Below, one piece after another: positions 1-64,000 of a stretch of 64,000 nucleotides of DNA (position 1 is the first letter of the stretch; each line of letters begins with the position of its first letter). Origin of the DNA: Nitrosococcus halophilus Nc 4 (GTDB taxonomy: Bacteria > Pseudomonadota > Gammaproteobacteria > Nitrosococcales > Nitrosococcaceae). The position numbers were made by a program, and so were the translations under genes. Below the pieces are notes generated by a model. That model saw only the letters and a list, made by a program, of their open reading frames with translations, made no database searches and was not told the origin of the DNA. Location: the NCBI RefSeq assembly GCF_000024725.1, contig NC_013960.1, forward strand, positions 3,210,001-3,274,000, read 5' to 3'.

Positions 1-1359
1 GGAGACCCCCAGGCGGGATACCTCTATGCTCTAGCCGCTATTTTTGTGGCAGGCATTTTGGTTTTCCTCATTGGCGCGGCCAAAGCCGGAAAACTGGCGG
101 ATATTTTCCCCACTTCGGTTATTCACGGCATGTTGGCTTACATTGGGGTAGTCATCTTTGCCAAGATGATTTTCAAAATGCTGGGGGCAATTCCAGAAGT
201 AGAGAAAATTTTAGGCTCTGATGTCCTTGGAACCATTGCCGCCATTCCCCAAGGTTTGGCTGATATGCTTCCCTCTGTCGCCATAGTGGGGGGTATTTCT
301 TTGCTGATCATGGCGCTTCACCCCCTAATCAAGATCAAATTTATTCAGCTCATCCCGGCTCCCCTGTGGGTGCTGCTCTTTGCAATTCCAGCAGGTGCAG
401 CCCTAAACCTGGGGACCCTGCAAGAGCAGCTAAATCTTGGAGAGGGAAATGAATTACTCCTTACCTTACCTGGTAATCCCCTGGATGCAGTGGCTTGGGT
501 AGGAGGATTTAGCCCCGATTTTGGTAAAATTATGAGTGGCGCCTTCTGGTACGCTGTTATCAGCATCGGCTTGGTTACGGCCATCGAATCGGCCCTGAGC
601 ACCAAAGCCGTGGATCAAATAGATCCCTATCACCGGCACTCGGATATCAGCAAAGACCTACGTGGAGTGGGTGCGGGGGGTGCTGTTTCCGGCCTCCTTG
701 GCGGCTTGCCCATGATTGCTGAAATTGTCCGTAGTAAGGCTAATGTTCTGATGGGAGCCAGAACTGGCTGGTCTAACTTTTTTCACGGTACCTGTATTTT
801 AATTTTTATTTTTGCGTTGGCCCCGGTAATGCAAATGATCCCCATTTCAGCTTTGGCGGCCATGATGGTATTTGTGGGATATAAGCTAGCTTCTCCCGCC
901 GAATTTATTCATACCTACAAAATTGGACGGGATCAACTCCTCTATTTCCTGGTCACTCTAATTACCTGTATTTTCACTAACCTGCTGGTAGGGGTTTTCG
1001 TCGGCGTTATCTTTAAATTCTTCTACGAGTGGTTCATCATAGGAGCCCCTGCTTCCACCCTCTTTGTGCCCAGCCTAACTGTGGATAAGGCTAGTGAGAG
1101 CGAGTATCAGGTACACGTGAAAAAAGGAGCGATGTTTACCAATTATCTCTCTTTCAAACGTCAGTTAGATAAACTGCCCAAAGGTAAGAAAATCGTCGTC
1201 GATTTTTCCGAAGCGAAAATGGCGGACTTTACTACCCAGAGCGCTTTGAATCACTACGGCAAACTCTATAGCGAAACTGGAGGATCGGTGGAGTTGGTGG
1301 GGCTGGAACAGCTTAAATCCTATTCGGATCACCCCCAATCAACACGCTATCGGCGTTAG
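1..1359 (+). CDS. SulP family inorganic anion transporter, 5' end outside the window
   Basis: Inner-membrane carrier of the SulP (SLC26) family, which moves anions such as sulfate or bicarbonate. The frame is open to the first base, so the N terminus lies upstream; 452 residues are visible. They hold a run of hydrophobic segments rich in Gly and Pro (for example around SAFWYAVIS... and the LVGVFVGVIFKFFYEW segment) and, in the last 90 residues or so, an STAS domain with the usual beta-alpha pattern (KKIVVDFSEAKMADFTTQSAL). SulP proteins are usually 500-600 residues, so roughly 50-150 are missing. Substrate cannot be read from the sequence. A GC-rich hairpin follows the stop. Family assignment is firm, function within the family is not. 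Confidence 0.9.
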   Translation, partial: GDPQAGYLYALAAIFVAGILVFLIGAAKAGKLADIFPTSVIHGMLAYIGVVIFAKMIFKMLGAIPEVEKILGSDVLGTIAAIPQGLADMLPSVAIVGGISLLIMALHPLIKIKFIQLIPAPLWVLLFAIPAGAALNLGTLQEQLNLGEGNELLLTLPGNPLDAVAWVGGFSPDFGKIMSGAFWYAVISIGLVTAIESALSTKAVDQIDPYHRHSDISKDLRGVGAGGAVSGLLGGLPMIAEIVRSKANVLMGARTGWSNFFHGTCILIFIFALAPVMQMIPISALAAMMVFVGYKLASPAEFIHTYKIGRDQLLYFLVTLITCIFTNLLVGVFVGVIFKFFYEWFIIGAPASTLFVPSLTVDKASESEYQVHVKKGAMFTNYLSFKRQLDKLPKGKKIVVDFSEAKMADFTTQSALNHYGKLYSETGGSVELVGLEQLKSYSDHPQSTRYRR

Positions 1360-1371
1360 GCTAATATTGCT

Positions 1372-1399
1372 GGGGAGGCGACAAGGTTGTGGCCTCCCC
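1372..1399 (+). terminator. GC-rich hairpin after the SulP gene
   Basis: An 8-bp perfect stem (GGGGAGGC with GCCTCCCC) around a 12-nt loop, 12 bases after the transporter stop. No clean T-run follows, so it may be a weak terminator or an mRNA 3' stabiliser. The rest of 1400-1615 is AT-rich with no gene; a Shine-Dalgarno AAGGAGAA precedes the next start. Confidence 0.55.
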
Positions 1400-1615
1400 C
1401 CCCTCCTTAAGCTTAAAAATGATGGAACATTGGCCCTCTTAATTCATGCAGCCTTTCCTGCTGCGATTACTGTGAAGGGAACTACAGAGAGGGTTCAAAC
1501 AGCTTTTAGCAACATAAAAAACAAGTAAAAATCACTCTTTATTCAGTAAGCTGCGGATTGCTACCATTCTAAGTTTTTGAAAAAAATCATTTTTATCTAA
1601 AGGAGAATATCATAG

Positions 1616-2377
1616 ATGAAAAGAAAAATGACAAAAATCCCCTTTTATCTTGCCCTTCTCTCATTCTTGACGACCACTCCAGCCCTGGCGGGTACCGATA
1701 ATGTCTTCGGTTCTTGGACTTCTCTCACTCTCCAGGGTGATTTTGGTTTTCTTTCCCCTGAAGGAAAAGATTTCCGTTGGATGATTATCGATCAGGCTCG
1801 GACCCGGGATGATAAGGATCTTAATCCTGCTCGTTTTCCTGGTGATAATGGATTTTCACCGCGATTTTCAGAGAATCTGCTGTGGGTACAAGGGGGCTAT
1901 AATTTGACGGAACACTCCAGTATCTGGCTAGGCTATACCCATGACTGGATAAAGCAACTCAATGGGGGACATTTTCAGGAGAGTCGTCCCTACCAAGATT
2001 TCCTATGGGTCAAACCTTTTGGGGATCTCACCGTAATGTCCCGCAGCCGTCTGGAGCAACGGGTTGCTATTACCAATACTGGTCCTAGTGGAGACGACGT
2101 CGGGGTGCGGATACGTCAATTTGTCATGCTCAAGCACCCTGTTCCCCAAGTCGAAAAGTTATCAGTGTATGTTGGGGATGAGGTGCTGGCCTATTTAAAT
2201 GAAAACCAATTTGGCGTGGAAGGATTTAGCGAAAATCGGGCCTTTGGGGGATTCACCTACCAGTTGACCCAACATGTGGGCCTTATGTTGGGCTATATGG
2301 GACAATTTATCAACAATGACGGCAGCGATGATCTCTTTACCCATAATGTTCAGTTTGACATCAATTACAAATTTTAG
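1616..2377 (+). CDS. DUF2490 family exported protein, probable outer-membrane beta-barrel
   Basis: A 253-residue exported protein. Residues 1-25 form a clear signal peptide (positive start, hydrophobic core, cut after PALA). The rest alternates aromatic and hydrophilic residues and contains the pattern typical of DUF2490: a FSENLLWVQGGYNLTEH segment, then SIWLGYTHDW, a repeated R-x-R-x-EQR segment, and a C-terminal NVQFDINYKF ending in Phe, the usual last residue of outer-membrane barrels. The start follows AAGGAGAA at about 9 bases. It stands alone between two hairpins. The family has no assigned biochemical role. Membership is likely; the barrel is inferred. Confidence 0.8.
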   Translation: MKRKMTKIPFYLALLSFLTTTPALAGTDNVFGSWTSLTLQGDFGFLSPEGKDFRWMIIDQARTRDDKDLNPARFPGDNGFSPRFSENLLWVQGGYNLTEHSSIWLGYTHDWIKQLNGGHFQESRPYQDFLWVKPFGDLTVMSRSRLEQRVAITNTGPSGDDVGVRIRQFVMLKHPVPQVEKLSVYVGDEVLAYLNENQFGVEGFSENRAFGGFTYQLTQHVGLMLGYMGQFINNDGSDDLFTHNVQFDINYKF

Positions 2378-2425
2378 CGCTAGGCGCTAGGAATGAAGGG
2401 TTATTTGGCTATTAGCACTAATAGG

Positions 2426-2461
2426 GACCCTGCCCCGCTGGTATTTCTAGGGGGCAGGGTC
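2426..2461 (+). terminator. Strong hairpin after the DUF2490 gene
   Basis: An 11-bp perfect stem (GACCCTGCCCC with GGGGCAGGGTC) around a 14-nt loop, about 50 bases after the stop. It separates this gene from the histidine kinase. No long T-run follows. Confidence 0.65.
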
Positions 2462-2558
2462 ATCTACGTTCCATGTATCAGGAATGAGAAAATGGGAGAA
2501 AGTAACGCTATAAAAAACGGTTTTCAACCCCACACCACATTTTAGTATAGCGCTGAAC

Positions 2559-4046
2559 GTGAAACGTTTAATTTACCGGACCGCTCAATTACGAGGACTA
2601 GCCCTACTAGGGCTACTACTCCTGACGTTAATCCTCCTCGGGGGAATGATCTGGCGGAATGTACACCGTCTGGAGATGGTGCGCTCCTATATGAGCTACT
2701 CTCACCGTATTCAACAAGTCAGCCTTAATCTGCAACAGGTACTGCTGGAACAACTTTCTGGAGTTACCCAAGTGATTAACCCCGATCAGCTTAAACAGCT
2801 TGATGGAGAAGTCAAAGACCTGACCACATCGAGCTACTATTCAGCTGAAGAGACCCCAGAACAGTTACGCCGCCTCCACCACCTACTCTCCGGACTCATC
2901 AAGGGGCAAAACCAAACCCAGACCTCCATGTTATTTCCAGCCTTACACTTGATGAAAGATGTACTTGATGCGGAGATTGTCCAGCATGAACAAATACTCA
3001 GAGATATCATCCGAGATACGCGTACTGAATTGGAGCTAGCGGTCGGCACCTTAACCGCTATTTTGCTGCTGGGGGGATGGTTTTTACGTCGCCGGATTTT
3101 CAGCCCCCTGGAAGACCTAACCCAGTTATTATCACGGCTTGCTGAAGGAGATTTTACGCCCATTTCTACCCACCATCTAGACCCTCTGCTACTGCCAGTG
3201 TTTAGCAGTTATAATGAAATGGTGCTCCGGTTACAAAAATTGGAAGAAGAAAAACGCCTCCATGCGCAATCCCTAGAAGCAGAAATCCGAACTGCCGCCC
3301 AGGCGTTATTGGAACAACAACGAAGTTTAGCCCGTGCTGAACGGCTCGCTGCGGTTGGAGAACTGGCGGCTAGTATCGCCCATGAACTGCGCAATCCTCT
3401 GGCGGGCATCCGAATGAGCTGCAGCAACCTGCAGAAGGAAATCAGTAACCCCGATCAAGCCCAACGCCTTGATCTTATAAGCTCCGAGCTAAAACGGTTG
3501 ACTCGACTTTTAAATAATCTTCTTGATCAAGCCAAGCACACTCCTCAGCCCGCCACGGAACTGCATATTGCGAGCGTTGTTCAAGAATTACTGGCCCTTA
3601 CTCGCTACCAAATACCGACTCATCTGAAGCTGGAAAGCGAGATCCCAGAAACATTGAATTGCCGGTTGCCGGAGGGAGATTTTCGCCAGGCGCTACTCAA
3701 CCTGGTGCTCAATGCCGCCCAAGCGATGGGTGAAACTCCAGGCACGGTACGGGTAGAGGCCCATCAAAATGATAGCACCCTTTATCTAACGGTCAGCGAT
3801 GAAGGACCGGGATTTTACCAAGAAATGCTTGACGTCAGCATCCGCCCTTTTGTCAGTGGTGATCAGCGGGGAACTGGATTAGGACTAGCCATGGTACAGC
3901 GTTTTGCCCAAGAAGTGGGTGGCTATGTTCAACTTGCCAATAAACAACCCCATGGTGCTTGCGTCACCCTTGTCTTGCCCTATCAGAGAGAGCAACATGC
4001 GTGCCACGTTACTAATTATCGAGGACGAAATACTTTTAGGCACTGA
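2559..4046 (+). CDS. Membrane-bound sensor histidine kinase
   Basis: A 495-residue two-component sensor kinase of the NtrB-like group, paired with the regulator that follows. Segments 13-31 and about 160-176 are transmembrane and enclose a mostly helical periplasmic sensor region with no recognised ligand domain. A HAMP-like stretch (180-230) and coiled coil lead to a HisKA domain with phospho-acceptor His275 in SIAHELRNPLAG, then a HATPase_c domain with the N box (NLVLNAAQAM), G1 (DEGPGF) and G2 (GTGLGLAMV). The start is GTG at 2559. The 3' end overlaps the regulator by 50 bases, so the two are translationally linked. The signal is unknown. Confidence 0.9.
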   Translation: MKRLIYRTAQLRGLALLGLLLLTLILLGGMIWRNVHRLEMVRSYMSYSHRIQQVSLNLQQVLLEQLSGVTQVINPDQLKQLDGEVKDLTTSSYYSAEETPEQLRRLHHLLSGLIKGQNQTQTSMLFPALHLMKDVLDAEIVQHEQILRDIIRDTRTELELAVGTLTAILLLGGWFLRRRIFSPLEDLTQLLSRLAEGDFTPISTHHLDPLLLPVFSSYNEMVLRLQKLEEEKRLHAQSLEAEIRTAAQALLEQQRSLARAERLAAVGELAASIAHELRNPLAGIRMSCSNLQKEISNPDQAQRLDLISSELKRLTRLLNNLLDQAKHTPQPATELHIASVVQELLALTRYQIPTHLKLESEIPETLNCRLPEGDFRQALLNLVLNAAQAMGETPGTVRVEAHQNDSTLYLTVSDEGPGFYQEMLDVSIRPFVSGDQRGTGLGLAMVQRFAQEVGGYVQLANKQPHGACVTLVLPYQREQHACHVTNYRGRNTFRH

Positions 4047-5409
4047 ACTCTCGCGCCATTACCAAAATGGAGGTTGGGAGGTAGAATGGGCCACCACGTT
4101 GTCACAAGCGCGCTCCATTATTCTGGAGCAGCGCCTCGATCCGCTTCTCATTCTCTCAGACATGAGCCTGCCAGATGGCAACGCCTTGGATCTTATGGAA
4201 GCCGTTCAGGGACAGCATGCCCATGCGGAATGGCTGTTTCTCACCGGCTATGGCAGTGTTCCTGATTCGGTGCGAGCCCTCCGGCTTGGCGCTTATGATT
4301 TTCTTGAAAAACCCTGTGAATTAGAGCACCTAGATTTAGTGGTGGCTAGCGCTGCCCGTAGTGCCCGTGCCCAACGGCGCTTGCTTTATCAAGTCCAACA
4401 ACAACATCGCCAATATTCCTCCCAAGCCTTTGTAGGTCGCAGCCAAGCGGCTCAGGAGGTCCGCAAGCTGTTGGCCAAACTCACCGAAGTGCCTTTTAGC
4501 GCCCTCATTATTGGCGGCGAAACCGGGACCGGCAAAGGCCTAGCTGCCCGGATCCTGCACTACGGGGGGGCTCGGGTTCAATATCCCATGGTAGAGCTTA
4601 ACTGTGCCGCATTGCCCCGGGAATTGCTGGAATCAGAGCTTTTTGGACACGAGGCAGGGGCCTTTACAGGGGCCAAAACTCGCCATCCGGGCCTTATTGA
4701 ACAGGCCAATGGGGGAACTTTATTTTTGGATGAGATCGGTGAAATGCCCCTGGACCTCCAGGCCAAGTTGCTCAAGGTGATTGAAGACCGTCGAGTACGC
4801 CGCCTTGGCGGCAGCAAGGAGATCCCTGTTGATGTGCAGATCCTAGCAGCCAGCAACCGGGATTTGGAACAGATGGCTAAAAATGGGGATTTTCGCAGTG
4901 ACCTGTATCATCGCCTCAGCGTTTTCCGCCTCAATCTACCGGCACTGCGGGAAGTCAAAGAAGACTTGGACGAACTCGTGCCTTTGTTTGTCGCCGAATT
5001 CAATGCCGAAGCAGGTCGACAGGTTAAGATTATCCCAGAGAAAGTTTGGGCGCGGCTTCGTGCCCATGATTGGCCCGGCAATGTGCGTGAGTTGCGTAAC
5101 GTAGTAGAACGGTGCGTGCTTTTTTCTGAGGATGCCGTTTTCCCTGAACAGTGGCTCCAACTGCCGGGGCAAACGAGTCCTCCAGTCGGGCCCTCACTGA
5201 CCGCGAACGATAATCAAATTTGCCTTCCTTTAGATGGGAGCATGGTGCTTGAGGATATGGACCGTTACATTATTGAAATGGCCCTTAAACGCAATGACTA
5301 CAACATTGCCGCTACCGCCCGCGCTCTAGGAACCACCCGGGAAACCTTGCGTTACCGCATTCAAAAACATGGTCTCAAGCCCTCCAAGTTATTATTTTCT
5401 CGAGGCTAA
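3997..5409 (+). CDS. NtrC-family sigma-54-dependent response regulator
   Basis: A 470-residue activator that turns phosphorylation by the upstream kinase into open-complex formation by sigma-54 RNA polymerase. Receiver domain 1-115: acidic pair at Glu9-Asp10, phospho-acceptor Asp55, Thr83 and Lys105. AAA+ domain about 145-380: Walker A GGETGTGKG, the sigma-54 contact loop GAFTGA at 221-226, Walker B LFLDEIGEM. A Fis-type HTH closes the protein (NIAATARALGTTRETLRYR). I chose the ATG at 3997 because the receiver fold begins exactly there; the frame continues upstream into the kinase gene but that part has no fold. The regulon is unknown; neither the DAHP synthase nor the pyrophosphatase downstream has an obvious -24/-12 site. 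Confidence 0.9.
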   Translation: MRATLLIIEDEILLGTELSRHYQNGGWEVEWATTLSQARSIILEQRLDPLLILSDMSLPDGNALDLMEAVQGQHAHAEWLFLTGYGSVPDSVRALRLGAYDFLEKPCELEHLDLVVASAARSARAQRRLLYQVQQQHRQYSSQAFVGRSQAAQEVRKLLAKLTEVPFSALIIGGETGTGKGLAARILHYGGARVQYPMVELNCAALPRELLESELFGHEAGAFTGAKTRHPGLIEQANGGTLFLDEIGEMPLDLQAKLLKVIEDRRVRRLGGSKEIPVDVQILAASNRDLEQMAKNGDFRSDLYHRLSVFRLNLPALREVKEDLDELVPLFVAEFNAEAGRQVKIIPEKVWARLRAHDWPGNVRELRNVVERCVLFSEDAVFPEQWLQLPGQTSPPVGPSLTANDNQICLPLDGSMVLEDMDRYIIEMALKRNDYNIAATARALGTTRETLRYRIQKHGLKPSKLLFSRG

Positions 5410-5458
5410 TATGTCATAATTAAAATAATACTCTCCCCTAAGGCTGGGCTAGAAGACC

Positions 5459-6598
5459 ATGATTATTATCTTACAACCCAATACGGATAAAAATTCCGAA
5501 GAATACCGGGAAACTCTGCGCCACCTTTACAATCTCCCTAATATCATTATCCGAGAGCACCAAGAAATCGGGGTACAGCAGGTGCTCACGGAGCTTTATC
5601 TAATTGGAGAAACCAGCGCTATCGATACTGAAGAGATAGCCCTTTTGCCTGGCGTGGAGCGGGTTGTTCGAGTTTCCGAAGAATATCGGATCTTGGGGCG
5701 GCATAAAGATGAAACCCGCTCTAGCCACTTTGAATACAATGGGGTTCTCTTTAGCCAACATAGTCTCCATGTCTTTGCCGGGTTATGTGCCGTGGATAGC
5801 CGGGAACATGTTGAGCTGATGATGCAGGCCTTGCAGGCCAATCACCAAGTGTGCGCCCGCATGGGCGCTTATAAACCCCGTACCAGCCCCTATGCCTTTC
5901 AAGGCCTTGGCACAGCCTGTCTTCCATATGTGTTTGAGCTGGCTGGCAAATATGGGATCAAGGTCATTGCCATGGAGGTGACCCATGAATCCCATATTCA
6001 TGAGATTGATCAGGCCTTGAGCAAAGCGGGTAATCCAACTGGCGTCATGCTGCAGATTGGGACTCGCAACACCCAAAATTTCGAATTATTGAAGATCGCA
6101 GGGCGCCAGCAAAAATACCCCATTTTACTTAAACGAGGTTTTGGCATTACTTTGGAAGAGTCCCTTAACGCCGCTGAGTATCTGGCCAGCGAAGGCAATC
6201 GCCGGGTGATCTTCTGCCTTCGAGGGATGAAAACCAACGCCGGTGATCCCCATCGCAATTTTGTGGATTTTGCCCATGTCCCCGTCGTCAAGCGCTTGAC
6301 CCGAATGCCGGTGTGTATCGATCCCTCCCACTCGGTGGGCTCCCGCGCTCAGTCCCCTGACGGAATCATGGAGGTCATGCATGTCACCGCCCAAGGGATC
6401 ATCGCCGGGGCAAATATGGTATTGGTCGATTTTCATCCTGCTCCCGAGAAAGCTTTGGTCGATGGTCCCCAAGCGTTACTGCTCGAAGAATTACCGCGTT
6501 TTTTAGAAGATGTCGCCATTGCCCGCGAAGCTTATGAAAAGCGGGTCGCCCTATTTGCCCAACCTTTACCTCGCAACCCTCTCCAAGCAGCCTTATAG
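5459..6598 (+). CDS. DAHP synthase-like protein (type I-beta), divergent
   Basis: Resembles 3-deoxy-D-arabino-heptulosonate-7-phosphate synthase, the first shikimate-pathway enzyme (PEP plus erythrose-4-phosphate). Residues 1-80 match the ferredoxin-like regulatory domain of the Thermotoga type; the barrel follows, with [11 protein letters not shown] (138-148), [15 protein letters not shown] (199-213), DPSHSVG (288-294) and [15 protein letters not shown] (326-340). Metal ligands Cys110, His291 and Asp335 are present. Two usual key residues differ: the acidic ligand in the IEVH motif is Asp324 (VDFH), and the CERG motif reads CLRG (253-256). It may be a specialised paralogue or have altered substrate use. 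It lies between the two-component pair and the pyrophosphatase on one strand with short gaps. Confidence 0.75.
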
Positions 6599-6606
6599 TC
6601 TTTTTC

Positions 6607-8610
6607 ATGCCTTTTTCCTGGATACCCCCCCTGGCAGGCGCTTTCGGCTTATTAGTCGCCTGGGCCGTCTATGCCATGATCAGCCGCTTACCGTCAGGAG
6701 AAGGCAAAATCCTTGAAATCACCCGCGCCATTCAGCAAGGCGCCGAGGTATTCATCCGTCAAGAATATCTGGTGCTAGCCGGATTTACTGGACTGGTGTT
6801 TGGGAGTCTGGTGACTTTTTTAAATATCGAAACGGCGCTGGCTTTCCTCCTCGGGGCCATCAGCTCTGCTACTGCGGGGTTTATCGGCATGCGTACAGCC
6901 ACCCGCACCAATGGCCGTACTGCCGTAGCTGCCCATCATCAAGGCGCAGCAGCAGCCTTGACCACCGCTTTTTTTGGGGGGTCAGTTATGGGACTCACCG
7001 TCGCTTCCCTGGGATTGCTAGGTCTAGGTGGCCTTTACCTGGCCTTTGCCGATAATCCAGAAACTCTACGTGCCCTAAATGGTTTTGGAATGGGGGCTTC
7101 TATAGTGGCCCTCTTTTCCCGGGTGGGAGGCGGTATCTTCACTAAAACCGCCGATATGGGGGCCGATCTAGTAGGCAAACTTGAGATAGGAATCCCAGAA
7201 GACGACCCCCGCAATCCTGGCGTGATTACCGACAACGTCGGGGATAATGTGGGGGATATCGCCGGAATGGGCGCGGACATTTTTGAATCCTATTGCGGCT
7301 CCATCATTGCCGCTATTGCCATTGCTTCTACCATGACTGCTACTGCCATCGCCCCCTTGGGCAGTCAATCCCAACTATTGTTCCTGCCCCTAGCCCTTTC
7401 TGCGGGAGGCCTAGTTGCCTCTATTGTGGCCATTATCATGGTGCGGGGGTTTGCCGCTAAAGCTCCTGAGATGGCGCTGCGCCTGGGTGTCGGCACCGCC
7501 ACGGTGTTATTTATAGCCATTGCTTGGCTCATTATCGACCTTGCTGATATGGCTATACAGCTTTGGTTGACCGTCCTTGCTGGGGCCTTGGGAAGCCTGA
7601 TGATCGGTTTGGCTACCGAATATTACACTGAGCGCCGCCCCATTCGCTGCATTGCTGCTGCTGGAGAAACGGGACCAGCCACGGTGATTATTAAAGGGCT
7701 GGCCGTAGGCATGACCTCCATGGTAATACCGGTACTCACCTTGGGAGGGATTATTCTCGCCGCCACCTATCTCACGGGTCTTTATGGGGTTGCCCTTGCG
7801 GCTGTGGGTATGTTGGCCACGGTAGGGATTGTCATGGCGGTGGATGCCTACGGTCCCATCGCAGATAATGCCGGCGGAATTGCCGAGATGGCTGGCATGG
7901 GACCCCAAACCCGTCAAATCACCGATACCCTAGATGAGCTGGGCAATACCACAGCGGCTATTGGTAAGGGCTTTGCTACCGGTGCCGCCGCCTTAGCCGC
8001 TTTGGCACTGATTAGCGCTTATGTCCAAGTGGTGATCCTCCAGATTCCGAACTTTATGCTCTACATTACCGATCCTTTGGTATTGGTCGGGATGTTTATT
8101 GGAGGACTGCTCCCTTTTTTATTCAGTGCCCTCACGATGACTGCGGTGGGAGAAGCAGCAGGAGAAATGATTGTGGAAATCCGGCGTCAATTTCGGGAAA
8201 TCCCCGGCTTACTCGAAGGCAAAGCAAAACCGGATAATGCCCGCTGTACCGCAATTGCTACCCGTGCTGCCCTTAAGCGGATGATCCTGCCTAGCTTACT
8301 GGCGGTGATGGTCCCTCCCCTGGTGGGGTTTACCCTAGGCCCCTATGCCCTAGGTGGGGTTTTAGGCGGAGCACTATTGACGGGAGTGATGCTTGCCCTA
8401 CTGATGGCCAATACTGGAGGTGCCTGGGATAATGCTAAAAAATACATCGAAAAAGGTCATTTAGGGGGAAAAAATTCCCCTGCCCATAATGCCTCCATTG
8501 TAGGCGATACAGTGGGTGATCCTTTTAAAGACACGGCAGGTCCTTCACTTAATATTTTAATTAAAGTGGTGGCTATTGGTAGTCTTCTCATGGCTCCCTT
8601 CTTTCATTAG
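6607..8610 (+). CDS. hppA: Membrane-bound pyrophosphatase, ion-pumping
   Basis: A 667-residue integral membrane PPase that couples PPi hydrolysis to cation pumping across the inner membrane. The PPi/Mg site is complete: [19 protein letters not shown] (199-217), [12 protein letters not shown] (413-424), and the C-terminal DNAKKYIE and [15 protein letters not shown] motifs. About 15-16 hydrophobic segments are visible. The residue after GNTT is Ala450 ([12 protein letters not shown]), the signature of potassium-dependent enzymes; potassium-independent ones have Lys there. Potassium dependence is therefore inferred; whether H+ or Na+ is pumped is not decided. The start is 9 bases after the DAHP synthase stop with no strong ribosome site, and the 3' end overlaps the convergent DUF5995 gene by 4 bases. 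Confidence 0.93.
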
Positions 8611-9392
8611 GAAGGTTGTATCCAAGCACTCACCTTGCCTGATTTATCCTTCAAAATATCGATGATTTCAGGTACTGTGCCCCTTTCCCCTAAGCGAACC
8701 AAGCGTAACAGGGTCATACCAGACAGGCCGGGATCCTGAATGATCTTCCCCTGCATAGCTACTTTTTTATCCAATTGATCCAGTTCCTGCTGCCGTTCGG
8801 TTTCACTGAGAGGGGCCAGTTGTTCTGCTACCCTCCAAGCCCTATCCCGGGATTTATTGAGACTAAACCCTGCGATCTTTTCATCTACCTCCCCTACTAC
8901 CCGGTCCAGAAATCCGAGCAACGGCCATACTTGGGTCAATTCTTCTTCCACTCCATCTACCGTGGACACGAGGATTCCATTGATTTTGTCGAAATCCCCT
9001 TTAAGGTCTGGCAATTGCTCCCCTGGACTAGTTTCCGCTGCAGTAATACCTAGATCTAAATTGATGTGGGCATTACTTCCTAGCAACAGATGTTGCAGTA
9101 CAATTGGCCACCACTGTTGTGCAGCATCAAAGGCTACTTTCCAAGCCTGGGTAATGGGAAGACCCTGTTGATAATTGTTGAAAGCTTTTAGGTAACGGTT
9201 GGCAAAAATGACATCAAACCGTTCCATCCGCTCTCCAGAATCGAAAATCCCGGCTTCGATACCCTTTTTCACATTGAGGGTCACTTCACGATACAAAGCC
9301 GGAAAATATCCCAACCGGCTCCTGTTGCGGTGGGCCCAATCAGTGATCCGGTCCAGTTCATTAATGACGTCGTCAATGGTGGTGGGAAGCAT
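8607..9392 (-). CDS. DUF5995 family protein
   Basis: A 261-residue soluble, mostly helical protein. The N terminus ([17 protein letters not shown], then [18 protein letters not shown] and [14 protein letters not shown]) matches the DUF5995 pattern as I know it. The family has no firm biochemical role. No signal peptide or membrane segment. The last third is charged and may form a helical tail. The gene is monocistronic and convergent with hppA. Family call is moderately sure, function unknown. Confidence 0.7.
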
Positions 9393-9470
9393 AGATATTC
9401 CTTCCTATAGGGGGTTTCTTCTTCTCTCTATGTTTTAGTTGCTTTTTATATATTTTTCACTTATTAAGTT

Positions 9471-9497
9471 TCTTTATTAGAGAGAGATATAATATTA
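9471..9497. repeat. Left copy of a direct repeat flanking the AT-rich cassette
   Basis: Reads TCTTTAT, five bases, then AGAGATATAATATTA. A second copy, TCTTTAT, seven bases, then the same 15-mer, lies at 12510-12538. The pair brackets the three-gene AT-rich segment. The TATAAT inside each could also be a -10 box, so this is either the scar of an insertion or a shared promoter element. Confidence 0.55.
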
Positions 9498-9583
9498 TCT
9501 TTATAAAAAACTACTGTCATTGTTCAAAATTCACCAGGAACAGCACCATCCAAAATCTTAAAAGGATATTTATTATTCATTTT

Positions 9584-9611
9584 TAAAATTGAGAAATATT
9601 TCTCAATTTTA
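9584..9611. repeat. Perfect 28-bp palindrome, AT-rich
   Basis: A two-fold symmetric sequence centred between 9597 and 9598; its core is TTGAGAAATATTTCTCAA with four to five more paired bases on each side. As RNA it makes a hairpin with AT-rich flanks on both strands, so it could be a bidirectional terminator between the DUF5995 promoter region and the cassette, or a binding site for a dimeric protein. Confidence 0.6.
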
Positions 9612-9614
9612 TCT

Positions 9615-9712
9615 ATTTAATTCATATTTAAATCATAAATCAATGATAAATGATAAATGATAAAATATGTAACCCTTATTTAATTCACATTTAACTAATA
9701 ATAAATGATAAG
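9615..9712. repeat. AT-rich direct repeats upstream of the propeller gene
   Basis: Two 17-mers (ATTTAATTCATATTTAA at 9615-9631 and the same with one base changed at 9678-9694) each precede ATGATAA units. The heptamer AATGATA occurs three times in tandem at 9642-9662 and once more near 9703. This explains most of the 422-base gap between the DUF5995 gene and the propeller gene. Repeats of this kind often bind regulators; no clear -35/-10 pair was found. Confidence 0.5.
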
Positions 9713-9814
9713 GGAATAAGATTTTGAACTGGAAGTCCGCTGAAAGTCACATACTGAAGCGATTCCAAGGGATTAAAAAGCGAATAAGAAATTAAGAGTT
9801 GAGGAAACTTTTCA

Positions 9815-11134
9815 ATGAATAAATTTGCCTCTAATTTACTATTGGCATTGATATGTTTACCGACGCTGTCTTTAAGTCAAGCTAAAGCAGATGAACACCA
9901 AAATGTTTATAATAAATATCTACAACCTGTGGTAACCGCTATCGATTATCACACCCGTATGATATATCTTCTTAACTATGAAGAAGACAAAATAATAACC
10001 ATAGACCCTTTCTTTATCGAAGGTTGGCCAGCTGATCTTCCACTGCAGCATACGATGGTATTACCGGAAGGGGATAGATTTTATGTGACCACCGATAATA
10101 CGGAAAATCATCCCTCGTATATCATCGCGTTGAAGGTTAATGAAATTGACTGGGATAATGGAACGGCGGAAGTACTCCTAGATTCGTTGTTGCCGGTAGA
10201 TGTTCCAAACACTCCGGCAGAATTGCCTTTTGTAGAATCCATCAACAATAACCAAGCCGTTCCTAACTGGCTATTGGCTCCGTCTACCCAAATTCACGGC
10301 CCCACATGGTTACCCTATTCAGATTTTGTCTACTTCACCGATTGGACGGGGGACAAGGTACGCGTTATTAATTACAAAACTAATGAATTTTCCGATGTCG
10401 ACCCTATCAGCATCCCCGGATACACCGAACAAACACATGGCATCATGTTTAATAAGTCGGGAACCCTAGGGTTGGGAACAGGGTATTTCTTTGATAATAG
10501 CGTTATTGATTTGTATAAAGCTAATAGAGAAACCGGCCAAGTGGAAGCCGTAAAACAAATCATGCTAGGTAATGAAAAACAGCATGCGGCTTTTTCACAT
10601 TATGTATTTTGGTTGGATGAACGCTATGCCATCACTGCCTCAATGCAATTTGACAAAACCTCTTTAACACCGTCCACTACACGTAGGATCATTCCACCGA
10701 GCGTATGGTTGATTGATGCCTGGGAAGGAACCGCCACTAGAATTATCAGGCATACCAACCATGTTAATGGGCATGGCATCTTTCGTTCTGCATCCGATAT
10801 TGCTGTTGTTGGAAACAAACTCTATATCGCAGAAGAAGACTCGATTGATCACACCTTTGCTGATGATGGCTATGTTTCAGTCTTTGATATAAGCAGCCGC
10901 TATCGGCCACGGTTTATAAAAAGATTCAAACCAGGTGAGGATTTTCCTGAAGGCTTTGCTGTTGCCCACACCCTGAGTCCAACGGCGGATAACCGATATT
11001 TGCTACTGGCAAGCTGGGTTTCGGGGTACATCATCAAAATTGATACCTTGACGGACACCGTCGTGAAAGTGTTCGGTCCCGGTGACGGCCTCGTAATGCC
11101 ACATGGCTTGTATGCCGCGGGCGGTATTCGTTAA
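9815..11134 (+). CDS. Secreted beta-propeller protein with seven blade-entry histidines
   Basis: A 439-residue exported protein: signal peptide 1-25 (cut near AKA), then seven weakly similar blades, each opening with a His and followed by a D/N-x-Y/F-(V/I)-x-strand pattern: His79, 161, 208, 257, 320, 385 and 430. Such His residues face the central channel in propellers; in nitrous oxide reductase seven of them hold the CuZ cluster. The gene is first in an operon with an SCO copper chaperone, and GAGGAAAC sits before the ATG. A known parallel is the copper enzyme methanethiol oxidase, encoded next to SCO1/SenC, but this protein lacks the motifs I know for that family. No enzyme activity is assigned. 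AT-rich codon use differs from neighbours. Confidence 0.75.
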   Translation: MNKFASNLLLALICLPTLSLSQAKADEHQNVYNKYLQPVVTAIDYHTRMIYLLNYEEDKIITIDPFFIEGWPADLPLQHTMVLPEGDRFYVTTDNTENHPSYIIALKVNEIDWDNGTAEVLLDSLLPVDVPNTPAELPFVESINNNQAVPNWLLAPSTQIHGPTWLPYSDFVYFTDWTGDKVRVINYKTNEFSDVDPISIPGYTEQTHGIMFNKSGTLGLGTGYFFDNSVIDLYKANRETGQVEAVKQIMLGNEKQHAAFSHYVFWLDERYAITASMQFDKTSLTPSTTRRIIPPSVWLIDAWEGTATRIIRHTNHVNGHGIFRSASDIAVVGNKLYIAEEDSIDHTFADDGYVSVFDISSRYRPRFIKRFKPGEDFPEGFAVAHTLSPTADNRYLLLASWVSGYIIKIDTLTDTVVKVFGPGDGLVMPHGLYAAGGIR

Positions 11135-11149
11135 TCACTGATTGTTGAA

Positions 11150-11197
11150 TGCACCAACCGGCCTATATATTTTCTAAAGTTAGGCCGGTTGGGTGCA
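11150..11197 (+). terminator. Long hairpin between the propeller and SCO genes
   Basis: TGCACCAACCGGCCTA pairs with TAGGCCGGTTGGGTGCA (16 pairs, one bulged G) around a 15-nt loop, 16 bases after the propeller stop. No T-run follows, so it may work as a processing or stability element that lowers expression of the two downstream genes, or as a partial terminator. Confidence 0.6.
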
Positions 11198-11246
11198 GCA
11201 CCGGCAATACAATCACAATAATTGACTAAGGAAGAATAACCTAGAA

Positions 11247-11825
11247 ATGAAAAATAGCTTCTTTGCAGTCATTATGCTTCTACTGTTTACCCCAGTCAAT
11301 ATAACAGCTGCAACCATTGTGCTGAGGAATCCCGCGCCTTTACAAAAGGAATCGATGGCCTACTTAAGACAAGGAAGTGAAAGCAACAGTGATCAATGGA
11401 AATTGGTTGTCTTTGGCTTTACGCATTGTAGCGATATCTGTCCCATGTCGCTGGCAAATCTTTCCATGCTGATGGAAGCTGCAGCAGAAGAACAAATCAA
11501 AATAGATGGAATTTTCGTGACAGTCGATCCAGATAGAGACACAAATGCGGTCTTAGCCGACTATACCAAAAAATTTGGGTCCAATATTTCCTATTTGCGC
11601 CTGCAAGGCGAAGATCTAAAACGCTTTAAAAGTACTTTCGGCGTAGAAGCTGTTTTCTATACAAAAAATATAGGAAATAGGTTCCACTACCAGGTTGATC
11701 ACAGTAGTACCGCCTTTCTAATTGATCCCGAAGGTAGAATTAGAGCGCTGTTCGATGCAGTGGAAGACGCAGGTGATATCGCGAAAATGATCCATGAGAA
11801 GGGAACATTTTTTAGCCATGAATAG
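11247..11825 (+). CDS. SCO1/SenC/PrrC family copper-binding thioredoxin-fold protein
   Basis: Periplasmic copper chaperone or thiol reductase; SCO proteins deliver copper to CuA-type sites or other cuproenzymes. 192 residues with an N-terminal hydrophobic signal segment (1-21). Copper ligands are intact: Cys61 and Cys65 in FTHCSDICP and His152 in VDHSSTAFLID. The core DPDRDT and the thioredoxin strand order fit the family. It lies between the seven-His propeller and an unknown exported protein; the latter starts 8 bases inside this gene. The context suggests it metallates the propeller, which is inference. No cytochrome oxidase gene is nearby. Confidence 0.88.
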   Translation: MKNSFFAVIMLLLFTPVNITAATIVLRNPAPLQKESMAYLRQGSESNSDQWKLVVFGFTHCSDICPMSLANLSMLMEAAAEEQIKIDGIFVTVDPDRDTNAVLADYTKKFGSNISYLRLQGEDLKRFKSTFGVEAVFYTKNIGNRFHYQVDHSSTAFLIDPEGRIRALFDAVEDAGDIAKMIHEKGTFFSHE

Positions 11826-12447
11826 GAAAGTGGCGCTAATAATTTTTGTTATATTGGCAGACACTGCCCCTGTCTTTGCCATGAACAACTACGATGATCC
11901 TCGAATTCTACTATCTTTCAAAGATAAATCCTTAACACCTGAGCTTGATATATTGCGCGTTAAAGCGAAGATCTCATCGGATAATCAGCTGATATTTGAA
12001 GTCAAAACAAGAGGAGAACGGATTAACGGGGAAACGGGGGATTACTTCTTATTACAGCTGATTAACGGGAAGTCTTATACTCTCCTCGCCCCTATAAATA
12101 AGACAAAGGAAGATAAAGTTTTAGTGTATGAGAGTACCCCCCAATCTAAAACTAACACACCCTCCTCCCTGTCCAAAAAGTTAAAAAAATTGAGTCCAAA
12201 AGCAGATTTCAGTACGAGACGCATACCCCATGGGATCGAGTACTTCATATCTATGGATTGGATCAATTTTGGCAATGACTTCAGCTATGATGCCTATACC
12301 GCCCAAGCGAGCATACAGGGAGATACTCTAAGCATCGATGAAATATACGATCAAGCAGGAAAGGGGCGCAAAGAAGAGAAACGATTTTCCGCCATTACAT
12401 TACTCAACAAACTCTGTACGACACGTAAAATCATTCTAACCGAATAA
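11818..12447 (+). CDS. Exported protein of unknown function, third gene of the cassette
   Basis: A 209-residue protein I do not recognise. Residues 1-21 make a signal peptide ending in VFA. The mature part is hydrophilic, with alternating beta-like strands (LDILRVKAKISSDNQLIFEVKT, DYFLLQLINGKSYTLLAPI), a basic loop (LSKKLKKLSPKA), and a charged C terminus. It has no cysteine in the mature part except one near the end (KLCTTRK) and no heme or metal motif. I take the ATG at 11818, which overlaps the SCO stop by 8 bases and has AGAAGGGA upstream; a start at 11794 is possible but would place charged residues ahead of the signal. Likely partner of the propeller and SCO proteins by operon structure. 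Confidence 0.65.
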   Translation: MNRKVALIIFVILADTAPVFAMNNYDDPRILLSFKDKSLTPELDILRVKAKISSDNQLIFEVKTRGERINGETGDYFLLQLINGKSYTLLAPINKTKEDKVLVYESTPQSKTNTPSSLSKKLKKLSPKADFSTRRIPHGIEYFISMDWINFGNDFSYDAYTAQASIQGDTLSIDEIYDQAGKGRKEEKRFSAITLLNKLCTTRKIILTE

Positions 12448-12509
12448 GCATCCACAAAAGCTACAGCGCTAGCCATGGACGGCTTTAAGGCATTTGTATG
12501 CTCTTAGTA

Positions 12510-12538
12510 TCTTTATACTTGAAAGAGATATAATATTA
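12510..12538. repeat. Right copy of the cassette-flanking direct repeat
   Basis: Partner of the copy at 9471-9497: TCTTTAT, seven bases, then AGAGATATAATATTA. It lies 63 bases after the third cassette gene and 105 bases before mfd. TATAAT at 12529-12534 could serve as the mfd -10 box, but no good -35 box is spaced from it. Confidence 0.55.
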
Positions 12539-12642
12539 CTTAATTTATAAGGGATAAAAATCAGCATTCCTCCATCCATAGGGGTGAAAAAACCAAACTA
12601 GCTGGTAAAATTTACAAATTTTATAAAATTGCCAGAATTCCC

Positions 12643-15600
12643 ATGTTATCCGCTTTAAATCTTGCCTCTTTATCGCCAGCCTTGCCCCAGCAGGCAGGCG
12701 ATCATCGACATCTTGGCCGGCTTTACGGAAGCAGTTTCGGCCTGATATTAGCAACCAGCGCCCGCCATCACCTGGGGCCTATCCTGGTGATTACGCCAGA
12801 CACAATTACAGCAAACCGGCTGGAGGATGAACTCCGCTTCTATTGCAGCGGCCAACAAGATTTTCCCATCCTTCATTTTCCCGATTGGGAAACCCTCCCC
12901 TATGACATCTTCTCCCCCCATCAAGACATTATCTCCGAGCGTCTGGCCACCCTCTATCAATTGCCCCGGTTAGAGCACGGAGTGCTGATCGTCCCAGTAT
13001 CCACTTTGATGCAACGCCTTGCGCCCCGGGAATACCTAGAAACCCATGGCCTATTAGTGGCAACCGGCGATCGCCTTCACTTGGAAACTTGGCGAAAGCA
13101 ACTGGAAAAGGGGGGATATCGTTGCGTCTCCCAGGTGATGGAGCACGGCGAAGTCGCGTTTCGGGGTTCTCTTATCGACCTGTTCCCCATGGGCAGTAGG
13201 GTTCCCTACCGAATCGATCTTTTTGATGACGAAGTGGATAGCCTCCGTAGCTTTGACCCGGAAACTCAACGTTCCTCAGAACAGGTAGAACAGATCCAAC
13301 TACTACCAGCCCGGGAATTCCCCTTGACAGAAGAGGCCATTACCCAGTTCCGAAAAAATTACCGCAGCACCTTTAGCGGCGATCCCCAACGCAGCCTTGT
13401 TTACCGCGAGGTGAGCGAAGGGACTCTCCCCCCAGGAATTGAGTATTATCTACCGCTTTTTTTCGACCGTACCGATACTCTATTCGATTATCTTCCAGAA
13501 AATACCCTAGCGGTCACCTTAGAGAGGGTCCACCCAGCAGCTGACACCTTTTGGAAAGAAATCAGCGATCGCTATGAGCAACGTCGCCACGATTTAGAAC
13601 GTCCCCTGCTCAACCCCCAGCAACTCTACCTTCAAACGGGACAGCTCTTTACCGCCCTTAAAACTCTCCCCCGGATCAGCCTGCAACCCTCTGAACTAGA
13701 GGAAAAAGCAGGTCATCAAAATTTTGCCACCGAAGCGCCTCCCCAACTCACGATCAATGCCCGCGCCTCTCAACCCTTGGAAACCCTCAACCGGTTTATA
13801 GAAAATTTTGAAGGACGGGTATTATTTGCCGCCGAAACCACCGGGCGTCGGGAAACCTTACGGGAACTGCTCAAAGACAGCGGAATCCAGCCTCACCCCT
13901 TTGAAAATTGGGAAGCTTTTCTCCAAGATAAGGAACGCTTTGGGATCACCGTAGCACCGCTGCAACAGGGCTTACTGCTGGGAAAACCACAGCTTGCGGT
14001 GATTGCCGAGCCTCAATTGTTCGGCGAGCAAGCCATGCAGCAACGCCGCCGCAAAGGGCGTACCCGGGATACGGATGCAGTGGTCCGGGATCTGGTGGAG
14101 CTTTCCATAGGCGCCCCGGTGGTCCATGAAGAACATGGTGTGGGCCGCTATTTAGGATTGCAGACCCTGGAAGTCGGGAAAGTCCGCACTGAATTTATGG
14201 CGCTGGAATACGCCGATGGGGACAAACTCTACGTTCCCGTCTCCTCCCTTCACCTGATTAGCCGTTACACCGGTGCTTCCCCCGAAGCGGCTCCCCTGCA
14301 TAAATTGGGCTCCGGCCAATGGGAGCGGGCCAAGCGCAAGGCCCGGGAGCGAGTCCGGGACGTAGCCGCCGAGCTACTGGCTATTTATGCCCAGCGAGCG
14401 GCGCGGAAAAAGCCCGCTCTACCTCCTCCCGATTCCCACTATGCCGCCTTCGCTAGGGACTTTCCTTTTGAAGAAACCCCAGACCAAGCCGATGCCATTG
14501 AGGCGGTGATTGCTGACCTCACTTCAGAGAAACCCATGGACCGTCTCGTCTGTGGGGATGTGGGTTTTGGTAAAACCGAAGTGGCCATGCGGGCTGCCTT
14601 TATCGCCTCCCAGGCAGGCAAACAAGTGGCGGTGCTCGTACCCACCACGCTCCTGGCCCAGCAACACCATCAAAGCTTTAAAGATCGTTTTGCCGATTGG
14701 CCAGTGCGGGTAGAGGTCATGTCCCGCTTCCGCTCCCGCAAAGAACAAGAAACTATAGTCAATGGCATTGCCGATGGCCGGGTGGATATTGTGATTGGCA
14801 CCCATAAACTGCTACAGGAAAACATCCACTTCAAGGATCTGGGACTGGTCATTATTGATGAAGAACACCGGTTTGGAGTCCGACAAAAAGAACGAATGAA
14901 GGCCCTGCGGGCCGAGGTGGACGTACTCACCTTAACCGCGACCCCTATTCCTCGAACTCTGCATATGTCCCTTTCAGGACTTCGGGATCTTTCCATTATT
15001 GCCACCCCACCGGCGCGCCGCCTGGCTATTAAAACTTTTGTACGGCAGTGGGATGATAGTCTCCTCCGGGAAGCTTTGCTGCGGGAAATCAAACGAGGGG
15101 GGCAAATTTATTTTCTCCACAATGAAGTGGAAAGCATCGAAAAAATGGCCCACCGGGTTCAAACCCTCTTCCCCGAGGCCAAAGTGGGCGTTGCCCACGG
15201 TCAAATGCGGGAACGGGAGCTAGAACAGGTGATGCTAAATTTTTACCACCGGCGCTTTAATGTCCTGGTTTGCACCACTATCATCGAAACGGGGATTGAT
15301 ATTCCTAGTGCCAATACCATCATCATCCATCGAGCCGATAAATTTGGCCTGGCTCAACTTTATCAGTTGCGTGGACGGGTGGGACGCTCCCACCATCGGG
15401 CCTACGCTTATTTGATTGTCCCTCCTCGCTCGGTGATGACCGCAGATGCGGTCAAACGCCTAGAGGCCATCGAGTCCCTGGAAGAACTAGGAGCCGGTTT
15501 TACCCTGGCCACCCACGATATGGAGATCCGAGGAGCCGGAGAACTGCTGGGTAAAGGCCAAAGTGGACAAATGCAAGAAATCGGTTTTAGCCTTTACAAT

Positions 15601-16119
15601 GACTTACTGGAGCGGGCGGTCAATAGCTTAAAATCTGGGCAAACCTTGGATTTGGAGCAGCCTACAGAACATGGTCCAGAGGTCGATCTCCATGCCCCCG
15701 CCCTCATTCCGGAAGATTACCTTCCTGATGTGCATACCCGATTGGTGCTCTATAAACGGATCGCCACCGCCAAAAGCAACCAAGAACTGAAGGAACTCCA
15801 GGTGGAGATGATTGATCGCTTTGGCTTATTGCCAGAGGCCACTAAGACTTTATTTGCTATCCATGAACTTCGCCTGAAAGCCAGTGAAATCGGCATTCGC
15901 AAAATCGAGGCAAGTACCCGCGGCGGCCGGCTCCACTTCCAACCAGAGCCTAACGTGGATCCCATGGCAATCATTAACTTGATACAGAAGCAACCTAGCG
16001 TCTATAAACTAGATGGCCAGGAAAAACTCCGCTTTATCCAAGAACTGCCGGATACCCAGGCGCGCTTAGAGGCCTTAGAAAGACTGCTTAAGGTATTAAC
16101 CATGAAAAAGGCAGCCTAA
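12643..16119 (+). CDS. mfd: Transcription-repair coupling factor
   Basis: DNA translocase that removes stalled RNA polymerase and recruits UvrA to the lesion. 1158 residues, close to the usual length. Order: UvrB-homology region (to about 350) with the FPDWETLPYD segment, the RNA-polymerase interaction domain (PVVHEEHGVGRYLGL near 490-505), the helicase core with Walker A GDVGFGKTE, DEEH box (IIDEEHRFGVRQKE), SAT-like TLTATPIPRTL, motif VI QLRGRVGRS, the TRG-type motif after it, and a C-terminal UvrA-masking domain. It follows the AT-rich cassette and returns to the base composition of the rest of the window. Start is the ATG at 12643; ribosome site is weak. Confidence 0.97.
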   Translation: MLSALNLASLSPALPQQAGDHRHLGRLYGSSFGLILATSARHHLGPILVITPDTITANRLEDELRFYCSGQQDFPILHFPDWETLPYDIFSPHQDIISERLATLYQLPRLEHGVLIVPVSTLMQRLAPREYLETHGLLVATGDRLHLETWRKQLEKGGYRCVSQVMEHGEVAFRGSLIDLFPMGSRVPYRIDLFDDEVDSLRSFDPETQRSSEQVEQIQLLPAREFPLTEEAITQFRKNYRSTFSGDPQRSLVYREVSEGTLPPGIEYYLPLFFDRTDTLFDYLPENTLAVTLERVHPAADTFWKEISDRYEQRRHDLERPLLNPQQLYLQTGQLFTALKTLPRISLQPSELEEKAGHQNFATEAPPQLTINARASQPLETLNRFIENFEGRVLFAAETTGRRETLRELLKDSGIQPHPFENWEAFLQDKERFGITVAPLQQGLLLGKPQLAVIAEPQLFGEQAMQQRRRKGRTRDTDAVVRDLVELSIGAPVVHEEHGVGRYLGLQTLEVGKVRTEFMALEYADGDKLYVPVSSLHLISRYTGASPEAAPLHKLGSGQWERAKRKARERVRDVAAELLAIYAQRAARKKPALPPPDSHYAAFARDFPFEETPDQADAIEAVIADLTSEKPMDRLVCGDVGFGKTEVAMRAAFIASQAGKQVAVLVPTTLLAQQHHQSFKDRFADWPVRVEVMSRFRSRKEQETIVNGIADGRVDIVIGTHKLLQENIHFKDLGLVIIDEEHRFGVRQKERMKALRAEVDVLTLTATPIPRTLHMSLSGLRDLSIIATPPARRLAIKTFVRQWDDSLLREALLREIKRGGQIYFLHNEVESIEKMAHRVQTLFPEAKVGVAHGQMRERELEQVMLNFYHRRFNVLVCTTIIETGIDIPSANTIIIHRADKFGLAQLYQLRGRVGRSHHRAYAYLIVPPRSVMTADAVKRLEAIESLEELGAGFTLATHDMEIRGAGELLGKGQSGQMQEIGFSLYNDLLERAVNSLKSGQTLDLEQPTEHGPEVDLHAPALIPEDYLPDVHTRLVLYKRIATAKSNQELKELQVEMIDRFGLLPEATKTLFAIHELRLKASEIGIRKIEASTRGGRLHFQPEPNVDPMAIINLIQKQPSVYKLDGQEKLRFIQELPDTQARLEALERLLKVLTMKKAA

Positions 16120-16156
16120 ACTTAATGAATGGGATTGCCAGGGAGTCATCTCCCGC

Positions 16157-16558
16157 ATGCTGAGATACAAAACAATCATGGTAGCGATTGGCATCAGCCT
16201 TCTAGCGACTGCCTGCACCTACCGATCCTCTCCTAGAATCGAGCAGGCCACTGAACAGCTAGCTTATGTGACTGGAAGCTTAGACTTCCGAAATGTGATG
16301 TTCAGCCAGGTCTTTATTATTGCGGTTGATGGCAAGCGATTAAAATTTTGGCAAAACCAAGTGGCGGTCACTCCCGGCTCCCATCGCTTTACAGTAGGCT
16401 ATCGCTATCGGGATCCTGGAGATCACCCTACCCGAAAGACCACCATTGCCTTTACTGCTATCGCCGGTAGAGATTATCGGTTGGAATATTATTATGGGCA
16501 AATTTTAGTCCGGGATAGGAACAATTATAAAATTATCGCCCAGCAACGTCTCCCCTAA
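16157..16558 (+). CDS. Small lipoprotein, unknown function
   Basis: A 133-residue protein with a type II signal peptide: lipobox LLATAC with the acylated Cys at residue 20. The mature part is beta-rich (KTTIAFTAIAGRDYRLEYYYGQILV), resembling small periplasmic lipoproteins that carry a PEGA-like domain with the sentence pattern value-x-PG-x-H-x-F-x-V (TPGSHRFTVGY). The second Met (codon 8, 16178) is an alternative start. It follows mfd by 37 bases on the same strand. No specific role can be named. Confidence 0.7.
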   Translation: MLRYKTIMVAIGISLLATACTYRSSPRIEQATEQLAYVTGSLDFRNVMFSQVFIIAVDGKRLKFWQNQVAVTPGSHRFTVGYRYRDPGDHPTRKTTIAFTAIAGRDYRLEYYYGQILVRDRNNYKIIAQQRLP

Positions 16559-16593
16559 ATAACCACTTCTGTCTTCCTAAGAAACTCCCAGGC

Positions 16594-16878
16594 TTATCCA
16601 TACTTGGTGAGAATTCGCGTCAACTCTGACAATTTTTTCTGGACTGCGTCATTGAGCAAGCCCTCCTCATCAATTTCATTTTCGATAGCACAGGCCATCA
16701 TTTCACAAAAGGCTTTATTCACAGCGGTGCGAGAAGCGGCTAATTGCTGGGCAATGGATTCACAGCGTTCGCCTTCCTCGATCATACGACGGATCGCCCG
16801 GATCTGGCCCTCCACGCGTGCCAGCCTGGAAAGCAGTCCTTTCTTACGTGCGTCTTTCGAGCGGTCTAAATCAGACAT
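16594..16878 (-). CDS. CsoR/FrmR-family repressor, probable sulfur (persulfide) sensor
   Basis: A 94-residue all-helical repressor of the CsoR/RcnR/FrmR family (DUF156): LLSRLARVEGQIRAIRRMIEEGERC is the hallmark N-terminal helix. Cysteines are Cys39, Cys58 and Cys63. The His that binds Cu(I) in CsoR is replaced by Ala64, so copper sensing is unlikely; a thiol-based sensor like CstR fits better, since the divergent genes are YeeE/YedE sulfur transporters. I take the ATG at 16878 (AGGAG ahead of it) rather than an earlier in-frame start, because conserved sequence begins here and the operator lies between. An 18-bp operator at 16912-16929 overlaps its likely -10 box, implying autorepression. 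Confidence 0.85.
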   Translation of the reverse strand: MSDLDRSKDARKKGLLSRLARVEGQIRAIRRMIEEGERCESIAQQLAASRTAVNKAFCEMMACAIENEIDEEGLLNDAVQKKLSELTRILTKYG

Positions 16879-16911
16879 GAAGATCTCCTGGAAACACTTC
16901 TGAATACATAT

Positions 16912-16929
16912 TATACAGGCGGGGGTATA
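16912..16929 (-). promoter_or_regulatory. Operator of the CsoR-family repressor gene
   Basis: On the minus strand the site reads TATACCCCCGCCTGTATA, identical to 17239-17256 on the plus strand. TATAC/GTATA arms flank a C-rich core, the general form of CsoR-family operators. The last TATA is part of a good -10 box (TATAAT), so a bound repressor would cover the promoter; a weak -35 (TTATTT) is 17 bases upstream. Confidence 0.75.
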
Positions 16930-17238
16930 TAAAAATAAGCCTGTCATACGCCCGTATTGTATTCGCGGTTACTCAGAACAAATGGTACTCTTTCCATTGG
17001 ACCGGCCCCATTTTAGACGCTACCAGTGCGTTAATAAGTTTTGAGGGGTTGACTTTCCTGGCCTCTCATCCTTCCTCTTTGTGCCCAAAGCGCACGCTAA
17101 CAGCAAGAAAACGTCACATTCCTCCCAAAATTTTTACCGAGATACTTGAACATCAGGACAAGCTCCAGATAATCTAGCGTTAGTCTTGGGCACGTTTTCC
17201 TGAGTATAGAAAACCAAAGGTGGATCTTATTAATTTGA

Positions 17239-17256
17239 TATACCCCCGCCTGTATA
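17239..17256 (+). promoter_or_regulatory. Operator of the YeeE/YedE gene pair
   Basis: Exact copy of the repressor-gene operator, in the opposite orientation and facing the transporter genes. TATACT at its end is the likely -10 box, with TTAATT 17 bases upstream as a poor -35. The 309 bases between the two operators (16930-17238) carry no gene that I can support. Confidence 0.75.
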
Positions 17257-17303
17257 CTAGAATATGTTTATTATAAAGATTTAGTGCTTATAAAGGGGAA
17301 ACG

Positions 17304-17729
17304 ATGACTGAATTTACACCTGTCAGTGGCCTCATTGGAGGTCTGATGATTGGATTGTCCAGCGTCTTGATGCTTCTAGGCATGGGCCGTATTGCGGGCA
17401 TTAGCGGAATTTACAGCGGCTTGTTGACTCCGGCTAAGGGAGACTTGGGGTGGCGCATCATGTTTATGGGGGGACTCATCCTGGGCGGAGTAACCTGGCC
17501 TCTGCTGACGGGAAGTCCCTTCCCTGTCGATTTGCAGGTCAGCTGGCCAATCATGTTGTTCGCGGGATTTCTGGTTGGCTTTGGTACGAGACTCGGCAGT
17601 GGCTGCACCAGCGGTCACGGTGTCTGCGGAATTGGAAGGCTGGCACCCCGCTCAATGATAGCAACCCTCACCTTTATGACAGCGGCTGGAATGACAACCT
17701 TTGTAATGCGTCATCTCCTTGGAGGCTAA
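17304..17729 (+). CDS. YeeE/YedE (DUF395) sulfur-transport family membrane protein, first half
   Basis: A 141-residue inner-membrane protein with four hydrophobic segments, homologous to half of the thiosulfate transporter TsuA/YeeE. The conserved motif GTRLGSGCTSGHGVCG (94-109) supplies Cys101 and Cys108, which in the family line the substrate path. It forms a pair with the next gene, which starts 1 base after its stop, and is preceded by the shared operator, so expression should rise when the repressor is released. In similar pairs (PmpA/PmpB) the substrate is a sulfur species such as thiosulfate; here that is inference. Confidence 0.85.
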   Translation: MTEFTPVSGLIGGLMIGLSSVLMLLGMGRIAGISGIYSGLLTPAKGDLGWRIMFMGGLILGGVTWPLLTGSPFPVDLQVSWPIMLFAGFLVGFGTRLGSGCTSGHGVCGIGRLAPRSMIATLTFMTAAGMTTFVMRHLLGG

Positions 17730-17730
17730 C

Positions 17731-18168
17731 ATGACTCAAAGAAATAACATGGTGCAACTTATTCTATCGCTAGTGTCAGGCATTCTGTTTGCTCTGGGGC
17801 TAATCGTTTCGCAAATGGTGAACCCGGCTAAAGTTCTCAATTTTTTAGATATCGCCGGCACCTGGGACCCGACTTTGGCCTTCGTGATGGGAGGCGCCCT
17901 GCTTGTGACAATTCCGGCGTTCCGGCTCATTCTCAAGCGGCCGCATCCCTTATTTGCGAAACGTTTCTATCTGCCGACGAAGCAGGATATAGATGTACGT
18001 CTAGTAACCGGCGCAACACTTTTCGGAGTGGGCTGGGGGCTCGCTGGCCTCTGTCCCGGGCCGGCTATTACTGCGCTCGCCACGGGGCTGTTGCCGGTCG
18101 TCGGCTTCGTTGCTGCAATGGTTGCAGGAGCTTTTGCACACAAGTTGATATTCGAGCAAAGAACCTAA
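17731..18168 (+). CDS. YeeE/YedE (DUF395) sulfur-transport family membrane protein, second half
   Basis: A 145-residue inner-membrane protein with four hydrophobic segments and the partner motif GVGWGLAGLCPGPAI (around 106-120), with its single functional-type Cys. The two half-size proteins together correspond to one full TsuA-like transporter. I take the ATG at 17731 because GGAGG at 17720-17724 is spaced for it. After the stop, AAAGGA and an ATG at 18181 open a frame that ends after five codons, perhaps the remains of a third gene; 18199-18336 holds nothing else I can support. Confidence 0.83.
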   Translation: MTQRNNMVQLILSLVSGILFALGLIVSQMVNPAKVLNFLDIAGTWDPTLAFVMGGALLVTIPAFRLILKRPHPLFAKRFYLPTKQDIDVRLVTGATLFGVGWGLAGLCPGPAITALATGLLPVVGFVAAMVAGAFAHKLIFEQRT

Positions 18169-18336
18169 AGGAATTTCATCATGGTAAGAATATATTGAGA
18201 ATTTTCAGCCGTTGGGGATTACCGAATCCTTCATGATAGGATAGAAGATACTTAAGATGGGAGAGAAGAGGAGACAACTCAATATTTATTCTCCCAATAT
18301 GTTTTGACATTTTCATATCCTATAGCGCTTCGCTCA

Positions 18337-18657
18337 TCAACAGAGCAATGAAAGACGGTACTCTAACTCACGGACTTGGGCCTGTAGCCGTTCCCTCTCT
18401 TCTAACAACTCGACAGCCAATATCGCCCCTGCCATATTGACCTCTAAATCCTCAGAAAGACGCAGTACTTGGCGTACACGACGGGCAGCGACACCAGGGA
18501 AAAGCCACTGCTCTGGCCGGCTACCTTGAGGATTAAGCAAACCCAGCTCTACCATCTCGAAGACAGTTTCGGGAGTAATTCCGCAGATCTCCGTCAATTC
18601 CGTTAGGGTGAAGTGATCCTCATCAATCACCACGCCCGTCACAACTGAATTTTTCAT
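18337..18657 (-). CDS. cbpM: Chaperone modulator CbpM
   Basis: A 106-residue MerR-like helical protein that binds the J-domain of CbpA and blocks its co-chaperone and DNA-binding activity. The sequence has the usual winged-HTH opening (FTLTELTEICGITPETVFEMVELGLL) and a C-terminal coiled coil (LLEERERLQAQVRELEYRLS). It starts 3 bases after cbpA on the same strand, the standard arrangement. Transcribed with cbpA and probably with the potassium uptake genes upstream. Confidence 0.9.
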   Translation of the reverse strand: MKNSVVTGVVIDEDHFTLTELTEICGITPETVFEMVELGLLNPQGSRPEQWLFPGVAARRVRQVLRLSEDLEVNMAGAILAVELLEERERLQAQVRELEYRLSLLC

Positions 18658-18660
18658 AGG

Positions 18661-19608
18661 TTACATTCCCAGCTTCCGACGAGGGTTAAAGGGCATGACG
18701 TTAGCAAGGTGGCGATAAGCTTCCCGTGCCGCTTCACTCTCCGCCTGGGGCAAAACCACTTGTAGCACCACATATTGATCACCGGGCGGGTTTCCCGGCA
18801 AGCCCCGGCCCTTGAGCCGTAAACGGTGACCGCTTTGAGAACCTGGAGGAATTTTCATTTTTACCTCACCGCCTAAAGTCGGCACGGAAAGATCCGCACC
18901 CAAGGCGGCCTCCCAGGGAGCGACGGGTAAATCCACATAAATATCCTTGCCCTCAGGGCGGTAGAAGGGATGAGGTTGAAACACCACCTCCAAGTAGAGA
19001 TCCCCTGGGCGTCCCCCACCCATTCCCGGAGAGCCCTGCCCCGATAACCGGATCTGCTGGCCCTGGGTTACCCCTTTAGGAATCTTAACCCGCAGACTGC
19101 GAGTACGGTTCACCACCTGCCCTTGGCGGTTGATTTCAGGGACTTGTAATGTAATCGTGCGCGTCGCCCCCTGATAGCTATCCTCTAAGCTGACCTCTAA
19201 CCGGGCGTGTTGGGATTCACCAGGCCTTCGAAATCCAGTTGTGGTCCGAGTCGTCCGGCGAAAGGGCGCACCACCAAAAAGTGATTCAAAAAATTCCCCT
19301 AAATCAGCAAAATCCGCTGCACCGAAACCACCCGGGCCAGACCAATAACGCTGTTCCCACTCCGGTGGCGGGCGAAATTCCTCTCCCGTTCTCCACCCTG
19401 AACCCAACTGATCGTAAGCGGCCCGTTTTTCCGGGTCTTTGAGTACCTCATAGGCTTCATTAATTTCCTTAAAATGCTCCTCCGCCTGAGGCTCCTTGCT
19501 CACATCCGGGTGGTACTTACGGGCCAAGCGCCGATAGGCCCCCTTAATTTCCTCCGGGGACGCGGTCCGAGGCAAGCCCATGATTTTGTAATAATCCTTA
19601 TATTCCAT
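18661..19608 (-). CDS. cbpA: DnaJ-class co-chaperone CbpA (curved DNA-binding protein)
   Basis: A 315-residue type II J-protein that stimulates DnaK ATPase. J-domain 1-70 with HPD at 33-35 (YHPDVSKEP), then a Gly/Phe-rich linker (WSGPGGFGAADFADLGEFFESLFGG), two beta-barrel substrate domains and a C-terminal dimerisation part. There is no zinc-finger, which separates it from DnaJ. It starts 2 bases after the TrkA-like gene, so the two genes are likely co-transcribed, an odd pairing of potassium uptake with a chaperone. Confidence 0.93.
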   Translation of the reverse strand: MEYKDYYKIMGLPRTASPEEIKGAYRRLARKYHPDVSKEPQAEEHFKEINEAYEVLKDPEKRAAYDQLGSGWRTGEEFRPPPEWEQRYWSGPGGFGAADFADLGEFFESLFGGAPFRRTTRTTTGFRRPGESQHARLEVSLEDSYQGATRTITLQVPEINRQGQVVNRTRSLRVKIPKGVTQGQQIRLSGQGSPGMGGGRPGDLYLEVVFQPHPFYRPEGKDIYVDLPVAPWEAALGADLSVPTLGGEVKMKIPPGSQSGHRLRLKGRGLPGNPPGDQYVVLQVVLPQAESEAAREAYRHLANVMPFNPRRKLGM

Positions 19609-19610
19609 GG

Positions 19611-20291
19611 CTATTTTTGGAAAACTTGAGAAGTGGATTGTTGCCGCTGCGGCGTCCAGCGCTCCTCTAGCTTGGCCAAATTCTGCCGATGGGTGATGAT
19701 CACCACTTCATCTTTGGCTTCCAGTAAGGTTTCTGCTTCTGGAATAAGAAATTCCTGGTTCCGATAAATACAAATCACCCGACTGTTCTCAGGTAAATTA
19801 AGCTTTTCAATAGTTCCTTTATCCTGTTCCCGGACCACGAATGAAAATACCCGAGCCACATCCCGAATCATTGTGGTGAGCTCTAAAGGATCTCGACCTT
19901 CAAACATATCGGCCAAATAGCGCCCAATGGTCCGAGCCGGAATAATGGTATCGTCCAGCCCCAACTCAATGCAGAGATGCTCCAATTCCGGATCTTCTAT
20001 CTTGGTTACGACCCGGGAAAATCCCAATGACCGCCCCACAAGACTAGCGAGGATATTGGCCTGATCATTACCCGTCAGACAATATAAAATATGCGTATCC
20101 GCTGGATCGGCTTGGCGTAAGATAGCAGGTTTGCTGCCATCGCCATGTAAAAACCCACAGTCAAGCTCTTCGGCCAAGACATCGATTCGCTCTTTTCTGC
20201 GCTCAACGAAAATCACCTCATGCCCTCGCTTCAAAAGTAAGCGGGCCGTCATCACTGCCAAAGAACTTGCCCCAATAAAAACCGCTCGCAT
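19611..20291 (-). CDS. TrkA/KtrA-type RCK subunit of potassium uptake
   Basis: A 226-residue cytosolic regulator with one TrkA_N (RCK) and one TrkA_C domain, the KtrA size, not the double-length TrkA of E. coli. It should form the gating ring for the TrkH-like pore encoded 50 bases upstream. The Rossmann fold opens with MRAVFIGASSLA, where the usual GxGxxG is degenerate; the acidic residue at the end of strand 2 (VIFVERRKERID) and HGDGSKP are kept. Nucleotide binding may be weakened, which is inference. TrkA_C lies at about 135-215. Confidence 0.88.
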   Translation of the reverse strand: MRAVFIGASSLAVMTARLLLKRGHEVIFVERRKERIDVLAEELDCGFLHGDGSKPAILRQADPADTHILYCLTGNDQANILASLVGRSLGFSRVVTKIEDPELEHLCIELGLDDTIIPARTIGRYLADMFEGRDPLELTTMIRDVARVFSFVVREQDKGTIEKLNLPENSRVICIYRNQEFLIPEAETLLEAKDEVVIITHRQNLAKLEERWTPQRQQSTSQVFQK

Positions 20292-20341
20292 TGTTCAAGC
20301 TAACCTTCTTAATAATAATAGAAGCAAAGCAGCCGACTACC

Positions 20342-21751
20342 TCACCGGAATTGAGCCCGCCGCCCTATCCAAGTACGAGGATAGCAGAGAACCAACAAGG
20401 CAATAATCTCCAACCGGCCAAGCAGCATATCGATACAAAGCAAAAGTTTTAAGAGAGGATGCAGTTCAGGGCCAGTAATTCCAGTGGAAAGACCAACCGT
20501 CCCCGTTGCCGATATCACCTCGAACAGCGCATCTAAGGGAGGCTCCCCCAAAAGCACAAATACTAACCATGAAAGCATCACCACCAACCCAAACAGCACA
20601 ATCAGTAACAGAATCTGCTGGATTTCCTCTTCCTGCAAAACTTTCCCCGCCAGTCTAGGTTTGTGGACAGCCTGGGGGGGAAGGGCCGTACGCTCAATAA
20701 GCAGCTGAACCAATCGCAAAAAAATTAACAGCCGCAATATCTTGATACCCCCGGCGGTAGAACCGATTCCCCCTCCCACACTCATCATCCCCATCAACCA
20801 TAATTTCGAGGCAGGATCCAGAGCCGCCACCTCAAGGTTACTAAAACCGGCTGTAGTCAGGGCGGAAAAACCAAGCAGCAAGCCTTGGGAAAAACTCTCC
20901 GCCCAAGACGCCGCGCCCCAGGCATCGAGGCGCCATGCCAGAATTCCTCCCCCCACCAACCCCATCAGTGATAAGGCCCGCAATTCCATATCAAAGGCAC
21001 GTAAATCCCTATTGGTCAGGGCTTGACGCCAACCCGAGTGATAAATAAGGTAGTAAAGTGGTAGGGGAATGGCGCCCCCCAAAGCCAACAAGATCACCGC
21101 CCAGCGAGCGATCTCGGTATCTAGTCCCAGTAAGCTCTCATCTGAAGGTGAAAAACCTCCCGTAGAAACGGCTGAGAGCCCGTAGCTCAGAGCACTGGAA
21201 AAATCCCCTAAAATGGCCCATAGCACCCATAATCCCCAACCAGTCAATACCCCATAGACCACCAACATCCGCCGAGCATGAGCCCTCGCCGTGGTAACCA
21301 ACCCCTCAGCGCCTCCAATGGGTTCAACTAACCGCCTGGCGGCCATATGCTGTCCCATGAGCAAGGCGACGGAAAGCACGACAATCCCCAGCCCCCCATA
21401 CCATTGCATCCAAGCCCGAGCGAAGAGAAAGGTCTGGGATTTATCCTCAACGGTGGCTAAGGTGGACAATCCCGTCGTGGTGATCGCAGACACGGCCTCA
21501 AAGAGGGCATCTAAAAAGGAAAGACCTTCGCCCATGAGGGGAAAACTCATGAACAGGGGAGCTAGAATAAAAGCAAGGGCAACTACGGTTAAGGCTTCAT
21601 TGGTCTGCACCTGGGTCGGTACAGGCAATCGTAACAGGGGAATGGTGAAGAAACTAAGAACAAGGATAACAACAAGGTAACGAAGGCTTAGTTCATACTC
21701 ATTAAAAATAACCGATGCCCCGAGAGGGGCAAGGGTCAGAATCGCCAGCAT
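20342..21751 (-). CDS. TrkH/KtrB-type potassium uptake pore protein
   Basis: Integral membrane pore of a Trk/Ktr potassium uptake system. Four selectivity-filter glycine motifs are visible, one per pore repeat: ITTTGLST, VSTGGFSP, LTTAGFSN and TGTVGLST, between about ten membrane segments. From the ATG at 21751 it is 469 residues. The same frame continues upstream to 21752-21829 with a segment (HGRVVAKYLGQLIA) that looks like the usual first helix of TrkH, but with no ATG, GTG or TTG, only CTG; the true start may be non-canonical. It is followed by its RCK partner, cbpA and cbpM. The Thr/Gly filters suggest potassium or sodium-linked potassium uptake. Confidence 0.9.
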   Translation of the reverse strand: MLAILTLAPLGASVIFNEYELSLRYLVVILVLSFFTIPLLRLPVPTQVQTNEALTVVALAFILAPLFMSFPLMGEGLSFLDALFEAVSAITTTGLSTLATVEDKSQTFLFARAWMQWYGGLGIVVLSVALLMGQHMAARRLVEPIGGAEGLVTTARAHARRMLVVYGVLTGWGLWVLWAILGDFSSALSYGLSAVSTGGFSPSDESLLGLDTEIARWAVILLALGGAIPLPLYYLIYHSGWRQALTNRDLRAFDMELRALSLMGLVGGGILAWRLDAWGAASWAESFSQGLLLGFSALTTAGFSNLEVAALDPASKLWLMGMMSVGGGIGSTAGGIKILRLLIFLRLVQLLIERTALPPQAVHKPRLAGKVLQEEEIQQILLLIVLFGLVVMLSWLVFVLLGEPPLDALFEVISATGTVGLSTGITGPELHPLLKLLLCIDMLLGRLEIIALLVLCYPRTWIGRRAQFR

Positions 21752-21896
21752 AGCGATTAACTGACCCAGGTATTTTGCAACTACCCGGCCGTGAACGGCA
21801 TAGCTGAGAGTCGAAGTTCCTTCGTCCAGAGTCGCCTCTCTTCCAAACGATGACGATGACTAGATAGAATCCCCCCTGCTCCTTCAGCTACTCGCT

Positions 21897-22430
21897 TCAT
21901 CCCATCAACCCAGAAGCCAGGGGACCGCCCACCAAAAACACTATCAACAGATGCCCTAGAGATAGACCGAGAGCCGGCAAAAACCCCCAAGATAAAGCAG
22001 ACTTTAGCAGAACAGTATTGATCAGCACTTTCCATAGCAAAAGCGGGAGCGTTAAAAAAGTGACTACCCGAGTAAAACGTTCTTCAGGAAGCGGCAAATC
22101 CCCTAAAAGAAAAGAGAGAAACAACTGGGCAATGCACACCACAACCCCCGCACAAGCCATTGCTGTCAACGTTTGCAAGATTCGATTACCGAATTTGAGC
22201 AACGTCAAGGGCACACCAGCCACCAAAACGAGCAGTAGGGCATCGAATACTCCCAAAAACCCTGCGGCCGCTATTGAGTGATCCAAGGATTCTACCCACA
22301 TCCGGCCCAAAATATAGGCTATCAAGCTCCCAGTAAGGAGCGCAGTTGAAGAAGGCAATTTCTGCGGTCCGGCATCTAACCGACATATCACATATAATGC
22401 CTTGACAAAATCAATTATTTTTGAGAACAT
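21897..22430 (-). CDS. Membrane protein of unknown function (Yip1-like size and topology)
   Basis: A 177-residue inner-membrane protein with five to six hydrophobic segments (for example ALLLVLVAGVPLTLL, VVVCIAQLFLSFLLG, LLLWKVLINTVLL). I take the ATG at 22430 because AAAGGTGG lies 7 bases ahead; an earlier Met at 22457 adds nine residues without that site. It precedes the potassium uptake genes by about 145 bases on the same strand. No motif points to a function; resemblance to the Yip1 family is only in topology. Confidence 0.6.
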   Translation of the reverse strand: MFSKIIDFVKALYVICRLDAGPQKLPSSTALLTGSLIAYILGRMWVESLDHSIAAAGFLGVFDALLLVLVAGVPLTLLKFGNRILQTLTAMACAGVVVCIAQLFLSFLLGDLPLPEERFTRVVTFLTLPLLLWKVLINTVLLKSALSWGFLPALGLSLGHLLIVFLVGGPLASGLMG

Positions 22431-22457
22431 TTTCGGCCCACCTTTGTAAGGCACCAT

Positions 22458-22787
22458 TAGCGGTGCATTTTCTTATTTTCCAAAGCGGTAACAGCCCTTT
22501 CTGTTACTATTCCACGCTTTTCGCCGACTCTCCCGGCCTTTCGTTCTCCCCTTGCCTATCGTCATCAGCTAGGAAATTTATATCCCTTAGGGTTGATACT
22601 AACCTTTACAAAGAAAGGGCCGACTATAACGCAATAACTCGTTCCATGCCATATCATCTCATGAAAAAAACGAAGCTTTTTTTTGTAAAACTTAACTTAA
22701 TCAAATAATTATAACTTATGATTGCTAGAGGACAGGGCCACGCGAAGACAAAACTCCACGTGGCATATCATCCATTGCTAGGCTGGA
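22458..22787. other. Intergenic region between the membrane-protein and cupredoxin genes
   Basis: 330 bases upstream of the minus-strand membrane gene and downstream of the cupredoxin gene. A plus-strand frame of 95 codons (22421-22708) crosses it but has low-complexity Ser/Phe content, starts inside a neighbouring gene and has no ribosome site. GCCACG and CGTGGC at about 22737-22763 make a weak hairpin that could end the cupredoxin transcript. Confidence 0.4.
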
Positions 22788-24590
22788 TTAGTGGAGGGGA
22801 TCGCGCTGCTTTGGTGTCAGTTGCTCTTTCCAGGGCTGAGGCAAATTCTGTACCCAACCATTATAGACCACAGGAATAGGAAGCAGACCTTGCCCCCCCA
22901 TCCCTGGATTGGCGGTAATAGTGTCATCCATGGCGGTCTCCGGAGTGGCGGTCAACAGGATCCTGCCTACCACTTTAGCATCGGAAGGATCTTCATCGCC
23001 GTTCGGATCGATATCCACTACCTGAAGCGTGTTCGCCGCCTGGCTGCTGATATAAGCATAGTATCCTCCACCCTTCTTAGCCCCGAATTGCACCCCATGG
23101 CAGCCGGCATCGCAAGGCAGGGAGGCCACCAGTTCATCCTTTCGGGTGTCCACGATGGTAATGGTGTCGGTCAAAATATTGGCTGTCACCATGGCGATAC
23201 CATCCGGGCTCACCGGGGTCTGGATCGGCAATCCGCCCACCGGGCCGGTGATCTCTCCCGTGAGCGGATTGTAATTCTGCAAGAGATTAATGGTTTTCAA
23301 CACCTCACCTGTTTGAGTTTCAATCAAAGTGAAGGTGCTATCAAGAAAATTCGCCACATAATACTTGCTAGAATCAGGCATCATGCCAGTAGCAATGGGA
23401 TGGGCTTCTAAGGTGCCGGTGGGGACGATCTCTAGGACTTCGTCCCTCCAAAAATCATAGATCGTCGAGTCCCCCGTGAAAACGTTGGGGGTTACCATGG
23501 TCATGCCATCATGTCCCATCCAGTGGGCATGGGGCCCTGGCCTGCCAATATCGATCTCCCGCTCCACACCGTTGGCGAGAGGGGCCAACTCAACCACCGA
23601 TTCTTGGTCATCGGAACCATTGAGAGAGACGTGTAGTTGGTCGGTATCTACCCGGGTCATCACATGGGCTGGCGCTTCGCCCACCGTTATTCGGTCTATC
23701 AACTGGCCTGTTTCTCGCTCGAATAGGGTCAGCTTGCTATCAAACCATTCGGTGACATAAATCAGATTCTGGTCCCGATCAGTCCACATATTGTGGGGAT
23801 TGTTCATCTCGATATGGGGCAAAGAGACTTTCCGTGTGACCTCCCAAGTGGTGGCATCCACGGCCGTTGCAGTCCCTGGCTTTTCTTTATCCGCCGTAGT
23901 TTCAAACTGGGTATCCACCCAGACTTCTCCTACGCCTTCTCGGGATGGAGTTAAGAGGGCAGGTAATTCAGTATCATTGCCATATCGGGCGTTTAACACC
24001 TGGGGTAGATTGACTACTGCGCCGCCAGCGATGCGTACGTTAACATTCGGATAGCTGACATGCCAGGGCTCCGTGGAAGCAAAATTCTGCCAATTGGCAG
24101 GTTCAGTCAGGATAAAAAATCCTCGCAGCAGCCGGGTAGCCAAATCACTGCTGGTGGGTACCGTGATCCCATTGATGAGCGTAATGTTTTCACCAAGATC
24201 TAGCCCTTCTGTTGTGGGATCGTCCACCACTACGGCTCCCAACATGTAGGGATGAATCTGGCAAAAAAAGACATACAACCCCGGGGTCGTTAACTCTACC
24301 TCCGCACTTCCCTTTTGAGGGTCAGTGTCAAAGGGCATATTGGCAGCACCAGCAGGATAGAGCAGGCTGGTCATAGTGTGAACCGTATTCGATTCCCCCT
24401 TGAACCGGACCTCTACCCCAGGAGTCCCCACACCCAACGAACCCGCACCTGCTACCGGACCGGCAGCATTTCTGAACCAACGACCTGGCCCATCATTGAG
24501 TTCAAAGACAGTCCGATTACTTCCCTTATCCCCCAAGGCTAAGCCGGGGAAAACGAATACCAAAATAAGTACATATTCAATCATTCTCAT
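22788..24590 (-). CDS. Secreted cupredoxin / YVTN beta-propeller fusion protein
   Basis: A 600-residue exported protein: signal peptide 1-20, a type-1 copper domain to about 125, a linker, and a beta-propeller from about 250. The copper ligands are His71 (NTVHTMTS), Cys110, His113 and Met116 (FCQIHPYM), a Cx2Hx2M loop. The propeller has YVTN-like strands (LIYVTEWFDSKLTLFE, YYVANFLDSTFTLIE) and His at blade entries: 259, 266, 309, 354, 356, 360, 397 and 498, plus Cys493 and Cys497. This resembles nitrous oxide reductase built in reverse, though the sequence is not NosZ. It may be a periplasmic copper enzyme or electron carrier. Monocistronic. Confidence 0.8.
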   Translation of the reverse strand: MRMIEYVLILVFVFPGLALGDKGSNRTVFELNDGPGRWFRNAAGPVAGAGSLGVGTPGVEVRFKGESNTVHTMTSLLYPAGAANMPFDTDPQKGSAEVELTTPGLYVFFCQIHPYMLGAVVVDDPTTEGLDLGENITLINGITVPTSSDLATRLLRGFFILTEPANWQNFASTEPWHVSYPNVNVRIAGGAVVNLPQVLNARYGNDTELPALLTPSREGVGEVWVDTQFETTADKEKPGTATAVDATTWEVTRKVSLPHIEMNNPHNMWTDRDQNLIYVTEWFDSKLTLFERETGQLIDRITVGEAPAHVMTRVDTDQLHVSLNGSDDQESVVELAPLANGVEREIDIGRPGPHAHWMGHDGMTMVTPNVFTGDSTIYDFWRDEVLEIVPTGTLEAHPIATGMMPDSSKYYVANFLDSTFTLIETQTGEVLKTINLLQNYNPLTGEITGPVGGLPIQTPVSPDGIAMVTANILTDTITIVDTRKDELVASLPCDAGCHGVQFGAKKGGGYYAYISSQAANTLQVVDIDPNGDEDPSDAKVVGRILLTATPETAMDDTITANPGMGGQGLLPIPVVYNGWVQNLPQPWKEQLTPKQRDPLH

Positions 24591-24823
24591 AACGCCACTC
24601 CCTCAGTACGGTACCAAATCACCTCGCCTTATGACCCTGTATGGTTACCGGTTTAAACACGTGAGCCAAGCGGCTATAATACTTGAGCGCCTACGATCCG
24701 GCTCACGCACTCACCCGAGAACTTAAACATTTTCAGCCCTAGCATCAAGCCCGTATTGGGCGCATGATAATCACTCATTTAGATACTGGCTTTAGCTATA
24801 AATTATTAGTCCCTTTCCCAATT

Positions 24824-25114
24824 ATGCCGCTTACCAAAAATCAAATACGCCATCTACGCGCTCTAGCCCACTCTCTAAAACCGGTTGTGATCATAGGCCA
24901 AAACGGGGTGACTGAAGCTGTACTAGAGGAAATAAACAACGCCTTAGAGCACCATGAACTGATTAAGATTAAAATCCAGGGGGCAGAACGGGAAGAACGT
25001 TCGGCAATGATTGAGCATGTCCTGGAGGCGACTCAAGCAGAGTTGGTGCAAATCATTGGCAGGATAGGCGTCTTTTACCGGCGTGGGGAAAAAGCCCGTT
25101 TGGTTCTACCTTAA
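24824..25114 (+). CDS. yhbY: CRM-domain RNA-binding protein YhbY
   Basis: A 96-residue ribosome-assembly protein of the YhbY family, which binds pre-50S particles. The whole chain is one CRM domain: LTKNQIRHLRALAHSLKPVVIIGQNGVTEAVLEEINNALEHHELIKIKI with the GxxG-type loop. I take the ATG at 24824, since the conserved start MPLTKNQ lies there and the length then matches the family; a frame from 24764 adds 20 unrelated residues. Here it is separate from its common rlmE/ftsH neighbours and convergent with the YihY gene. Confidence 0.92.
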   Translation: MPLTKNQIRHLRALAHSLKPVVIIGQNGVTEAVLEEINNALEHHELIKIKIQGAEREERSAMIEHVLEATQAELVQIIGRIGVFYRRGEKARLVLP

Positions 25115-25139
25115 GCTATTCACCTAGAAACGCTGTACC

Positions 25140-26510
25140 CTAGGCTGGGGCACTTACTCTCCCATTTGTCCTCGACTTAACCTGACCCCTTATTAAATCT
25201 TTTAAAGTAGCCTCCTCTAACGCCTGGTCCAAAGCCTGCTCAATTTTTTCCATGACCCCCTCTACAGCAGGTACTTTCAGGGTTGCCTGTTCCATGGGAA
25301 AATCCTGTTCTTCCGCCTGCCGAAGGATATCCAACGCTTTGCGTACAGGGATGGTATCCGGATCTTTTCTCAGTAAATAACTGGGAGGCTCATCACCGGT
25401 TTCTGTTATCAGATGCGCTTTCTTCAAGGGTTCTAAAAGTTCCTCTATTAAATAGCTGGGAAGACCCAAATGCTCACTCAAACCCTCTAACTTAGGCGGG
25501 GAGTGCCCCCTGTGGAATGCCTCCCCCACCTGAACCAGGATAAGTAGCCCTACCCGCTCTTTAAGGCGATTACTCAAGCGTAAAGGCTCTTTCTTCGTTA
25601 GGTTCATCATCTGAGGATTTTGTCGGTAATAGGCCACCTGCGCCCCCACCAAAAGGATAAGCCAACTAATATAGAGCCAAATCATAAAGAGAATCAGGAT
25701 AGCTAAGCTGGAATAAATGGCGTCGTATTTGGTCGAGGTGGTAATAAAAAAAGCGAAAAGGAGACCGATTGTCTCCCACAGCACCCCAGCCACAGCCCCC
25801 CCCACCAAAGCATTACCGAATCTCACCTTGGTGTTAGGGAGAAAGGCATAGATAAAGGTAAAACCGCCGATGACCAGTAGATAGGGCAACAACTTGCTCA
25901 TCGCCACCAAAGCCTTGCCCAAAACCTCAAACTCCAAGAGGGTTTGAATAAAACTGGTTTGCATGACCGATGCCGTCGCACCCACCGCTGAAAATACCAG
26001 CACCGGACCAATCAACAGCACACTAAGATAATCACTAAAACGCCGCAGAAAAGGACGCTCCCTCTTAATCCGCCAGACATGATTAAAGGCGCTCTCAATC
26101 TTCTGGATGAGGGAGACCACGGTATAAAACAGCAGCCCTAGACCTATCGATCCCAAGGCGCCCACCTTCAAATTTTCCACATATTGGATAATTCTGGTGG
26201 TAATCTCCTCGGCTCGCGGTCCCAAGGGCAACAGAAAATGATGCAACACCGGTTCCATTTGGTTGTGGACGCCAAAAGCCTTAAGCACGGAAAAACTGAC
26301 TGCCAACAAGGGGGCCAGGGAAAGCAGCGTGGTGTAAACCAAGCTGGTAGCCCGCAAGGTAAGCTCTCCCTCAAAAAATTCCCGCGACACTACATAGGTA
26401 AGCTTAAGCTTGGGGCGCAAAAAGGCCTGCCAGCGGCGTTCCTGCCCCTCTTCCGGAGGCTTTAACCCTTGCTTTACACGCGTCTTAGTCTCTTGCCAAA
26501 GAGTTCCCAT
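25140..26510 (-). CDS. YihY/BrkB family inner-membrane protein with C-terminal extension
   Basis: A 456-residue protein. Residues about 35-300 form the YihY (formerly RNase BN) domain with six membrane segments and its landmark motifs LRATSLVYTTLLSLAPLLAV, IGLGLLFYTVVSLIQKIESAFNHVWRI and SILAILILFMIWLYISWLILLVGAQVAYY. The last 150 residues form a soluble part with a winged-helix look (FHRGHSPPKLEGLSEHLGLP) that most short family members lack. The substrate is unknown; RNase activity is not supported for this family. It is followed by no gene and preceded by the slipin/NfeD pair at 17 bases. Confidence 0.88.
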   Translation of the reverse strand: MGTLWQETKTRVKQGLKPPEEGQERRWQAFLRPKLKLTYVVSREFFEGELTLRATSLVYTTLLSLAPLLAVSFSVLKAFGVHNQMEPVLHHFLLPLGPRAEEITTRIIQYVENLKVGALGSIGLGLLFYTVVSLIQKIESAFNHVWRIKRERPFLRRFSDYLSVLLIGPVLVFSAVGATASVMQTSFIQTLLEFEVLGKALVAMSKLLPYLLVIGGFTFIYAFLPNTKVRFGNALVGGAVAGVLWETIGLLFAFFITTSTKYDAIYSSLAILILFMIWLYISWLILLVGAQVAYYRQNPQMMNLTKKEPLRLSNRLKERVGLLILVQVGEAFHRGHSPPKLEGLSEHLGLPSYLIEELLEPLKKAHLITETGDEPPSYLLRKDPDTIPVRKALDILRQAEEQDFPMEQATLKVPAVEGVMEKIEQALDQALEEATLKDLIRGQVKSRTNGRVSAPA

Positions 26511-26527
26511 CGGTAATACCTAGAGCC

Positions 26528-27298
26528 CTATTCACTGGTTTCATTTTTGCGATGAGCGGCAGCCCCCAATAGCGGTGTAATCAGATCGAGGGGTAAAGGG
26601 AAAACCACGGTTGAACTTTGTTGATTAGAAATGTCTTTGAGAGTCTGTAAATAGCGCAACTGGATCGCTCTGGGGTCCACCGACAAAATCTTAGCGGCCT
26701 CCAACAGCTTATCGGCTGCTTGTTTCTCCCCTTCCGCATTGATGATCTTGGCCCGCCGGGAACGTTCGGCTTCCGCTTGTTGGGCAATGGCACGGATCAT
26801 GCTTTCATCGAGATCCACATGCTTAATCTCCACATTAGCCACCTTGACTCCCCAGGCATCGGTTTGTTCATCCAGAATCTGTTGGATATCGTTGTTGAGC
26901 TTGTCCCGTTCGGCCAGCATCTCATCCAGATCATGTTGGCCTAATACCGAACGCAAGGTGGTCTGTGACAATTGGCTAATAGCCGTATCGTAATCTTCCA
27001 CTTGGATAATAGCATTCTCCGGATCAACAACCCGATAGTAAATCACCGCATTGACCTTCACCGACACATTGTCTTTGGAAATGACATCTTGGCTCGGCAC
27101 ATCCAACACCACAGTTCGCAACGACACCCTCACCATCTGTTGAATACCGGGGATAAGAATAATCAGCCCAGGACCTTTCACCTTCCAAAACCGCCCCAGC
27201 ATAAAAATAACGCCCCGCTCATATTCTCGCAGGATGCGGATAGCGAGAACAAGAAAAGCAACAACCACTGCCAACACATAATAGAGCGCCTCAATCAT
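26528..27298 (-). CDS. Slipin (stomatin/prohibitin family) membrane protein
   Basis: A 256-residue SPFH protein: one N-terminal membrane hairpin (6-22), then the band-7 domain ([45 protein letters not shown]) and a coiled coil ([27 protein letters not shown]). It overlaps the upstream NfeD gene by 8 bases. In this pairing the NfeD serine protease cleaves the slipin C terminus, and the pair is thought to organise membrane microdomains. Its C terminus (residues 230-256) would be the cleavage target. Confidence 0.93.
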
Positions 27299-28661
27299 GA
27301 TGATCTTCCTCCGGTTCCGGCTTTACTTTCAACCTTAATCCCTCCAACCCCGTCACCCGTACTCGCTGACCCAGCGTTATCGGCTCAGTCCCCTGGGCCG
27401 ACCATAGCTCTCCATGAAGGCGAACGGTCGCTGTGTCCCCCGATACCCCTGTCACCTTGCCCACCGCCCCTACCATCTGTTCCCGTCCACTCACCACCGG
27501 CCGCTGCTGGGAACGGATCGCCAAGGACAGCACCACAAATAAAAAAGCTGCGCTGGTCAAGGCTGCCGCAATAATCAAAGGCCAGGAAATCTCATAACCC
27601 GGCACATCGGTATCCAGGAGGATGACTGAACCAATCACAAAGGCAATGACTCCACCCACCCCCAAGGCCCCAAAGCTCGGCACGAAGACTTCAGCCACCA
27701 TAAAAGCGATTCCCAACAACATCAGTGCCAGCCCCGCAGAGCTGATGGGCAAAACCTGAAAGGCATAGAGGGCCAGCAAAAGAGAGATGGTCCCCACCAC
27801 CCCCGGCAAGATAAAGCCCGGATTGGCTAGCTCGAAGATCAGCCCGTAAACCCCCACCAACATCAAGATATAAGCCACATTAGGATTGGCAATGATCGCC
27901 AATAGCCGATCCCGCCAGTTGGGCTCAACCCGGGTGATAGTCATCCCGGTAGTGCGTAAGGTGGTTTCACCACCCGCCACACTCACGGTTCGTCCGTCAA
28001 GATTCTTGAGCAAAGTGGGGATATCGGCAGCAACAAGATCGATAACTCCTAGCTCTAGGGCCTCTTGGGCCGACAGGCTGGCAGCCTCCCGCACCGCCTG
28101 CTCTGCCCATTCCGCATTACGGCCCCGCTGGGCGGCTAGCCCTTTGATATAAGCCACGGCATCATTGATCGCCTTGCGGGCCATGGCCTCTTGGGATGAC
28201 TGACCTTCCTCTTTTCCTTCCCCTTCCCCTGGAGACGGCGGGGCACCCATGGGAAGCTGTACGGGCGTTGCCGCCCCCAGATTAGTGGCCGGGGCCATAG
28301 CAGCGATATGACTGGCATACATGATGTAGGTACCGGCGCTGGCCGCCCGGGCCCCACTCGGGGCCACATACCCCACCACGGGTACAGGGGAAGCCAAGAT
28401 ATCTCGGATGATATCCCGCATGGCCCTATCCAGACCCCCCGGGGTGTCCATTCGCAAGATAATAAGCGCCGCTCCCTTATCTCCCCCTCTTTCCATTGCC
28501 CGCTGGACATAACCACTGACGGCAGGCCCGATCACGCCTTGGATATCCAATAACAGGACCGTTCCCCTGGAGCCCTGATTTTGCTGCGCTGGCACCGATA
28601 ATCCTATACAAAGACAGGCAATGAACCCCAAAACCCACAGATAGCGTTTCATTGCGAACAA
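27291..28661 (-). CDS. NfeD-type membrane-bound serine protease
   Basis: A 456-residue long-form NfeD: signal segment 1-25, ClpP-like serine protease domain (about 33-215), four to five membrane segments (235-385) and a C-terminal OB-fold NfeD domain (395-450). Ser108 in ARAASAGTY is the likely nucleophile and Lys163 (MARKAINDA) the general base, as in the archaeal 1510-N protease. A Gly/Glu-rich loop at 140-158 splits the domain. It partners the slipin, which overlaps its end by 8 bases. Confidence 0.92.
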
Positions 28662-28737
28662 AGGTGCGGCTCCATTAAGAAATTGATTAATGACTATGTT
28701 TTAATAATAGACGACATTAGCTAGTAATCGTGCCACG

Positions 28738-28968
28738 ATGGAAATTTTATTAAACGGCAAAACTCACCAGGTACCGGAAGGCTGTCTAGTCTCAGAGCTC
28801 ATTGCCCTATTGGAACTCCAGGGAAAACGGCTTGCAGTGGAGATCAACCAGGAAATCGTCCCCCGCAGCGAACATCCCCATTGGCGTCTGCAACCGGGCG
28901 ATAAAGTGGAGATCGTCCATGCCATTGGCGGCGGTCAAACTCTAGACAGCGGCGATAACCGCCTTTAA
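28738..28968 (+). CDS. thiS: Sulfur carrier protein ThiS with a C-terminal extension
   Basis: Ubiquitin-like sulfur carrier for thiazole synthesis. The core (MEILLNGKTHQVPEG, then RLAVEINQEIVPRSEH and GDKVEIVHAIGGG) is typical and is followed by thiG at 45 bases. The functional end of ThiS is a free Gly-Gly carboxylate. Here 10 residues (QTLDSGDNRL) follow GGG at 64-66 before the stop. Either the tail is removed by a protease, as known for QbsE and CysO type carriers, or the carrier is impaired. The frame is unambiguous in the sequence. The start has no strong ribosome site. Confidence 0.88.
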   Translation: MEILLNGKTHQVPEGCLVSELIALLELQGKRLAVEINQEIVPRSEHPHWRLQPGDKVEIVHAIGGGQTLDSGDNRL

Positions 28969-29013
28969 TCGGTATAATAGGCCCCATGAGCAAATCCCAA
29001 GAGGGAAGATCAA

Positions 29014-29802
29014 ATGAGCACAGCTGATACTCCGTTAGCGGTCGCAGGCCAAACCTATCATTCCCGACTCCTGGTAGGGACCGGTAAATACCGGGACCTG
29101 AAGGAAACCCAGGCGGCCATTGAAGCCAGCGGTGCCGAGATCGTCACTGTGGCGGTTCGCCGAAGCAACATTGGGCAAAATCCCAGTGAACCCAATCTGC
29201 TCGATGTCATTCCCCCCCATCGCTACACCCTTCTCCCCAATACCGCAGGCTGTTACAGTGCTGAAGATGCGGTGCGCACCTGCCGCTTAGCCCGGGAGCT
29301 ACTAGACGGCCATGACTTGATGAAGCTGGAAGTCCTGGGAGACGAAAAAACCCTTTTTCCCGATCTGGTAGAGACCTATAAGGCCGCTGAAGTGCTCATC
29401 AAGGAAGGCTTCCAAATTATGGTCTATACCAATGACGATCCGATTGCCGCTAAGCGTTTGGAAGAGATGGGCTGTATTGCAGTCATGCCCCTAGCAGCGC
29501 CCATCGGCTCCGGGCTGGGTATTCGGAATCCCTACAATATCCTCGAAATTATCCAGAACGCCACAGTGCCTATCCTGGTAGACGCGGGGGTGGGCACCGC
29601 TTCCGATGCGGCGGTCGCCATGGAGCTAGGTTGTGACGGGGTACTCATGAATACCGCCATTGCCGGAGCTCAAGATCCCATCTTGATGGCCTCGGCGATG
29701 AAAAAAGCGGTGGAAGCAGGGCGCGAAGCCTACCTTGCCGGGCGCATTCCACGGAAACGCTATGCCAGCGCCTCCTCCCCCCTGGAAGGCACTTTTTTCT
29801 AA
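29014..29802 (+). CDS. thiG: Thiazole synthase ThiG
   Basis: A 262-residue (beta/alpha)8 enzyme that condenses deoxyxylulose phosphate, ThiS thiocarboxylate and dehydroglycine into the thiazole phosphate of thiamine. Motifs: LLVGTGKY, the Schiff-base Lys in [28 protein letters not shown] and [12 protein letters not shown]. Its length and the GAGGGAAG ribosome site are standard. It is paired with thiS; no other thiamine gene is seen. Confidence 0.96.
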
Positions 29803-29815
29803 AATTTTCAATAAA

Positions 29816-30085
29816 TTAATAAATTAACTCGACCCAGCGCCTTCCCGCAATGAGTTCTGCCTTTCTGCGTTCCCATTTTTCCTTAGCGCCCATGATGTGG
29901 CTAAGCGCTTTATCTAACAGCGCCTGAATACGTTCTTGGCCGGCCACATACACATAGGTTTTAGGGCTATCCAGCAACACTTTAAGCTCCTGCTCCCGTT
30001 CTTCCAAGGCAAGATCCAGGGCCGGTAACTCGGCCCAGTGGGGGCGCGGACTCAATGCTTTAAAGGCGGCAAAAGATAGTCCAGC
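29816..30085 (-). pseudogene. C-terminal remnant of an FAD/NADP ferredoxin-reductase-type oxidoreductase
   Basis: A frame of about 90 residues that ends in TYVYVAGQERIQALLDKAL, then KWERRKAELIAGRRWVELIY. This is the closing part of FNR-like reductases (NADP-binding end with a YVAG motif and a terminal aromatic). The segment upstream in frame (LSFAAFKALSPRPHWAEL) also fits, but a stop at 30086-30088 ends it and the FAD-binding domain and most of the NADP domain are absent from the 119 bases up to the next gene. A TTG at 30055 could start a 79-residue product, but it would lack any cofactor site. A decayed gene is likelier than a small protein. Confidence 0.6.
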
Positions 30086-30204
30086 TCACCCTGAACTGTA
30101 CCTTTAAAAAGCAGGATTAATCTCTATAAAATAGATATATTGAGTGTCCATGCCGCAAACGACCAGGAAAACGGCGGCAAGTAAGTAGATAGGAGACAAC
30201 CCCC

Positions 30205-31065
30205 GTGAAACCCCATATACAGGCTTTTTTTGACTCTGGGACTTCAACCATTTCCTATGTGGTGCGGGCCCCAGGCGACCCGGCATGTGCCCTTATCGAT
30301 CCGGTTCTGGACTACAGCCCTAAGGCGGGCCGCACCAGCACCACATCGGCGGATCAACTGATTGACTACGTGCGCGAGAACGGGTTAAAAGTGGAATGGA
30401 TTCTGGAAACCCATGCCCATGCCGACCACTTAAGTTCAGCCCATTATCTGCAACAGCAACTCGGAGGACGCATTGGCATTGGCGAACATATTACCCAGGT
30501 CCAAAAAAAATTCAGCCAACTGTTCAACCTAGGACCTGACTTCAAAACCGACGGCTCCCAATTTGATCACCTCTTCTCCGATGGCGAACGTTTTCAAATT
30601 GGCGCCCTTGAGGCCCAGGTCCTTTATACTCCTGGACACACCCCTGCTTGTCTCACCTACCTCATTGGCGATGCGGCATTTGTGGGAGACACCCTCTTTA
30701 TGCCGGACTACGGCACCGCGCGAGCGGATTTTCCAGGGGGCGACGCCAGGGCCATGTACCGTTCAATCCAACGCATCTACGAATTGCCCGACGAGACCCG
30801 GTTGTTTATGTGCCACGATTACCGGCCCGGTGGGCGGGAACCCCGTTGGGAAACCACCATTGCTGAAGAAAAGGCCCACAACCCCCTGGTTAAGGCGGGA
30901 GTCAGTGAAGAAGAATTCGTCCGAAAGCGAATTGAGAAAGACCGCAATCTAGCCCCACCGGTGCTGATCCTGCCGTCCCTGCAAGTCAATATTCGCGCAG
31001 GCGCACTCCCCCCACCGGAGGATAATGATATCAGTTATCTGAAAATCCCCCTCAACCAGCTTTAA
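30205..31065 (+). CDS. MBL-fold metallo-hydrolase, persulfide-dioxygenase-like
   Basis: A 286-residue metallo-beta-lactamase-fold protein with the metal site HAHADH (His70, His72, Asp74, His75 in ETHAHADH), a second His in TPGHTPACL and Asp in GDTLF. The C-terminal features (ARADFPGGDARAMYRSI, CHDY) match the Blh/ETHE1-like group, which oxidises persulfides or acts with CstR-type regulators, although this gene is not near one here. GTG start with AGGAG 10 bases ahead. It is likely an iron enzyme in sulfide oxidation; substrate is inferred. A strong hairpin follows. Confidence 0.85.
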   Translation: MKPHIQAFFDSGTSTISYVVRAPGDPACALIDPVLDYSPKAGRTSTTSADQLIDYVRENGLKVEWILETHAHADHLSSAHYLQQQLGGRIGIGEHITQVQKKFSQLFNLGPDFKTDGSQFDHLFSDGERFQIGALEAQVLYTPGHTPACLTYLIGDAAFVGDTLFMPDYGTARADFPGGDARAMYRSIQRIYELPDETRLFMCHDYRPGGREPRWETTIAEEKAHNPLVKAGVSEEEFVRKRIEKDRNLAPPVLILPSLQVNIRAGALPPPEDNDISYLKIPLNQL

Positions 31066-31073
31066 TTTTTAGC

Positions 31074-31099
31074 GGTGCACAGCACTTTTGCTGTGCACC
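31074..31099 (+). terminator. Terminator between the MBL gene and the convergent sigma-54 activator
   Basis: A perfect 11-bp stem (GGTGCACAGCA with TGCTGTGCACC) closed by a CTTT loop and followed by CTTCTTC. It lies 9 bases after the plus-strand stop and 24 before the end of the minus-strand gene, so it may work in both directions. Confidence 0.75.
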
Positions 31100-31122
31100 C
31101 TTCTTCATCCGGAGAAGGGCTA

Positions 31123-32667
31123 TTAGTCTTGCCTCGAAGCGCCGGCTTGAACATATTTTTTCACCGTGCGGCGATCAAGAGCGGTGATGGTGGCGACAGC
31201 TTCATAGGTTCCGTGCCGTTGATACAGCATTTGGCAATAGGCAGCCAACAGTTCCGGGGCACTCAATTTACCCTGGGCCGCCTGACACAACCAAGATCCA
31301 TGATGAGTCGGCGCTTCGGCTCCCTGATAGTCTCCTTTGAGAATAATCCGCCGCACCGCCTGCTCCAGCTCTCGCACATTGCCTGGCCAGGCGTAATCCG
31401 CCGGCAGGCATTTATTCAGGACTTGCAGAATTCGATCAATTAAACCCTCGGCGGCTTGGCCCGTAAGCCGCTCGGCCAATAATCCCACCAGTTGCTTCAA
31501 TTCGGCGGGAGATTCCTGAAGCCGTCTCCGCAAGGGCGGGACTTCAATCACATCCGAGGAAAGGCGGTAATAAAAGTCATCGCGAAACTGCCCCTCCTGG
31601 CGTAGCGCCGGGAGGGAACGATGGGTGGCGGCAATCACCCGCCCGGCAAAGCGTAGGGGGGAATGACTCCCTACCGGCGTGAACTGCCTTTCTTGCAGCA
31701 CATTGAGCAGTTTGATCTGCACCGGTACCGAAACATCGCCAATTTCATCCAGGAATAAGGCCCCATGGGGACTACAGCGCTGGAAAAGACCCTTGTGATT
31801 GTCAATGGCGCCGGTAAAGGCCCCCTTCCGGTGGCCAAAGAGCTCCGATTCAATCAAGCTCTCCGGAAATTGAGATAAATTAATGGCGATGAAGGTTTCG
31901 GTAAAGCTATAGGTAAACCGTCGGCTTTTAAGATCGAAGGGGATTAATCCCGAGCGGCCAATAGCCGCCGCCGCTGACCCCTTGCCAGTTCCGGTCTCCC
32001 CCAGCAACAAGGTGGAAAAATCCTCCATCCGGTCCCAAAGGTGGTCCGCATAGAAACGGGCATCCGTAGTAAAAACATTGTTCCATAGGGCATGACGCAG
32101 GCGGGTCATGGAAGGAGAATCCCCCACCAGGGCATGAGCAATAAAAAAATAGGCGCGCCGCAATTGATAAAACAAGGCCAAATAACGCCCCGCCTCCTCA
32201 ATGGAAAAGCCCCGATTTTTGAGTTTATCGATGAGTTCTTCGGCAAAAGGAACGGGGGCGGGGGCTGTCCCCTTGGCCATTTGGGTTTGAATTAACTGAT
32301 CCCATTGCGCCACATAGCGATCATAGAGCTGGAACAAAAAAGCATACTGGAGCAGCCGACGATCCTGAGGGGGGACAGACTGAATACGGGAAAGGCCACG
32401 GGACTCCAGACGAGCCAACCGCTGTTCCAAAGGGGGAATCAAAGCGCTGTAGTGATGATCATCCGGCGCTGGGGTGTGGCCTTGGGTTTGACTTCCCAGG
32501 GAAGTCAGCCGGTCTTTCTGAAAGCTAAAGGGATTGGAGAAGATGACCTCGGTGAGCAGGGCAAAGAACTCCCGCTCTTCCGAGGTCAAAGGTTGCTGTT
32601 TGACGGTCACCGGCTGGGAGTAAGGGAGCAATAAAGGAACACCGATGCCCCCCCATGGGAGGAACAT
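31123..32667 (-). CDS. Sigma-54-dependent transcriptional activator with novel helical N-terminal domain
   Basis: A 514-residue bacterial enhancer-binding protein without a receiver domain. Residues 25-210 are mostly helical and not like a GAF, PAS, ACT or V4R domain that I recognise. The AAA+ core has Walker A GETGTGKG (223-230), GAFTGA at 282-287 and ALFLDEIGD. The C terminus carries a HTH (YEAVATITALDRRTVKKYV). It is third in an operon behind the PspA-like and membrane-protein genes. In Psp systems the AAA+ activator PspF is inhibited by PspA; here a self-contained version is proposed. The start is uncertain: the ATG at 32667 has no ribosome site, and GTG at about codon 20 is an alternative. 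Confidence 0.82.
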   Translation of the reverse strand: MFLPWGGIGVPLLLPYSQPVTVKQQPLTSEEREFFALLTEVIFSNPFSFQKDRLTSLGSQTQGHTPAPDDHHYSALIPPLEQRLARLESRGLSRIQSVPPQDRRLLQYAFLFQLYDRYVAQWDQLIQTQMAKGTAPAPVPFAEELIDKLKNRGFSIEEAGRYLALFYQLRRAYFFIAHALVGDSPSMTRLRHALWNNVFTTDARFYADHLWDRMEDFSTLLLGETGTGKGSAAAAIGRSGLIPFDLKSRRFTYSFTETFIAINLSQFPESLIESELFGHRKGAFTGAIDNHKGLFQRCSPHGALFLDEIGDVSVPVQIKLLNVLQERQFTPVGSHSPLRFAGRVIAATHRSLPALRQEGQFRDDFYYRLSSDVIEVPPLRRRLQESPAELKQLVGLLAERLTGQAAEGLIDRILQVLNKCLPADYAWPGNVRELEQAVRRIILKGDYQGAEAPTHHGSWLCQAAQGKLSAPELLAAYCQMLYQRHGTYEAVATITALDRRTVKKYVQAGASRQD

Positions 32668-32710
32668 CGGTGTAGTGGGGAACTCACCGGATTCAAAGCG
32701 ATCCCCCTTC

Positions 32711-34042
32711 CTAATATTCCCAAGATTTAAATTGCCGCCCCCACTGGGTCAAACGGAGTTTTAGTTGGGGGCCATGGCGTTCAATCACCGATCCGGTGAG
32801 AATGGCGGCCACCCCTAGCACCGCCAAACTTCCCCAGCTTCCCAAGTCAAACGCGGTGATAGCATATTGTACCTGGAAGCTAAGGCCGGCTATCAGCATC
32901 ACCCAACCCAGGCCAAAGACCAGCCGCTGCTCCATGAGATAACCACACACCAGCACGCCCATCCCCGTCAGCAGACACAAAATGGCAGCGGCAACCCCCT
33001 CATAGAGGACTAAATTAGCCAATAGGCCCACCGTCATCACCACGGCCGCCTTGCGGCGGTAACTAGCCCCACTGCCTGGGGTACGCAAGCTGATTTCAAA
33101 AATCATGGCCGCCGCCGCCCAGGAAAACACCGCAAAGGCATAGGCATCCCCTCCCTTGATGATCTTATCCACCACCGCCGCCAATCCCAACCCGGTGGTC
33201 AAGGCGGGGAGGATGGCCAATTGCTCGCTAAAACTGCGGAGCTTGGAGCGGCTATTCAGCTCCAGGGCCACCTGGCGCAACATGAGAAATGCTGTTACCG
33301 ACATGGCGGTAAACAAAAAGGCGTCGGCGGTATAAAGCCAAACCGTGCGCCCAAACAATAGGGCCAGGGGCAAAAATTGAAGTCCTCGAGCAAACGCTCC
33401 TTCCAGGGTTTTCATGGCGGTGTCGCCACGCCCGATACGGGCAGTCCGCCAGAGCACAAAGATCGTCAATCCCAATAATGTCCAGGCCACAAATGGCTCC
33501 TCCCGCAAGGGAATCAACAAGACTCCATTCGTAGCCAAAAAGAGTCCCGCCAAGGACCAAGCGGAATGCCGGGCCAACACCCGAAAACCTAACCAGGTAA
33601 CCGGCGCCAACACCAGGACGGCACCGGCAATCAGCCCCCCAGTAACCGTAAAGCTTTCCGCCTGCCAGGTGGCAAAGACAGGATAAGCAATACTGTTGGC
33701 ACGAGAAGCGGAATAAACAAAGGCCCCCAGAATAGCGAAATTAGCCGGCACCGAGACCAATGCCAACAGCAACAAAAGGCGAGCCCCCTTGCTTTCCCGC
33801 AGCCAGTGACCCGCGCCAAAGCCAATCACTGCCAAGCCTGCGGTATGGGCGAGCAGCAGCAAATAACGGTAACTATCATTGCCGCTTTCCCAACCCTGAA
33901 GCAAAAAAATAGAGAGAGAAGCCACCACAGCCAAGGCCCCCAACCCCCGCAACAGGCGGGGTAAAAATTTAAAGCTAAAGCGGCTGGCTGAGGGCTGTGG
34001 CGCGGCAGGCTGGGCCACCTGGGCTTGAGTCTCAGCATTCAT
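32711..34042 (-). CDS. Multi-span membrane protein of the PspA-like operon
   Basis: A 443-residue protein with a short polar start (about 30 residues, Ala/Pro/Gln rich) and 13-14 hydrophobic segments spaced through the chain, each 18-22 long, with few charges between them. No transporter or channel motif was found; DUF2157-like topology is possible. It overlaps the PspA-like gene by 11 bases and is 43 bases before the sigma-54 activator, so all three are one unit. GGAGGAGAACC lies before the ATG. Likely the membrane-sensing part of the system; this is inferred from position only. Confidence 0.75.
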   Translation of the reverse strand: MNAETQAQVAQPAAPQPSASRFSFKFLPRLLRGLGALAVVASLSIFLLQGWESGNDSYRYLLLLAHTAGLAVIGFGAGHWLRESKGARLLLLLALVSVPANFAILGAFVYSASRANSIAYPVFATWQAESFTVTGGLIAGAVLVLAPVTWLGFRVLARHSAWSLAGLFLATNGVLLIPLREEPFVAWTLLGLTIFVLWRTARIGRGDTAMKTLEGAFARGLQFLPLALLFGRTVWLYTADAFLFTAMSVTAFLMLRQVALELNSRSKLRSFSEQLAILPALTTGLGLAAVVDKIIKGGDAYAFAVFSWAAAAMIFEISLRTPGSGASYRRKAAVVMTVGLLANLVLYEGVAAAILCLLTGMGVLVCGYLMEQRLVFGLGWVMLIAGLSFQVQYAITAFDLGSWGSLAVLGVAAILTGSVIERHGPQLKLRLTQWGRQFKSWEY

Positions 34043-34691
34043 GATGGTTCTCCTCCTTCAACAAAAGTTCATCCAATTCGGCGCGCAGGGCATCCTGGTC
34101 CTCGGCATCGGTAAAACGGTGTTCCAGACTATCCATGGCCTCTGCTGTGCCCGCTTCGTATTCGGCCTCGGTAATACGGACCTCCCACCGCTCAAAGGCA
34201 TCGGCAACATCGCCGCCCATACTGGGGTCCACACGGGTGATGGAATTGAGGGCCTCAGCCGCCGACTGGCGGGTACGCATCAAATGACGCTTCTGGGTCA
34301 TGTCGGCGACCCGCTCTTCCGCTTCTCTTACATCCCGCACCAAACGAGCCTCCAACTGTTGGTGATTTTCCCGCGTTTTTTCCAATTGGGCCCGCTGGCG
34401 TTGACACCCCCGGCGCCGCCGCAGGCATTCTAACGCCCTATGCTCATCCTCTTTGGCAATGCGCCTGGCCCGCTCCGCCCATTTTATTTCAGCCTCTTGC
34501 AGTTCAGCAATTTTGGTTTCCAACCGCTCACCGTCACTGCGGACCCGAGCCAAGCGAACCTTGGCTTTAGCGGTAGCTTGGCGGGCCTCCCCAATAGCGG
34601 CCTCAATGATGGCATCGTGGTTTTCGATCTGGCCAACCACCTGGTCAATGCGGGCGGTTAGGCTGGCAGATAGTCGTCTAAAGAAAGACAT
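34032..34691 (-). CDS. PspA/IM30-like coiled-coil protein
   Basis: A 219-residue protein. The opening MSFFRRLSASLTARIDQVVGQIENHDA has the amphipathic helix and spacing of PspA/IM30, then long coiled coils to about 150 and a second helical part. Such proteins bind stressed inner membrane and regulate a sigma-54 activator. Differences from classical PspA are the divergent start and high Arg content (ERARRIAKEDEHRALECLRRRRGCQRQR). I use the ATG at 34691, with GAGGAGG 6-8 bases ahead, although the frame stays open to a TTG at 34736. First gene of the operon and just behind a sigma-54-like promoter. Confidence 0.8.
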   Translation of the reverse strand: MSFFRRLSASLTARIDQVVGQIENHDAIIEAAIGEARQATAKAKVRLARVRSDGERLETKIAELQEAEIKWAERARRIAKEDEHRALECLRRRRGCQRQRAQLEKTRENHQQLEARLVRDVREAEERVADMTQKRHLMRTRQSAAEALNSITRVDPSMGGDVADAFERWEVRITEAEYEAGTAEAMDSLEHRFTDAEDQDALRAELDELLLKEENHHEC

Positions 34692-34732
34692 GATAACCTC
34701 CTCATGGATTTTTCTTTCCCACGGAAGATAAT

Positions 34733-34747
34733 CCAACTTCTATGCCA
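34733..34747 (-). promoter_or_regulatory. Candidate sigma-54 (-24/-12) promoter of the PspA-like operon
   Basis: On the minus strand: TGGCATAGAAGTTGG, against the consensus TGGCACGNNNNTTGC. The GG of the -24 box and TTG of the -12 box are present with correct spacing; the final C of -12 is G, and two bases of -24 differ. Transcription would begin about 12 bases downstream, leaving a leader of about 30 bases before the ATG at 34691. Confidence 0.5.
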
Positions 34748-34931
34748 GCCCGGGCATTAGCGATAAAAACATTAAAAATTCAATAACTTATTTAAAGTGC
34801 AGGATTTCATTGGGAGATTAACAACAAGAGTGTAAATATACATTTTTTGTGCATCCAAGTACATAATTTGAAGACCCTCCGCGCGGCGCAGGCTATTTTA
34901 GAGGAATCACAAAATCAATACCAACAACTGG

Positions 34932-35120
34932 ATGCGCATCTTCTTCCGTTATCAAGGCCAACAGCCGGAAGCCGATAAGGGGGTTGTGCTCCAGGACTTT
35001 AATCATATTCTCCACCTTGAAGGAGAAAGAATCTTTGACTGCTTTTATAATGGTGCGGCCTATGACAAACTTAAGCAAAAATATGATCCGTATGACTTTG
35101 CTCCCCTCTTTGTTTGGTAA
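34932..35120 (+). CDS. Possible small protein of 62 residues
   Basis: A 62-residue frame (MRIFFRYQGQQPEADKG... to APLFVW) rich in aromatic and acidic residues, 15 bases before a likely membrane-protein gene. An antisense frame of 84 codons (34893-35147) covers the same bases. I cannot decide which is coding; the plus-strand one is favoured only because it shares strand and spacing with the next gene. No family recognised. Confidence 0.3.
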   Translation: MRIFFRYQGQQPEADKGVVLQDFNHILHLEGERIFDCFYNGAAYDKLKQKYDPYDFAPLFVW

Positions 35121-35135
35121 AGCGGTAAGAAACCA

Positions 35136-35522
35136 ATGATCTGGCAATCTATTCTTGCTTGGCTCCCCCTGGTATTAATCGCCGTTCTCAACGGGGCACT
35201 CCGTGAAGCCTGGTATGGCAAGCGTCTCAGCGAACTACAGGCCCATCAAATCTCTACCGTCAGCGGCCTTCTCCTGTTTAGCCTTTATATTTGGGCCCTC
35301 ATCAATCTGTGGCCACTGGACTCCGCACAACAGGCATGGATCATGGGGTTCACCTGGCTAGGGCTCACGGTAGGGTTTGAATTGCTCTTTGGGCACTACG
35401 TGGCAAAGCATTCCTGGGGACGACTTTTTCATGACTATAATGTCCTGGCTGGACGCCTATGGCCCCTGATTCCAATCTGGATTATGGTAGCCCCTTATGT
35501 TTTCTATCGGCTAGGGAGTTGA
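35136..35522 (+). CDS. Small membrane protein, unknown function
   Basis: A 128-residue protein with four hydrophobic segments (SILAWLPLVLIAVLNG, VSGLLLFSLYIWALINLW, AWIMGFTWLGLTVGFELLFG, LWPLIPIWIMVAPYVFY) and short basic loops. It is of the size and form of small hypothetical inner-membrane proteins in this group of bacteria. No function assigned. Confidence 0.68.
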   Translation: MIWQSILAWLPLVLIAVLNGALREAWYGKRLSELQAHQISTVSGLLLFSLYIWALINLWPLDSAQQAWIMGFTWLGLTVGFELLFGHYVAKHSWGRLFHDYNVLAGRLWPLIPIWIMVAPYVFYRLGS

Positions 35523-35573
35523 TATAAATATCAATTACTTAACTCCCGAACCCAAAATACTTGGGGAAGGGGG

Positions 35574-35804
35574 TCACTGAGCAACATCATGGCCTTTTAT
35601 AGACTTTGAAATGAGCTTGCACATTTTTCTTCCGGTCACAGCTCCGGCACCCCAGTAGAGGCCTACAATAGCCAATAAGAAAGCAACTCCAAGACTACCT
35701 TTTTCTAAAGAGAAACCGACATAAACGGCTGCCACCAGAAGAGTGGCCGATAGAACCCCGGCTTCGCGCCGGGTCAAGCCCCGCTGTAGGAGTTTTTTTA
35801 ACAT
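35574..35804 (-). CDS. Small membrane protein, unknown function
   Basis: A 76-residue protein: a basic start (MLKKLLQRGLTRREAG), two membrane segments (VLSATLLVAAVYVGFSL, VAFLLAIVGLYWGAGAV) and a basic tail (GRKMCKLISKSIKGH). GAGAGGGTGG lies just before the start. No family recognised. Confidence 0.55.
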   Translation of the reverse strand: MLKKLLQRGLTRREAGVLSATLLVAAVYVGFSLEKGSLGVAFLLAIVGLYWGAGAVTGRKMCKLISKSIKGHDVAQ

Positions 35805-35939
35805 TCCACCCTCTCTTCTTCACTTCCACTATTATGAAAATAGTCTAGAGAGAGTTTAGCCTCTTAGGTCCCGTTGATAAGTGAAATAGGGCTATTAAAG
35901 GAGGTGAATTAATGCCCCATAGACTAATCAACAGCCCGT

Positions 35940-37130
35940 CTATTTCGGCATTGGTTCATCCCTCCCATTCCCATATCCCGCTAATTCAACATAACCCACA
36001 CCTGTTATGTTGGCTTCCCCGTAGGTGCCGGTACATTGCACCGCTCCTTCCCAGTAACGTACCGCTAGATTAAGCTCTTGATCCTGCTGAAAAGGAGTAA
36101 TTACCAAAGATAGTTGAAGTTCAGGCACCGCTAGACGCCAACCTGAAGGATAACGGATACCGCTGTGGGGGCTCTGCCATCGGTCAGTCACTTCAACCTC
36201 TACCTGGGAAAGGGAAAGCTTGCGCGTCTCGCCGGTTGCAGAAACAAACGTGCCGCCACTGAACGCATCCGCAGTGCCGTCTTTTTTTCTCATATGGTAG
36301 AACATCAATTCCGTATTATTGGATAACTGCAGCGCGAACCAATCCCAGCCTTCCTGGTCCTCGCCTAAGGCGCTAGTGCTCCACTCCCGGTCCATCCAGC
36401 TGGTCCCTGATACTGGAAAGCTTTGTCCGTCGACACGAACCTCTCCCTTAGAGAGCAAGCGGGTAAAGGAATAGTAATAGGAGGCGTTGCCTGGCTCTGC
36501 GCTTTTTTGACTCAAACCATCCTCCCCCTGCAACACGAGAGGTTTAGCTGCATCCAACTCAAGCTCTAGGGCAATGCCGTCTTGAGCCACCGCAATTTTC
36601 AATGGGAAAATATTTTCGCCTTCTGCTCCTATGACCACCCAGTCTTCCAACCACACTTTGAAGGGTTGGGCGACTGCGCCTGCCAGACCCATCGCGCCTC
36701 GATTGAAACGTTCAAAAGAATAAAAGCGTTCTTGCTCCACATCAGTTAAGGCGAAGTGGGCCATGTAGAGCTGGCGCGTTGCCCAACCGGAGGCACGCTC
36801 AACCTGATCGGGCGCCATGGCGACCCGGAAAATGGTCAGTTCGTAACCAAAGTGCCGACTCTCCGGGGTCTCAAGGTTGCCCGTGTAGTACCACCACTCG
36901 TTTTTAAAGTCGGGATGGGGGCCATGATCTTGGGGGAAAGAAAATGCCCGGGGTTCAAATACACGGGCATACTGCGAGGTGTCTTCCTGAGCGCTCAAGG
37001 CGTCGGAGACGATCACTCCATCATTGGCTGCCCCCTCTTCCTCACGGGTGCCCATCAATGCCATCATGATGAAAACTAAAATTGCACCAATCACAAAGAA
37101 AATTGCGGTAAGGGTCCGGTTGGCAAACAT
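35940..37130 (-). CDS. CrtC/AttH-like lipocalin-domain protein, membrane anchored
   Basis: A 396-residue protein with an N-terminal membrane segment (8-26) and two lipocalin-like beta-barrel halves of the hydroxyneurosporene synthase/AttH type: FPQDHGPHPDFKNEWWYYTGNLETPE (a typical opening with EWWYYTG), later SGTSWMDREWST and GWDWFALQLSN. In carotenoid hydratases the family adds water to double bonds; AttH-like members often accompany ABC exporters, but none is nearby. It probably faces the periplasm. The substrate is unknown. Confidence 0.8.
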   Translation of the reverse strand: MFANRTLTAIFFVIGAILVFIMMALMGTREEEGAANDGVIVSDALSAQEDTSQYARVFEPRAFSFPQDHGPHPDFKNEWWYYTGNLETPESRHFGYELTIFRVAMAPDQVERASGWATRQLYMAHFALTDVEQERFYSFERFNRGAMGLAGAVAQPFKVWLEDWVVIGAEGENIFPLKIAVAQDGIALELELDAAKPLVLQGEDGLSQKSAEPGNASYYYSFTRLLSKGEVRVDGQSFPVSGTSWMDREWSTSALGEDQEGWDWFALQLSNNTELMFYHMRKKDGTADAFSGGTFVSATGETRKLSLSQVEVEVTDRWQSPHSGIRYPSGWRLAVPELQLSLVITPFQQDQELNLAVRYWEGAVQCTGTYGEANITGVGYVELAGYGNGRDEPMPK

Positions 37131-37719
37131 ATAGGCTCATTCGCTAAGATGATTAAAGATACTAATCTGAAAATAGCGGCAAGGTATTGGCTTCTTCCCG
37201 CTGCGCCAGCCTCAAGGGAGTCTTTCTACCTAGAGAGGCCGGTGGAAAGGGTTCAGCCGGCACCCCCATAGCGCATCCTTAACCCCGCATTAAGGCGCTA
37301 TCCAACAAAAATTCTTCGCCCCTTTCCACAAACCGCATATTCTCACAACAAAACTCTTACACAAAATTTCTACGGTGGGCAAGTTTTCCAGGAAAAGCAG
37401 GAATTCTTTGCCCCACCCTTAATCTATGATTAAATTCCCACTGTTTCCGTAATGTACGATAATACAGATAAGAAATAGCTCAGGGGGCTAGGCCAATTCC
37501 AGGTGCGCAAGAACTTGATTTTTTGAATATTTGTATTAAAATCATAATATTATGACGATACGACAGGCTAGACACAAGATTTTCACGTTGCCGGCCCTAT
37601 TATTAGGTAAGCATTTGAAGAATATTGAAAATATCGTGGCTAGAAAAGATTCTTCGTCCTCTTAACCCTCTACCCCATTCCCGCCCCTGAGAATCAGCCT
37701 AGAATAACTAAAAACCCCG
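37131..37719. other. 589-base intergenic region
   Basis: No gene, RNA or repeat was supported. It serves as the upstream region of both the minus-strand lipocalin gene and the plus-strand signalling gene. It contains AT-rich patches around 37520-37560 including CATAATATTATG, a palindrome near 37546-37557, but no clear promoter pair. Confidence 0.5.
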
Positions 37720-40566
37720 ATGATAAATAAAAAAGCGGAGATTTCGCATCGTTATGATGTGCTCCTAGAGGTGATGGCGCATGCCGCCGAGCAGCTCTTG
37801 TATTCTCCCCATTGGGAAAAAAACATTCACAATGTTCTAGAACGGTTAGGTAAAACCGTAGGGGCCTGCCGAACCTTTGTTTTTGAAAATCATTACAACA
37901 GAGAGGGGCAACTCTTAACCAGTCAACGTTATGAATGGACAGCTCCTGGAGTCCAACCTCAAATTAATAATCCCGAACTGCAAAATTTCTCTTATGAGGC
38001 TGGCGGTTTCCAGCGTTGGATAACATTACTTAGCAATGACCAAGTGATCCATGGCCGCAGCCGTGATTTTCCCTCTCCTGAGAGCACCATTCTACTGCGC
38101 CATGGCATCCAATCGACTGCCGTAGTCCCCATTTTCGTGCGGGACGGCTGGTGGGGTTTCATTGGCTTTGATAATACCCGCCATGAACGGCTATTTTCCC
38201 TGGCAGAGGAAAATGCACTTAAAACTTTAGCAAGTATCTTTGGTGCCGCCATTACCTGGGAAAGTATCACCCGAGAGCAGGAAAAAAATCGACATCAACT
38301 AGAACGTCTCCTCTCCAAGGAGCGTTCCCATCACCAGCTTTTTGACGCGATTGGGCGAATTCAATCGCTTTTTATCCAGGATGCTAATCCGTCGGTACTA
38401 TTTGGCAATGTCCTGCAAGAAGCGCTCACGCTTTCAGAAAGCCAGCTCGGCTTTCTCAGCGAAATTCGTTACACAAAAACCGGCACTCCTTATCTCAGGA
38501 CTCTGGCTATTGGCAATACCACTTGCAATAACGGCCAGTGTTATCTGCGGGCGACATGCTCCCTTAGCGGTGCGGAACTTGCCAAGCTAAAGGCGCTTTT
38601 TTGTGATGCCATTACCAGTGGTAAAGCCGTCATTGCTAATGATGTCCCTAATGATCCTCAAGTAAGTGGAGTGCTGAGTAGTGATTCTCAAATAAAACGT
38701 TTTCTGGGTCTCCCCTTTTATCATCATGGCTCCCTGCTTGGCATCGTCGGCGTTGCTAACCGTGATAAACCCTATGATAAGCGGTTAATCGAATACCTTG
38801 ATCCCCTACTCTCCACCTGTGGAAGTATTCTTGATGCTTACCATAACGACCAGCGCCGAAGAGATGCGGAAAGCCGCCTCCGGCTTACCGCCAAGGTGTT
38901 TGAAAGCACCATTGAAGGAGTCATTATTGTGGACGCTAGGGCTTACATTGTCGATGTCAATAAAGCCTTTACTCACATCACCGGCATGGTTAGGCAGGAA
39001 ATCATTGGCCAACATCTTAGCGTCCTCCGTGCTAAACAAGAAGAGCCGATCTCTTTTCAAAAAATATGGCGTTCCATCAAAAGCACCGGCCAATGGCAGG
39101 GTGAGTTATGGAGTCAACGTAAAAATGGAGAGACTTACCCTGTTTGGATGACAGTCAGTTCGGTAAGAAATTCAAAGGAAGAAATTACCCATTATGTTGC
39201 CGTTTTTTCCGATATTACAATACGCAAACAAACGGAACAGCGACTCTATTATTTAGCTCATCATGATACCTTAACGGGATTACCCAATCGCACCTTATTT
39301 CTCGACCGTCTTAAGCATGCCATTAATCATGCCCATCGTCGTAATTATCGGGTTGCCGTTCTATTCATCGATCTTGATCGTTTTAAATTTATTAACGATA
39401 CCCTAGGTCATCGCATTGGTGATATTTTGTTAAAACAAGTCGCCAAACGTATGCAGGCAAACATTCGTGCTGAAGACACCATCGCCAGGCTAGGGGGCGA
39501 CGAATTTACGGTGATTATTGAAAGCTTCACCGACACCTCGGTAATCCCTCTGATTGCCCGAAAAATTATTAACGCATGCGAGAAACCGTTCAACATCAAT
39601 GGTAAGGAGTTGTTTGTCTCCGCCAGTATCGGGATTAGCCTTTATCCAACGGATGGCTATGATGCGGGTATGCTCCTACAACATGCGGATGCGGCCATGT
39701 ATCGTGCCAAGGAAAAAGGTAAAAATAGTTATCAATTTTTCACCACTGAAATCAATGCTGCCGCCGCGGAACATCTGGCTCTTGAAAACCGTCTCCGAAA
39801 AGCAATTGCCCAGGGGGAATTCCAACTGTATTATCAACCCATCATGGACATGGAAAGTGGCGCCATCGTCTCGGTGGAAGCCTTGATCCGATGGGTTAAT
39901 CCAGAATTAGGATTAATCAATCCCGATAAATTTATTCCTTTAGCGGAAGAAACTGGACTGATTATTCCCATCGGAGAATGGGTATTACAAACGGCCTGCG
40001 CCCAAGCTAAAATCTGGAATCAAGAAAATACTTACCCTTTACGGATAGCCATTAATTTATCCGCTCGTCAATTCCAACAAATCGATTTTTTAGAACGAAT
40101 ACTCGAAATCCTTAAGAAAACGGATCTTCTCCCCAATCGCTTGGAGCTAGAGCTGACGGAAAGCATGATTATGGACAATATGGAGGCTAGCCTGGAGACC
40201 CTCAATGCCTTAAAAAAAATGGGTTGCCAAATATCATTAGATGACTTTGGAACAGGGTATTCCTCCTTGGCCTATTTGAAGCGTTTTCCAATAGACACCG
40301 TTAAAATTGATCATTCCTTTGTTCGGGATATTAGTACTGATCCAGATGATGCAGCTATCACCACGGCAGTGACTACTATGGCACACAGCTTAAGACGGAA
40401 GGTGGTTGCAGAAGGTGTAGAAACGCGGGAACAGTTAGAATTTTTGGACAATATCGGCGTCAATGGGGTGCAAGGTTATTTTATCAGCTACCCGGCCCCT
40501 GCCGAAAACTTTACCCGGTTGTTACAGGAAAGACACTATATCAATCATGACCTCCTACGACTTTGA
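37720..40566 (+). CDS. GAF-GAF-PAS-GGDEF-EAL cyclic-di-GMP signalling protein
   Basis: A 948-residue cytosolic protein. GAF domains at about 15-175 and 205-375, PAS at 395-510, GGDEF at 510-670 and EAL at 690-935. GGDEF is intact (LGGDEF near 590) with an RxxD inhibitory site five residues upstream (RAED). EAL is intact too ([18 protein letters not shown]), so both synthesis and breakdown of c-di-GMP are possible. No membrane segment: the GAF domains probably read a small ligand or redox state. The start follows no clear ribosome site. The 3' end overlaps the glutathione reductase gene by 20 bases. Confidence 0.92.
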
Positions 40567-41896
40567 CCTATTTGTGATTGGTGCCGGCTCCGGGGGGGTA
40601 CGGGCCGCCCGCATGTCGGCAAGCTTTGGCGCCCGGGTTGCCATCGCCGAAGAGCGCTACTTAGGTGGCACCTGCGTCAATGTGGGCTGTGTCCCTAAAA
40701 AACTCCTTCTTTACGGAGCTCATTTTTCCGAAGATTTTGAAGACGCAGCAGGCTTTGGCTGGAGGGTGGGTCAATGCCAATTCGATTGGCCTACTCTAAT
40801 TCAAAACAAGAACACAGAAATTGAACGTCTCAATCAAATTTATGAAAGTTTACTGAGAAAAGCAGGGGTCACTCTTGTCAATGGCCGCGCCTGCTTGGAG
40901 ACCCCCCATACCGTTCTTGTCGATGGTCAACGTTATACGGCAGAACGCATTTTGATTGCTACTGGCAGTTGGCCCGCCATTCCGGAATTTCCCGGTCGGG
41001 AGCATGTCATCACCTCGAATGAGGCATTCTTCCTTGATCGCCTTCCAAGGCAGGTTGCCATTGTCGGTGGGGGCTATATCGCTGTAGAATTTGCCAGTAT
41101 TTTTAACGGACTAGGCAGCGAAACTACCTTACTTTATCGTGGTCCCCTCTTCCTTCGTGGTTTTGATGAAGACCTACGAGAGGGCTTAGCCCAGGAGATG
41201 GCTAAGCGAAATATTAAGCTTCGCTTCAATACCGAGGTGGCGGCGGTTGAAAAGGAGGAGCAGGGGTTTACCGTCAGACTTCATCATGGAGAAGCACTCA
41301 AGGTGGATACCGTCATGTATGCCACGGGTCGCACCCCTAATACTAGGGGGCTAGGGCTAGAAGAGTTGGGTGTGGAACTTAGTTGGAACGGTGCCATCGT
41401 CGTCAATGGGGATTACCAAAGCGCTATTCCTTCTATCTATGGGATCGGAGATGTCACTCATCGGATCAATCTCACCCCGGTGGCCCTAGCGGAAGCAATG
41501 GTTTTGGCCCGTAATCTCTATGGGGGCCAATATTCCCAGCTAGACTATGACAATATCCCGGCTTGTGTTTTCAGCCAGCCGAATGTGGCAACGGTAGGGC
41601 TCACCGAAGAACAGGCCCGGGAGCGCTGCGGTGAGGTTAGTGTTTATCGCTCTACCTTTCGCCCCTTAAAGCACACCCTGAGCGGCAGAGATGAGCGCAT
41701 GATGGTAAAACTTATCGTGGAAAAAGCCACCGATCGGGTGGTAGGAGCGCATATGTTAGGGTCCGATGCAGGCGAAATTATCCAAGGCATTGCCGTTGCT
41801 ATCAAGGCAGGGGCAACGAAAACGGTATTTGACAATACTCTAGGAATCCACCCTACCGCCGCCGAGGAGTTTGTGACCTTGCGTCAACCCCTCTAA
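40547..41896 (+). CDS. gorA: Glutathione-disulfide reductase
   Basis: A 449-residue NADPH-dependent flavoenzyme that regenerates GSH. FAD motif [11 protein letters not shown] (12-22), redox pair Cys43-Cys48 in [13 protein letters not shown], second GxGxxA NADPH motif [14 protein letters not shown] motif (YGIGDVTHR), and the C-terminal interface with catalytic His in the HPT motif (GIHPTAAEE). The ATG at 40547 gives the standard N terminus; an upstream frame of 28 codons lies inside the preceding gene and is not part of the protein. The gene pairs with gshA, 1.2 kb downstream. Confidence 0.95.
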
Positions 41897-41908
41897 GAGT
41901 TATAGTAT

Positions 41909-41924
41909 TCCCTTTTAAAAGGGA
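41909..41924. terminator. Short AT-rich palindrome after gorA
   Basis: TCCCTTTTAAAAGGGA, perfect, 13 bases after the stop and followed by ATATTTT. It could be a weak terminator; the absence of a loop argues for a protein-binding palindrome. Confidence 0.35.
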
Positions 41925-41974
41925 TATTTTCAAAGCAGCTTTCTGGAACACATCTTAGCAATAAAGAGTAGGCC

Positions 41975-42295
41975 ATGGAGTTTATCAAATATTTTGGGCC
42001 AATGCGCATTGTACTGGCGTTGTTTACTTTTACTCTCATTGGGATGGCCCCCTTTGCCAGCGAAGCGAGCTTCTCCGGCTGGGGTGCGGTAGTAGGGACC
42101 GTCGCCCCGTCGCTGACGGTTATTATGCTATTTGTCCTCCCCCTTGATATGATGATGAGCCGCATTTTTATGACCGATACCGAAGGTGCCCAACGTCTCC
42201 GCTACCGGCGTATTCTTTGGTTAGAATTCTTTTTGTTTATCGCCCTGCTACTGGCTTGGGGGCCTTTTATCGCCAATCTATTGCGGCAGCTTTAA
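41975..42295 (+). CDS. Small membrane protein with three segments, unknown function
   Basis: A 106-residue protein: segments at 10-28, 43-62 and 83-101, with a basic loop (AQRLRYRRI). TAGG and AAAGAG lie before the ATG. Not recognised. It may be part of the gorA transcript. Confidence 0.65.
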   Translation: MEFIKYFGPMRIVLALFTFTLIGMAPFASEASFSGWGAVVGTVAPSLTVIMLFVLPLDMMMSRIFMTDTEGAQRLRYRRILWLEFFLFIALLLAWGPFIANLLRQL

Positions 42296-42360
42296 GCAAG
42301 AGCCAAGAGCTCAGCGGGAATTCTCCATTATTACTGTGTCCCCTTTCTATTCTCCCCCCC

Positions 42361-42870
42361 TCAATGGGAGGCAGAGGATTTATCTGCCCGCTCTTGCTCC
42401 AGTAGCGCGACCACATCGCGGAACTGCTCCTTATTCTGCTCGTTGAGATTCATCAGCGTTCGATGAGCCTTCAAAAGCGTGTCCGACATAGCGGCGCTGT
42501 CGACTTCTTCCTCAGCCAAGGCTTCTCCTCCAAGAGGTTCGAGATCGCCATGCTCAACAATGTTGAAGACCTTATCAAAGCCCAGGCAAGTCAGCACTTC
42601 ATTAATTTCCTTTCGATTGGAAATAATGGTGACCCCAGGCTTACCAAATCGCTGCATGAACTTGGCAATACGCACTAATAACCCTAAGTTGGTGCTGTCA
42701 ATGCTTCGGGTTTCCGTCAAGTCAATCACAAAGCCTTGGGGCGTCACCTCGGCAAATAAATTTTGCAAAAAATGATCCAATGATGGACTTAAGGGATAAC
42801 GCACATCACCCAAAAAGCGCAACACATGGACCCCGTCATAAGTGGCATGCAAAATTTTACCTTCAGCCAT
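42361..42870 (-). CDS. STAS-domain protein, anti-sigma-antagonist-like
   Basis: A 169-residue protein with an STAS fold at about 8-115: VHVLRFLGDVRYPLS, then GFVIDLTETRSIDSTNLGLLVRI, in which the Ser of DST is the phosphorylation-site position of SpoIIAA-type antagonists. A charged C-terminal tail of about 45 residues (LEPLGGEALAEEEVD... QERADKSSASH) is unusual in a single-domain STAS protein. No kinase or phosphatase partner is nearby. Likely part of a partner-switching system regulating biofilm or stress; inference only. Confidence 0.82.
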   Translation of the reverse strand: MAEGKILHATYDGVHVLRFLGDVRYPLSPSLDHFLQNLFAEVTPQGFVIDLTETRSIDSTNLGLLVRIAKFMQRFGKPGVTIISNRKEINEVLTCLGFDKVFNIVEHGDLEPLGGEALAEEEVDSAAMSDTLLKAHRTLMNLNEQNKEQFRDVVALLEQERADKSSASH

Positions 42871-43052
42871 GGCTGCGTCAAACCAATATCAATAAGCTGT
42901 TGCTTTCAGAAAGTGGATAACCCATATCCACACCAAGCTCCGCCGTTAAACCAGCAATAGATTCAAATTGTAGTCGTTAGCGGCTAGCCTTACTACCGCT
43001 TCAAGCATTTTGTTAACCTCAACTAGCACTCAATCAAAAGGAAAATCAAGCC

Positions 43053-44621
43053 TTGGATAAGCTCTTGCAACACCGCCTGCAGCGGCTCATTAACGCTTCC
43101 CCGAGAGGATTACTTAAAGGGGGCAAAAAAGGCATAGAAAAAGAAAGTCTACGGATCAACCTCGAAGGGAAGTTAGCCCAAACCCCCCATCCAAGCACAC
43201 TAGGGTCTGCGCTCACCCACCCCTATATCACTACCGATTATTCCGAGGCCTTGCTGGAGTTTATCACACCCCCCTACTCAGAGGTACGGGAAACCTTGGC
43301 GTTTTTGTCCCTTATCCATCAATTTGTCTATCATCACCTACATGAGGAGTTCCTCTGGGCAACCAGTATGCCTTGCGCCGTGAAAGATGACCACAGTGTT
43401 CCCATTGCCCGCTATGGCTGCTCCAACGTAGGGAAAATGAAGCATATTTACCGACAGGGACTAGGCCACCGCTATGGACGAATCATGCAAACCATCGCCG
43501 GTGTCCATTTTAATTACTCCCTACCTGAAGCCTTCTGGCCGGTATTCAAAGAGCAGGAAAACGATACTCGACCCTTGCGTGAATTCATTGATGATCACTA
43601 CTTTTGCCTGGTCCGCAACTTCCAACGCCTCGGTTGGTTAATTCCCTACCTGTTTGGCGCTTCTCCAGCAGTTTGCAAATCCTTTCTTAAAGTAAGACCA
43701 AAGGGATTTGCAAAGTTCGACCGGGGGACCTATTTTTTGCCTTATGCCACTTCGTTGCGCATGAGCGACATCGGCTACAAAAACAAAAATCAGGCCAACT
43801 TGGGTATTTCCTATAATAGCCTTTCGGAATATGTTGGTGGCCTTACGCGAGCCATTGAAACCCCCCATCCCCCCTATGAAAAGATTGGCGTGGTAGTCAA
43901 CGGTAAATATCGTCAACTTAATACTAATATCCTCCAAATTGAAAACGAATATTACAGTTTCATACGCCCTAAGCAGATCACCCAATCGGGAGAAAAACCC
44001 ACCCTTGCCCTCCAGCGCCGAGGAGTCCAGTACGTGGAGGTTAGAGCCTTGGACGTTAGCGCTTACGATCCTTTAGGGGTCAACGAACCCCAACTGCGTT
44101 TTCTGGAAGCTTTGCTTATTTTATGCCTACTTAAGGAAAGCCCTCCCCTGGATGCTGATCAACAGGGAGCTGCTGACCATAATCAACAGCTTGCAGCCTG
44201 CTGTGGGCGGGACCCTCATCTTAAGCTCCAACAAAACGGACGGGCTCGGCTCCTCCGAGATTGGGCCCAGGAAATTTGTGATGAAATGGCAGGAATATGT
44301 GAATTATTAGATCAGGGAGAGCCCCACCAACCCTACACCAAAGCCCTTGAAATGCAACTAGACGTTCTTGCCCATGAAGAGAGGACTCCTTCTGCCCGGA
44401 TACTGGCTGAGATGGCCCAAAGGCAAGAACCTTTTAATGATTTTGCAACGCGCCTGTCCAAGACCCATGCTGAATACTTCAAACAATTGCCCTTAAAAGA
44501 AGAACAAGATCAATATCTTAAAGAATTAGCGCAACAGTCCTGGCAACAACAGCATGCCATTGAGGCAGCCGACAACATTTCCTTCCAAGAATATCTTGCA
44601 CGCTACTTCGCCCAGCACTAA
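43053..44621 (+). CDS. gshA: Glutamate-cysteine ligase, gammaproteobacterial type
   Basis: A 522-residue ATP-dependent enzyme forming gamma-glutamylcysteine, the first step of glutathione synthesis. Motifs: GIEKESLRI (27-35), TDYSEALLEFITPP (62-75), and YVEVRALDVSAYDPLGV. Length and order match the E. coli GshA group. The start is TTG at 43053, with AAAGGA ahead of it. The gshB gene is not seen here. A REP-like hairpin cluster follows. Confidence 0.95.
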   Translation: MDKLLQHRLQRLINASPRGLLKGGKKGIEKESLRINLEGKLAQTPHPSTLGSALTHPYITTDYSEALLEFITPPYSEVRETLAFLSLIHQFVYHHLHEEFLWATSMPCAVKDDHSVPIARYGCSNVGKMKHIYRQGLGHRYGRIMQTIAGVHFNYSLPEAFWPVFKEQENDTRPLREFIDDHYFCLVRNFQRLGWLIPYLFGASPAVCKSFLKVRPKGFAKFDRGTYFLPYATSLRMSDIGYKNKNQANLGISYNSLSEYVGGLTRAIETPHPPYEKIGVVVNGKYRQLNTNILQIENEYYSFIRPKQITQSGEKPTLALQRRGVQYVEVRALDVSAYDPLGVNEPQLRFLEALLILCLLKESPPLDADQQGAADHNQQLAACCGRDPHLKLQQNGRARLLRDWAQEICDEMAGICELLDQGEPHQPYTKALEMQLDVLAHEERTPSARILAEMAQRQEPFNDFATRLSKTHAEYFKQLPLKEEQDQYLKELAQQSWQQQHAIEAADNISFQEYLARYFAQH

Positions 44622-44790
44622 GTTTTGCCGGATACGCGACGCTTAATCCGGCCTACGGGCTGTTTGTTTATGAGCGCCTCCTCGTAGGCCGGACCGATTC
44701 GCCGGGAGCGAATCGGGACCTCCGCAGGAGGCCCGAAGAGGGCGTGCATCAATAAGGCCTTGAGGCCGTTTCCGGCAAGGCCATTGCCCG
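44622..44790. repeat. REP-like extragenic palindromic cluster
   Basis: Several hairpins in a row. GCCGGAT (44627-44633) pairs with ATCCGGC (44646-44652). TCCGGCCTACG (44647-44657) pairs with CGTAGGCCGGA (44683-44693), and CCGATTCGC with GCGAATCGG (44694-44716) around a five-base loop. CCTCC/GGAGG (44719-44731) and a GAGGCC/GGCC pair follow. The TTGCCGGAT...ATCCGGCCTACGG order closely resembles the REP sequence of enterobacteria. A minus-strand frame over it is not a gene. Such elements sit in intergenic 3' regions, as here between convergent gshA and the ADP-ribosylglycohydrolase gene. Confidence 0.6.
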
Positions 44791-44871
44791 AAACGGATAG
44801 GTTTAGCCTCCCCTTCATTTGCTCAATTCTCCCCATTTAAAACACGACCGAGGAGTGGAAAAGCCATCCCA

Positions 44872-45789
44872 TTAGCCGCTGCATCGTGCCAATAAATCTA
44901 ACGCCAGGTTTTCCAGGCGGGCCCTATTTTCCAACTTGCCCCGCCAAGGAGCCGGGATGGCCTCTACCCCAAGGAAAGCGCCACACACCGCCCCTGCCAT
45001 CGCTCCGACGGTATCCCGATCGCCGCCATTTAGAATCGCGCACCATAAACAATCTTCAAAATAGCAGGGGTAGCGCAAAAAGGCATAGAGGGCAAAAGGC
45101 AAAGATTCATCGACCCGGACGCTGCGCCCAAGGATTCGGGCCGCTTCCTGGGCAGAGACTTTCCGGGCCAGCAAAGCCTCCACCATCTTTAATTTTTCTC
45201 TTAATTCCGGAACCAAACCAGGAGGCATTATTTGCTGTAAAAAAATGCGAAAATCGGGGGCTTTCCCAGGATCCAAAAACAAGGCTTGCGCTACGGCTAA
45301 AGCCTGGATAGCCGCACCATCCATGCCTATGGGATGAACATGGGTGACGGTGGCGCTCAAACGGGCTTTCTCCACCAGATTTGCGCGGCGGTGAAAGAAA
45401 AGTCCTAGCGGTGCGATCCGCATAGCCGCGCCATTGCCTAGGGAACCATTACCGTATAAATGGTGAGCTGCCTCCCGGTAGGAAAATCCCTCCTGTTCCA
45501 CCGCAGCAAAGATAGTAGGAGGACCCGGTCCATAACCGCGCCAAGGCTCCTGCCGGTAGTGACGACGAAAAGTTTCTCCTAGATGTTGCGCATCCACATC
45601 ACCGACCATGAGCAGGGATTCTCCCAAGGCCAAAGCCATTGCGGTATCATCGGTATAGGACAACTCAGGAGCATTACCAAGGGCACCTAGCAAAGCTTCT
45701 CGTTCAGGAAAGGAGAAAGCCATTTCCCCAATGGCATCTCCAATAGCGCTGCCTACCAGACAGCCAACAAAGCGCGACTCCAAACTCAT
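44872..45789 (-). CDS. ADP-ribosylglycohydrolase family protein
   Basis: A 305-residue all-helical enzyme of the DraG/ARH3 group, which removes ADP-ribose from proteins or nucleotides using two Mg ions. Metal and catalytic motifs are in place: GSAIGDAIGE (13-22), SYTDDTAMALALGESL (44-59), HVHPIGMDGAAI and the C-terminal NGGDRDTVGAMAGAV. The target is unknown; it could oppose a toxin or a regulatory ADP-ribosyl transferase (none is seen). Monocistronic on the minus strand. Confidence 0.9.
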   Translation of the reverse strand: MSLESRFVGCLVGSAIGDAIGEMAFSFPEREALLGALGNAPELSYTDDTAMALALGESLLMVGDVDAQHLGETFRRHYRQEPWRGYGPGPPTIFAAVEQEGFSYREAAHHLYGNGSLGNGAAMRIAPLGLFFHRRANLVEKARLSATVTHVHPIGMDGAAIQALAVAQALFLDPGKAPDFRIFLQQIMPPGLVPELREKLKMVEALLARKVSAQEAARILGRSVRVDESLPFALYAFLRYPCYFEDCLWCAILNGGDRDTVGAMAGAVCGAFLGVEAIPAPWRGKLENRARLENLALDLLARCSG

Positions 45790-45828
45790 GAAGATTATCC
45801 CCCAGAAGGTGTTTTTTAGAACAAGTGC

Positions 45829-46305
45829 TTACCTCGTTCGCTGATAAGTGCCTACAAGCTCCGCCTCCCCTAGTATGTGGTCAGCCATCGCCTCCTCCAG
45901 AGCCTCTTTAGTTGGGGTTTTAAGGCCCGGTAATACCCTATCCAGTGCATACAGCTTATGGAAATAACGATGTCGGCCTATAGGAGGGCAAGGCCCACCA
46001 TAGCCGGTGCGGTTCCAGTCATTCAGACCCTCCTGAGTTCCAGTGGGCAGCTCCGTTGAGACCACCCCCCGGGACAAACCTGTCGCCGAGGGGGGGATGT
46101 TATAAAGCACCCAATGGACCCACGTCATTTTCGGTGCGGCAGGATCAGGCGCATCCGGATCATCGACGATCAAAGCCAAGCTCTGGGTTCCTTCAGGGAT
46201 ATTTGACCAAGACAGTTCAGGGGAAATGTCTTGGTCATCACAGGTATATTCAGGGGGAATTTCTCCCTGATGATTGAAAGCCGGAGAGGTAAGAGAGAGG
46301 TTCAT
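45829..46305 (-). CDS. YbhB/YbcL-family Raf kinase inhibitor-like (PEBP) protein
   Basis: A 158-residue small beta-fold protein that binds phosphate-like ligands. Diagnostic motifs: DDPDAPDPAAP (47-57) with the DPDxP ligand loop, TWVHWVLYNIP, and GYGGPCPPIGRHRYFHKLYALD near 105-125. No signal peptide. The bacterial members have no settled function. It is upstream of the ADP-ribosylglycohydrolase gene, 39 bases away, so they may be co-transcribed. Confidence 0.93.
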   Translation of the reverse strand: MNLSLTSPAFNHQGEIPPEYTCDDQDISPELSWSNIPEGTQSLALIVDDPDAPDPAAPKMTWVHWVLYNIPPSATGLSRGVVSTELPTGTQEGLNDWNRTGYGGPCPPIGRHRYFHKLYALDRVLPGLKTPTKEALEEAMADHILGEAELVGTYQRTR

Positions 46306-46710
46306 TAAGGTATCTCCTCTGACAATGAATAAGGGTACTCGCCATTAGGAATAACAGTAAAATACCCAAAAAGCCTTTATATAAAATGTTCATTACCTTA
46401 AAATAGGAAAGTTCATTGGAACAGAACGGCTCCAAACCGGGCATTTGTATAAGGAGAAAGAGTGCTCTTTCATCTGATACGCCCGCTCTGGGCTTCCTTC
46501 TAAGCCCTAAACATAACGATTGGAAGCAAAGATAGATAATTCAATACCCCCTGCGTCCTAATCAAAACGCCCTGCCATACAGCAGGATCAGTACTAATAC
46601 TGATAAAGCCTAGCCATGAAATAGACAAAGTTCAGCTTAGAAGTTATAAAGTTATATAATTTAGTCCTTTTGTTGGTTATTACCGGGGTAAAACTACAAG
46701 ACAGGAAAGA
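46306..46710. promoter_or_regulatory. Regulatory region of gltB-gltD and the divergent PEBP gene
   Basis: About 400 bases without a supported gene. A consensus -10 box TATAAT lies at 46655-46660, for a plus-strand start near 46667, but its -35 region (TCAGCT) is poor, which suggests an activator. No nitrogen-type -24/-12 site was found. A short frame on the minus strand (46250-46444) with a hydrophobic core begins in this gap; it is not supported as a gene. Confidence 0.35.
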
Positions 46711-46827
46711 ATGATGACACTTGGTCCTGGAGCACTACAACCTCCTAAGGATCGGGTCAGGCTAGCTTATGCGCCCCATTCAAATCTCCTGTTGCCCTAC
46801 CCCACCAGTTGGGATCCAAGAAATTGA
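46711..46827 (+). CDS. Possible 38-residue leader peptide upstream of gltB
   Basis: A frame of 38 codons starts at an ATG pair with AGGAAAG just ahead and ends 12 bases before the gltB start, overlapping the gltB ribosome-site region. It is rich in Pro and Leu (for example LLLPYPTSWDP) with no known motif. It could control gltB translation by coupling, or be chance. Not in a usual gltB leader that I know. Confidence 0.3.
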   Translation: MMTLGPGALQPPKDRVRLAYAPHSNLLLPYPTSWDPRN

Positions 46828-46839
46828 AAGAGGTTGGAT

Positions 46840-49800
46840 ATGCGTGACGAGGCCCTACCACTTAAGCAGGGTCTGTATGACCCTCACAACGAACACGACT
46901 CTTGTGGTGTTGGTTTTGTCGCCAATGTCAAAGGTCACAAGAGCCATGACCTTATCCGACAGGGTCTACGGATTCTGGAAAACCTAACTCATCGCGGCGC
47001 TGTGGGTGCGGATCCACTGGCTGGAGATGGCGCGGGAATCCTGATTCAGATGCCTGACCGCTTCCTCCGGGAGGAATGCGCAGGCCAGGGAATAAAGCTG
47101 CCACCCGCCGGCGAATATGGCGTTGGCATGCTCTTTCTTCCCCAAGGGACCGATAACCGCGCTGCCTGCGAAGAGCGGATTAGTTATTACATCGAAGCCG
47201 AAGGTCAAACCCTGCTTGGTTGGCGAGATGTACCCACCGATAACATCAAGCTGGGGGAAAGTGTTAAGGCAGTAGAACCGGTAGTCCGGCAGGTCTTTAT
47301 TGGTCGTGGCGAAAATACCCCTTCAGGTGATGTCTTTGAGCGCAAGCTGTTTGTGATCCGCAAGCAAATAGAAAACGCTGCGCGGGGCTTGGATAAAGCA
47401 GATCCAGCGGCCTTCAACATTCCCTCCATGTCCTCCCGGATCTTGGTGTACAAGGGTATGCTCCTGGCCAATCAAGTGGCTTCCTATTTTCTGGACCTCA
47501 AAGACGAGCGCATGACGACCGCCCTGTCCCTGGTCCACCAACGCTTTTCTACCAATACTTTCCCCTCTTGGGATCTAGCCCAACCGTTTCGGATGATCGC
47601 CCACAACGGGGAAATTAATACCTTGCGAGGGAATATCAACTGGATGGCTGCGCGACGCCATTCCATGACCTCCGAACTGCTAGGCGATGATCTTAAAAAA
47701 CTTTGGCCCCTGATTGCGGAAGGGCAATCCGACTCCGCCTGCTTTGACAATGCCCTAGAGCTCCTGGTCACTGGCGGCTATCCTCTTGCCCACGCGATGA
47801 TGCTGCTCATTCCCGAAGCCTGGGCCGGCAATCCCTTAATGGATGAGAAACAACGGGCCTTCTATGAATATCATGCGGCCCTGATGGAACCCTGGGACGG
47901 CCCAGCGGCGATGGCCTTTACCGACGGGCGCATGATCGGAGCCACCCTAGACCGTAACGGTTTGCGCCCTGCCCGCTACCTGGTGACCAAGGATGATCTC
48001 GTGGTCATGGCATCAGAGATGGGGGTTCTGGATATTCCCGAGGAACGGATTGTCAAAAAATGGCGGCTGCAGCCGGGCAAGATGTTGCTCATCGACCTGG
48101 AAGAGGGGCGCATCATCGATGATGATGAGCTGAAAAGAAAGCTGGCGGATGCCGAACCCTATCAAAAATGGCTGGATCAGACCCAAATCCGAATTGAACA
48201 GCTGCCTGCCGAGACAGGACCCATGGCCCCTGCCCCAGAGACTCTCCTGGATCGCCAACAGGCCTTTGGTTACACTCAAGAAGACCTTAAGTTTCTCATG
48301 ACTCCCATGGCCATTACGGGACAGGAAGCCGTGGGCTCCATGGGTGCCGATGAACCCCTAGCGGTACTCTCCAACCGGGCCATCCCCCTCTCCAATTATT
48401 TCAAGCAGCGCTTTGCCCAGGTGACCAATCCGCCGATAGATCCCATCCGGGAAGAATTGGTGATGTCCCTGGTCTCCCTAATTGGGCCACGTCCCAATCT
48501 GTTGGGACACCCCCAGGTGGGGGGGACCCATAAACGGCTGGAGGTGAGCCAACCCGTCCTCACCAATACCGATCTAGAGCGGATACGGCGCATTGAAGAT
48601 CATACGGGTGGGGCCTTTCGTACCCATACCTTGGATATTTGCTACCCGGTGACAGAAGGTGCTGGCGGCATGGAAGCGGCCCTGCAAAATCTCTGTCAAA
48701 GGGCTGAGCGGGCTGTCCATGAAGGATACAATATTTTAATCCTTTCGGATCGCAGCATGGACATGGACCATATCGCCATACCAGCGCTGCTCGCCACCTC
48801 AGCCGTACACCATCACCTGGTACAGACGGGGCTGCGGACCGAGACTGGCCTGGTGGTGGAAACGGGGGCTGCCCGCGAAGTGCATCATTTTGCCGTGCTA
48901 GCGGGCTATGGGGCTGAGGCCATTAACCCTTATCTGGCTTTCGAAACCCTCTCCACCCTGCGCAAAAAGCTTCCGGAGAAGCTCAGCGAAGAAGAAGTCC
49001 AAAAACGCTATATTAAAGCGGTAGGCAAAGGCCTATTGAAAATCATGTCCAAGATGGGCATCTCTACCTACCAGTCCTACTGCGGCGCTCAGATCTTCGA
49101 CGCAGTGGGGCTCTCTAGTGATTTTATAGAAAAGTACTTTACCGGTACGGCTTCCACTATCGAGGGGGCAGGTCTTGGCGAAATTGCTGAAGAAGCATGC
49201 CGCTGGCATCGGGACGCTTACAGCGATGCGCCCATCTACCGCCATGGGTTGGATGTGGGAGGCTACTATGCCTACCGCCTCCGCGGCGAGGACCATATGT
49301 GGACCTTTGAAACCATCTCCAAACTCCAGCATGCCACCCGTGCCAATGAAGCCAAGACTTATCAAGAATATGCCCAATTGGTGAACGAGCAAAACAAACG
49401 GTTGCTCACCTTGCGGGGCTTATTCCAATTCCGTTTTGCCGAGAACTCCATCCCGTTGGAGGAAGTGGAGCCAGCCAGTGAGATCGTCAAGCGCTTTGCC
49501 ACGGGAGCCATGTCCTTCGGCGCTATCTCCTACGAGGCCCACACCACCCTTGCCATTGCCATGAACCGCATTGGCGGCAAATCCAATACCGGTGAAGGGG
49601 GTGAGGAACCCGAGCGCTTTAAGCTCATGCCCAATGGGGATTCCATGCGTTCAGCCATCAAACAAGTGGCCTCCGGCCGCTTTGGCGTCACCACCGAGTA
49701 TTTGGTCAATGCGGATGACATCCAGATTAAAATGGCCCAAGGGGCCAAACCCGGCGAAGGGGGACAACTCCCCGGGCATAAAGTGGATGCCACCATTGCC

Positions 49801-51495
49801 CAGGTGCGCCATTCGACCCCTGGCGTGGGGCTCATCTCCCCCCCGCCCCATCACGACATCTACTCCATTGAGGATCTGGCGCAGCTCATCTTTGATCTCA
49901 AAAACGTCAATCCCCGGGCCAGAATCAGCGTCAAATTGGTCTCCGAAGTCGGGGTAGGCACCGTCGCTGCCGGGGTCTCCAAAGCCCACGCAGACCATGT
50001 GACCATTGCCGGGCATGATGGCGGGACGGGCGCTAGTCCCCTGACTTCTATCAAGCATGCCGGCCTCCCCTGGGAAATTGGTCTTGCCGAGACCCAACAA
50101 ACCTTAGTGCTGAACCGGCTTCGTGGCCGTATTTCCGTCCAAGTGGACGGGGGCATGCGTACCGGTCGTGATGTAGTCATCGGCGCCCTGCTGGGGGCCG
50201 ATGAATTCGGTTTCTCCACCGCGCCACTCATTGTGGAAGGTTGCATTATGATGCGCAAGTGCCATTTAAACACCTGCCCGGTAGGGGTCGCCACCCAAGA
50301 CCCGGAACTGCGCAAACGTTTTGTCGGCAAACCTGACTACGTGGTCAACTACTTCTTCTTCGTCGCCGAAGAAGTCAGGCAACTGATGGCCCAATTGGGT
50401 TTTCGCCGCTTTGATGAAATGATCGGACGTTTAGATACCCTCGACACGCGGCGGGCCATCGAGCATTGGAAAGCCAAGGGATTGGATTTCTCCCGGATCC
50501 TTCACCAGCCTGCGGTAGGCCCCGAGGTAGCTATCTATAATCGCGAAACCCAGGATCATGGATTGGATAAGGCCTTGGATCGGCAACTCATTGCCCAAGC
50601 CCAACCTGCCCTAGAACGCCAGGAGCCGGTGCAAATTGAGATCCCGGTACGCAATACCCACCGTACGGTAGGCGCCATGCTCTCCGGGGAAATCGCCCAG
50701 CGTTATGGCCATCAGGGCCTCCCAGAAAATACCATCCAGATCAAGGCTCGAGGAACTGCTGGACAGAGCTTTGGCGCTTTTCTGGCCCATGGCATTGCCA
50801 TGGAGCTCATCGGTGAAGCGAACGATTACGTAGGAAAAGGGCTCTCTGGCGGCCGCTTGGTCATCTGCCCTCCCCCTGAATGTCCCATCGTGCCTGAAGA
50901 AAATATCATCATTGGCAACACTGTGCTTTATGGCGCCATCAGCGGCGAGTGTTACTTCCATGGGGTGGCTGGCGAGCGTTTCGCAGTGCGCAACTCGGGA
51001 GTGACTGCCGTGGTGGAAGGCCTGGGGGACCATGGCTGCGAGTATATGACAGGGGGGGTCGTGGTGGTGCTCGGCAAAACCGGGCGCAACTTTGCTGCGG
51101 GTATGAGTGGTGGTATTGCCTATGTACTGGATGAGACTGGAGATTTTGAGCAACGTTGTAACCTAGCAATGGTGGAATTGGAACCCATTACCGAAGAAGA
51201 TGAGGCTTTAGAGCACCTAGAACACCAGGGGGGGGATTTAGAAACCCATGGTCGAGTGGATGTTAGCCACCATATCAGTCGCTTCGATGCTCAACGCCTC
51301 AGAGGTCTTATTGAGAAGCATCAGCAGCACACCAATAGCGAGCGGGCTCGCCAAATCCTGGAAAACTGGAACGATTATTTGCCCAGGTTTGTCAAAGTTA
51401 TGCCAGTAGATTACCGGCGCGCCTTGCAGGAAATGGAACGGGCACAAGCGGCTAGAGAAACCGTCCATGCCATGAAAAAGGAGGCTCTAGGCTAA
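46840..51495 (+). CDS. gltB: Glutamate synthase, large (alpha) subunit
   Basis: A 1551-residue enzyme forming two glutamates from 2-oxoglutarate and glutamine. A 21-residue propeptide precedes Cys22 (HDSCGVGF), the N-terminal nucleophile of the class II amidotransferase. Then come the central domain, the FMN-binding synthase domain ([24 protein letters not shown]), the 3Fe-4S cysteines in CHLNTCPVG, and the C-terminal beta-helix domain with repeated G-x-x-G turns. The ATG at 46840 fits the AAGAGG ribosome site; a TTG six bases upstream is a weaker choice. Its TAATG joins it to gltD by one base. Confidence 0.97.
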
Positions 51496-52937
51496 TGGGT
51501 AAACCTACTGGATTTATGGAAATTCCCCGCCGGGATCGGACCGATGCCCCGGTGGCAGACCGGATTCAACATTTTCGGGAATTTGCCTTGCCCTTAAGCG
51601 AGGGCGAACTCAGGGAGCAAGGGGCCCGCTGCATGGATTGCGGTATTCCCTTTTGTCATCCCGCTTGCCCCGTCAATAACATTATTCCCGACTGGAATGA
51701 TTTGGTATACCGGGATGACTGGCGCCAAGCCCTCGAGGTCCTCCACTCTACCAATAATTTCCCGGAGTTCACCGGCCGCATCTGTCCCGCCCCTTGCGAA
51801 GCTTCTTGCACCCTCAATCTGACCGATGAACCGGTCACCATTAAAACCATCGAATGCGCTATTGTCGATAAGGGTTGGGAGGAAGGCTGGATCACCCCTG
51901 AGGTCCCCACCCATAAGACAGGAAAGCGGGTCGCTATCGTGGGTTCAGGCCCAGCAGGACTGGCTTGCGCCCAGCAACTGGCTCGGGCGGGACATCAGGT
52001 CGAAGTGTTCGAAAAAAGCAATCGGATTGGTGGCCTACTTCGCTATGGGATTCCAGACTTCAAGATGAACAAATCCCTCATTGACCGGCGTATGGCCCAG
52101 ATGCGAGCAGAAGGCGTACAGTTCCACCCAGATACCCATATTGGGGGAGACGTTCCTGCACGCCAACTGGTTGAGACATACGACGCGGTGGTTCTGGCTG
52201 GAGGGGCCGAACACCCCCGGGACCTTCCCATCCCGGGACGGGAACTCAAGGGGATCCATTTTGCGATGGATTTTCTGACCCAACAAAACCGCCATGTGGC
52301 CGGAGACACCCTCCCTGAGCAAGAGAGCATTAGCGCCAAGGACAAACACGTGGTTGTCCTGGGTGGCGGTGACACGGGTTCAGACTGTATCGGGACTTCT
52401 TTCCGCCAGGGTGCGCTCTCTGTCACCCAGTTAGAGATCATGCCCCAGCCTCCGGAAAAGGAGGATAAGCTTCTCACCTGGCCTAACTGGCCTTATAAAC
52501 TCCGCACCTCCAGTTCCCAAGCAGAAGGTGCCTCGCGGGATTGGGCGGTCGCGACCAAGACCTTCCTGGGAGAAAATGACCGGGTCACGGCTCTCCAGGT
52601 GGTGCGCCTTGAATGGCGTCAGAACCAAGAGGGGCATTGGAAAATGCAGGAAATACCCAACACCGAGTTGGAGCTTCCCGCCGACTTGGTACTGCTAGCC
52701 ATGGGCTTCATTCATCCAGTGCACGAAGGCCTGTTGCAGGAGTTGGGTACTGCCCTAGATGGACGCGGCAATGTGCAAGCAGATACCGAAAGCTATCAAA
52801 CTTCCATCCCGAAGGTCTTTGCTGCTGGCGATATGCGCCGCGGTCAATCCCTCGTAGTTTGGGCTATTCGTGAAGGTCGACAGGCCGCTCAAGCTGTGGA
52901 TGAATTTCTCATGGGCCACTCGAGCTTGCCTCGCTGA
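51495..52937 (+). CDS. gltD: Glutamate synthase, small (beta) subunit
   Basis: A 480-residue NADPH:ferredoxin-type flavoprotein that feeds electrons to GltB. Cysteine-rich 4Fe-4S ligands: [17 protein letters not shown] (45-61) and [12 protein letters not shown] motif [22 protein letters not shown] motif [11 protein letters not shown], and a closing [17 protein letters not shown]. It overlaps gltB by one base. A 12-bp hairpin follows its stop. Confidence 0.97.
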
Positions 52938-52958
52938 CGGCCTCTCACCCGCTTAAAC

Positions 52959-53000
52959 ACTCCAGCTCACTGTGGGGAATACACCCCCGTGAGCTGGAGT
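52959..53000 (+). terminator. Terminator hairpin after gltD
   Basis: A perfect 12-bp stem (ACTCCAGCTCAC with GTGAGCTGGAGT) around an 18-nt loop, 22 bases after the stop. There is no T-run, so it may terminate by another route or stabilise the mRNA end. Confidence 0.7.
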
Positions 53001-53141
53001 ACAGCACCAAACAATTAGGGAGAAACCCTAATTTCATATTGGAAGACATTGGCTTAACATATTTCATAAGAAATCATCAGCCCTTGTTAAATACAGGGGA
53101 TCTTGTTATATCCAATGCCTTATCAATTAAGGGAGGCTATC

Positions 53142-53471
53142 ATGTCATTAGCCACTCACCCTGCGGTAACCAGTACCCCCCCGGCCAAAGTTAAAAACCG
53201 CACCGTGACGTTATCTCCCCCCACCATCCTGGACATCTCCATGTGCCGGGAGTTTTGGGAGATCGCGCAACAAGCCCGGGACTCCGAGATAAAAGTGATC
53301 ATCGATCTTCAAGAGACTGTCTCCATTCACGACTCCGGCTATACGTTGCTCTGGATGTTGAAAGAGAGTCTTGCCAAGGAACGGACGGACCTCCTGCTCC
53401 TCCATTGTCGACCCCATTTGAAAAAGGCACTGTGGTCACACGGATTTGACCCCCATTTCACGATCTTGTAA
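53142..53471 (+). CDS. Small STAS-domain protein
   Basis: A 109-residue single STAS domain: NRTVTLSPPTILDISMCREFW, KVIIDLQETVSIHDSGYTLLWMLKES (with DSG at the phospho-site position) and a final strand. The ATG at 53142 follows GGGAGG. It stands alone between gltD and the reductase gene. Possibly another partner of the larger STAS protein at 42.4-42.9 kb; no evidence links them. Confidence 0.8.
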   Translation: MSLATHPAVTSTPPAKVKNRTVTLSPPTILDISMCREFWEIAQQARDSEIKVIIDLQETVSIHDSGYTLLWMLKESLAKERTDLLLLHCRPHLKKALWSHGFDPHFTIL

Positions 53472-53494
53472 CCCTAGCAAGCCAGGGCTTTGAA

Positions 53495-53516
53495 CGATCC
53501 CCACTCCATGGGATCG
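53495..53516 (+). terminator. Weak hairpin after the STAS gene
   Basis: CGATCCC and GGGATCG form a 7-bp stem around eight bases, 24 bases after the stop. No T-run. Confidence 0.35.
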
Positions 53517-53641
53517 GCCTGTGGCATGCATGCCCTAGTCCCGCACGCCCATCTCCAGCTCAAGTGCCAGGGCCAACGTATGAAATTCCAAGGCAACCGA
53601 TCAGAACTTGAAACAGCGAGGTAAGCCATCTTGGAGGAGTT

Positions 53642-54445
53642 ATGAATGCACAATCAAGTGTCCAGCTTCGCAGTGGAAATGCCATGCCTATTTTTGGTTT
53701 AGGGACTTGGCAGTTAACGATTGATACTGCGGGCACCGTCGCCTATGCCCTAGAACTCGGATACCGGATGATTGACACGTCAAGCGATTACGGCACGCAA
53801 CCAGGCATTGGTGAGGCGATAAAAAGAAGTAAAATCAGCCGCGGTAGCCTCTATATCGTAACGAAAGTAGAAGAAACCGACGATGCCTACCAAGCCACCA
53901 AAGAATATTTGAGTGAGATGGATTTGGAGTATAGCGATCTGATGCTTATTCATCGTCCACCCACCACAGGCGCTGGTGAGGAGTTGTGGGATGGTTTAAT
54001 TCGCGCCAAAAAAGAGGGTCTTACAAAAGATATTGGGGTAAGCAACTACTCGGCTGAACTCAGTCAGAAACTGATCGATGCCACCAGCGAAGTACCTACT
54101 GTAAACCAAATTGAATGGAGTCCGTTCGGCCATAGTGGAGATTTCAAGAACTTTTGCGCTAAGAATAACATCGTTATTCAGGCATACAGCCCACTGACCC
54201 GTGGCAACAGGCTTGATAATAAAGCGCTTAATCAAATGGCCAGCAAATACCATAAAACACCTGCGCAAATGATGCTTCGCTGGAATATCCAGCTCGGTAC
54301 GGTTCCTTTACCGAAAGCTAATCAGAAAAGCCATTTAGAAGAAAACCTTGGCATTTTTGATTTCGAAATAAGTACTCAAGACATGGAAATTCTCAGTAAT
54401 CTGAACGAAGAATATTCATCACTAGGATCTTTGCCTTATGTCTAA
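53642..54445 (+). CDS. Aldo/keto reductase
   Basis: A 267-residue NADPH-dependent carbonyl reductase of the AKR superfamily. The catalytic tetrad is visible: Asp (IDTSSDYG), Tyr in the same segment, Lys (IVTKVEE) and His (LMLIHRPP). Later motifs GVSNYS, VNQIEWSPF and the NADPH-binding PLPKANQKSHLEENL are present. It is short compared with 280-330 in many members, missing part of the C-terminal loop. Base use is more AT-rich than its neighbours. GGAGG lies 5 bases before the ATG. Confidence 0.93.
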   Translation: MNAQSSVQLRSGNAMPIFGLGTWQLTIDTAGTVAYALELGYRMIDTSSDYGTQPGIGEAIKRSKISRGSLYIVTKVEETDDAYQATKEYLSEMDLEYSDLMLIHRPPTTGAGEELWDGLIRAKKEGLTKDIGVSNYSAELSQKLIDATSEVPTVNQIEWSPFGHSGDFKNFCAKNNIVIQAYSPLTRGNRLDNKALNQMASKYHKTPAQMMLRWNIQLGTVPLPKANQKSHLEENLGIFDFEISTQDMEILSNLNEEYSSLGSLPYV

Positions 54446-54655
54446 TAGTAACTTATTTCCAGACTGTTACAGAAGAATACCAGCAAGCAAAGATGACCCC
54501 GATGGCGTTCTGCAATATATAAAAATCACAAGGTAAAAAGATCCGACTCCTGCCTTCGTCGAGACCTTAATTCTATTACCGTTTCGCCTCTTGTTGGCCA
54601 ACCTTGCCTAGGTGTTTGATAGGACACATGCCGTCTTGCCTCCCTCTGCAGAGCA
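54446..54655. other. Intergenic gap before the truncated symporter
   Basis: Nothing supported. No sign of the missing 5' half of the symporter gene was seen in any frame, so the loss looks like a deletion, not a frameshift. Confidence 0.5.
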
Positions 54656-55378
54656 GTGCATTGGCGCAGACTCACATATTCCTCTACGCTAATGAATAGG
54701 CATACTGTGATTTGTAAACACAGGAAGCCCGGCCACCTTTCTTTTTTAGGAATAGTTTTGTGGTCAGTGTATTATTATTTGTGGTTTGCGTTATTTTACT
54801 TTATGGCCACAGGGGTAGGAATCCTTTCCCGAGTATATTTGCCGGAATCACAGAGCTTTGACCCGGAGTTAGCCCTCCCCACCATAGGCCTACAATTACT
54901 GCCTGATATGCTCGTGGGGGTGCTACTAGCCGGTATTTTTGCCTCGACCATGTCCACGGCAGACTCGTTGGTGCTATCTTGCTCAGCGGCATTCACCCAT
55001 GATTTACTGCCGCAACGCCTTGAAAACATGGGGGAGATAAAAACAACCACCGTGGTTGTTACGGCGTTGGCCTTGGCAATTGCGCTCAGTAATAACAAGA
55101 ACGTATTCACCTTAGTTATCTTGTCCTGGTCGTTTCTGGCTTCAGCTTTTGTGCCCTTATTACTAATTTACATTATGGGCGGAAAACCCACGGATTGGCA
55201 AGCTTTGACCATTCTAGGTGTGGGCGTCGGTGTGGCCATGGCCTGGCGCTGGTTGGATCTCCATCATGCTCTCTACGAAGGAATGCCAGGCATTCTAGCG
55301 GGTCTAGCGACTTTTGGAGTGCTATGCCTGTTCGGAAAAGTCGATACCCTTTCGGAAGCTAAGCCAGACAGCGAATAA
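54656..55378 (+). pseudogene. Truncated sodium:solute symporter (C-terminal half)
   Basis: From about residue 30 of the 240-residue frame the sequence is the second half of an SSS-family permease: LWFALFYFMATGVGILSRVYLP, then LPTIGLQLLPDMLVGVLLAGIFASTMSTADSLVLSCSAAFTHDLLP (an SSS hallmark) and later membrane segments VVVTALALAIAL, LILSWSFLASAFVPLLLIYIMGG. About 230 residues carrying the Na-site helices are absent and the first 25-30 residues look unrelated. Some copies of this family with this gene region import disaccharides, proline or similar; this one cannot work. Candidate for a decayed uptake gene. Confidence 0.75.
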
Positions 55379-55382
55379 CCCG

Positions 55383-55421
55383 AGGAGCACCTTTCCTCTT
55401 TGGTGAGGACTCCGGATTTTT
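55383..55421 (+). terminator. Terminator before the trehalose fusion gene
   Basis: GGAG/CTCC and CACC/GGTG form an imperfect stem around a pyrimidine loop, followed by a T-run (TTTTT at 55417-55421). It separates the truncated symporter from the fusion gene. Confidence 0.45.
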
Positions 55422-55460
55422 CACCATACATAAAATATTTTTATCTACTATGTAAAAGTA

Positions 55461-58400
55461 ATGAATACCCATAAGACAATTTCCCGTAGCTACTTTGATG
55501 CCGTCATTTTCGATCTAGATGGGGTGATTACCCGCACGGCTCGTGTTCACGCTGCCGCCTGGAAATCCATGTTTGACGATTTTCTGCAAAAACGGGCTCA
55601 AGGCGCAGCGTTCAAGCCTTTTGACGACCATGATTATCGCGAGTATGTGGACGGCAAACCCCGCTATGAGGGGGTGAGAAGCTTTCTCCAGTCCCGCAAT
55701 ATCGAATTACCCTATGGCGATCCCTGTGACTTGCTAGAGAAGGAAACGGTATGTGGGTTAGGTAACCGCAAGAATGAACTCTTTCAGGAAAAGTTGAAAA
55801 AGGAAGGGGCAGAAGTATATCACACCTCCGTCCAGTTGATTCGGCGTCTGCGCAGTAAAGGATTTCAGACCGCCGTAGTCTCTTCCAGCAAGAATTGCGG
55901 CCGCATCCTGGATACGGTGAAACTCACCCATCTATTTGAGGTGAAGGTGGATGGCAACGATGCGGCAACTTTAGACCTCAAGGGCAAACCTCACCCTGAT
56001 ATTTTCCTGGAGGCTGCCAATCGGTTAGGCTTAGAACCTAAGCGCTGTGTGGTCTTTGAGGATGCGATAGCAGGAGTTAAGGCAGGCAGACAAGGCCAAT
56101 TTGGCCGCGTGATTGGAGTCGATCGGGAGAAGCAGACGGAAGCGCTGAAAGCGGCCGGGGCTGACATTGTGGTCAAGGATCTGGCGGAGATAGGGATCGT
56201 AGTCCACATGCTTGATCTTTCTCTTGCCCTAGAAGCCCTAAGCGCGCTCCAAGACAACATCGCCCAACGGGAGGTGGTCACCTTTCTCGACTACGACGGC
56301 ACCCTCACCCCCATTGTCTCCCACCCTGAAAAGGCCATCCTCTCAGGAGAAATGGGCCAGACATTGAGGATGCTGGCTGAACAATGCACAGTGGCCATTA
56401 TTAGTGGTCGGGGACTGCAAGACGTGCGCCAACGGGTGGCCATTGACAGTCTTTATTACGCCGGCAGTCATGGCTTTGAAATCGCCGGTCCTGGGGAGCT
56501 GGAAATGGAGCAGGAGCAGGCCCAAGCCCACCTCCCGGCCCTGGATGAAGCAGAGAAGGCACTGAAAAAACAACTAGAAAATATTGCAGGAGCCCAGATA
56601 GAACGCAAGCGATTTTCCATTGCGGTTCATTACCGCAATGTGGCGGAGGCCCAGATCGGCGCCATAGAAAAGATGGTGGAGCAGACGTTGGAGCAACACC
56701 CAGGGTTACATAAAAGCCATGGCAAAAAAGTGTATGAGCTTCAGCCGGATGTGGCCTGGGATAAGGGCCGGGCTTTGTTGTGGCTGCTGGACAAACTAGA
56801 ACTCAACCGCCCGGATGTGCTCCCCCTTTACATCGGCGATGACATTACTGATGAAGACGCCTTTCAAGTTCTGGAAGAACGGGGTTTGGGACTGGTGGTG
56901 GGAGAAGAGGCCCGGGATACTTACGCGGAATACCGCTTGAAGGATTCCCATCAGGTGAGGGAATTTCTCCATGCCCTGACCCGAATGCTGGGAGAACGCA
57001 ATGCCTGGACCCTGACTTACCGCGGCTTTGAAGCCCAAGAAGAAGGCTTACGGGAAGCCTTATGTACCTTAGGGAACGGCTACTTTGCCACCCGCGGGGC
57101 AGCTCCAGAATCCCAGGCCGACAACATCCACTATCCAGGAACCTATCTAGCAGGTGGCTATAATCGCTTGAAGACAGCTATCGCTGGACGTACGGTGGAA
57201 AACGAAGATCTCGTCAATTTACCTAACTGGTTGTGTCTAGATTTTCGCCATATCGACGGGAAATGGTTTGATTTAAAAGAAATGGAGATTCTCTTCTATC
57301 GCCAAGAACTGGATATCAAACGAGGAATACTCACCCGTATAGTCCATTTCCGTGATGAAAAAGACAGGGAAACCCGGGTGACTCAACGCCGCCTGGCGAG
57401 CATGGCCCACATGCACCTTGCCGCATTGGAGACGGTGATTATCCCCCTCAATTGGTCTGGCACCTTGGAGGTGCACTCGGCCTTGGATGGACAAGTGATT
57501 AATTCCGGGGTAGCCCGATACCAAGCGCTGAATAGTAAGCATTTGAAGCCGGTAGAAACCCAACCAATCAACAACCAAATTCTCCTGCTTAAGGTACGAA
57601 CGAATCAATCCCAACTGACCATTGCTCAGGCGGCTAGGTTGGAGGTCTTCCTCGATAATAAACCTGCGGCGGTAGATCGGCAGATGGAGGAGGAAACCGC
57701 TTATGTCGCTCAAGCATTTACCGTCGAAATGGAGAAAGGAATCCCGCTCACGCTGGAAAAGACGGTAGCCCTTTATACGGCCCGGGATTCGGCCATTTCC
57801 GAATGCGGCCTAGAAGCGGTCAAGACCATCCAGGATGCCCCTCGTTTTGAAGGCCTTTGGGACACCCACTGTCTGGCCTGGAAACACCTTTGGCGACAGT
57901 TTGATATGCAACTGGAAATTGCTAGAAGCGCTGGTAATCACCACATCCAGCGAATCCTTCGGCTATACAGTTTTCATCTCCTCCAAAGCGCGTCGATGCA
58001 CTCCCTGGATATTGATGTTGGCATGCCTTCCCGGGGGTGGCATGGGGAAGCCTATCGGGGACATATTTTTTGGGATGAATTGATTATTTTTCCTTTTCTC
58101 AATTATCGTGCCCCTCAGATCACGCAAACCCTGCTCATGTACCGGTATCGTCGACTGAATGAAGCGCGCAAGGCGGCCCGAGCACTGGGCTATAAAGGCG
58201 CCATGTATCCCTGGCAGAGCGGTAGCGATGGGCGGGAAGAATCCCAGCAGCTTCATCTTAACCCCCAATCGGGACGCTGGATACCCGATAATTCTCACTT
58301 GCAGCGGCATATCAACGCGGCCATCGCCTACAACATCTGGCAGTATTTTCAAGTCACTGGCGACTTAAATTTTCTCGCTTTCTATGGGGCGGAAATGATT

Positions 58401-59402
58401 CTGGAGATTGCCCGGTTCTGGGCTAGCATCGCCACCTACAACGAAGGGCTAGATCGCTATGAAATTCTAGGAATCATGGGGCCAGACGAGTTTCACGATG
58501 CTTACCCAGAGGCTGAAAGCCCCGGCCTCAACAACAATGCCTACACCAACCTTATGGCTGTTTTCGTGCTGAACAAAGCCCTGGAGCTGTTCCAATTATT
58601 GCCGGAGCAAGAATGTCAGCAGCTTTGCGAAAAATTGGCCATCCAGGAATCGGAGAAAACACGCTGGCAAGACATCAGCCGTAAGATGCGAGTAGTGTTC
58701 CATGACGACGGTATCATTAGCCAGTTCGAGGGCTATGCCAAACTAGAGGAATTCGATTGGGAAGGCTACCGAAAGAAATACGATAATATTCAACGCTTAG
58801 ACCGCCTTCTGGAGGCGGAAGGCGATACAGTCAACCGCTATAAAGCGTCAAAACAAGCCGATGTGCTGATGTTGTTTTACCTTTTCTCCTCAGAGGAATT
58901 AGGTGAGCTGTTCAAGCAACTCGGCTATCCGTTTGATCCGGAGCAGATCCCTAAGAACATCGATTATTATCTCCAACGGACCTCCAATGGTTCCTCCCTA
59001 AGCTGGATCATCCATTCTTGGGTTGCCACCCGCCGGGACCGGGAACACTCCTGGCAACTCTTCCAGGAAGCATTGAAGACCGATGTGGCAGATATTCAGG
59101 GGGGAACTACTCCTGAAGGTATCCATCTGGGCGCCATGGCAGGCTGCGTCGATCTAGTGCAACGCTGTTACACGGGGCTGGAGGCTAGAGGTCAAGTGCT
59201 ACGTCTCAATCCTCGCTTCCCTGAAAAATTGAGAAGTATTCACATACACCTGCGTTACCGCGGGCACTGGTTAGAGCTAGAGATTTCTTGTGAGAAATTA
59301 AAGATAGAATCCCTTACCAGTGGGGCTGCACCCGTAAAAATAGAAGTTAAAGGAAGTCAATTCCAACTTGAAGAAGGCAAGGTGAAAGAAATCCAGCTAT
59401 GA
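55461..59402 (+). CDS. Three-enzyme fusion: beta-phosphoglucomutase, trehalose-6-phosphate phosphatase, GH65 disaccharide phosphorylase
   Basis: A 1313-residue protein with three catalytic modules. (1) 10-265: HAD beta-phosphoglucomutase, nucleophile Asp18 and Asp20 in FDLDGVI, DGVxTRTARVHAAAWK and a GKPHPDIFLEAA motif. (2) 270-510: trehalose-6-phosphatase, Asp277 and Asp279 in FLDYDGTLTP, SGRGLQDVRQRV, YIGDDITDEDAF. (3) 515-1313: GH65 phosphorylase of the trehalose/kojibiose group, with NGYFATRGA, MPSRGWHGEAYRGHIFWDE, and Glu1010 as general acid in GPDEFHDAYPE. The chain could turn trehalose-6-phosphate to trehalose, split it with phosphate into glucose and beta-glucose-1-phosphate, and convert the latter to glucose-6-phosphate. 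Which disaccharide is used is not determined. Confidence 0.92.
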   Translation: MNTHKTISRSYFDAVIFDLDGVITRTARVHAAAWKSMFDDFLQKRAQGAAFKPFDDHDYREYVDGKPRYEGVRSFLQSRNIELPYGDPCDLLEKETVCGLGNRKNELFQEKLKKEGAEVYHTSVQLIRRLRSKGFQTAVVSSSKNCGRILDTVKLTHLFEVKVDGNDAATLDLKGKPHPDIFLEAANRLGLEPKRCVVFEDAIAGVKAGRQGQFGRVIGVDREKQTEALKAAGADIVVKDLAEIGIVVHMLDLSLALEALSALQDNIAQREVVTFLDYDGTLTPIVSHPEKAILSGEMGQTLRMLAEQCTVAIISGRGLQDVRQRVAIDSLYYAGSHGFEIAGPGELEMEQEQAQAHLPALDEAEKALKKQLENIAGAQIERKRFSIAVHYRNVAEAQIGAIEKMVEQTLEQHPGLHKSHGKKVYELQPDVAWDKGRALLWLLDKLELNRPDVLPLYIGDDITDEDAFQVLEERGLGLVVGEEARDTYAEYRLKDSHQVREFLHALTRMLGERNAWTLTYRGFEAQEEGLREALCTLGNGYFATRGAAPESQADNIHYPGTYLAGGYNRLKTAIAGRTVENEDLVNLPNWLCLDFRHIDGKWFDLKEMEILFYRQELDIKRGILTRIVHFRDEKDRETRVTQRRLASMAHMHLAALETVIIPLNWSGTLEVHSALDGQVINSGVARYQALNSKHLKPVETQPINNQILLLKVRTNQSQLTIAQAARLEVFLDNKPAAVDRQMEEETAYVAQAFTVEMEKGIPLTLEKTVALYTARDSAISECGLEAVKTIQDAPRFEGLWDTHCLAWKHLWRQFDMQLEIARSAGNHHIQRILRLYSFHLLQSASMHSLDIDVGMPSRGWHGEAYRGHIFWDELIIFPFLNYRAPQITQTLLMYRYRRLNEARKAARALGYKGAMYPWQSGSDGREESQQLHLNPQSGRWIPDNSHLQRHINAAIAYNIWQYFQVTGDLNFLAFYGAEMILEIARFWASIATYNEGLDRYEILGIMGPDEFHDAYPEAESPGLNNNAYTNLMAVFVLNKALELFQLLPEQECQQLCEKLAIQESEKTRWQDISRKMRVVFHDDGIISQFEGYAKLEEFDWEGYRKKYDNIQRLDRLLEAEGDTVNRYKASKQADVLMLFYLFSSEELGELFKQLGYPFDPEQIPKNIDYYLQRTSNGSSLSWIIHSWVATRRDREHSWQLFQEALKTDVADIQGGTTPEGIHLGAMAGCVDLVQRCYTGLEARGQVLRLNPRFPEKLRSIHIHLRYRGHWLELEISCEKLKIESLTSGAAPVKIEVKGSQFQLEEGKVKEIQL

Positions 59403-60694
59403 ATTTGAACCCTAAGTATTCCCCACGGACTCACCTTAATCTCAATGTTCGCGGTCTCAGCCAATCTGCCACCTTGGCTATCAACGAACGCTGTGCTGGA
59501 CTCATCCGTGACGGCAAAGAAGTCTTCCGCTTCGGTCTCGGCCAATCCCCTTTTCCCATCCCTCTGCCCATCGTTGAGGCGCTCAAGGCCAATGCCCACC
59601 AAAAAGATTACCTGCCGGTGAAAGGCCTACCTGCACTGCGCGAAGCCATTGTTGGCTATTATCAACGTACTGAAGGCTTAGACTACTCCCCCGATAAAAT
59701 TTTGGTGGGGCCAGGCAGTAAGGAGCTAATGTTTATTGTCCAACTAGTCTATTATGGCGACCTGGTCATTCCAACTCCAAGTTGGGTCTCCTACGCTCCC
59801 CAAGCTTCCATTATTGGTCGCCATCTCCGCTGGCTTCCAACCCAAATAGAGACCGGGCTTGGAGTGACACCTGAAGCCCTGAATAATTTGTGTCAAACCG
59901 ATCCGGAACGTCCACGACTGCTAATTCTTAACTACCCAGGCAACCCCAGCGGCATGACCTACAGTGCCGCGCAGCTAAAAGCGATTGCCAAAGTAGCCCG
60001 GCGCTATCGGGTCCTGGTGCTGGCAGATGAAATCTATAGCGAGCTGCATTTTGAGGGGAAGCATATCTCTATCGCTCGTTTTTACCCGGAGGGCACCCTC
60101 ATCAGCAATGGCTTGAGTAAATGGTGTGGGGCGGGCGGATGGCGGCTCGGCGCCTTTATTTTTCCTCAGTCCCTAACCTGGCTCTTAGAGAGCATGGCGG
60201 CAGTGGCCAGCGAAACCTTTACTTCAACCAGTGCTCCCATCCAATATGCAGCCGTTGAGGCTTTTCGAGGTAGCACCGAAATCAAGCACTATACGCGACA
60301 AGTCCGGCGCCTTCTTCACGCCCTCACCCGCTTCGCCGCACGCCGGCTACGGGATATAGGCGCAGCGGTCGCCGACCCCCAAGGCGCATTCTACCTGTTT
60401 CCCAATTTCGACCCCCTGCGGGAGCAACTCTGCCGCCGTTCTATGACCAACAGCGAAATCCTCTGTACCCGTCTACTAGAGGAAACGGGGGTTGCCATTT
60501 TACCCGGCAGCGTATTTGGACGTCCCTTAGACGAACTGTCAGCCCGGCTTGCCTGCGTCGATTTCGACGGCGGTAAGGCATTAGCAGCGTTAGAAGCCCT
60601 ACCCGATACTACGGAGCCGAACGAGGCTTTTTTGCGTACTTACTGTTACCCCGTTGTTCATGGAATAGAACGGCTATGTAACTGGCTAAGTTAA
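59399..60694 (+). CDS. PLP-dependent class I/II aminotransferase
   Basis: A 431-residue aminotransferase with the fold-type I layout: residues 40-60 (FRFGLGQSPFPIP), a VGPGSKELMF cofactor pocket, NYPGNPSGMTY, VLADEIYSELHF and the Schiff-base Lys in SNGLSKWCGAGGWRLG. The C terminus is normal. It overlaps the end of the fusion gene by 4 bases (ATGA), so the two are translationally coupled, an odd link between disaccharide metabolism and amino-acid metabolism. The substrate is unknown; the closest pattern is the aspartate/branched-chain group. Confidence 0.9.
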   Translation: MNLNPKYSPRTHLNLNVRGLSQSATLAINERCAGLIRDGKEVFRFGLGQSPFPIPLPIVEALKANAHQKDYLPVKGLPALREAIVGYYQRTEGLDYSPDKILVGPGSKELMFIVQLVYYGDLVIPTPSWVSYAPQASIIGRHLRWLPTQIETGLGVTPEALNNLCQTDPERPRLLILNYPGNPSGMTYSAAQLKAIAKVARRYRVLVLADEIYSELHFEGKHISIARFYPEGTLISNGLSKWCGAGGWRLGAFIFPQSLTWLLESMAAVASETFTSTSAPIQYAAVEAFRGSTEIKHYTRQVRRLLHALTRFAARRLRDIGAAVADPQGAFYLFPNFDPLREQLCRRSMTNSEILCTRLLEETGVAILPGSVFGRPLDELSARLACVDFDGGKALAALEALPDTTEPNEAFLRTYCYPVVHGIERLCNWLS

Positions 60695-60790
60695 AAGACT
60701 CACCCATAACCCATCAGATTAGACATGTCCCCCCAAATCGCAACCTTATCTTCCCAATGTAGTCTTATATAAAAATTAAGGAGGGTAACT

Positions 60791-61429
60791 ATGGTAATAG
60801 CAGCAAATAAGATAATAAAGCAACGCCTTGCCAATAGTTTGATTGTTCTCAGTCTACTTGCCATTACAAGTGGCCGCCCCGCTCTAGCGGTAGATGATAA
60901 AGACCTGGCGAAAGCCACTTTTGCTGGTGGCTGCTTTTGGTGCATGGAACCGCCTTTTGACAAGCTAGAGGGCGTTATTTCAACTACTTCGGGTTATATT
61001 GATGGCCAACTGGAAAATCCAACCTACGAAGAGGTCTCTGCCGGGAAAACCGGTCATGCGGAAGCAATCCAGGTCCTCTATGACCCAAAGAAAGTGAGCT
61101 ATGCCAAGTTACTGGAGGTTTTTTGGCATAACATTGATCCCCTCACTGCAAACCGGCAATTCTGTGATCAAGGCAATCAATACCGACCTGCCATTTTCTA
61201 CCACAACGAAGAACAGCAACGCTTGGCCGAAGAATCTAAAACCCAATTAGCACACTCTGGCCGCTTCGATCAGCCTATCGTCACTGAAATCAAACCGGCG
61301 ACTCCATTTTATACCGCAGAGAAGTATCATCAGAACTACTATCAGAAAAACCCAATCCGCTACAAGTTATATCGATTTGCCTGTGGTCGGGATCAGCGAC
61401 TGCAACAACTTTGGGGGGAATCCGACTAA
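60791..61429 (+). CDS. msrA: Periplasmic peptide-methionine (S)-S-oxide reductase
   Basis: A 212-residue MsrA. N-terminal signal segment (about 1-33, ending in PALA) places it in the periplasm, unlike the usual cytosolic form. Catalytic Cys48 in GGCFWCMEPPFD and a second Cys51 close by; Cys198 region (FACGRDQR) may be the resolving one. The substrate-binding EQGNQY pattern appears as CDQGNQYRPAIFY. GGAGGG precedes the ATG. It is convergent with the peptidase gene. Confidence 0.92.
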   Translation: MVIAANKIIKQRLANSLIVLSLLAITSGRPALAVDDKDLAKATFAGGCFWCMEPPFDKLEGVISTTSGYIDGQLENPTYEEVSAGKTGHAEAIQVLYDPKKVSYAKLLEVFWHNIDPLTANRQFCDQGNQYRPAIFYHNEEQQRLAEESKTQLAHSGRFDQPIVTEIKPATPFYTAEKYHQNYYQKNPIRYKLYRFACGRDQRLQQLWGESD

Positions 61430-61458
61430 GGGAGGCAAAGCCAATATGGGCAATGTTA

Positions 61459-63390
61459 TTAAAGATTTTCAATAGCGATGGGTTCAATCTCCTCTGCTAA
61501 ATCAAACCCAAAAACCCGAGAATAAAAATAGAGCTCTGCGCTCAGCGCACGTTTGATATTTTCCGACCTCCGGAAGCCATGTTGCTCGCCTTCAAAAGGA
61601 ACATAGGCCACAGGCAACCCCTTCCTACGCAGCGCCTCTACCATCTGTTCGGCTTGTTCAGGGGGTACAATCTTATCTTCCAAGCCCTGAAAAAAAATAA
61701 CCGGGCAAGAGAGTCTATCCACGGCATAAATCGGTGAGCGAGCCGCGTAAAGATCGGCCCGTTCCGGATAAGGCCCAATCAAGTGGTCCAGGTAACGGGA
61801 CTCGAATTTATGGGTCTCCTTTGCCAGCGCCTCCAAGTCACTGACGCCATAGTAGCTCGCACCTGCCTTGAATACCTCATGAAAGGTCAATGCCGCCAAT
61901 GTGGTAAAACCACCCGCACTCCCCCCCCGAATAGCGAGACGTTCTGGATCCACCTCTCCTCGCTGAACCAGATACAAGGCACCGTTAACACAATCATCCA
62001 CATCGACCAGCCCCCATTGTCCCCCCAGTTGCCGGCGATATTCTCGACCATAATGGGTGCTGCCTCGATAATTCACATCAAGCACGGCAATCCCCCGGCT
62101 GGTCCAATATTGAATCTTTAAATCTAAGGTATTATCGGTGGCCGCAGTGGGTCCGCCATGGCTCACCACCAACAAAGGAGGCCGCTCACCTGGCGGCCCC
62201 ATAAAATCCTTATTCCTCGCTGGATAAAAGAAAGCATGGGAGAAGGCTCCCCCCTCTGTGGGAAACTGGATGGCCTCGGCAATGGAAAAGTAATCGGGAT
62301 CCATCGTTATCTCGCTCGCGCGCCGCAGTACTTCTAGATCCCCAGTGCTCAGATCCAATTGAACGACAGCCGGGAATTCCGTGGGTGAGGCCGCAATAAA
62401 TACGGCGCGCCCGGACTGAGCTTGTAAAAATCCTATCTCCGTGTAGGGAAGATCAAATTCTTCCAGGGCGCAGGTAGTCGTATCTATGCTAACCAGATGG
62501 CTCACACCCTTGCTGCTATAGGTGCAGATAATGCGGTCTACCGACTCAAAAGCATAAGTGGATAAACCAAACACCCATTGGGGTAAACCAAATTCGGCCG
62601 TCATCTGAGTGACTGCTTCCACTTGCTCTTCGCGCCACCGATAAAGATTCCACCATCCGGTCCGGTCAGAGATAAAATATAAAGTGCCTTCAGGCGACCA
62701 CTCAGGCTGGAAAATGGACTCACTGCTCCCGCCTGCAATGGGCTTTGCCTCTCCTAAAGAGCCCGCTCCATCTACCTGAGCTACCCAGAGCTCAGTCCCG
62801 TCCCAGGGCATGTGGGGATGATTCCAGGTCAACCAAGCCAAGCGATTTCCATCAGGACTGAGGCGAGGCGAGGAATAAAAATCCGCCCCGGAGGCAAGCA
62901 CTGAAACCTGGCCACTGCCGTCAAAAGGAATACTCACTAGGGTATTGACCGCCTCCCGGGTCTTATCAGTGTGGTCTTCACGGACACAGATAAGACGATT
63001 CCGCACCCCATCAAAAATGGCGTCGGCGTAACGATAATCACCTTCCGGGGTAATCGGCTGGATGGCAGTTCCTCTCTGGTGACGGTATAGCCTTTGATCC
63101 TCAAAATTTGCGAAAAATACCGAGTCCCCGGCCACTAAATAGGCACCACCACCATATTCATGCACCCGCGTTCTAGCATTATAGGGGGGAGGATTAATCT
63201 CTTTAATTTCTCCATTCCGGGTTCGACGCAAGATCACACTCCGGCCCCCTTCGGTGGGACGCATCTCCATCCAATAAACTGCGTCTTTAGAAAGCGCTAC
63301 CTGACCTAAACCAATGGTTTCCGAAACAATAAGGTCAGGAGTAATGGGTGATTTCCACGAACCGTAGGGTTTTTCTATGGGTGCGAGCAC
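61459..63390 (-). CDS. S9 family (prolyl oligopeptidase-like) serine peptidase
   Basis: A 643-residue enzyme with an N-terminal beta-propeller (about 10-370, WD-like strands such as [16 protein letters not shown]) and a C-terminal alpha/beta-hydrolase. Triad: Ser in [13 protein letters not shown], Asp in [13 protein letters not shown], His in EGEQHGFRR. No signal peptide, so it is probably cytosolic, an aminoacyl- or dipeptidyl-peptidase type. GTG start at 63390 with GGAGGAGAT immediately ahead. Confidence 0.93.
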
Positions 63391-63431
63391 ATCTCCTCCC
63401 TAGCGTAAGCATAATATTCACGTCACCCCTA

Positions 63432-63857
63432 TTAGGGCCAAAGGGCGCGTACTTCTTCCGGTAATTGATTTCTTACCTCTTCAATTTCACCCCCCGTCAC
63501 ATGCTTAGATAAGACTTTAAAAACTGCGCTTACCGCCCGCTCTTGCTCAGTCCCCTCAAGACCTCGATACTTCTCCGTGACATAATTCAAGAACTCTTCT
63601 TTATGCCGATACTTAAGGGGCTTGCCGGCCGGCCGCCAGCCTTCATAGTAAAATCCTCTTACTAGCATGGGTAACTGAGCGCCTAGATCCACGGCTTCAT
63701 CCACCATGAGGCGATCCCGAAGCACATGCAACACCGCCCGCAGGGTTGAATAAGCCTTGTGCCGATCTTTCCACCCCATCTCCATCATGAGGTCATTCAA
63801 CCATAGAGATGTCTTTTGCAAAGTTGAGTCAAAAACTTCAAGCCCGGTAGCACTCAT
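63432..63857 (-). CDS. DUF2267 family protein
   Basis: A 141-residue helical protein with the DUF2267 signature: FDSTLQKTSLWLNDLMMEMGW, HKAYSTLRAVLHVLRDRL, LPMLVRGFYYEGW and a C-terminal LSKHVTGGEIEEVRNQLPEEVRALW. No enzymatic role is known. I take the ATG at 63857, since AGGAGGTG lies 5 bases ahead; six extra residues of an earlier start are not supported. It is upstream of the S9 peptidase, 41 bases away. The last 143 bases of the window hold its promoter region and nothing else that I can support. Confidence 0.88.
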   Translation of the reverse strand: MSATGLEVFDSTLQKTSLWLNDLMMEMGWKDRHKAYSTLRAVLHVLRDRLMVDEAVDLGAQLPMLVRGFYYEGWRPAGKPLKYRHKEEFLNYVTEKYRGLEGTEQERAVSAVFKVLSKHVTGGEIEEVRNQLPEEVRALWP

Positions 63858-64000
63858 GGGACACCTCCTCTCCATTATGACTATATTAATTTATAGGACC
63901 CTATCCTGTTGCTCCCCCTTGGTATAAAATTGTAAGGTCCTAAAGTTCCTTGGCTACACTCCCCTTTGTACCACAAGTATAGGTAAACCCAACCAATATT

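Follow-up and report, generated by a model that had tools for sequence, protein, structure and literature searches.

The three-gene cassette upstream of mfd in the Nitrosococcus halophilus window (the whole 64,000-nucleotide stretch of DNA that was analysed) is, on balance, best explained as an operon horizontally shared among ammonia oxidizers, which would encode a periplasmic metalloenzyme (P1), a dedicated SCO copper chaperone and an accessory protein (G3) (Table 1). From its sequence and predicted model, our best reading of P1 is a periplasmic oxidoreductase of a new family, with a copper cluster, a chaperone of its own and perhaps a nitrogen oxide as substrate. Export of the cassette proteins is inferred from N-termini that read as signal-peptide-like. 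In organisms whose metabolism is dominated by copper chemistry, P1 is a tangible candidate for a copper enzyme that has yet to be characterised, being apparently exported, unstudied, nearly confined to ammonia oxidizers, and furnished with a complete metal-like ring and a private copper chaperone.

Table 1. Features of the cassette and its flanks, in window coordinates.
Feature	Position	Strand	Remark
Left 15-mer AGAGATATAATATTA	9483..9497	+	not within the segment that travels with the cassette genes
Perfect palindrome, 28 bases, core TGAGAA-N4-TTCTCA	9584..9611	.	candidate operator of the operon
P1, putatively exported, predicted seven-bladed beta-propeller, 439 aa	9815..11134	+	
G+C-rich hairpin right after the P1 stop codon	11154..11192	+	
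SCO1/SenC-type copper chaperone (SCO), 192 aa	11247..11825	+	PF02630 match, invariant residues
G3, putatively exported beta-sandwich protein, 209 aa	11818..12447 (or start 11794)	+	no Pfam family; accessory
Right 15-mer AGAGATATAATATTA	12524..12538	+	conserved element upstream of mfd, probable -10 region; not part of the cassette
mfd	12643..16119	+	flanking gene, owner of the right repeat

In the predicted model of P1 (pLDDT 74, pTM 0.80; built on six sequences and with pLDDT below 50 in five stretches) the protein forms a seven-bladed propeller, in which the innermost strand of each blade starts with an invariant residue, His in six blades and Asp in one. These ring residues (H79, H161, H208, H262, D328, H385 and H430), which a DSSP assignment of the model distributes singly over the blades, are invariant in all 34 aligned P1 homologues, and in the same 34 the C-terminus lies nine residues beyond the last ring His, at R439. 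Further invariant polar residues are D94, Q159, Q206, R270, K335, E340, E341, D342 and R439. Copper clusters sit in the propeller channel of both nitrous oxide reductase (NosZ, a seven-bladed propeller) and thiocyanate dehydrogenase (TcDH), and by analogy the P1 ring would bind such a cluster, loaded with copper by SCO, with electrons passing from P1 to a periplasmic cytochrome. If this is true, the ring-of-histidines propeller gains a further use beyond NosZ, TcDH and methanethiol oxidase.

Fold comparison of P1 gives matches at Z 28 to 30 that include the copper proteins SBP56 (2ece: Z 29.6, rmsd 3.4, 336 aligned) and TcDH (8q9x: Z 28.4, rmsd 2.9, 323 aligned), but generic lactonase and YVTN propellers equal or exceed these and are the top matches (1l0q, Z 30.6); NosZ chains are not among the matches listed, an absence that is no test of NosZ likeness. 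P1 might on this evidence be an ordinary YVTN-type structural propeller with structural histidines, SCO serving a different copper protein, for instance the sNOR oxidase, and AOB do possess further SCO/SenC genes tied to sNOR, according to the available parts of PMC4940428 and PMC3772326. We consider this very unlikely, as six invariant histidines at equivalent blade places would be unexpected of structural residues in proteins whose identity to P1 ranges from 35 to 90%, SCO neighbours P1 in 28 of the 29 Nitrosomonadaceae loci (in one of these with one gene in between), and a reading of the ORFs at locus L018 brought up no norSY-like genes.

The SCO gene matches the SCO1/SenC family PF02630 at 108.6 bits (cut-off 22.8), and its CxxxC motif (C61, C65) and distal H152 are invariant in 17/17 sequences. 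G3 matches no Pfam family, has no sequence relatives in the PDB below E 0.8, and in Foldseek finds mostly antibody domains, none with E below 0.012. Its structural alignment to the ethylbenzene dehydrogenase gamma / CBM9-like sandwich (2ivf_C: Z 8.0, rmsd 4.2, 142 aligned) is tied with immunoglobulin rows; the heme ligands of that protein are Met and Lys, and the G3 alignment contains no invariant Lys and, as its sole invariant Met, M1 and M22. The three genes are genetically coupled, occurring together in 4/4 Nitrosococcus genomes and in 27 of the 29 Nitrosomonadaceae loci (26 of them contiguous), the remaining two being one locus truncated behind SCO by the end of its contig and one without SCO and G3.

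P1 was compared with known copper propellers. Like NosZ and L-NosZ it has a conserved His before the second strand of most blades (sequences compared by reading), but it lacks the C-terminal CuA cupredoxin domain, the motif of which can be read in two L-NosZ sequences. Against the L-NosZ family NF052460 P1 scores 11.1 bits where the cut-off is 700, 9/34 members give a hit at E up to 10, the lowest E being 0.0031, and hhalign of P1 with L-NosZ is poor (probability 11.6%); the low family score and the missing CuA domain led us to reject P1 as a NosZ/L-NosZ (clade III) member. TcDH (PDB 8q9x, 5f75) shares the seven-bladed fold; its propeller tunnel holds a trinuclear copper centre (PMC9456337, excerpt), and the active-site residues listed in the accessible part of PMC6504805, which include H135, H136, H206, D314, H381, H437, H482 and H528, provide one ring residue per blade, as judged by spacing. 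Six His positions and one Asp are present in both proteins, but with blades again counted by spacing the Asp is third and a His fifth in TcDH, whereas in P1 the His is third and the Asp fifth; TcDH further differs by its HisHis pair and its Tat signal (PMC5328954, excerpt), where P1 has a single His and, by reading, a Sec-like signal. TcDH is not among the matches listed in a profile search of PDB sequences with P1 at E up to 10.

The third comparison, with SBP56/MtoX, extends to the operon. As described in the available text of PMC5739008, the product of mtoX is a periplasmic copper enzyme, 435 aa long, and the gene adjoins SCO1/SenC and mauG in many bacteria; the cassette likewise includes SCO1/SenC, and its third gene encodes G3, which falls in no Pfam family. 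The proposed SBP56/MtoX copper ligands (His89, His90, His140 and His412) differ from the P1 ring in number and pattern. P1 has no hit to the SBP56 family PF05694 at E up to 1, and the family is absent from those listed for the 34 members and was found in none of 8 genomes including G000; by this Pfam measure P1 is not an SBP56 member. The operon likeness, the good alignment of both folds and the one His or Asp per spacing unit in TcDH could all indicate that P1 is a sulfur-compound oxidase of the SBP56/MtoX or TcDH kind, a copper propeller with an SCO helper for periplasmic thiol or thiocyanate oxidation. This is unlikely given the absent SBP56 family, a ring order that by position seems different, close relatives that come nearly all from ammonia oxidizers and not from sulfur oxidizers, and AurF neighbours that suggest nitrogen chemistry.

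Almost all close relatives of P1 among those found are from ammonia oxidizers, Nitrosomonas europaea (locus L036) included. Of 67 Nitrosomonadaceae genomes with amoA, only 25 have a strong P1 match, and P1 is therefore accessory rather than a core ammonia-oxidation enzyme. Nitrosocyanin (NcyA) is a small cupredoxin without a propeller. Both it and P1 are copper-linked in AOB, P1 by inference, and nitrosocyanin, called AOB-specific (PMC6967387, excerpt) and present in nearly all AOB genomes (PMC7285500, excerpt), occurs in more genomes than P1. Outside Nitrosomonadaceae and Nitrosococcus an AurF-type N-oxygenase gene adjoins all seven P1 homologues (in Streptomyces, Actinoplanes and Pseudoduganella), while AurF is beside P1 in 0/29 Nitrosomonadaceae loci. 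The fetched flanks of these seven contain no SCO gene of the cassette type, and the chaperone is therefore not tied to the whole P1 family.

Because the homologues outside ammonia oxidizers all adjoin an N-oxygenase, our guess is that the P1 substrate would most likely be a small nitrogen oxide or hydroxylamine compound. Tentatively, P1 may be the first representative of a class of periplasmic propeller enzymes with a His6Asp copper cluster that is new, its substrate being nitric oxide, hydroxylamine or some other nitrogen oxide, and may serve either as one among several enzymes that can replace each other at the missing NO to nitrite step, the AOB enzyme for which is described as yet unidentified in the accessible part of PMC6967387, or in N-oxide detoxification, the AurF-linked homologues using the same cluster on N-hydroxylated metabolites. 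The genomic company of P1 paralogues favours a copper enzyme but is also open to another interpretation: in N. halophilus a paralogue has CusB/CusA-type efflux genes on one side and a copper P-type ATPase on the other, and that of G003 is among multicopper oxidases. These settings and the SCO partner gene would suit a non-catalytic copper binder or sensor that stores or delivers copper for ammonia monooxygenase, SCO and G3 passing the copper on. We judge such a role decidedly unlikely, as the many invariant polar residues beyond the ring are more active-site-like than storage-like, and an AMO-family monooxygenase is present in 0/7 genomes of the remote homologues. In the parts available of the open-licence literature on Nitrosococcus and N. 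europaea the cassette operon is not described, and SenC there is a neighbour of norSY (sNOR).

The reading of the cassette as a shared operon is further based on its composition, location and phylogeny. A previous sequence-only reading had proposed an A+T-rich unit of three co-directional, overlapping or nearly overlapping genes, inserted as one piece between direct repeats. The composition is borne out, with G+C of 0.433 (P1), 0.416 (SCO) and 0.403 (G3) against a mean of 0.509 (sd 0.043) for the 39 ORFs of the window, and the genes do share one strand, SCO and G3 overlapping, but P1 and SCO are 112 bases apart. That the three genes form a unit of foreign, low-G+C character holds; that the repeats bound it does not. 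The order P1-SCO-G3 is the same in 4/4 Nitrosococcus genomes, at two different chromosomal places. In trees of the cassette genes Nitrosococcus is nested inside the betaproteobacterial ammonia oxidizers, with branch support of 98/98 for P1 and of 91/90 and 92/85 for SCO and G3. The cassette was thus probably exchanged as a single unit between beta- and gamma-proteobacterial ammonia oxidizers, a reading that rests on branch support because, for P1, a beta clade of its own is still compatible with the AU test at the 0.05 level (p 0.0855). A tblastn search of plasmids with P1 gave no match.

The repeats themselves are as first described, two identical 15-mers in the same orientation, each preceded by TCTTTAT (9471-9477 and 12510-12516). 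Neither the window nor the whole genome holds a further exact copy, and genome-wide three sites lie within one mismatch, two of them the exact left and right copies. The match is unlikely by chance because the two gaps (9393-9814, 25% G+C, and 12448-12642, 34%) shared a 15-mer in 1/200 shuffles of local composition, though both are A+T-rich. Such rarity, the low G+C, the variable chromosomal place within the genus and the tRNA-Leu and restriction-modification-like region adjoining the cassette in G001/G002 would be expected of a recent mobile insertion bounded by the 15-mers as target-site duplication or recombination scar. That origin is nonetheless extremely improbable. Upstream of mfd AGAGATATAATAT is present in 4/4 Nitrosococcus genomes, including two with the cassette elsewhere, and the right 15-mer precedes mfd in all four (0, 0, 1 and 2 mismatches), cassette-free mfd loci with different neighbours included. 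The left repeat is near the cassette solely in G000 and G003 (in the latter with 1 mismatch, at P1 -360), the best match in G001/G002 having 5 mismatches, and so does not move with the cassette; G003 moreover has an additional M28-peptidase gene inside the supposed unit. An empty DUF5995-mfd junction with a single repeat copy, proposed as a check, was not found among the Nitrosococcus genomes. A mobile unit bounded by direct repeats would have them on either side of the segment that moved, and an unoccupied site would hold one copy or none; the genomes do not show this pattern. The 15-mers are not the ends of a mobile unit, a target-site duplication is rejected, and the block that moves spans about 9584-12447, its own palindrome included.

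The other initial suggestion, that both repeats are promoters with a TATAAT box in common, agrees best with the right copy. From its conservation, the right 15-mer is a probable promoter element of mfd. As promoter of the operon the left copy is unsupported, being missing upstream of P1 in G001/G002, and a sigma-70 scan, which found about as many sites as in shuffles (11 against 9.8), lists neither copy. Rfam has no match in 5000-17000. The palindrome core, which may be the operator, recurs upstream of P1 with 0-1 mismatch in 4/4 Nitrosococcus genomes (at -225, -205, -127 and -127); in the beta loci, of which 28 were searched, the mismatches number 3 to 5. The hairpin after the P1 gene might let P1 be made in excess over SCO, and strong hairpins are formed by all 12 of the P1-SCO spacers folded.

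The A+T-rich segment upstream of mfd is best explained, from sequence and predicted structure, as an operon, shared among ammonia-oxidizing bacteria, for an uncharacterised propeller enzyme with a copper cluster. It encodes P1 (an exported propeller), SCO (a SCO1/SenC copper chaperone) and G3 (an exported β-sandwich protein). The sequence-only reading had taken it as an A+T-rich unit inserted in one piece between direct repeats. The composition is borne out by the G+C of the three genes (0.433, 0.416 and 0.403; 39 ORFs of the window average 0.509, sd 0.043) and of the gap upstream of P1 (25%). The two identical 15-mers are also present as described, have no further exact copy in the genome, and a 15-mer common to both gaps arose in one of 200 locally composed shuffles. 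The cassette is a real unit, but the 15-mers are not its borders, as the right copy belongs to mfd and the left is not constant across the genus.

Besides the source genome, three other Nitrosococcus species (G001, G002 and G003) were compared. AGAGATATAATAT stands upstream of mfd in all four Nitrosococcus genomes, the 15-mer being exact in the source genome and G003, with one mismatch in G002 and two in G001. In the latter two genomes mfd lies without the cassette, beside tRNA-Gly and tRNA-Cys and beside genes read as pgsA-like and uvrC-like (the names RNase R-like and restriction-modification-like below were likewise assigned by reading). Since it is kept at mfd in all four genomes, even where the cassette lies elsewhere, the right repeat is an upstream element that belongs to mfd, probably the -10 region. 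Its left counterpart lies at -332 from the cassette in the source genome and, with one mismatch, at -360 in G003; in G001 and G002 no site upstream of P1 comes closer than five mismatches. This absence, together with an M28 peptidase gene between G3 and the right copy in G003 and the short remnants there of the DUF5995 gene that is intact in the window, indicates the interval between the repeats is no conserved unit.

Features of the window and of related loci (L-numbers)
Feature	Location	Strand	Remark
Left 15-mer	9483-9497
Palindrome	9584-9611		core TGAGAA-N4-TTCTCA, upstream of P1
Degenerate short A+T repeats	9614-9711		TTTAATTCAYATTTAA, ATGATAAATGATAAA; palindrome to P1
P1	9815-11134	+
SCO	11247-11825	+
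G3	11818-12447	+
DNA identity to G001/G002	9697-12448
DNA identity to G003	9534-12447
Right 15-mer	12524-12538
mfd	12643-16119	+
600-aa protein	22788-24590	-
DUF5995 remnants, G003	L017 5505-5660
Multicopper-oxidase genes, G003	L023 3462-13798		beside P1 paralogue
Multicopper-oxidase genes, N. marina	L033/L035 1-2830		related; ~3 kb from P1 operon
Porin-like neighbour	L026, L027, L031, L033, L035, L039, L040, L041, L048, L050

The operon occupies two different chromosomal places among these genomes, and in G001/G002 lies ~800 bases from tRNA-Leu and the RNase R-like gene, followed by restriction-modification-like genes, surroundings typical of acquired DNA. Despite the two locations, the palindrome core is found upstream of P1 in all four genomes with at most one mismatch. 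The window holds one exact copy, and two matches at ≤1 mismatch against 0.26 in shuffles; a search of 28 beta loci did not recover the core, giving 3 to 5 mismatches. The adjoining short repeats are partly retained in G003.

Of 59 relatives compared, none but the four Nitrosococcus genomes has a match to P1. Scanning 84,980 species by motif, which detects only proteins bearing one of two short motifs, yielded 36 loci, 29 from Nitrosomonadaceae (28 Nitrosomonas, Nitrosospira or Nitrosovibrio and one MAG falling in the family; 61 to 76% identity) and seven remote, from Streptomyces, Actinoplanes and Burkholderiales (37 to 40%). Of 125 Nitrosomonadaceae genomes, 41 match P1 (39 strongly, two in short fragments containing a stop) and 67 match amoA; in 25, amoA occurs along with a strong match to P1, so P1 is frequent, not universal, in ammonia oxidizers. 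The 14 assemblies with P1 and no amoA include a draft of N. europaea, indicating that amoA absence can be an assembly gap.

All three genes occur together in 27 of the 29 Nitrosomonadaceae loci by tblastn, with another gene between P1 and SCO in one of these (L047); the sequence of L040 stops downstream of SCO, and in L034 P1 is the only one of the three. Their trees are concordant, placing the Nitrosococcus genes with N. mobilis and relatives inside the beta group (support 98/98 for P1, 91/90 for SCO, 92/85 for G3; AU test for P1 alone, p 0.0855). These sequence comparisons make it likely, though they do not prove, that the operon was transferred between ammonia oxidizers of the beta and gamma groups. 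Ten Nitrosomonas loci have a porin-like gene next to the operon (one was tested and matches PF13609), and in five Nitrosospira loci the neighbour is a different protein, of 450 aa.

Neither SCO nor G3 was found in the seven remote loci (L055-L061), all of which have an AurF-family gene downstream of P1 (PF11583, 162 bits in each of two tested); AurF was found in none of the 29. This conserved pairing of P1 homologue and AurF-type N-oxygenase is a possible undescribed biosynthetic module. In Pseudoduganella a glutamine amidotransferase gene sits between the two (Pfam match tested in L061).

The P1 AlphaFold model, built on six sequences (pLDDT 74, pTM 0.80), shows a propeller, and we read its strands as seven blades. 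An alignment of 34 sequences has 72 invariant positions, six of them His, and in alignment and model H79, H161, H208, H262, D328, H385 and H430 lie one on each blade, at the start of the inner strand. H257 does not vary among the first six sequences; it is left out of this ring as it is Tyr in 10 of the 34. SCO carries the CxxxC and His that bind metal. The P1 paralogues are surrounded by CusA/CzcA, CusB and copper ATPase genes in the source genome and by multicopper oxidases in G003. Partner and paralogue settings together suggest the ring binds copper. One G003 multicopper oxidase, of 987 aa, has a propeller-like rear half.

Generic lactonase and YVTN propellers top the fold comparison, followed at similar Z by SBP56 (methanethiol oxidase family) and thiocyanate dehydrogenase. 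The active-site residues listed for the latter comprise six His positions and one Asp (PMC6504805), the same count as in the P1 ring, but with Asp third rather than fifth. Nitrous oxide reductases (NosZ), including clade III (L-NosZ), share with P1, in the sequences compared, conserved His residues ahead of the second strand of most blades, but have a CuA domain that P1 lacks. The P1 family fails the membership tests for both L-NosZ and SBP56. The distribution of homologues favours nitrogen-oxide over sulfur chemistry for the putative P1 substrate.

G3 was assigned to no family. The model of G3 (pLDDT 78.9) is a β sandwich and, antibodies aside, is matched best by the ethylbenzene dehydrogenase gamma subunit, at a level (Z 8.0) that can reflect mere common arrangement. 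All 12 folded P1-SCO spacers have a strong hairpin after the stop codon of P1 (z -2.6 to -5.8 against mononucleotide shuffles), its sequence varying between species. As the four Nitrosococcus spacers have no clear T run after it, we take the hairpin for a stabiliser or a processing site, which would set enzyme over chaperone. Elsewhere in the window, a protein of 600 aa has an N-terminus resembling a cupredoxin and a His-rich propeller. It gives weak profile matches to L-NosZ (E 4e-8) and hydrazine synthase beta (E 4e-7), matches a copper nitrite reductase over a short stretch, and is possibly another copper propeller enzyme.

Follow-up and report, generated by a model that had tools for sequence, protein, structure and literature searches.

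Does the three-gene locus at 9815-12447 encode an undescribed copper enzyme together with its own assembly kit? The locus belongs to an ammonia-oxidizing bacterium. Ammonia-oxidizing bacteria are a source of much of the N2O and NO that leaves soils and waters, and to our knowledge some redox steps of these organisms are still without an assigned enzyme. The window is the whole stretch of Nitrosococcus halophilus Nc 4 DNA analyzed here, 64,000 nucleotides long (G000:C2:3210001-3274000), within a genome of two replicons and 4,145,260 bases. The first-pass annotation had described three genes at this site and had proposed that they form a copper oxidase or reductase with its maturation unit. The three co-directional open reading frames were confirmed, all on the plus strand (9815-11134, 11247-11825, and 11794-12447). 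A signal-peptide-like stretch opens each of the three encoded proteins. The features of the locus are listed below.

9815-11134, plus strand: exported YVTN-type beta-propeller, 439 aa
11150-11197, plus strand: intergenic hairpin in the gap between the propeller and SCO genes
11247-11825, plus strand: SCO1/SenC copper chaperone, 192 aa, dedicated to the cassette
11818-12447, plus strand: exported protein P3, starting at a conserved Met

The third open reading frame encodes 217 aa from 11794. The start of P3 is most likely at 11818, because Met9 of this frame corresponds to a Met that is conserved in all 22 sequences, and with this start the P3 and SCO genes share 8 nt. The overlap is 4 nt in most loci and ranges from 4 to 8 nt when the true start is counted. 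The third gene had been described as encoding an unknown exported protein and overlapping the SCO gene, and all three points held.

The order propeller-SCO-P3 was found in 22 of the 25 propeller loci examined, and the flanking genes vary between loci. An adjacent SCO gene is missing at three propeller copies, namely two Nitrosococcus second copies and L051. At L059, a porin gene separates the propeller from the SCO gene. In all, porin-like genes of two families were seen near the cassette at nine loci of Nitrosospira-type and Nitrosomonas genomes, L059 included (L051, L055, L058, and L059; L046, L052, L060, L007, and L008). The distance matrices of the propeller, SCO, and P3 were compared pairwise, giving r = 0.84-0.90, and none of 2000 permutations was as high. 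Gene order and sequence covariation indicate that the propeller, SCO, and P3 are one transferable unit that is co-inherited as an operon. No description of a propeller-SCO-P3 cluster was found in the ammonia-oxidizer literature.

The second gene was verified as a complete SCO, as had been claimed from Cys61, Cys65, and His152. The protein matches the SCO1-SenC Pfam family (PF02630) at 3e-31, with 108.6 bits against a cut-off of 22.8, and both the Cys61-x3-Cys65 motif and His152 are invariant in 22 of 22 relatives. It therefore shares the CxxxC motif and the distal His with SCO1/SenC proteins in general; however, the cassette SCOs form a separate group. They are 53-83% identical to the window SCO, whereas the other SCOs of the same genomes are only 22-43% identical, and the 21 top-scoring matches to the window SCO all come from cassettes. 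By these sequence relationships, the SCO is dedicated to the cassette and constitutes a group of its own.

The propeller was more difficult to place. No Pfam family scored over its cut-off, no NCBIfam family covers the protein, and the comparison with the PDB gave nothing past weak YVTN blade matches. The YVTN repeat profile (TIGR02276) stays under its curated cut-off on the window propeller alone. The same profile matches 19 of 21 members of the propeller family, with a best value of 2.4e-10, and the YVTN propeller fold is thus supported by sequence. Seven blades were counted from the sequence register, and the mature protein contains no Cys. An AlphaFold2 model, built from the window protein and four homologues in a 5-sequence alignment, reached a mean pLDDT of 49.7. 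Its PDB matches say "propeller" only, with the zinc protein AztD among the weak fold matches, and the His geometry was not read from this model.

Conservation of the His residues was then used to examine the putative metal site. The first-pass annotation had named seven His residues, each opening one blade. Five of them, His79, His161, His208, His385, and His430, are invariant in 25 of 25 propeller sequences, as is His262, and His257 is kept in 23 of 25, with Tyr in L053 and L060. His320 is present in the window protein and is kept in only 5 of 25 sequences, the others having K, R, P, Q, A, or N, so that this residue drops out of the set. The invariant set holds down to 41-46% identity. Five of the six invariant His start an innermost strand (strand A), with the second strand about 10-12 residues further on, and His430 belongs to the final strand; if NosZ is a guide, this strand would close blade I. 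By this register, His430 is assigned to blade I, His79 to blade II, His161 to blade III, His208 to blade IV, His262 with His257 to blade V, and His385 to blade VII. The picture of one His per blade is wrong, because His320 is not conserved, one blade has a second His, and one has none: six of the seven blades bear His, blade V is doubled with His257 five residues before His262, and blade VI is empty. In place of a His, blade VI has a loop with invariant acidic residues (E340-E341-D342-x-x-D345), located between its second and third strands.

How much of this pattern speaks for a metal depends on what an ordinary propeller looks like. In other YVTN propellers of the same genome, about three blades show a His at this register, and in several from the host genome and its relatives the number is three to five. 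Some of the His register is thus common to the superfamily, and part of the His pattern may be structural. Six of the 13 mature His fall in the 93 invariant columns (hypergeometric p ~0.05), and this enrichment, taken alone, is modest. Both observations agree with an ordinary YVTN or lactonase-like propeller whose strand-A His are structural and whose channel is free of metal. The SCO would then be a thiol-disulfide protein or serve another target, and its target need not be the propeller. We consider this explanation unlikely, since it leaves unexplained the invariant His in six blades, which appears from the alignment to be the unusual part of the pattern, as well as a dedicated SCO that keeps its copper ligands throughout and co-evolves with the propeller. 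The repeated His register and the conserved dedicated SCO outweigh the p value of the column enrichment. From these features we infer that the propeller binds copper.

The geometry of the CuZ cluster of nitrous oxide reductase had been suggested for these His residues. In NosZ, six of the seven blades give His, with two consecutive residues in blade II and none in blade IV; the innermost strand of blade I comes from the C-terminus and bears a CuZ His; and a calcium site lies in the loop between strands 2 and 3 of the His-free blade (PMC11573801). The window protein resembles NosZ by register in being an exported seven-blade propeller with six His-giving blades, one of them doubled, and a C-terminal His in blade I. 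Similarly, the loop of the His-free blade, calcium-binding in NosZ, is invariant and acidic here, a parallel that is suggestive only. However, blade V is the doubled one and blade VI the empty one here, against II and IV in NosZ, and the second His is five residues away instead of adjacent. No CuA or cupredoxin domain was found: the propeller ends at Arg439 just past His430, with no mature Cys and no cupredoxin Pfam match. The CuZ geometry is therefore only partly borne out; six His blades with one doubled agree with it, while the unconserved His320, the non-adjacent second His, the different empty blade, and the lack of CuA do not. The identity of the protein as NosZ was rejected on the missing CuA domain and the different His and blade pattern. 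The NosL family (PF05573) was absent from 15 of 16 genomes tested, including all four Nitrosococcus genomes, with one weak match in G449; this is not a strict test, because PF05573 is also absent from two L-NosZ genomes.

L-NosZ is the clade III, lactonase-type nitrous oxide reductase represented by NF052460, according to the citation of He et al. (Nature 2025) in PMC13122619. Real L-NosZ sequences from two genomes share with the window protein a YVTN/lactonase-like propeller and His at the same strand-A register. However, the CuA domain is fused to the propeller in L-NosZ (L064 and L065) and is missing here, and neither an SCO nor a P3 gene was recognized beside the two L-NosZ genes examined. 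The NF052460 profile gave the window propeller 11.1 bits (E 0.098) against a cut-off of 700 bits and matched 3 of 21 relatives weakly. Alignment to L-NosZ by hhalign gave an E value of 0.0012, but with a probability of 19% over 57 columns, which is a weak blade-level match. Membership in L-NosZ was rejected on the NCBIfam profile, the real members, and hhalign. We also weighed whether the His order could match that of L-NosZ after a circular shift. This idea was abandoned, since in NosZ a strand from the C-terminus closes blade I (PMC11573801), an arrangement that fits the window protein as well and leaves no rotation to choose freely.

Methanethiol oxidase had been offered as a parallel. In many bacteria, an SCO1/SenC gene comes after mtoX, and the MTO protein is itself a copper enzyme, whose conserved His ligands are His89, His90, His140, and His412 (PMC5739008). 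The likeness to MtoX/SBP56 consists of an SCO gene downstream of a propeller gene and goes no further. The propeller did not match the SBP56 profile (PF05694), P3 takes the place of MauG with no MauG-like gene recognized in the cassette, and the His set is different. Membership in the methanethiol oxidase family was rejected on the lack of a PF05694 match and of MauG alongside. A functional replacement, in which a copper propeller oxidizes methanethiol or other thiols, would fit the mtoX-SCO1/SenC pairing and the finding that no SBP56 family member occurs in the 14 cassette genomes tested. We regard it as very improbable, because SBP56 similarity and MauG are both missing, the His ligands are unlike those of MTO, and the distribution of the cassette tracks ammonia oxidation and not methylated-sulfur metabolism.

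A periplasmic propeller can also handle metal outside catalysis. The periplasmic protein AztD is a propeller of eight blades that binds zinc and passes it on; it has a conserved disulfide, and its gene is part of an operon for an ABC transporter (PMC6689063). On this precedent, the window propeller could be a non-catalytic carrier that stores or passes copper or another metal, with the SCO as its exchange partner. AztD was among the weak matches of the poor model, Nitrosomonadales are rich in copper-related proteins (PMC6769254), and the two kinds of outer-membrane porin near nine loci could serve uptake. However, the likeness to AztD is that of a periplasmic propeller, metal-binding in AztD and putatively so here. 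The window protein has seven blades by register and no mature Cys, the cassette contains no ABC transporter gene, and no sequence similarity to AztD was detected. In addition, an all-nitrogen site of six or seven His would probably be unusually tight for a carrier. This role is therefore doubtful, to the same degree as the metal-free propeller.

P3 has no Pfam, NCBIfam, or PDB match. It carries one invariant Cys (Cys208 in the numbering of the 217-aa frame) and no invariant His. Its model (pLDDT 60, pTM 0.62) predicts a beta-sandwich with a C-terminal helix. Almost every Foldseek match was an immunoglobulin domain, at E values from about 0.015 upward, and because these matches are weak, the fold call is limited to "beta-sandwich".

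The hairpin at 11150-11197 has a near-perfect stem, and the whole gap between the propeller and SCO genes has a folding energy of -36.4 kcal/mol (z -5.2). Hairpins at z -2.5 or lower are present in this gap in 15 of 21 cassettes; the sequences are unrelated and the position is equal. Operators responsive to NO (FNR/NNR-like and NsrR-like) were searched upstream of the 25 propeller genes, and the scattered low-quality matches gave no consistent site. About 4 kb from the cassette, at 16594-16947 on the minus strand of the window, a small protein has by eye the look of a CsoR/FrmR-type repressor and is not conserved with the cassette.

The distribution of the propeller was determined at several levels. 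The full-length propeller is present in all four Nitrosococcus genomes at 85-100% identity, and two of these four have a second copy that is 41-46% identical. Within Nitrosomonadaceae, about 34 of 100 sampled genomes gave a full-length match, in Nitrosomonas and a second genus fitting Nitrosospira. A class-level search of 369 genomes found full-length matches only in the genome itself and in one of Nitrosomonadaceae, and a phylum-level search of 399 genomes added only one weak 82-residue match. A pattern scan over the contigs of 84,980 species genomes, which detects close relatives only, returned Nitrosomonas and betaproteobacterial MAGs only. No propeller relatives were found in the plasmid and viral collections. 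The cassette has so far been seen only in ammonia-oxidizing bacteria (Nitrosococcus, Nitrosomonas, and Nitrosospira). Its carriers include species grown in the laboratory, and its small size also makes it accessible to direct study.

Phylogenetically, the cassette copies of the four Nitrosococcus genomes fall inside a 9-row clade with Nitrosomonadaceae (support 99/97), and the Nitrosococcus second propeller copies branch far outside that clade. The nesting of Nitrosococcus within Nitrosomonadaceae sequences indicates that the cassette was transferred between the two ammonia-oxidizer classes, in either direction. About two thirds of the sampled Nitrosomonadaceae genomes lack the cassette, and it is therefore most likely an accessory trait of ammonia oxidizers. 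G475, G485, and G478 contain short pieces of a propeller gene interrupted by stop codons, which suggests repeated loss of the cassette.

A second copper-associated propeller is encoded in the same window, as given below.

22788-24590, minus strand: cupredoxin-like domain followed by a His-rich YVTN-like propeller, 600 aa

The candidate type-1 copper ligands of this protein, H71, C110, H113, and M116, are invariant in 7 of 7 sequences, and its PDB matches include the beta subunit of hydrazine synthase (3.5e-5). Close relatives were found in 11 of 19 other ammonia-oxidizer genomes tested (12 with its own), with one more weak match, and identity within the family is as high as 81% when Nitrosococcus and Nitrosomonas are compared. 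The family also includes a longer form, to which multicopper-oxidase-like domains are joined. At least two families of His-rich propellers associated with copper thus seem to exist in ammonia oxidizers, and the second of them mildly strengthens the copper reading of the first.

Two further observations concern the SCO-less second copies of the cassette propeller. In G003 (L042:7314-14798), multicopper-oxidase-like genes are found at a distance of a few kb from the copy, and one of these genes is the long cupredoxin-propeller fusion. A conserved exported protein of about 166 aa with a His-rich C-terminal tail and no Pfam match is encoded directly upstream of the second copies (L041:6972-7475 and L042:6715-7215).

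The propeller, SCO, and P3 have the appearance of a copper enzyme not described before, together with the proteins that assemble it. Taken together, the best explanation, held with moderate confidence, is that the three genes make up a copper-protein cassette of ammonia oxidizers that is mobile and self-contained, and in which a copper propeller is matured by its own SCO. Judged by its sequence features, the propeller itself is most likely an undescribed copper protein with that SCO as its maturation factor. The original proposal of a copper oxidase or reductase with a maturation unit therefore stands as the best reading, on the co-travelling genes, the separate SCO group, and the lack of a covering family, although its CuZ geometry holds only in part.

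In such a cassette, the SCO would load copper into the channel of the propeller, where His430, His79, His161, His208, His262 with His257, and His385 would form a His-only copper site. P3 may hold the propeller or help to load it, or it may be a small partner subunit, and the hairpin probably keeps the level of the propeller mRNA above that of the chaperone. The holoprotein would then oxidize or reduce some small molecule of the periplasm. Since the cassette has been found in ammonia oxidizers alone and is exchanged between both of their classes, the first guess for this substrate is a nitrogen oxide or a compound related to hydroxylamine (NO, N2O, or NH2OH), and a thiol is the second. The most specific version of this mechanism is a new nitrification copper enzyme with an all-His multinuclear site and no CuA, matured by the SCO and P3, which converts NO, N2O, or a hydroxylamine-derived species. 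That version is tentative and, in its full form, rather unlikely.

The restriction of the cassette to ammonia oxidizers and its exchange between two distant lineages point to a function linked to the lifestyle of these bacteria. If the copper reading is true, the propeller would be an example, other than NosZ, of a copper propeller that is lined with His and served by a dedicated chaperone.
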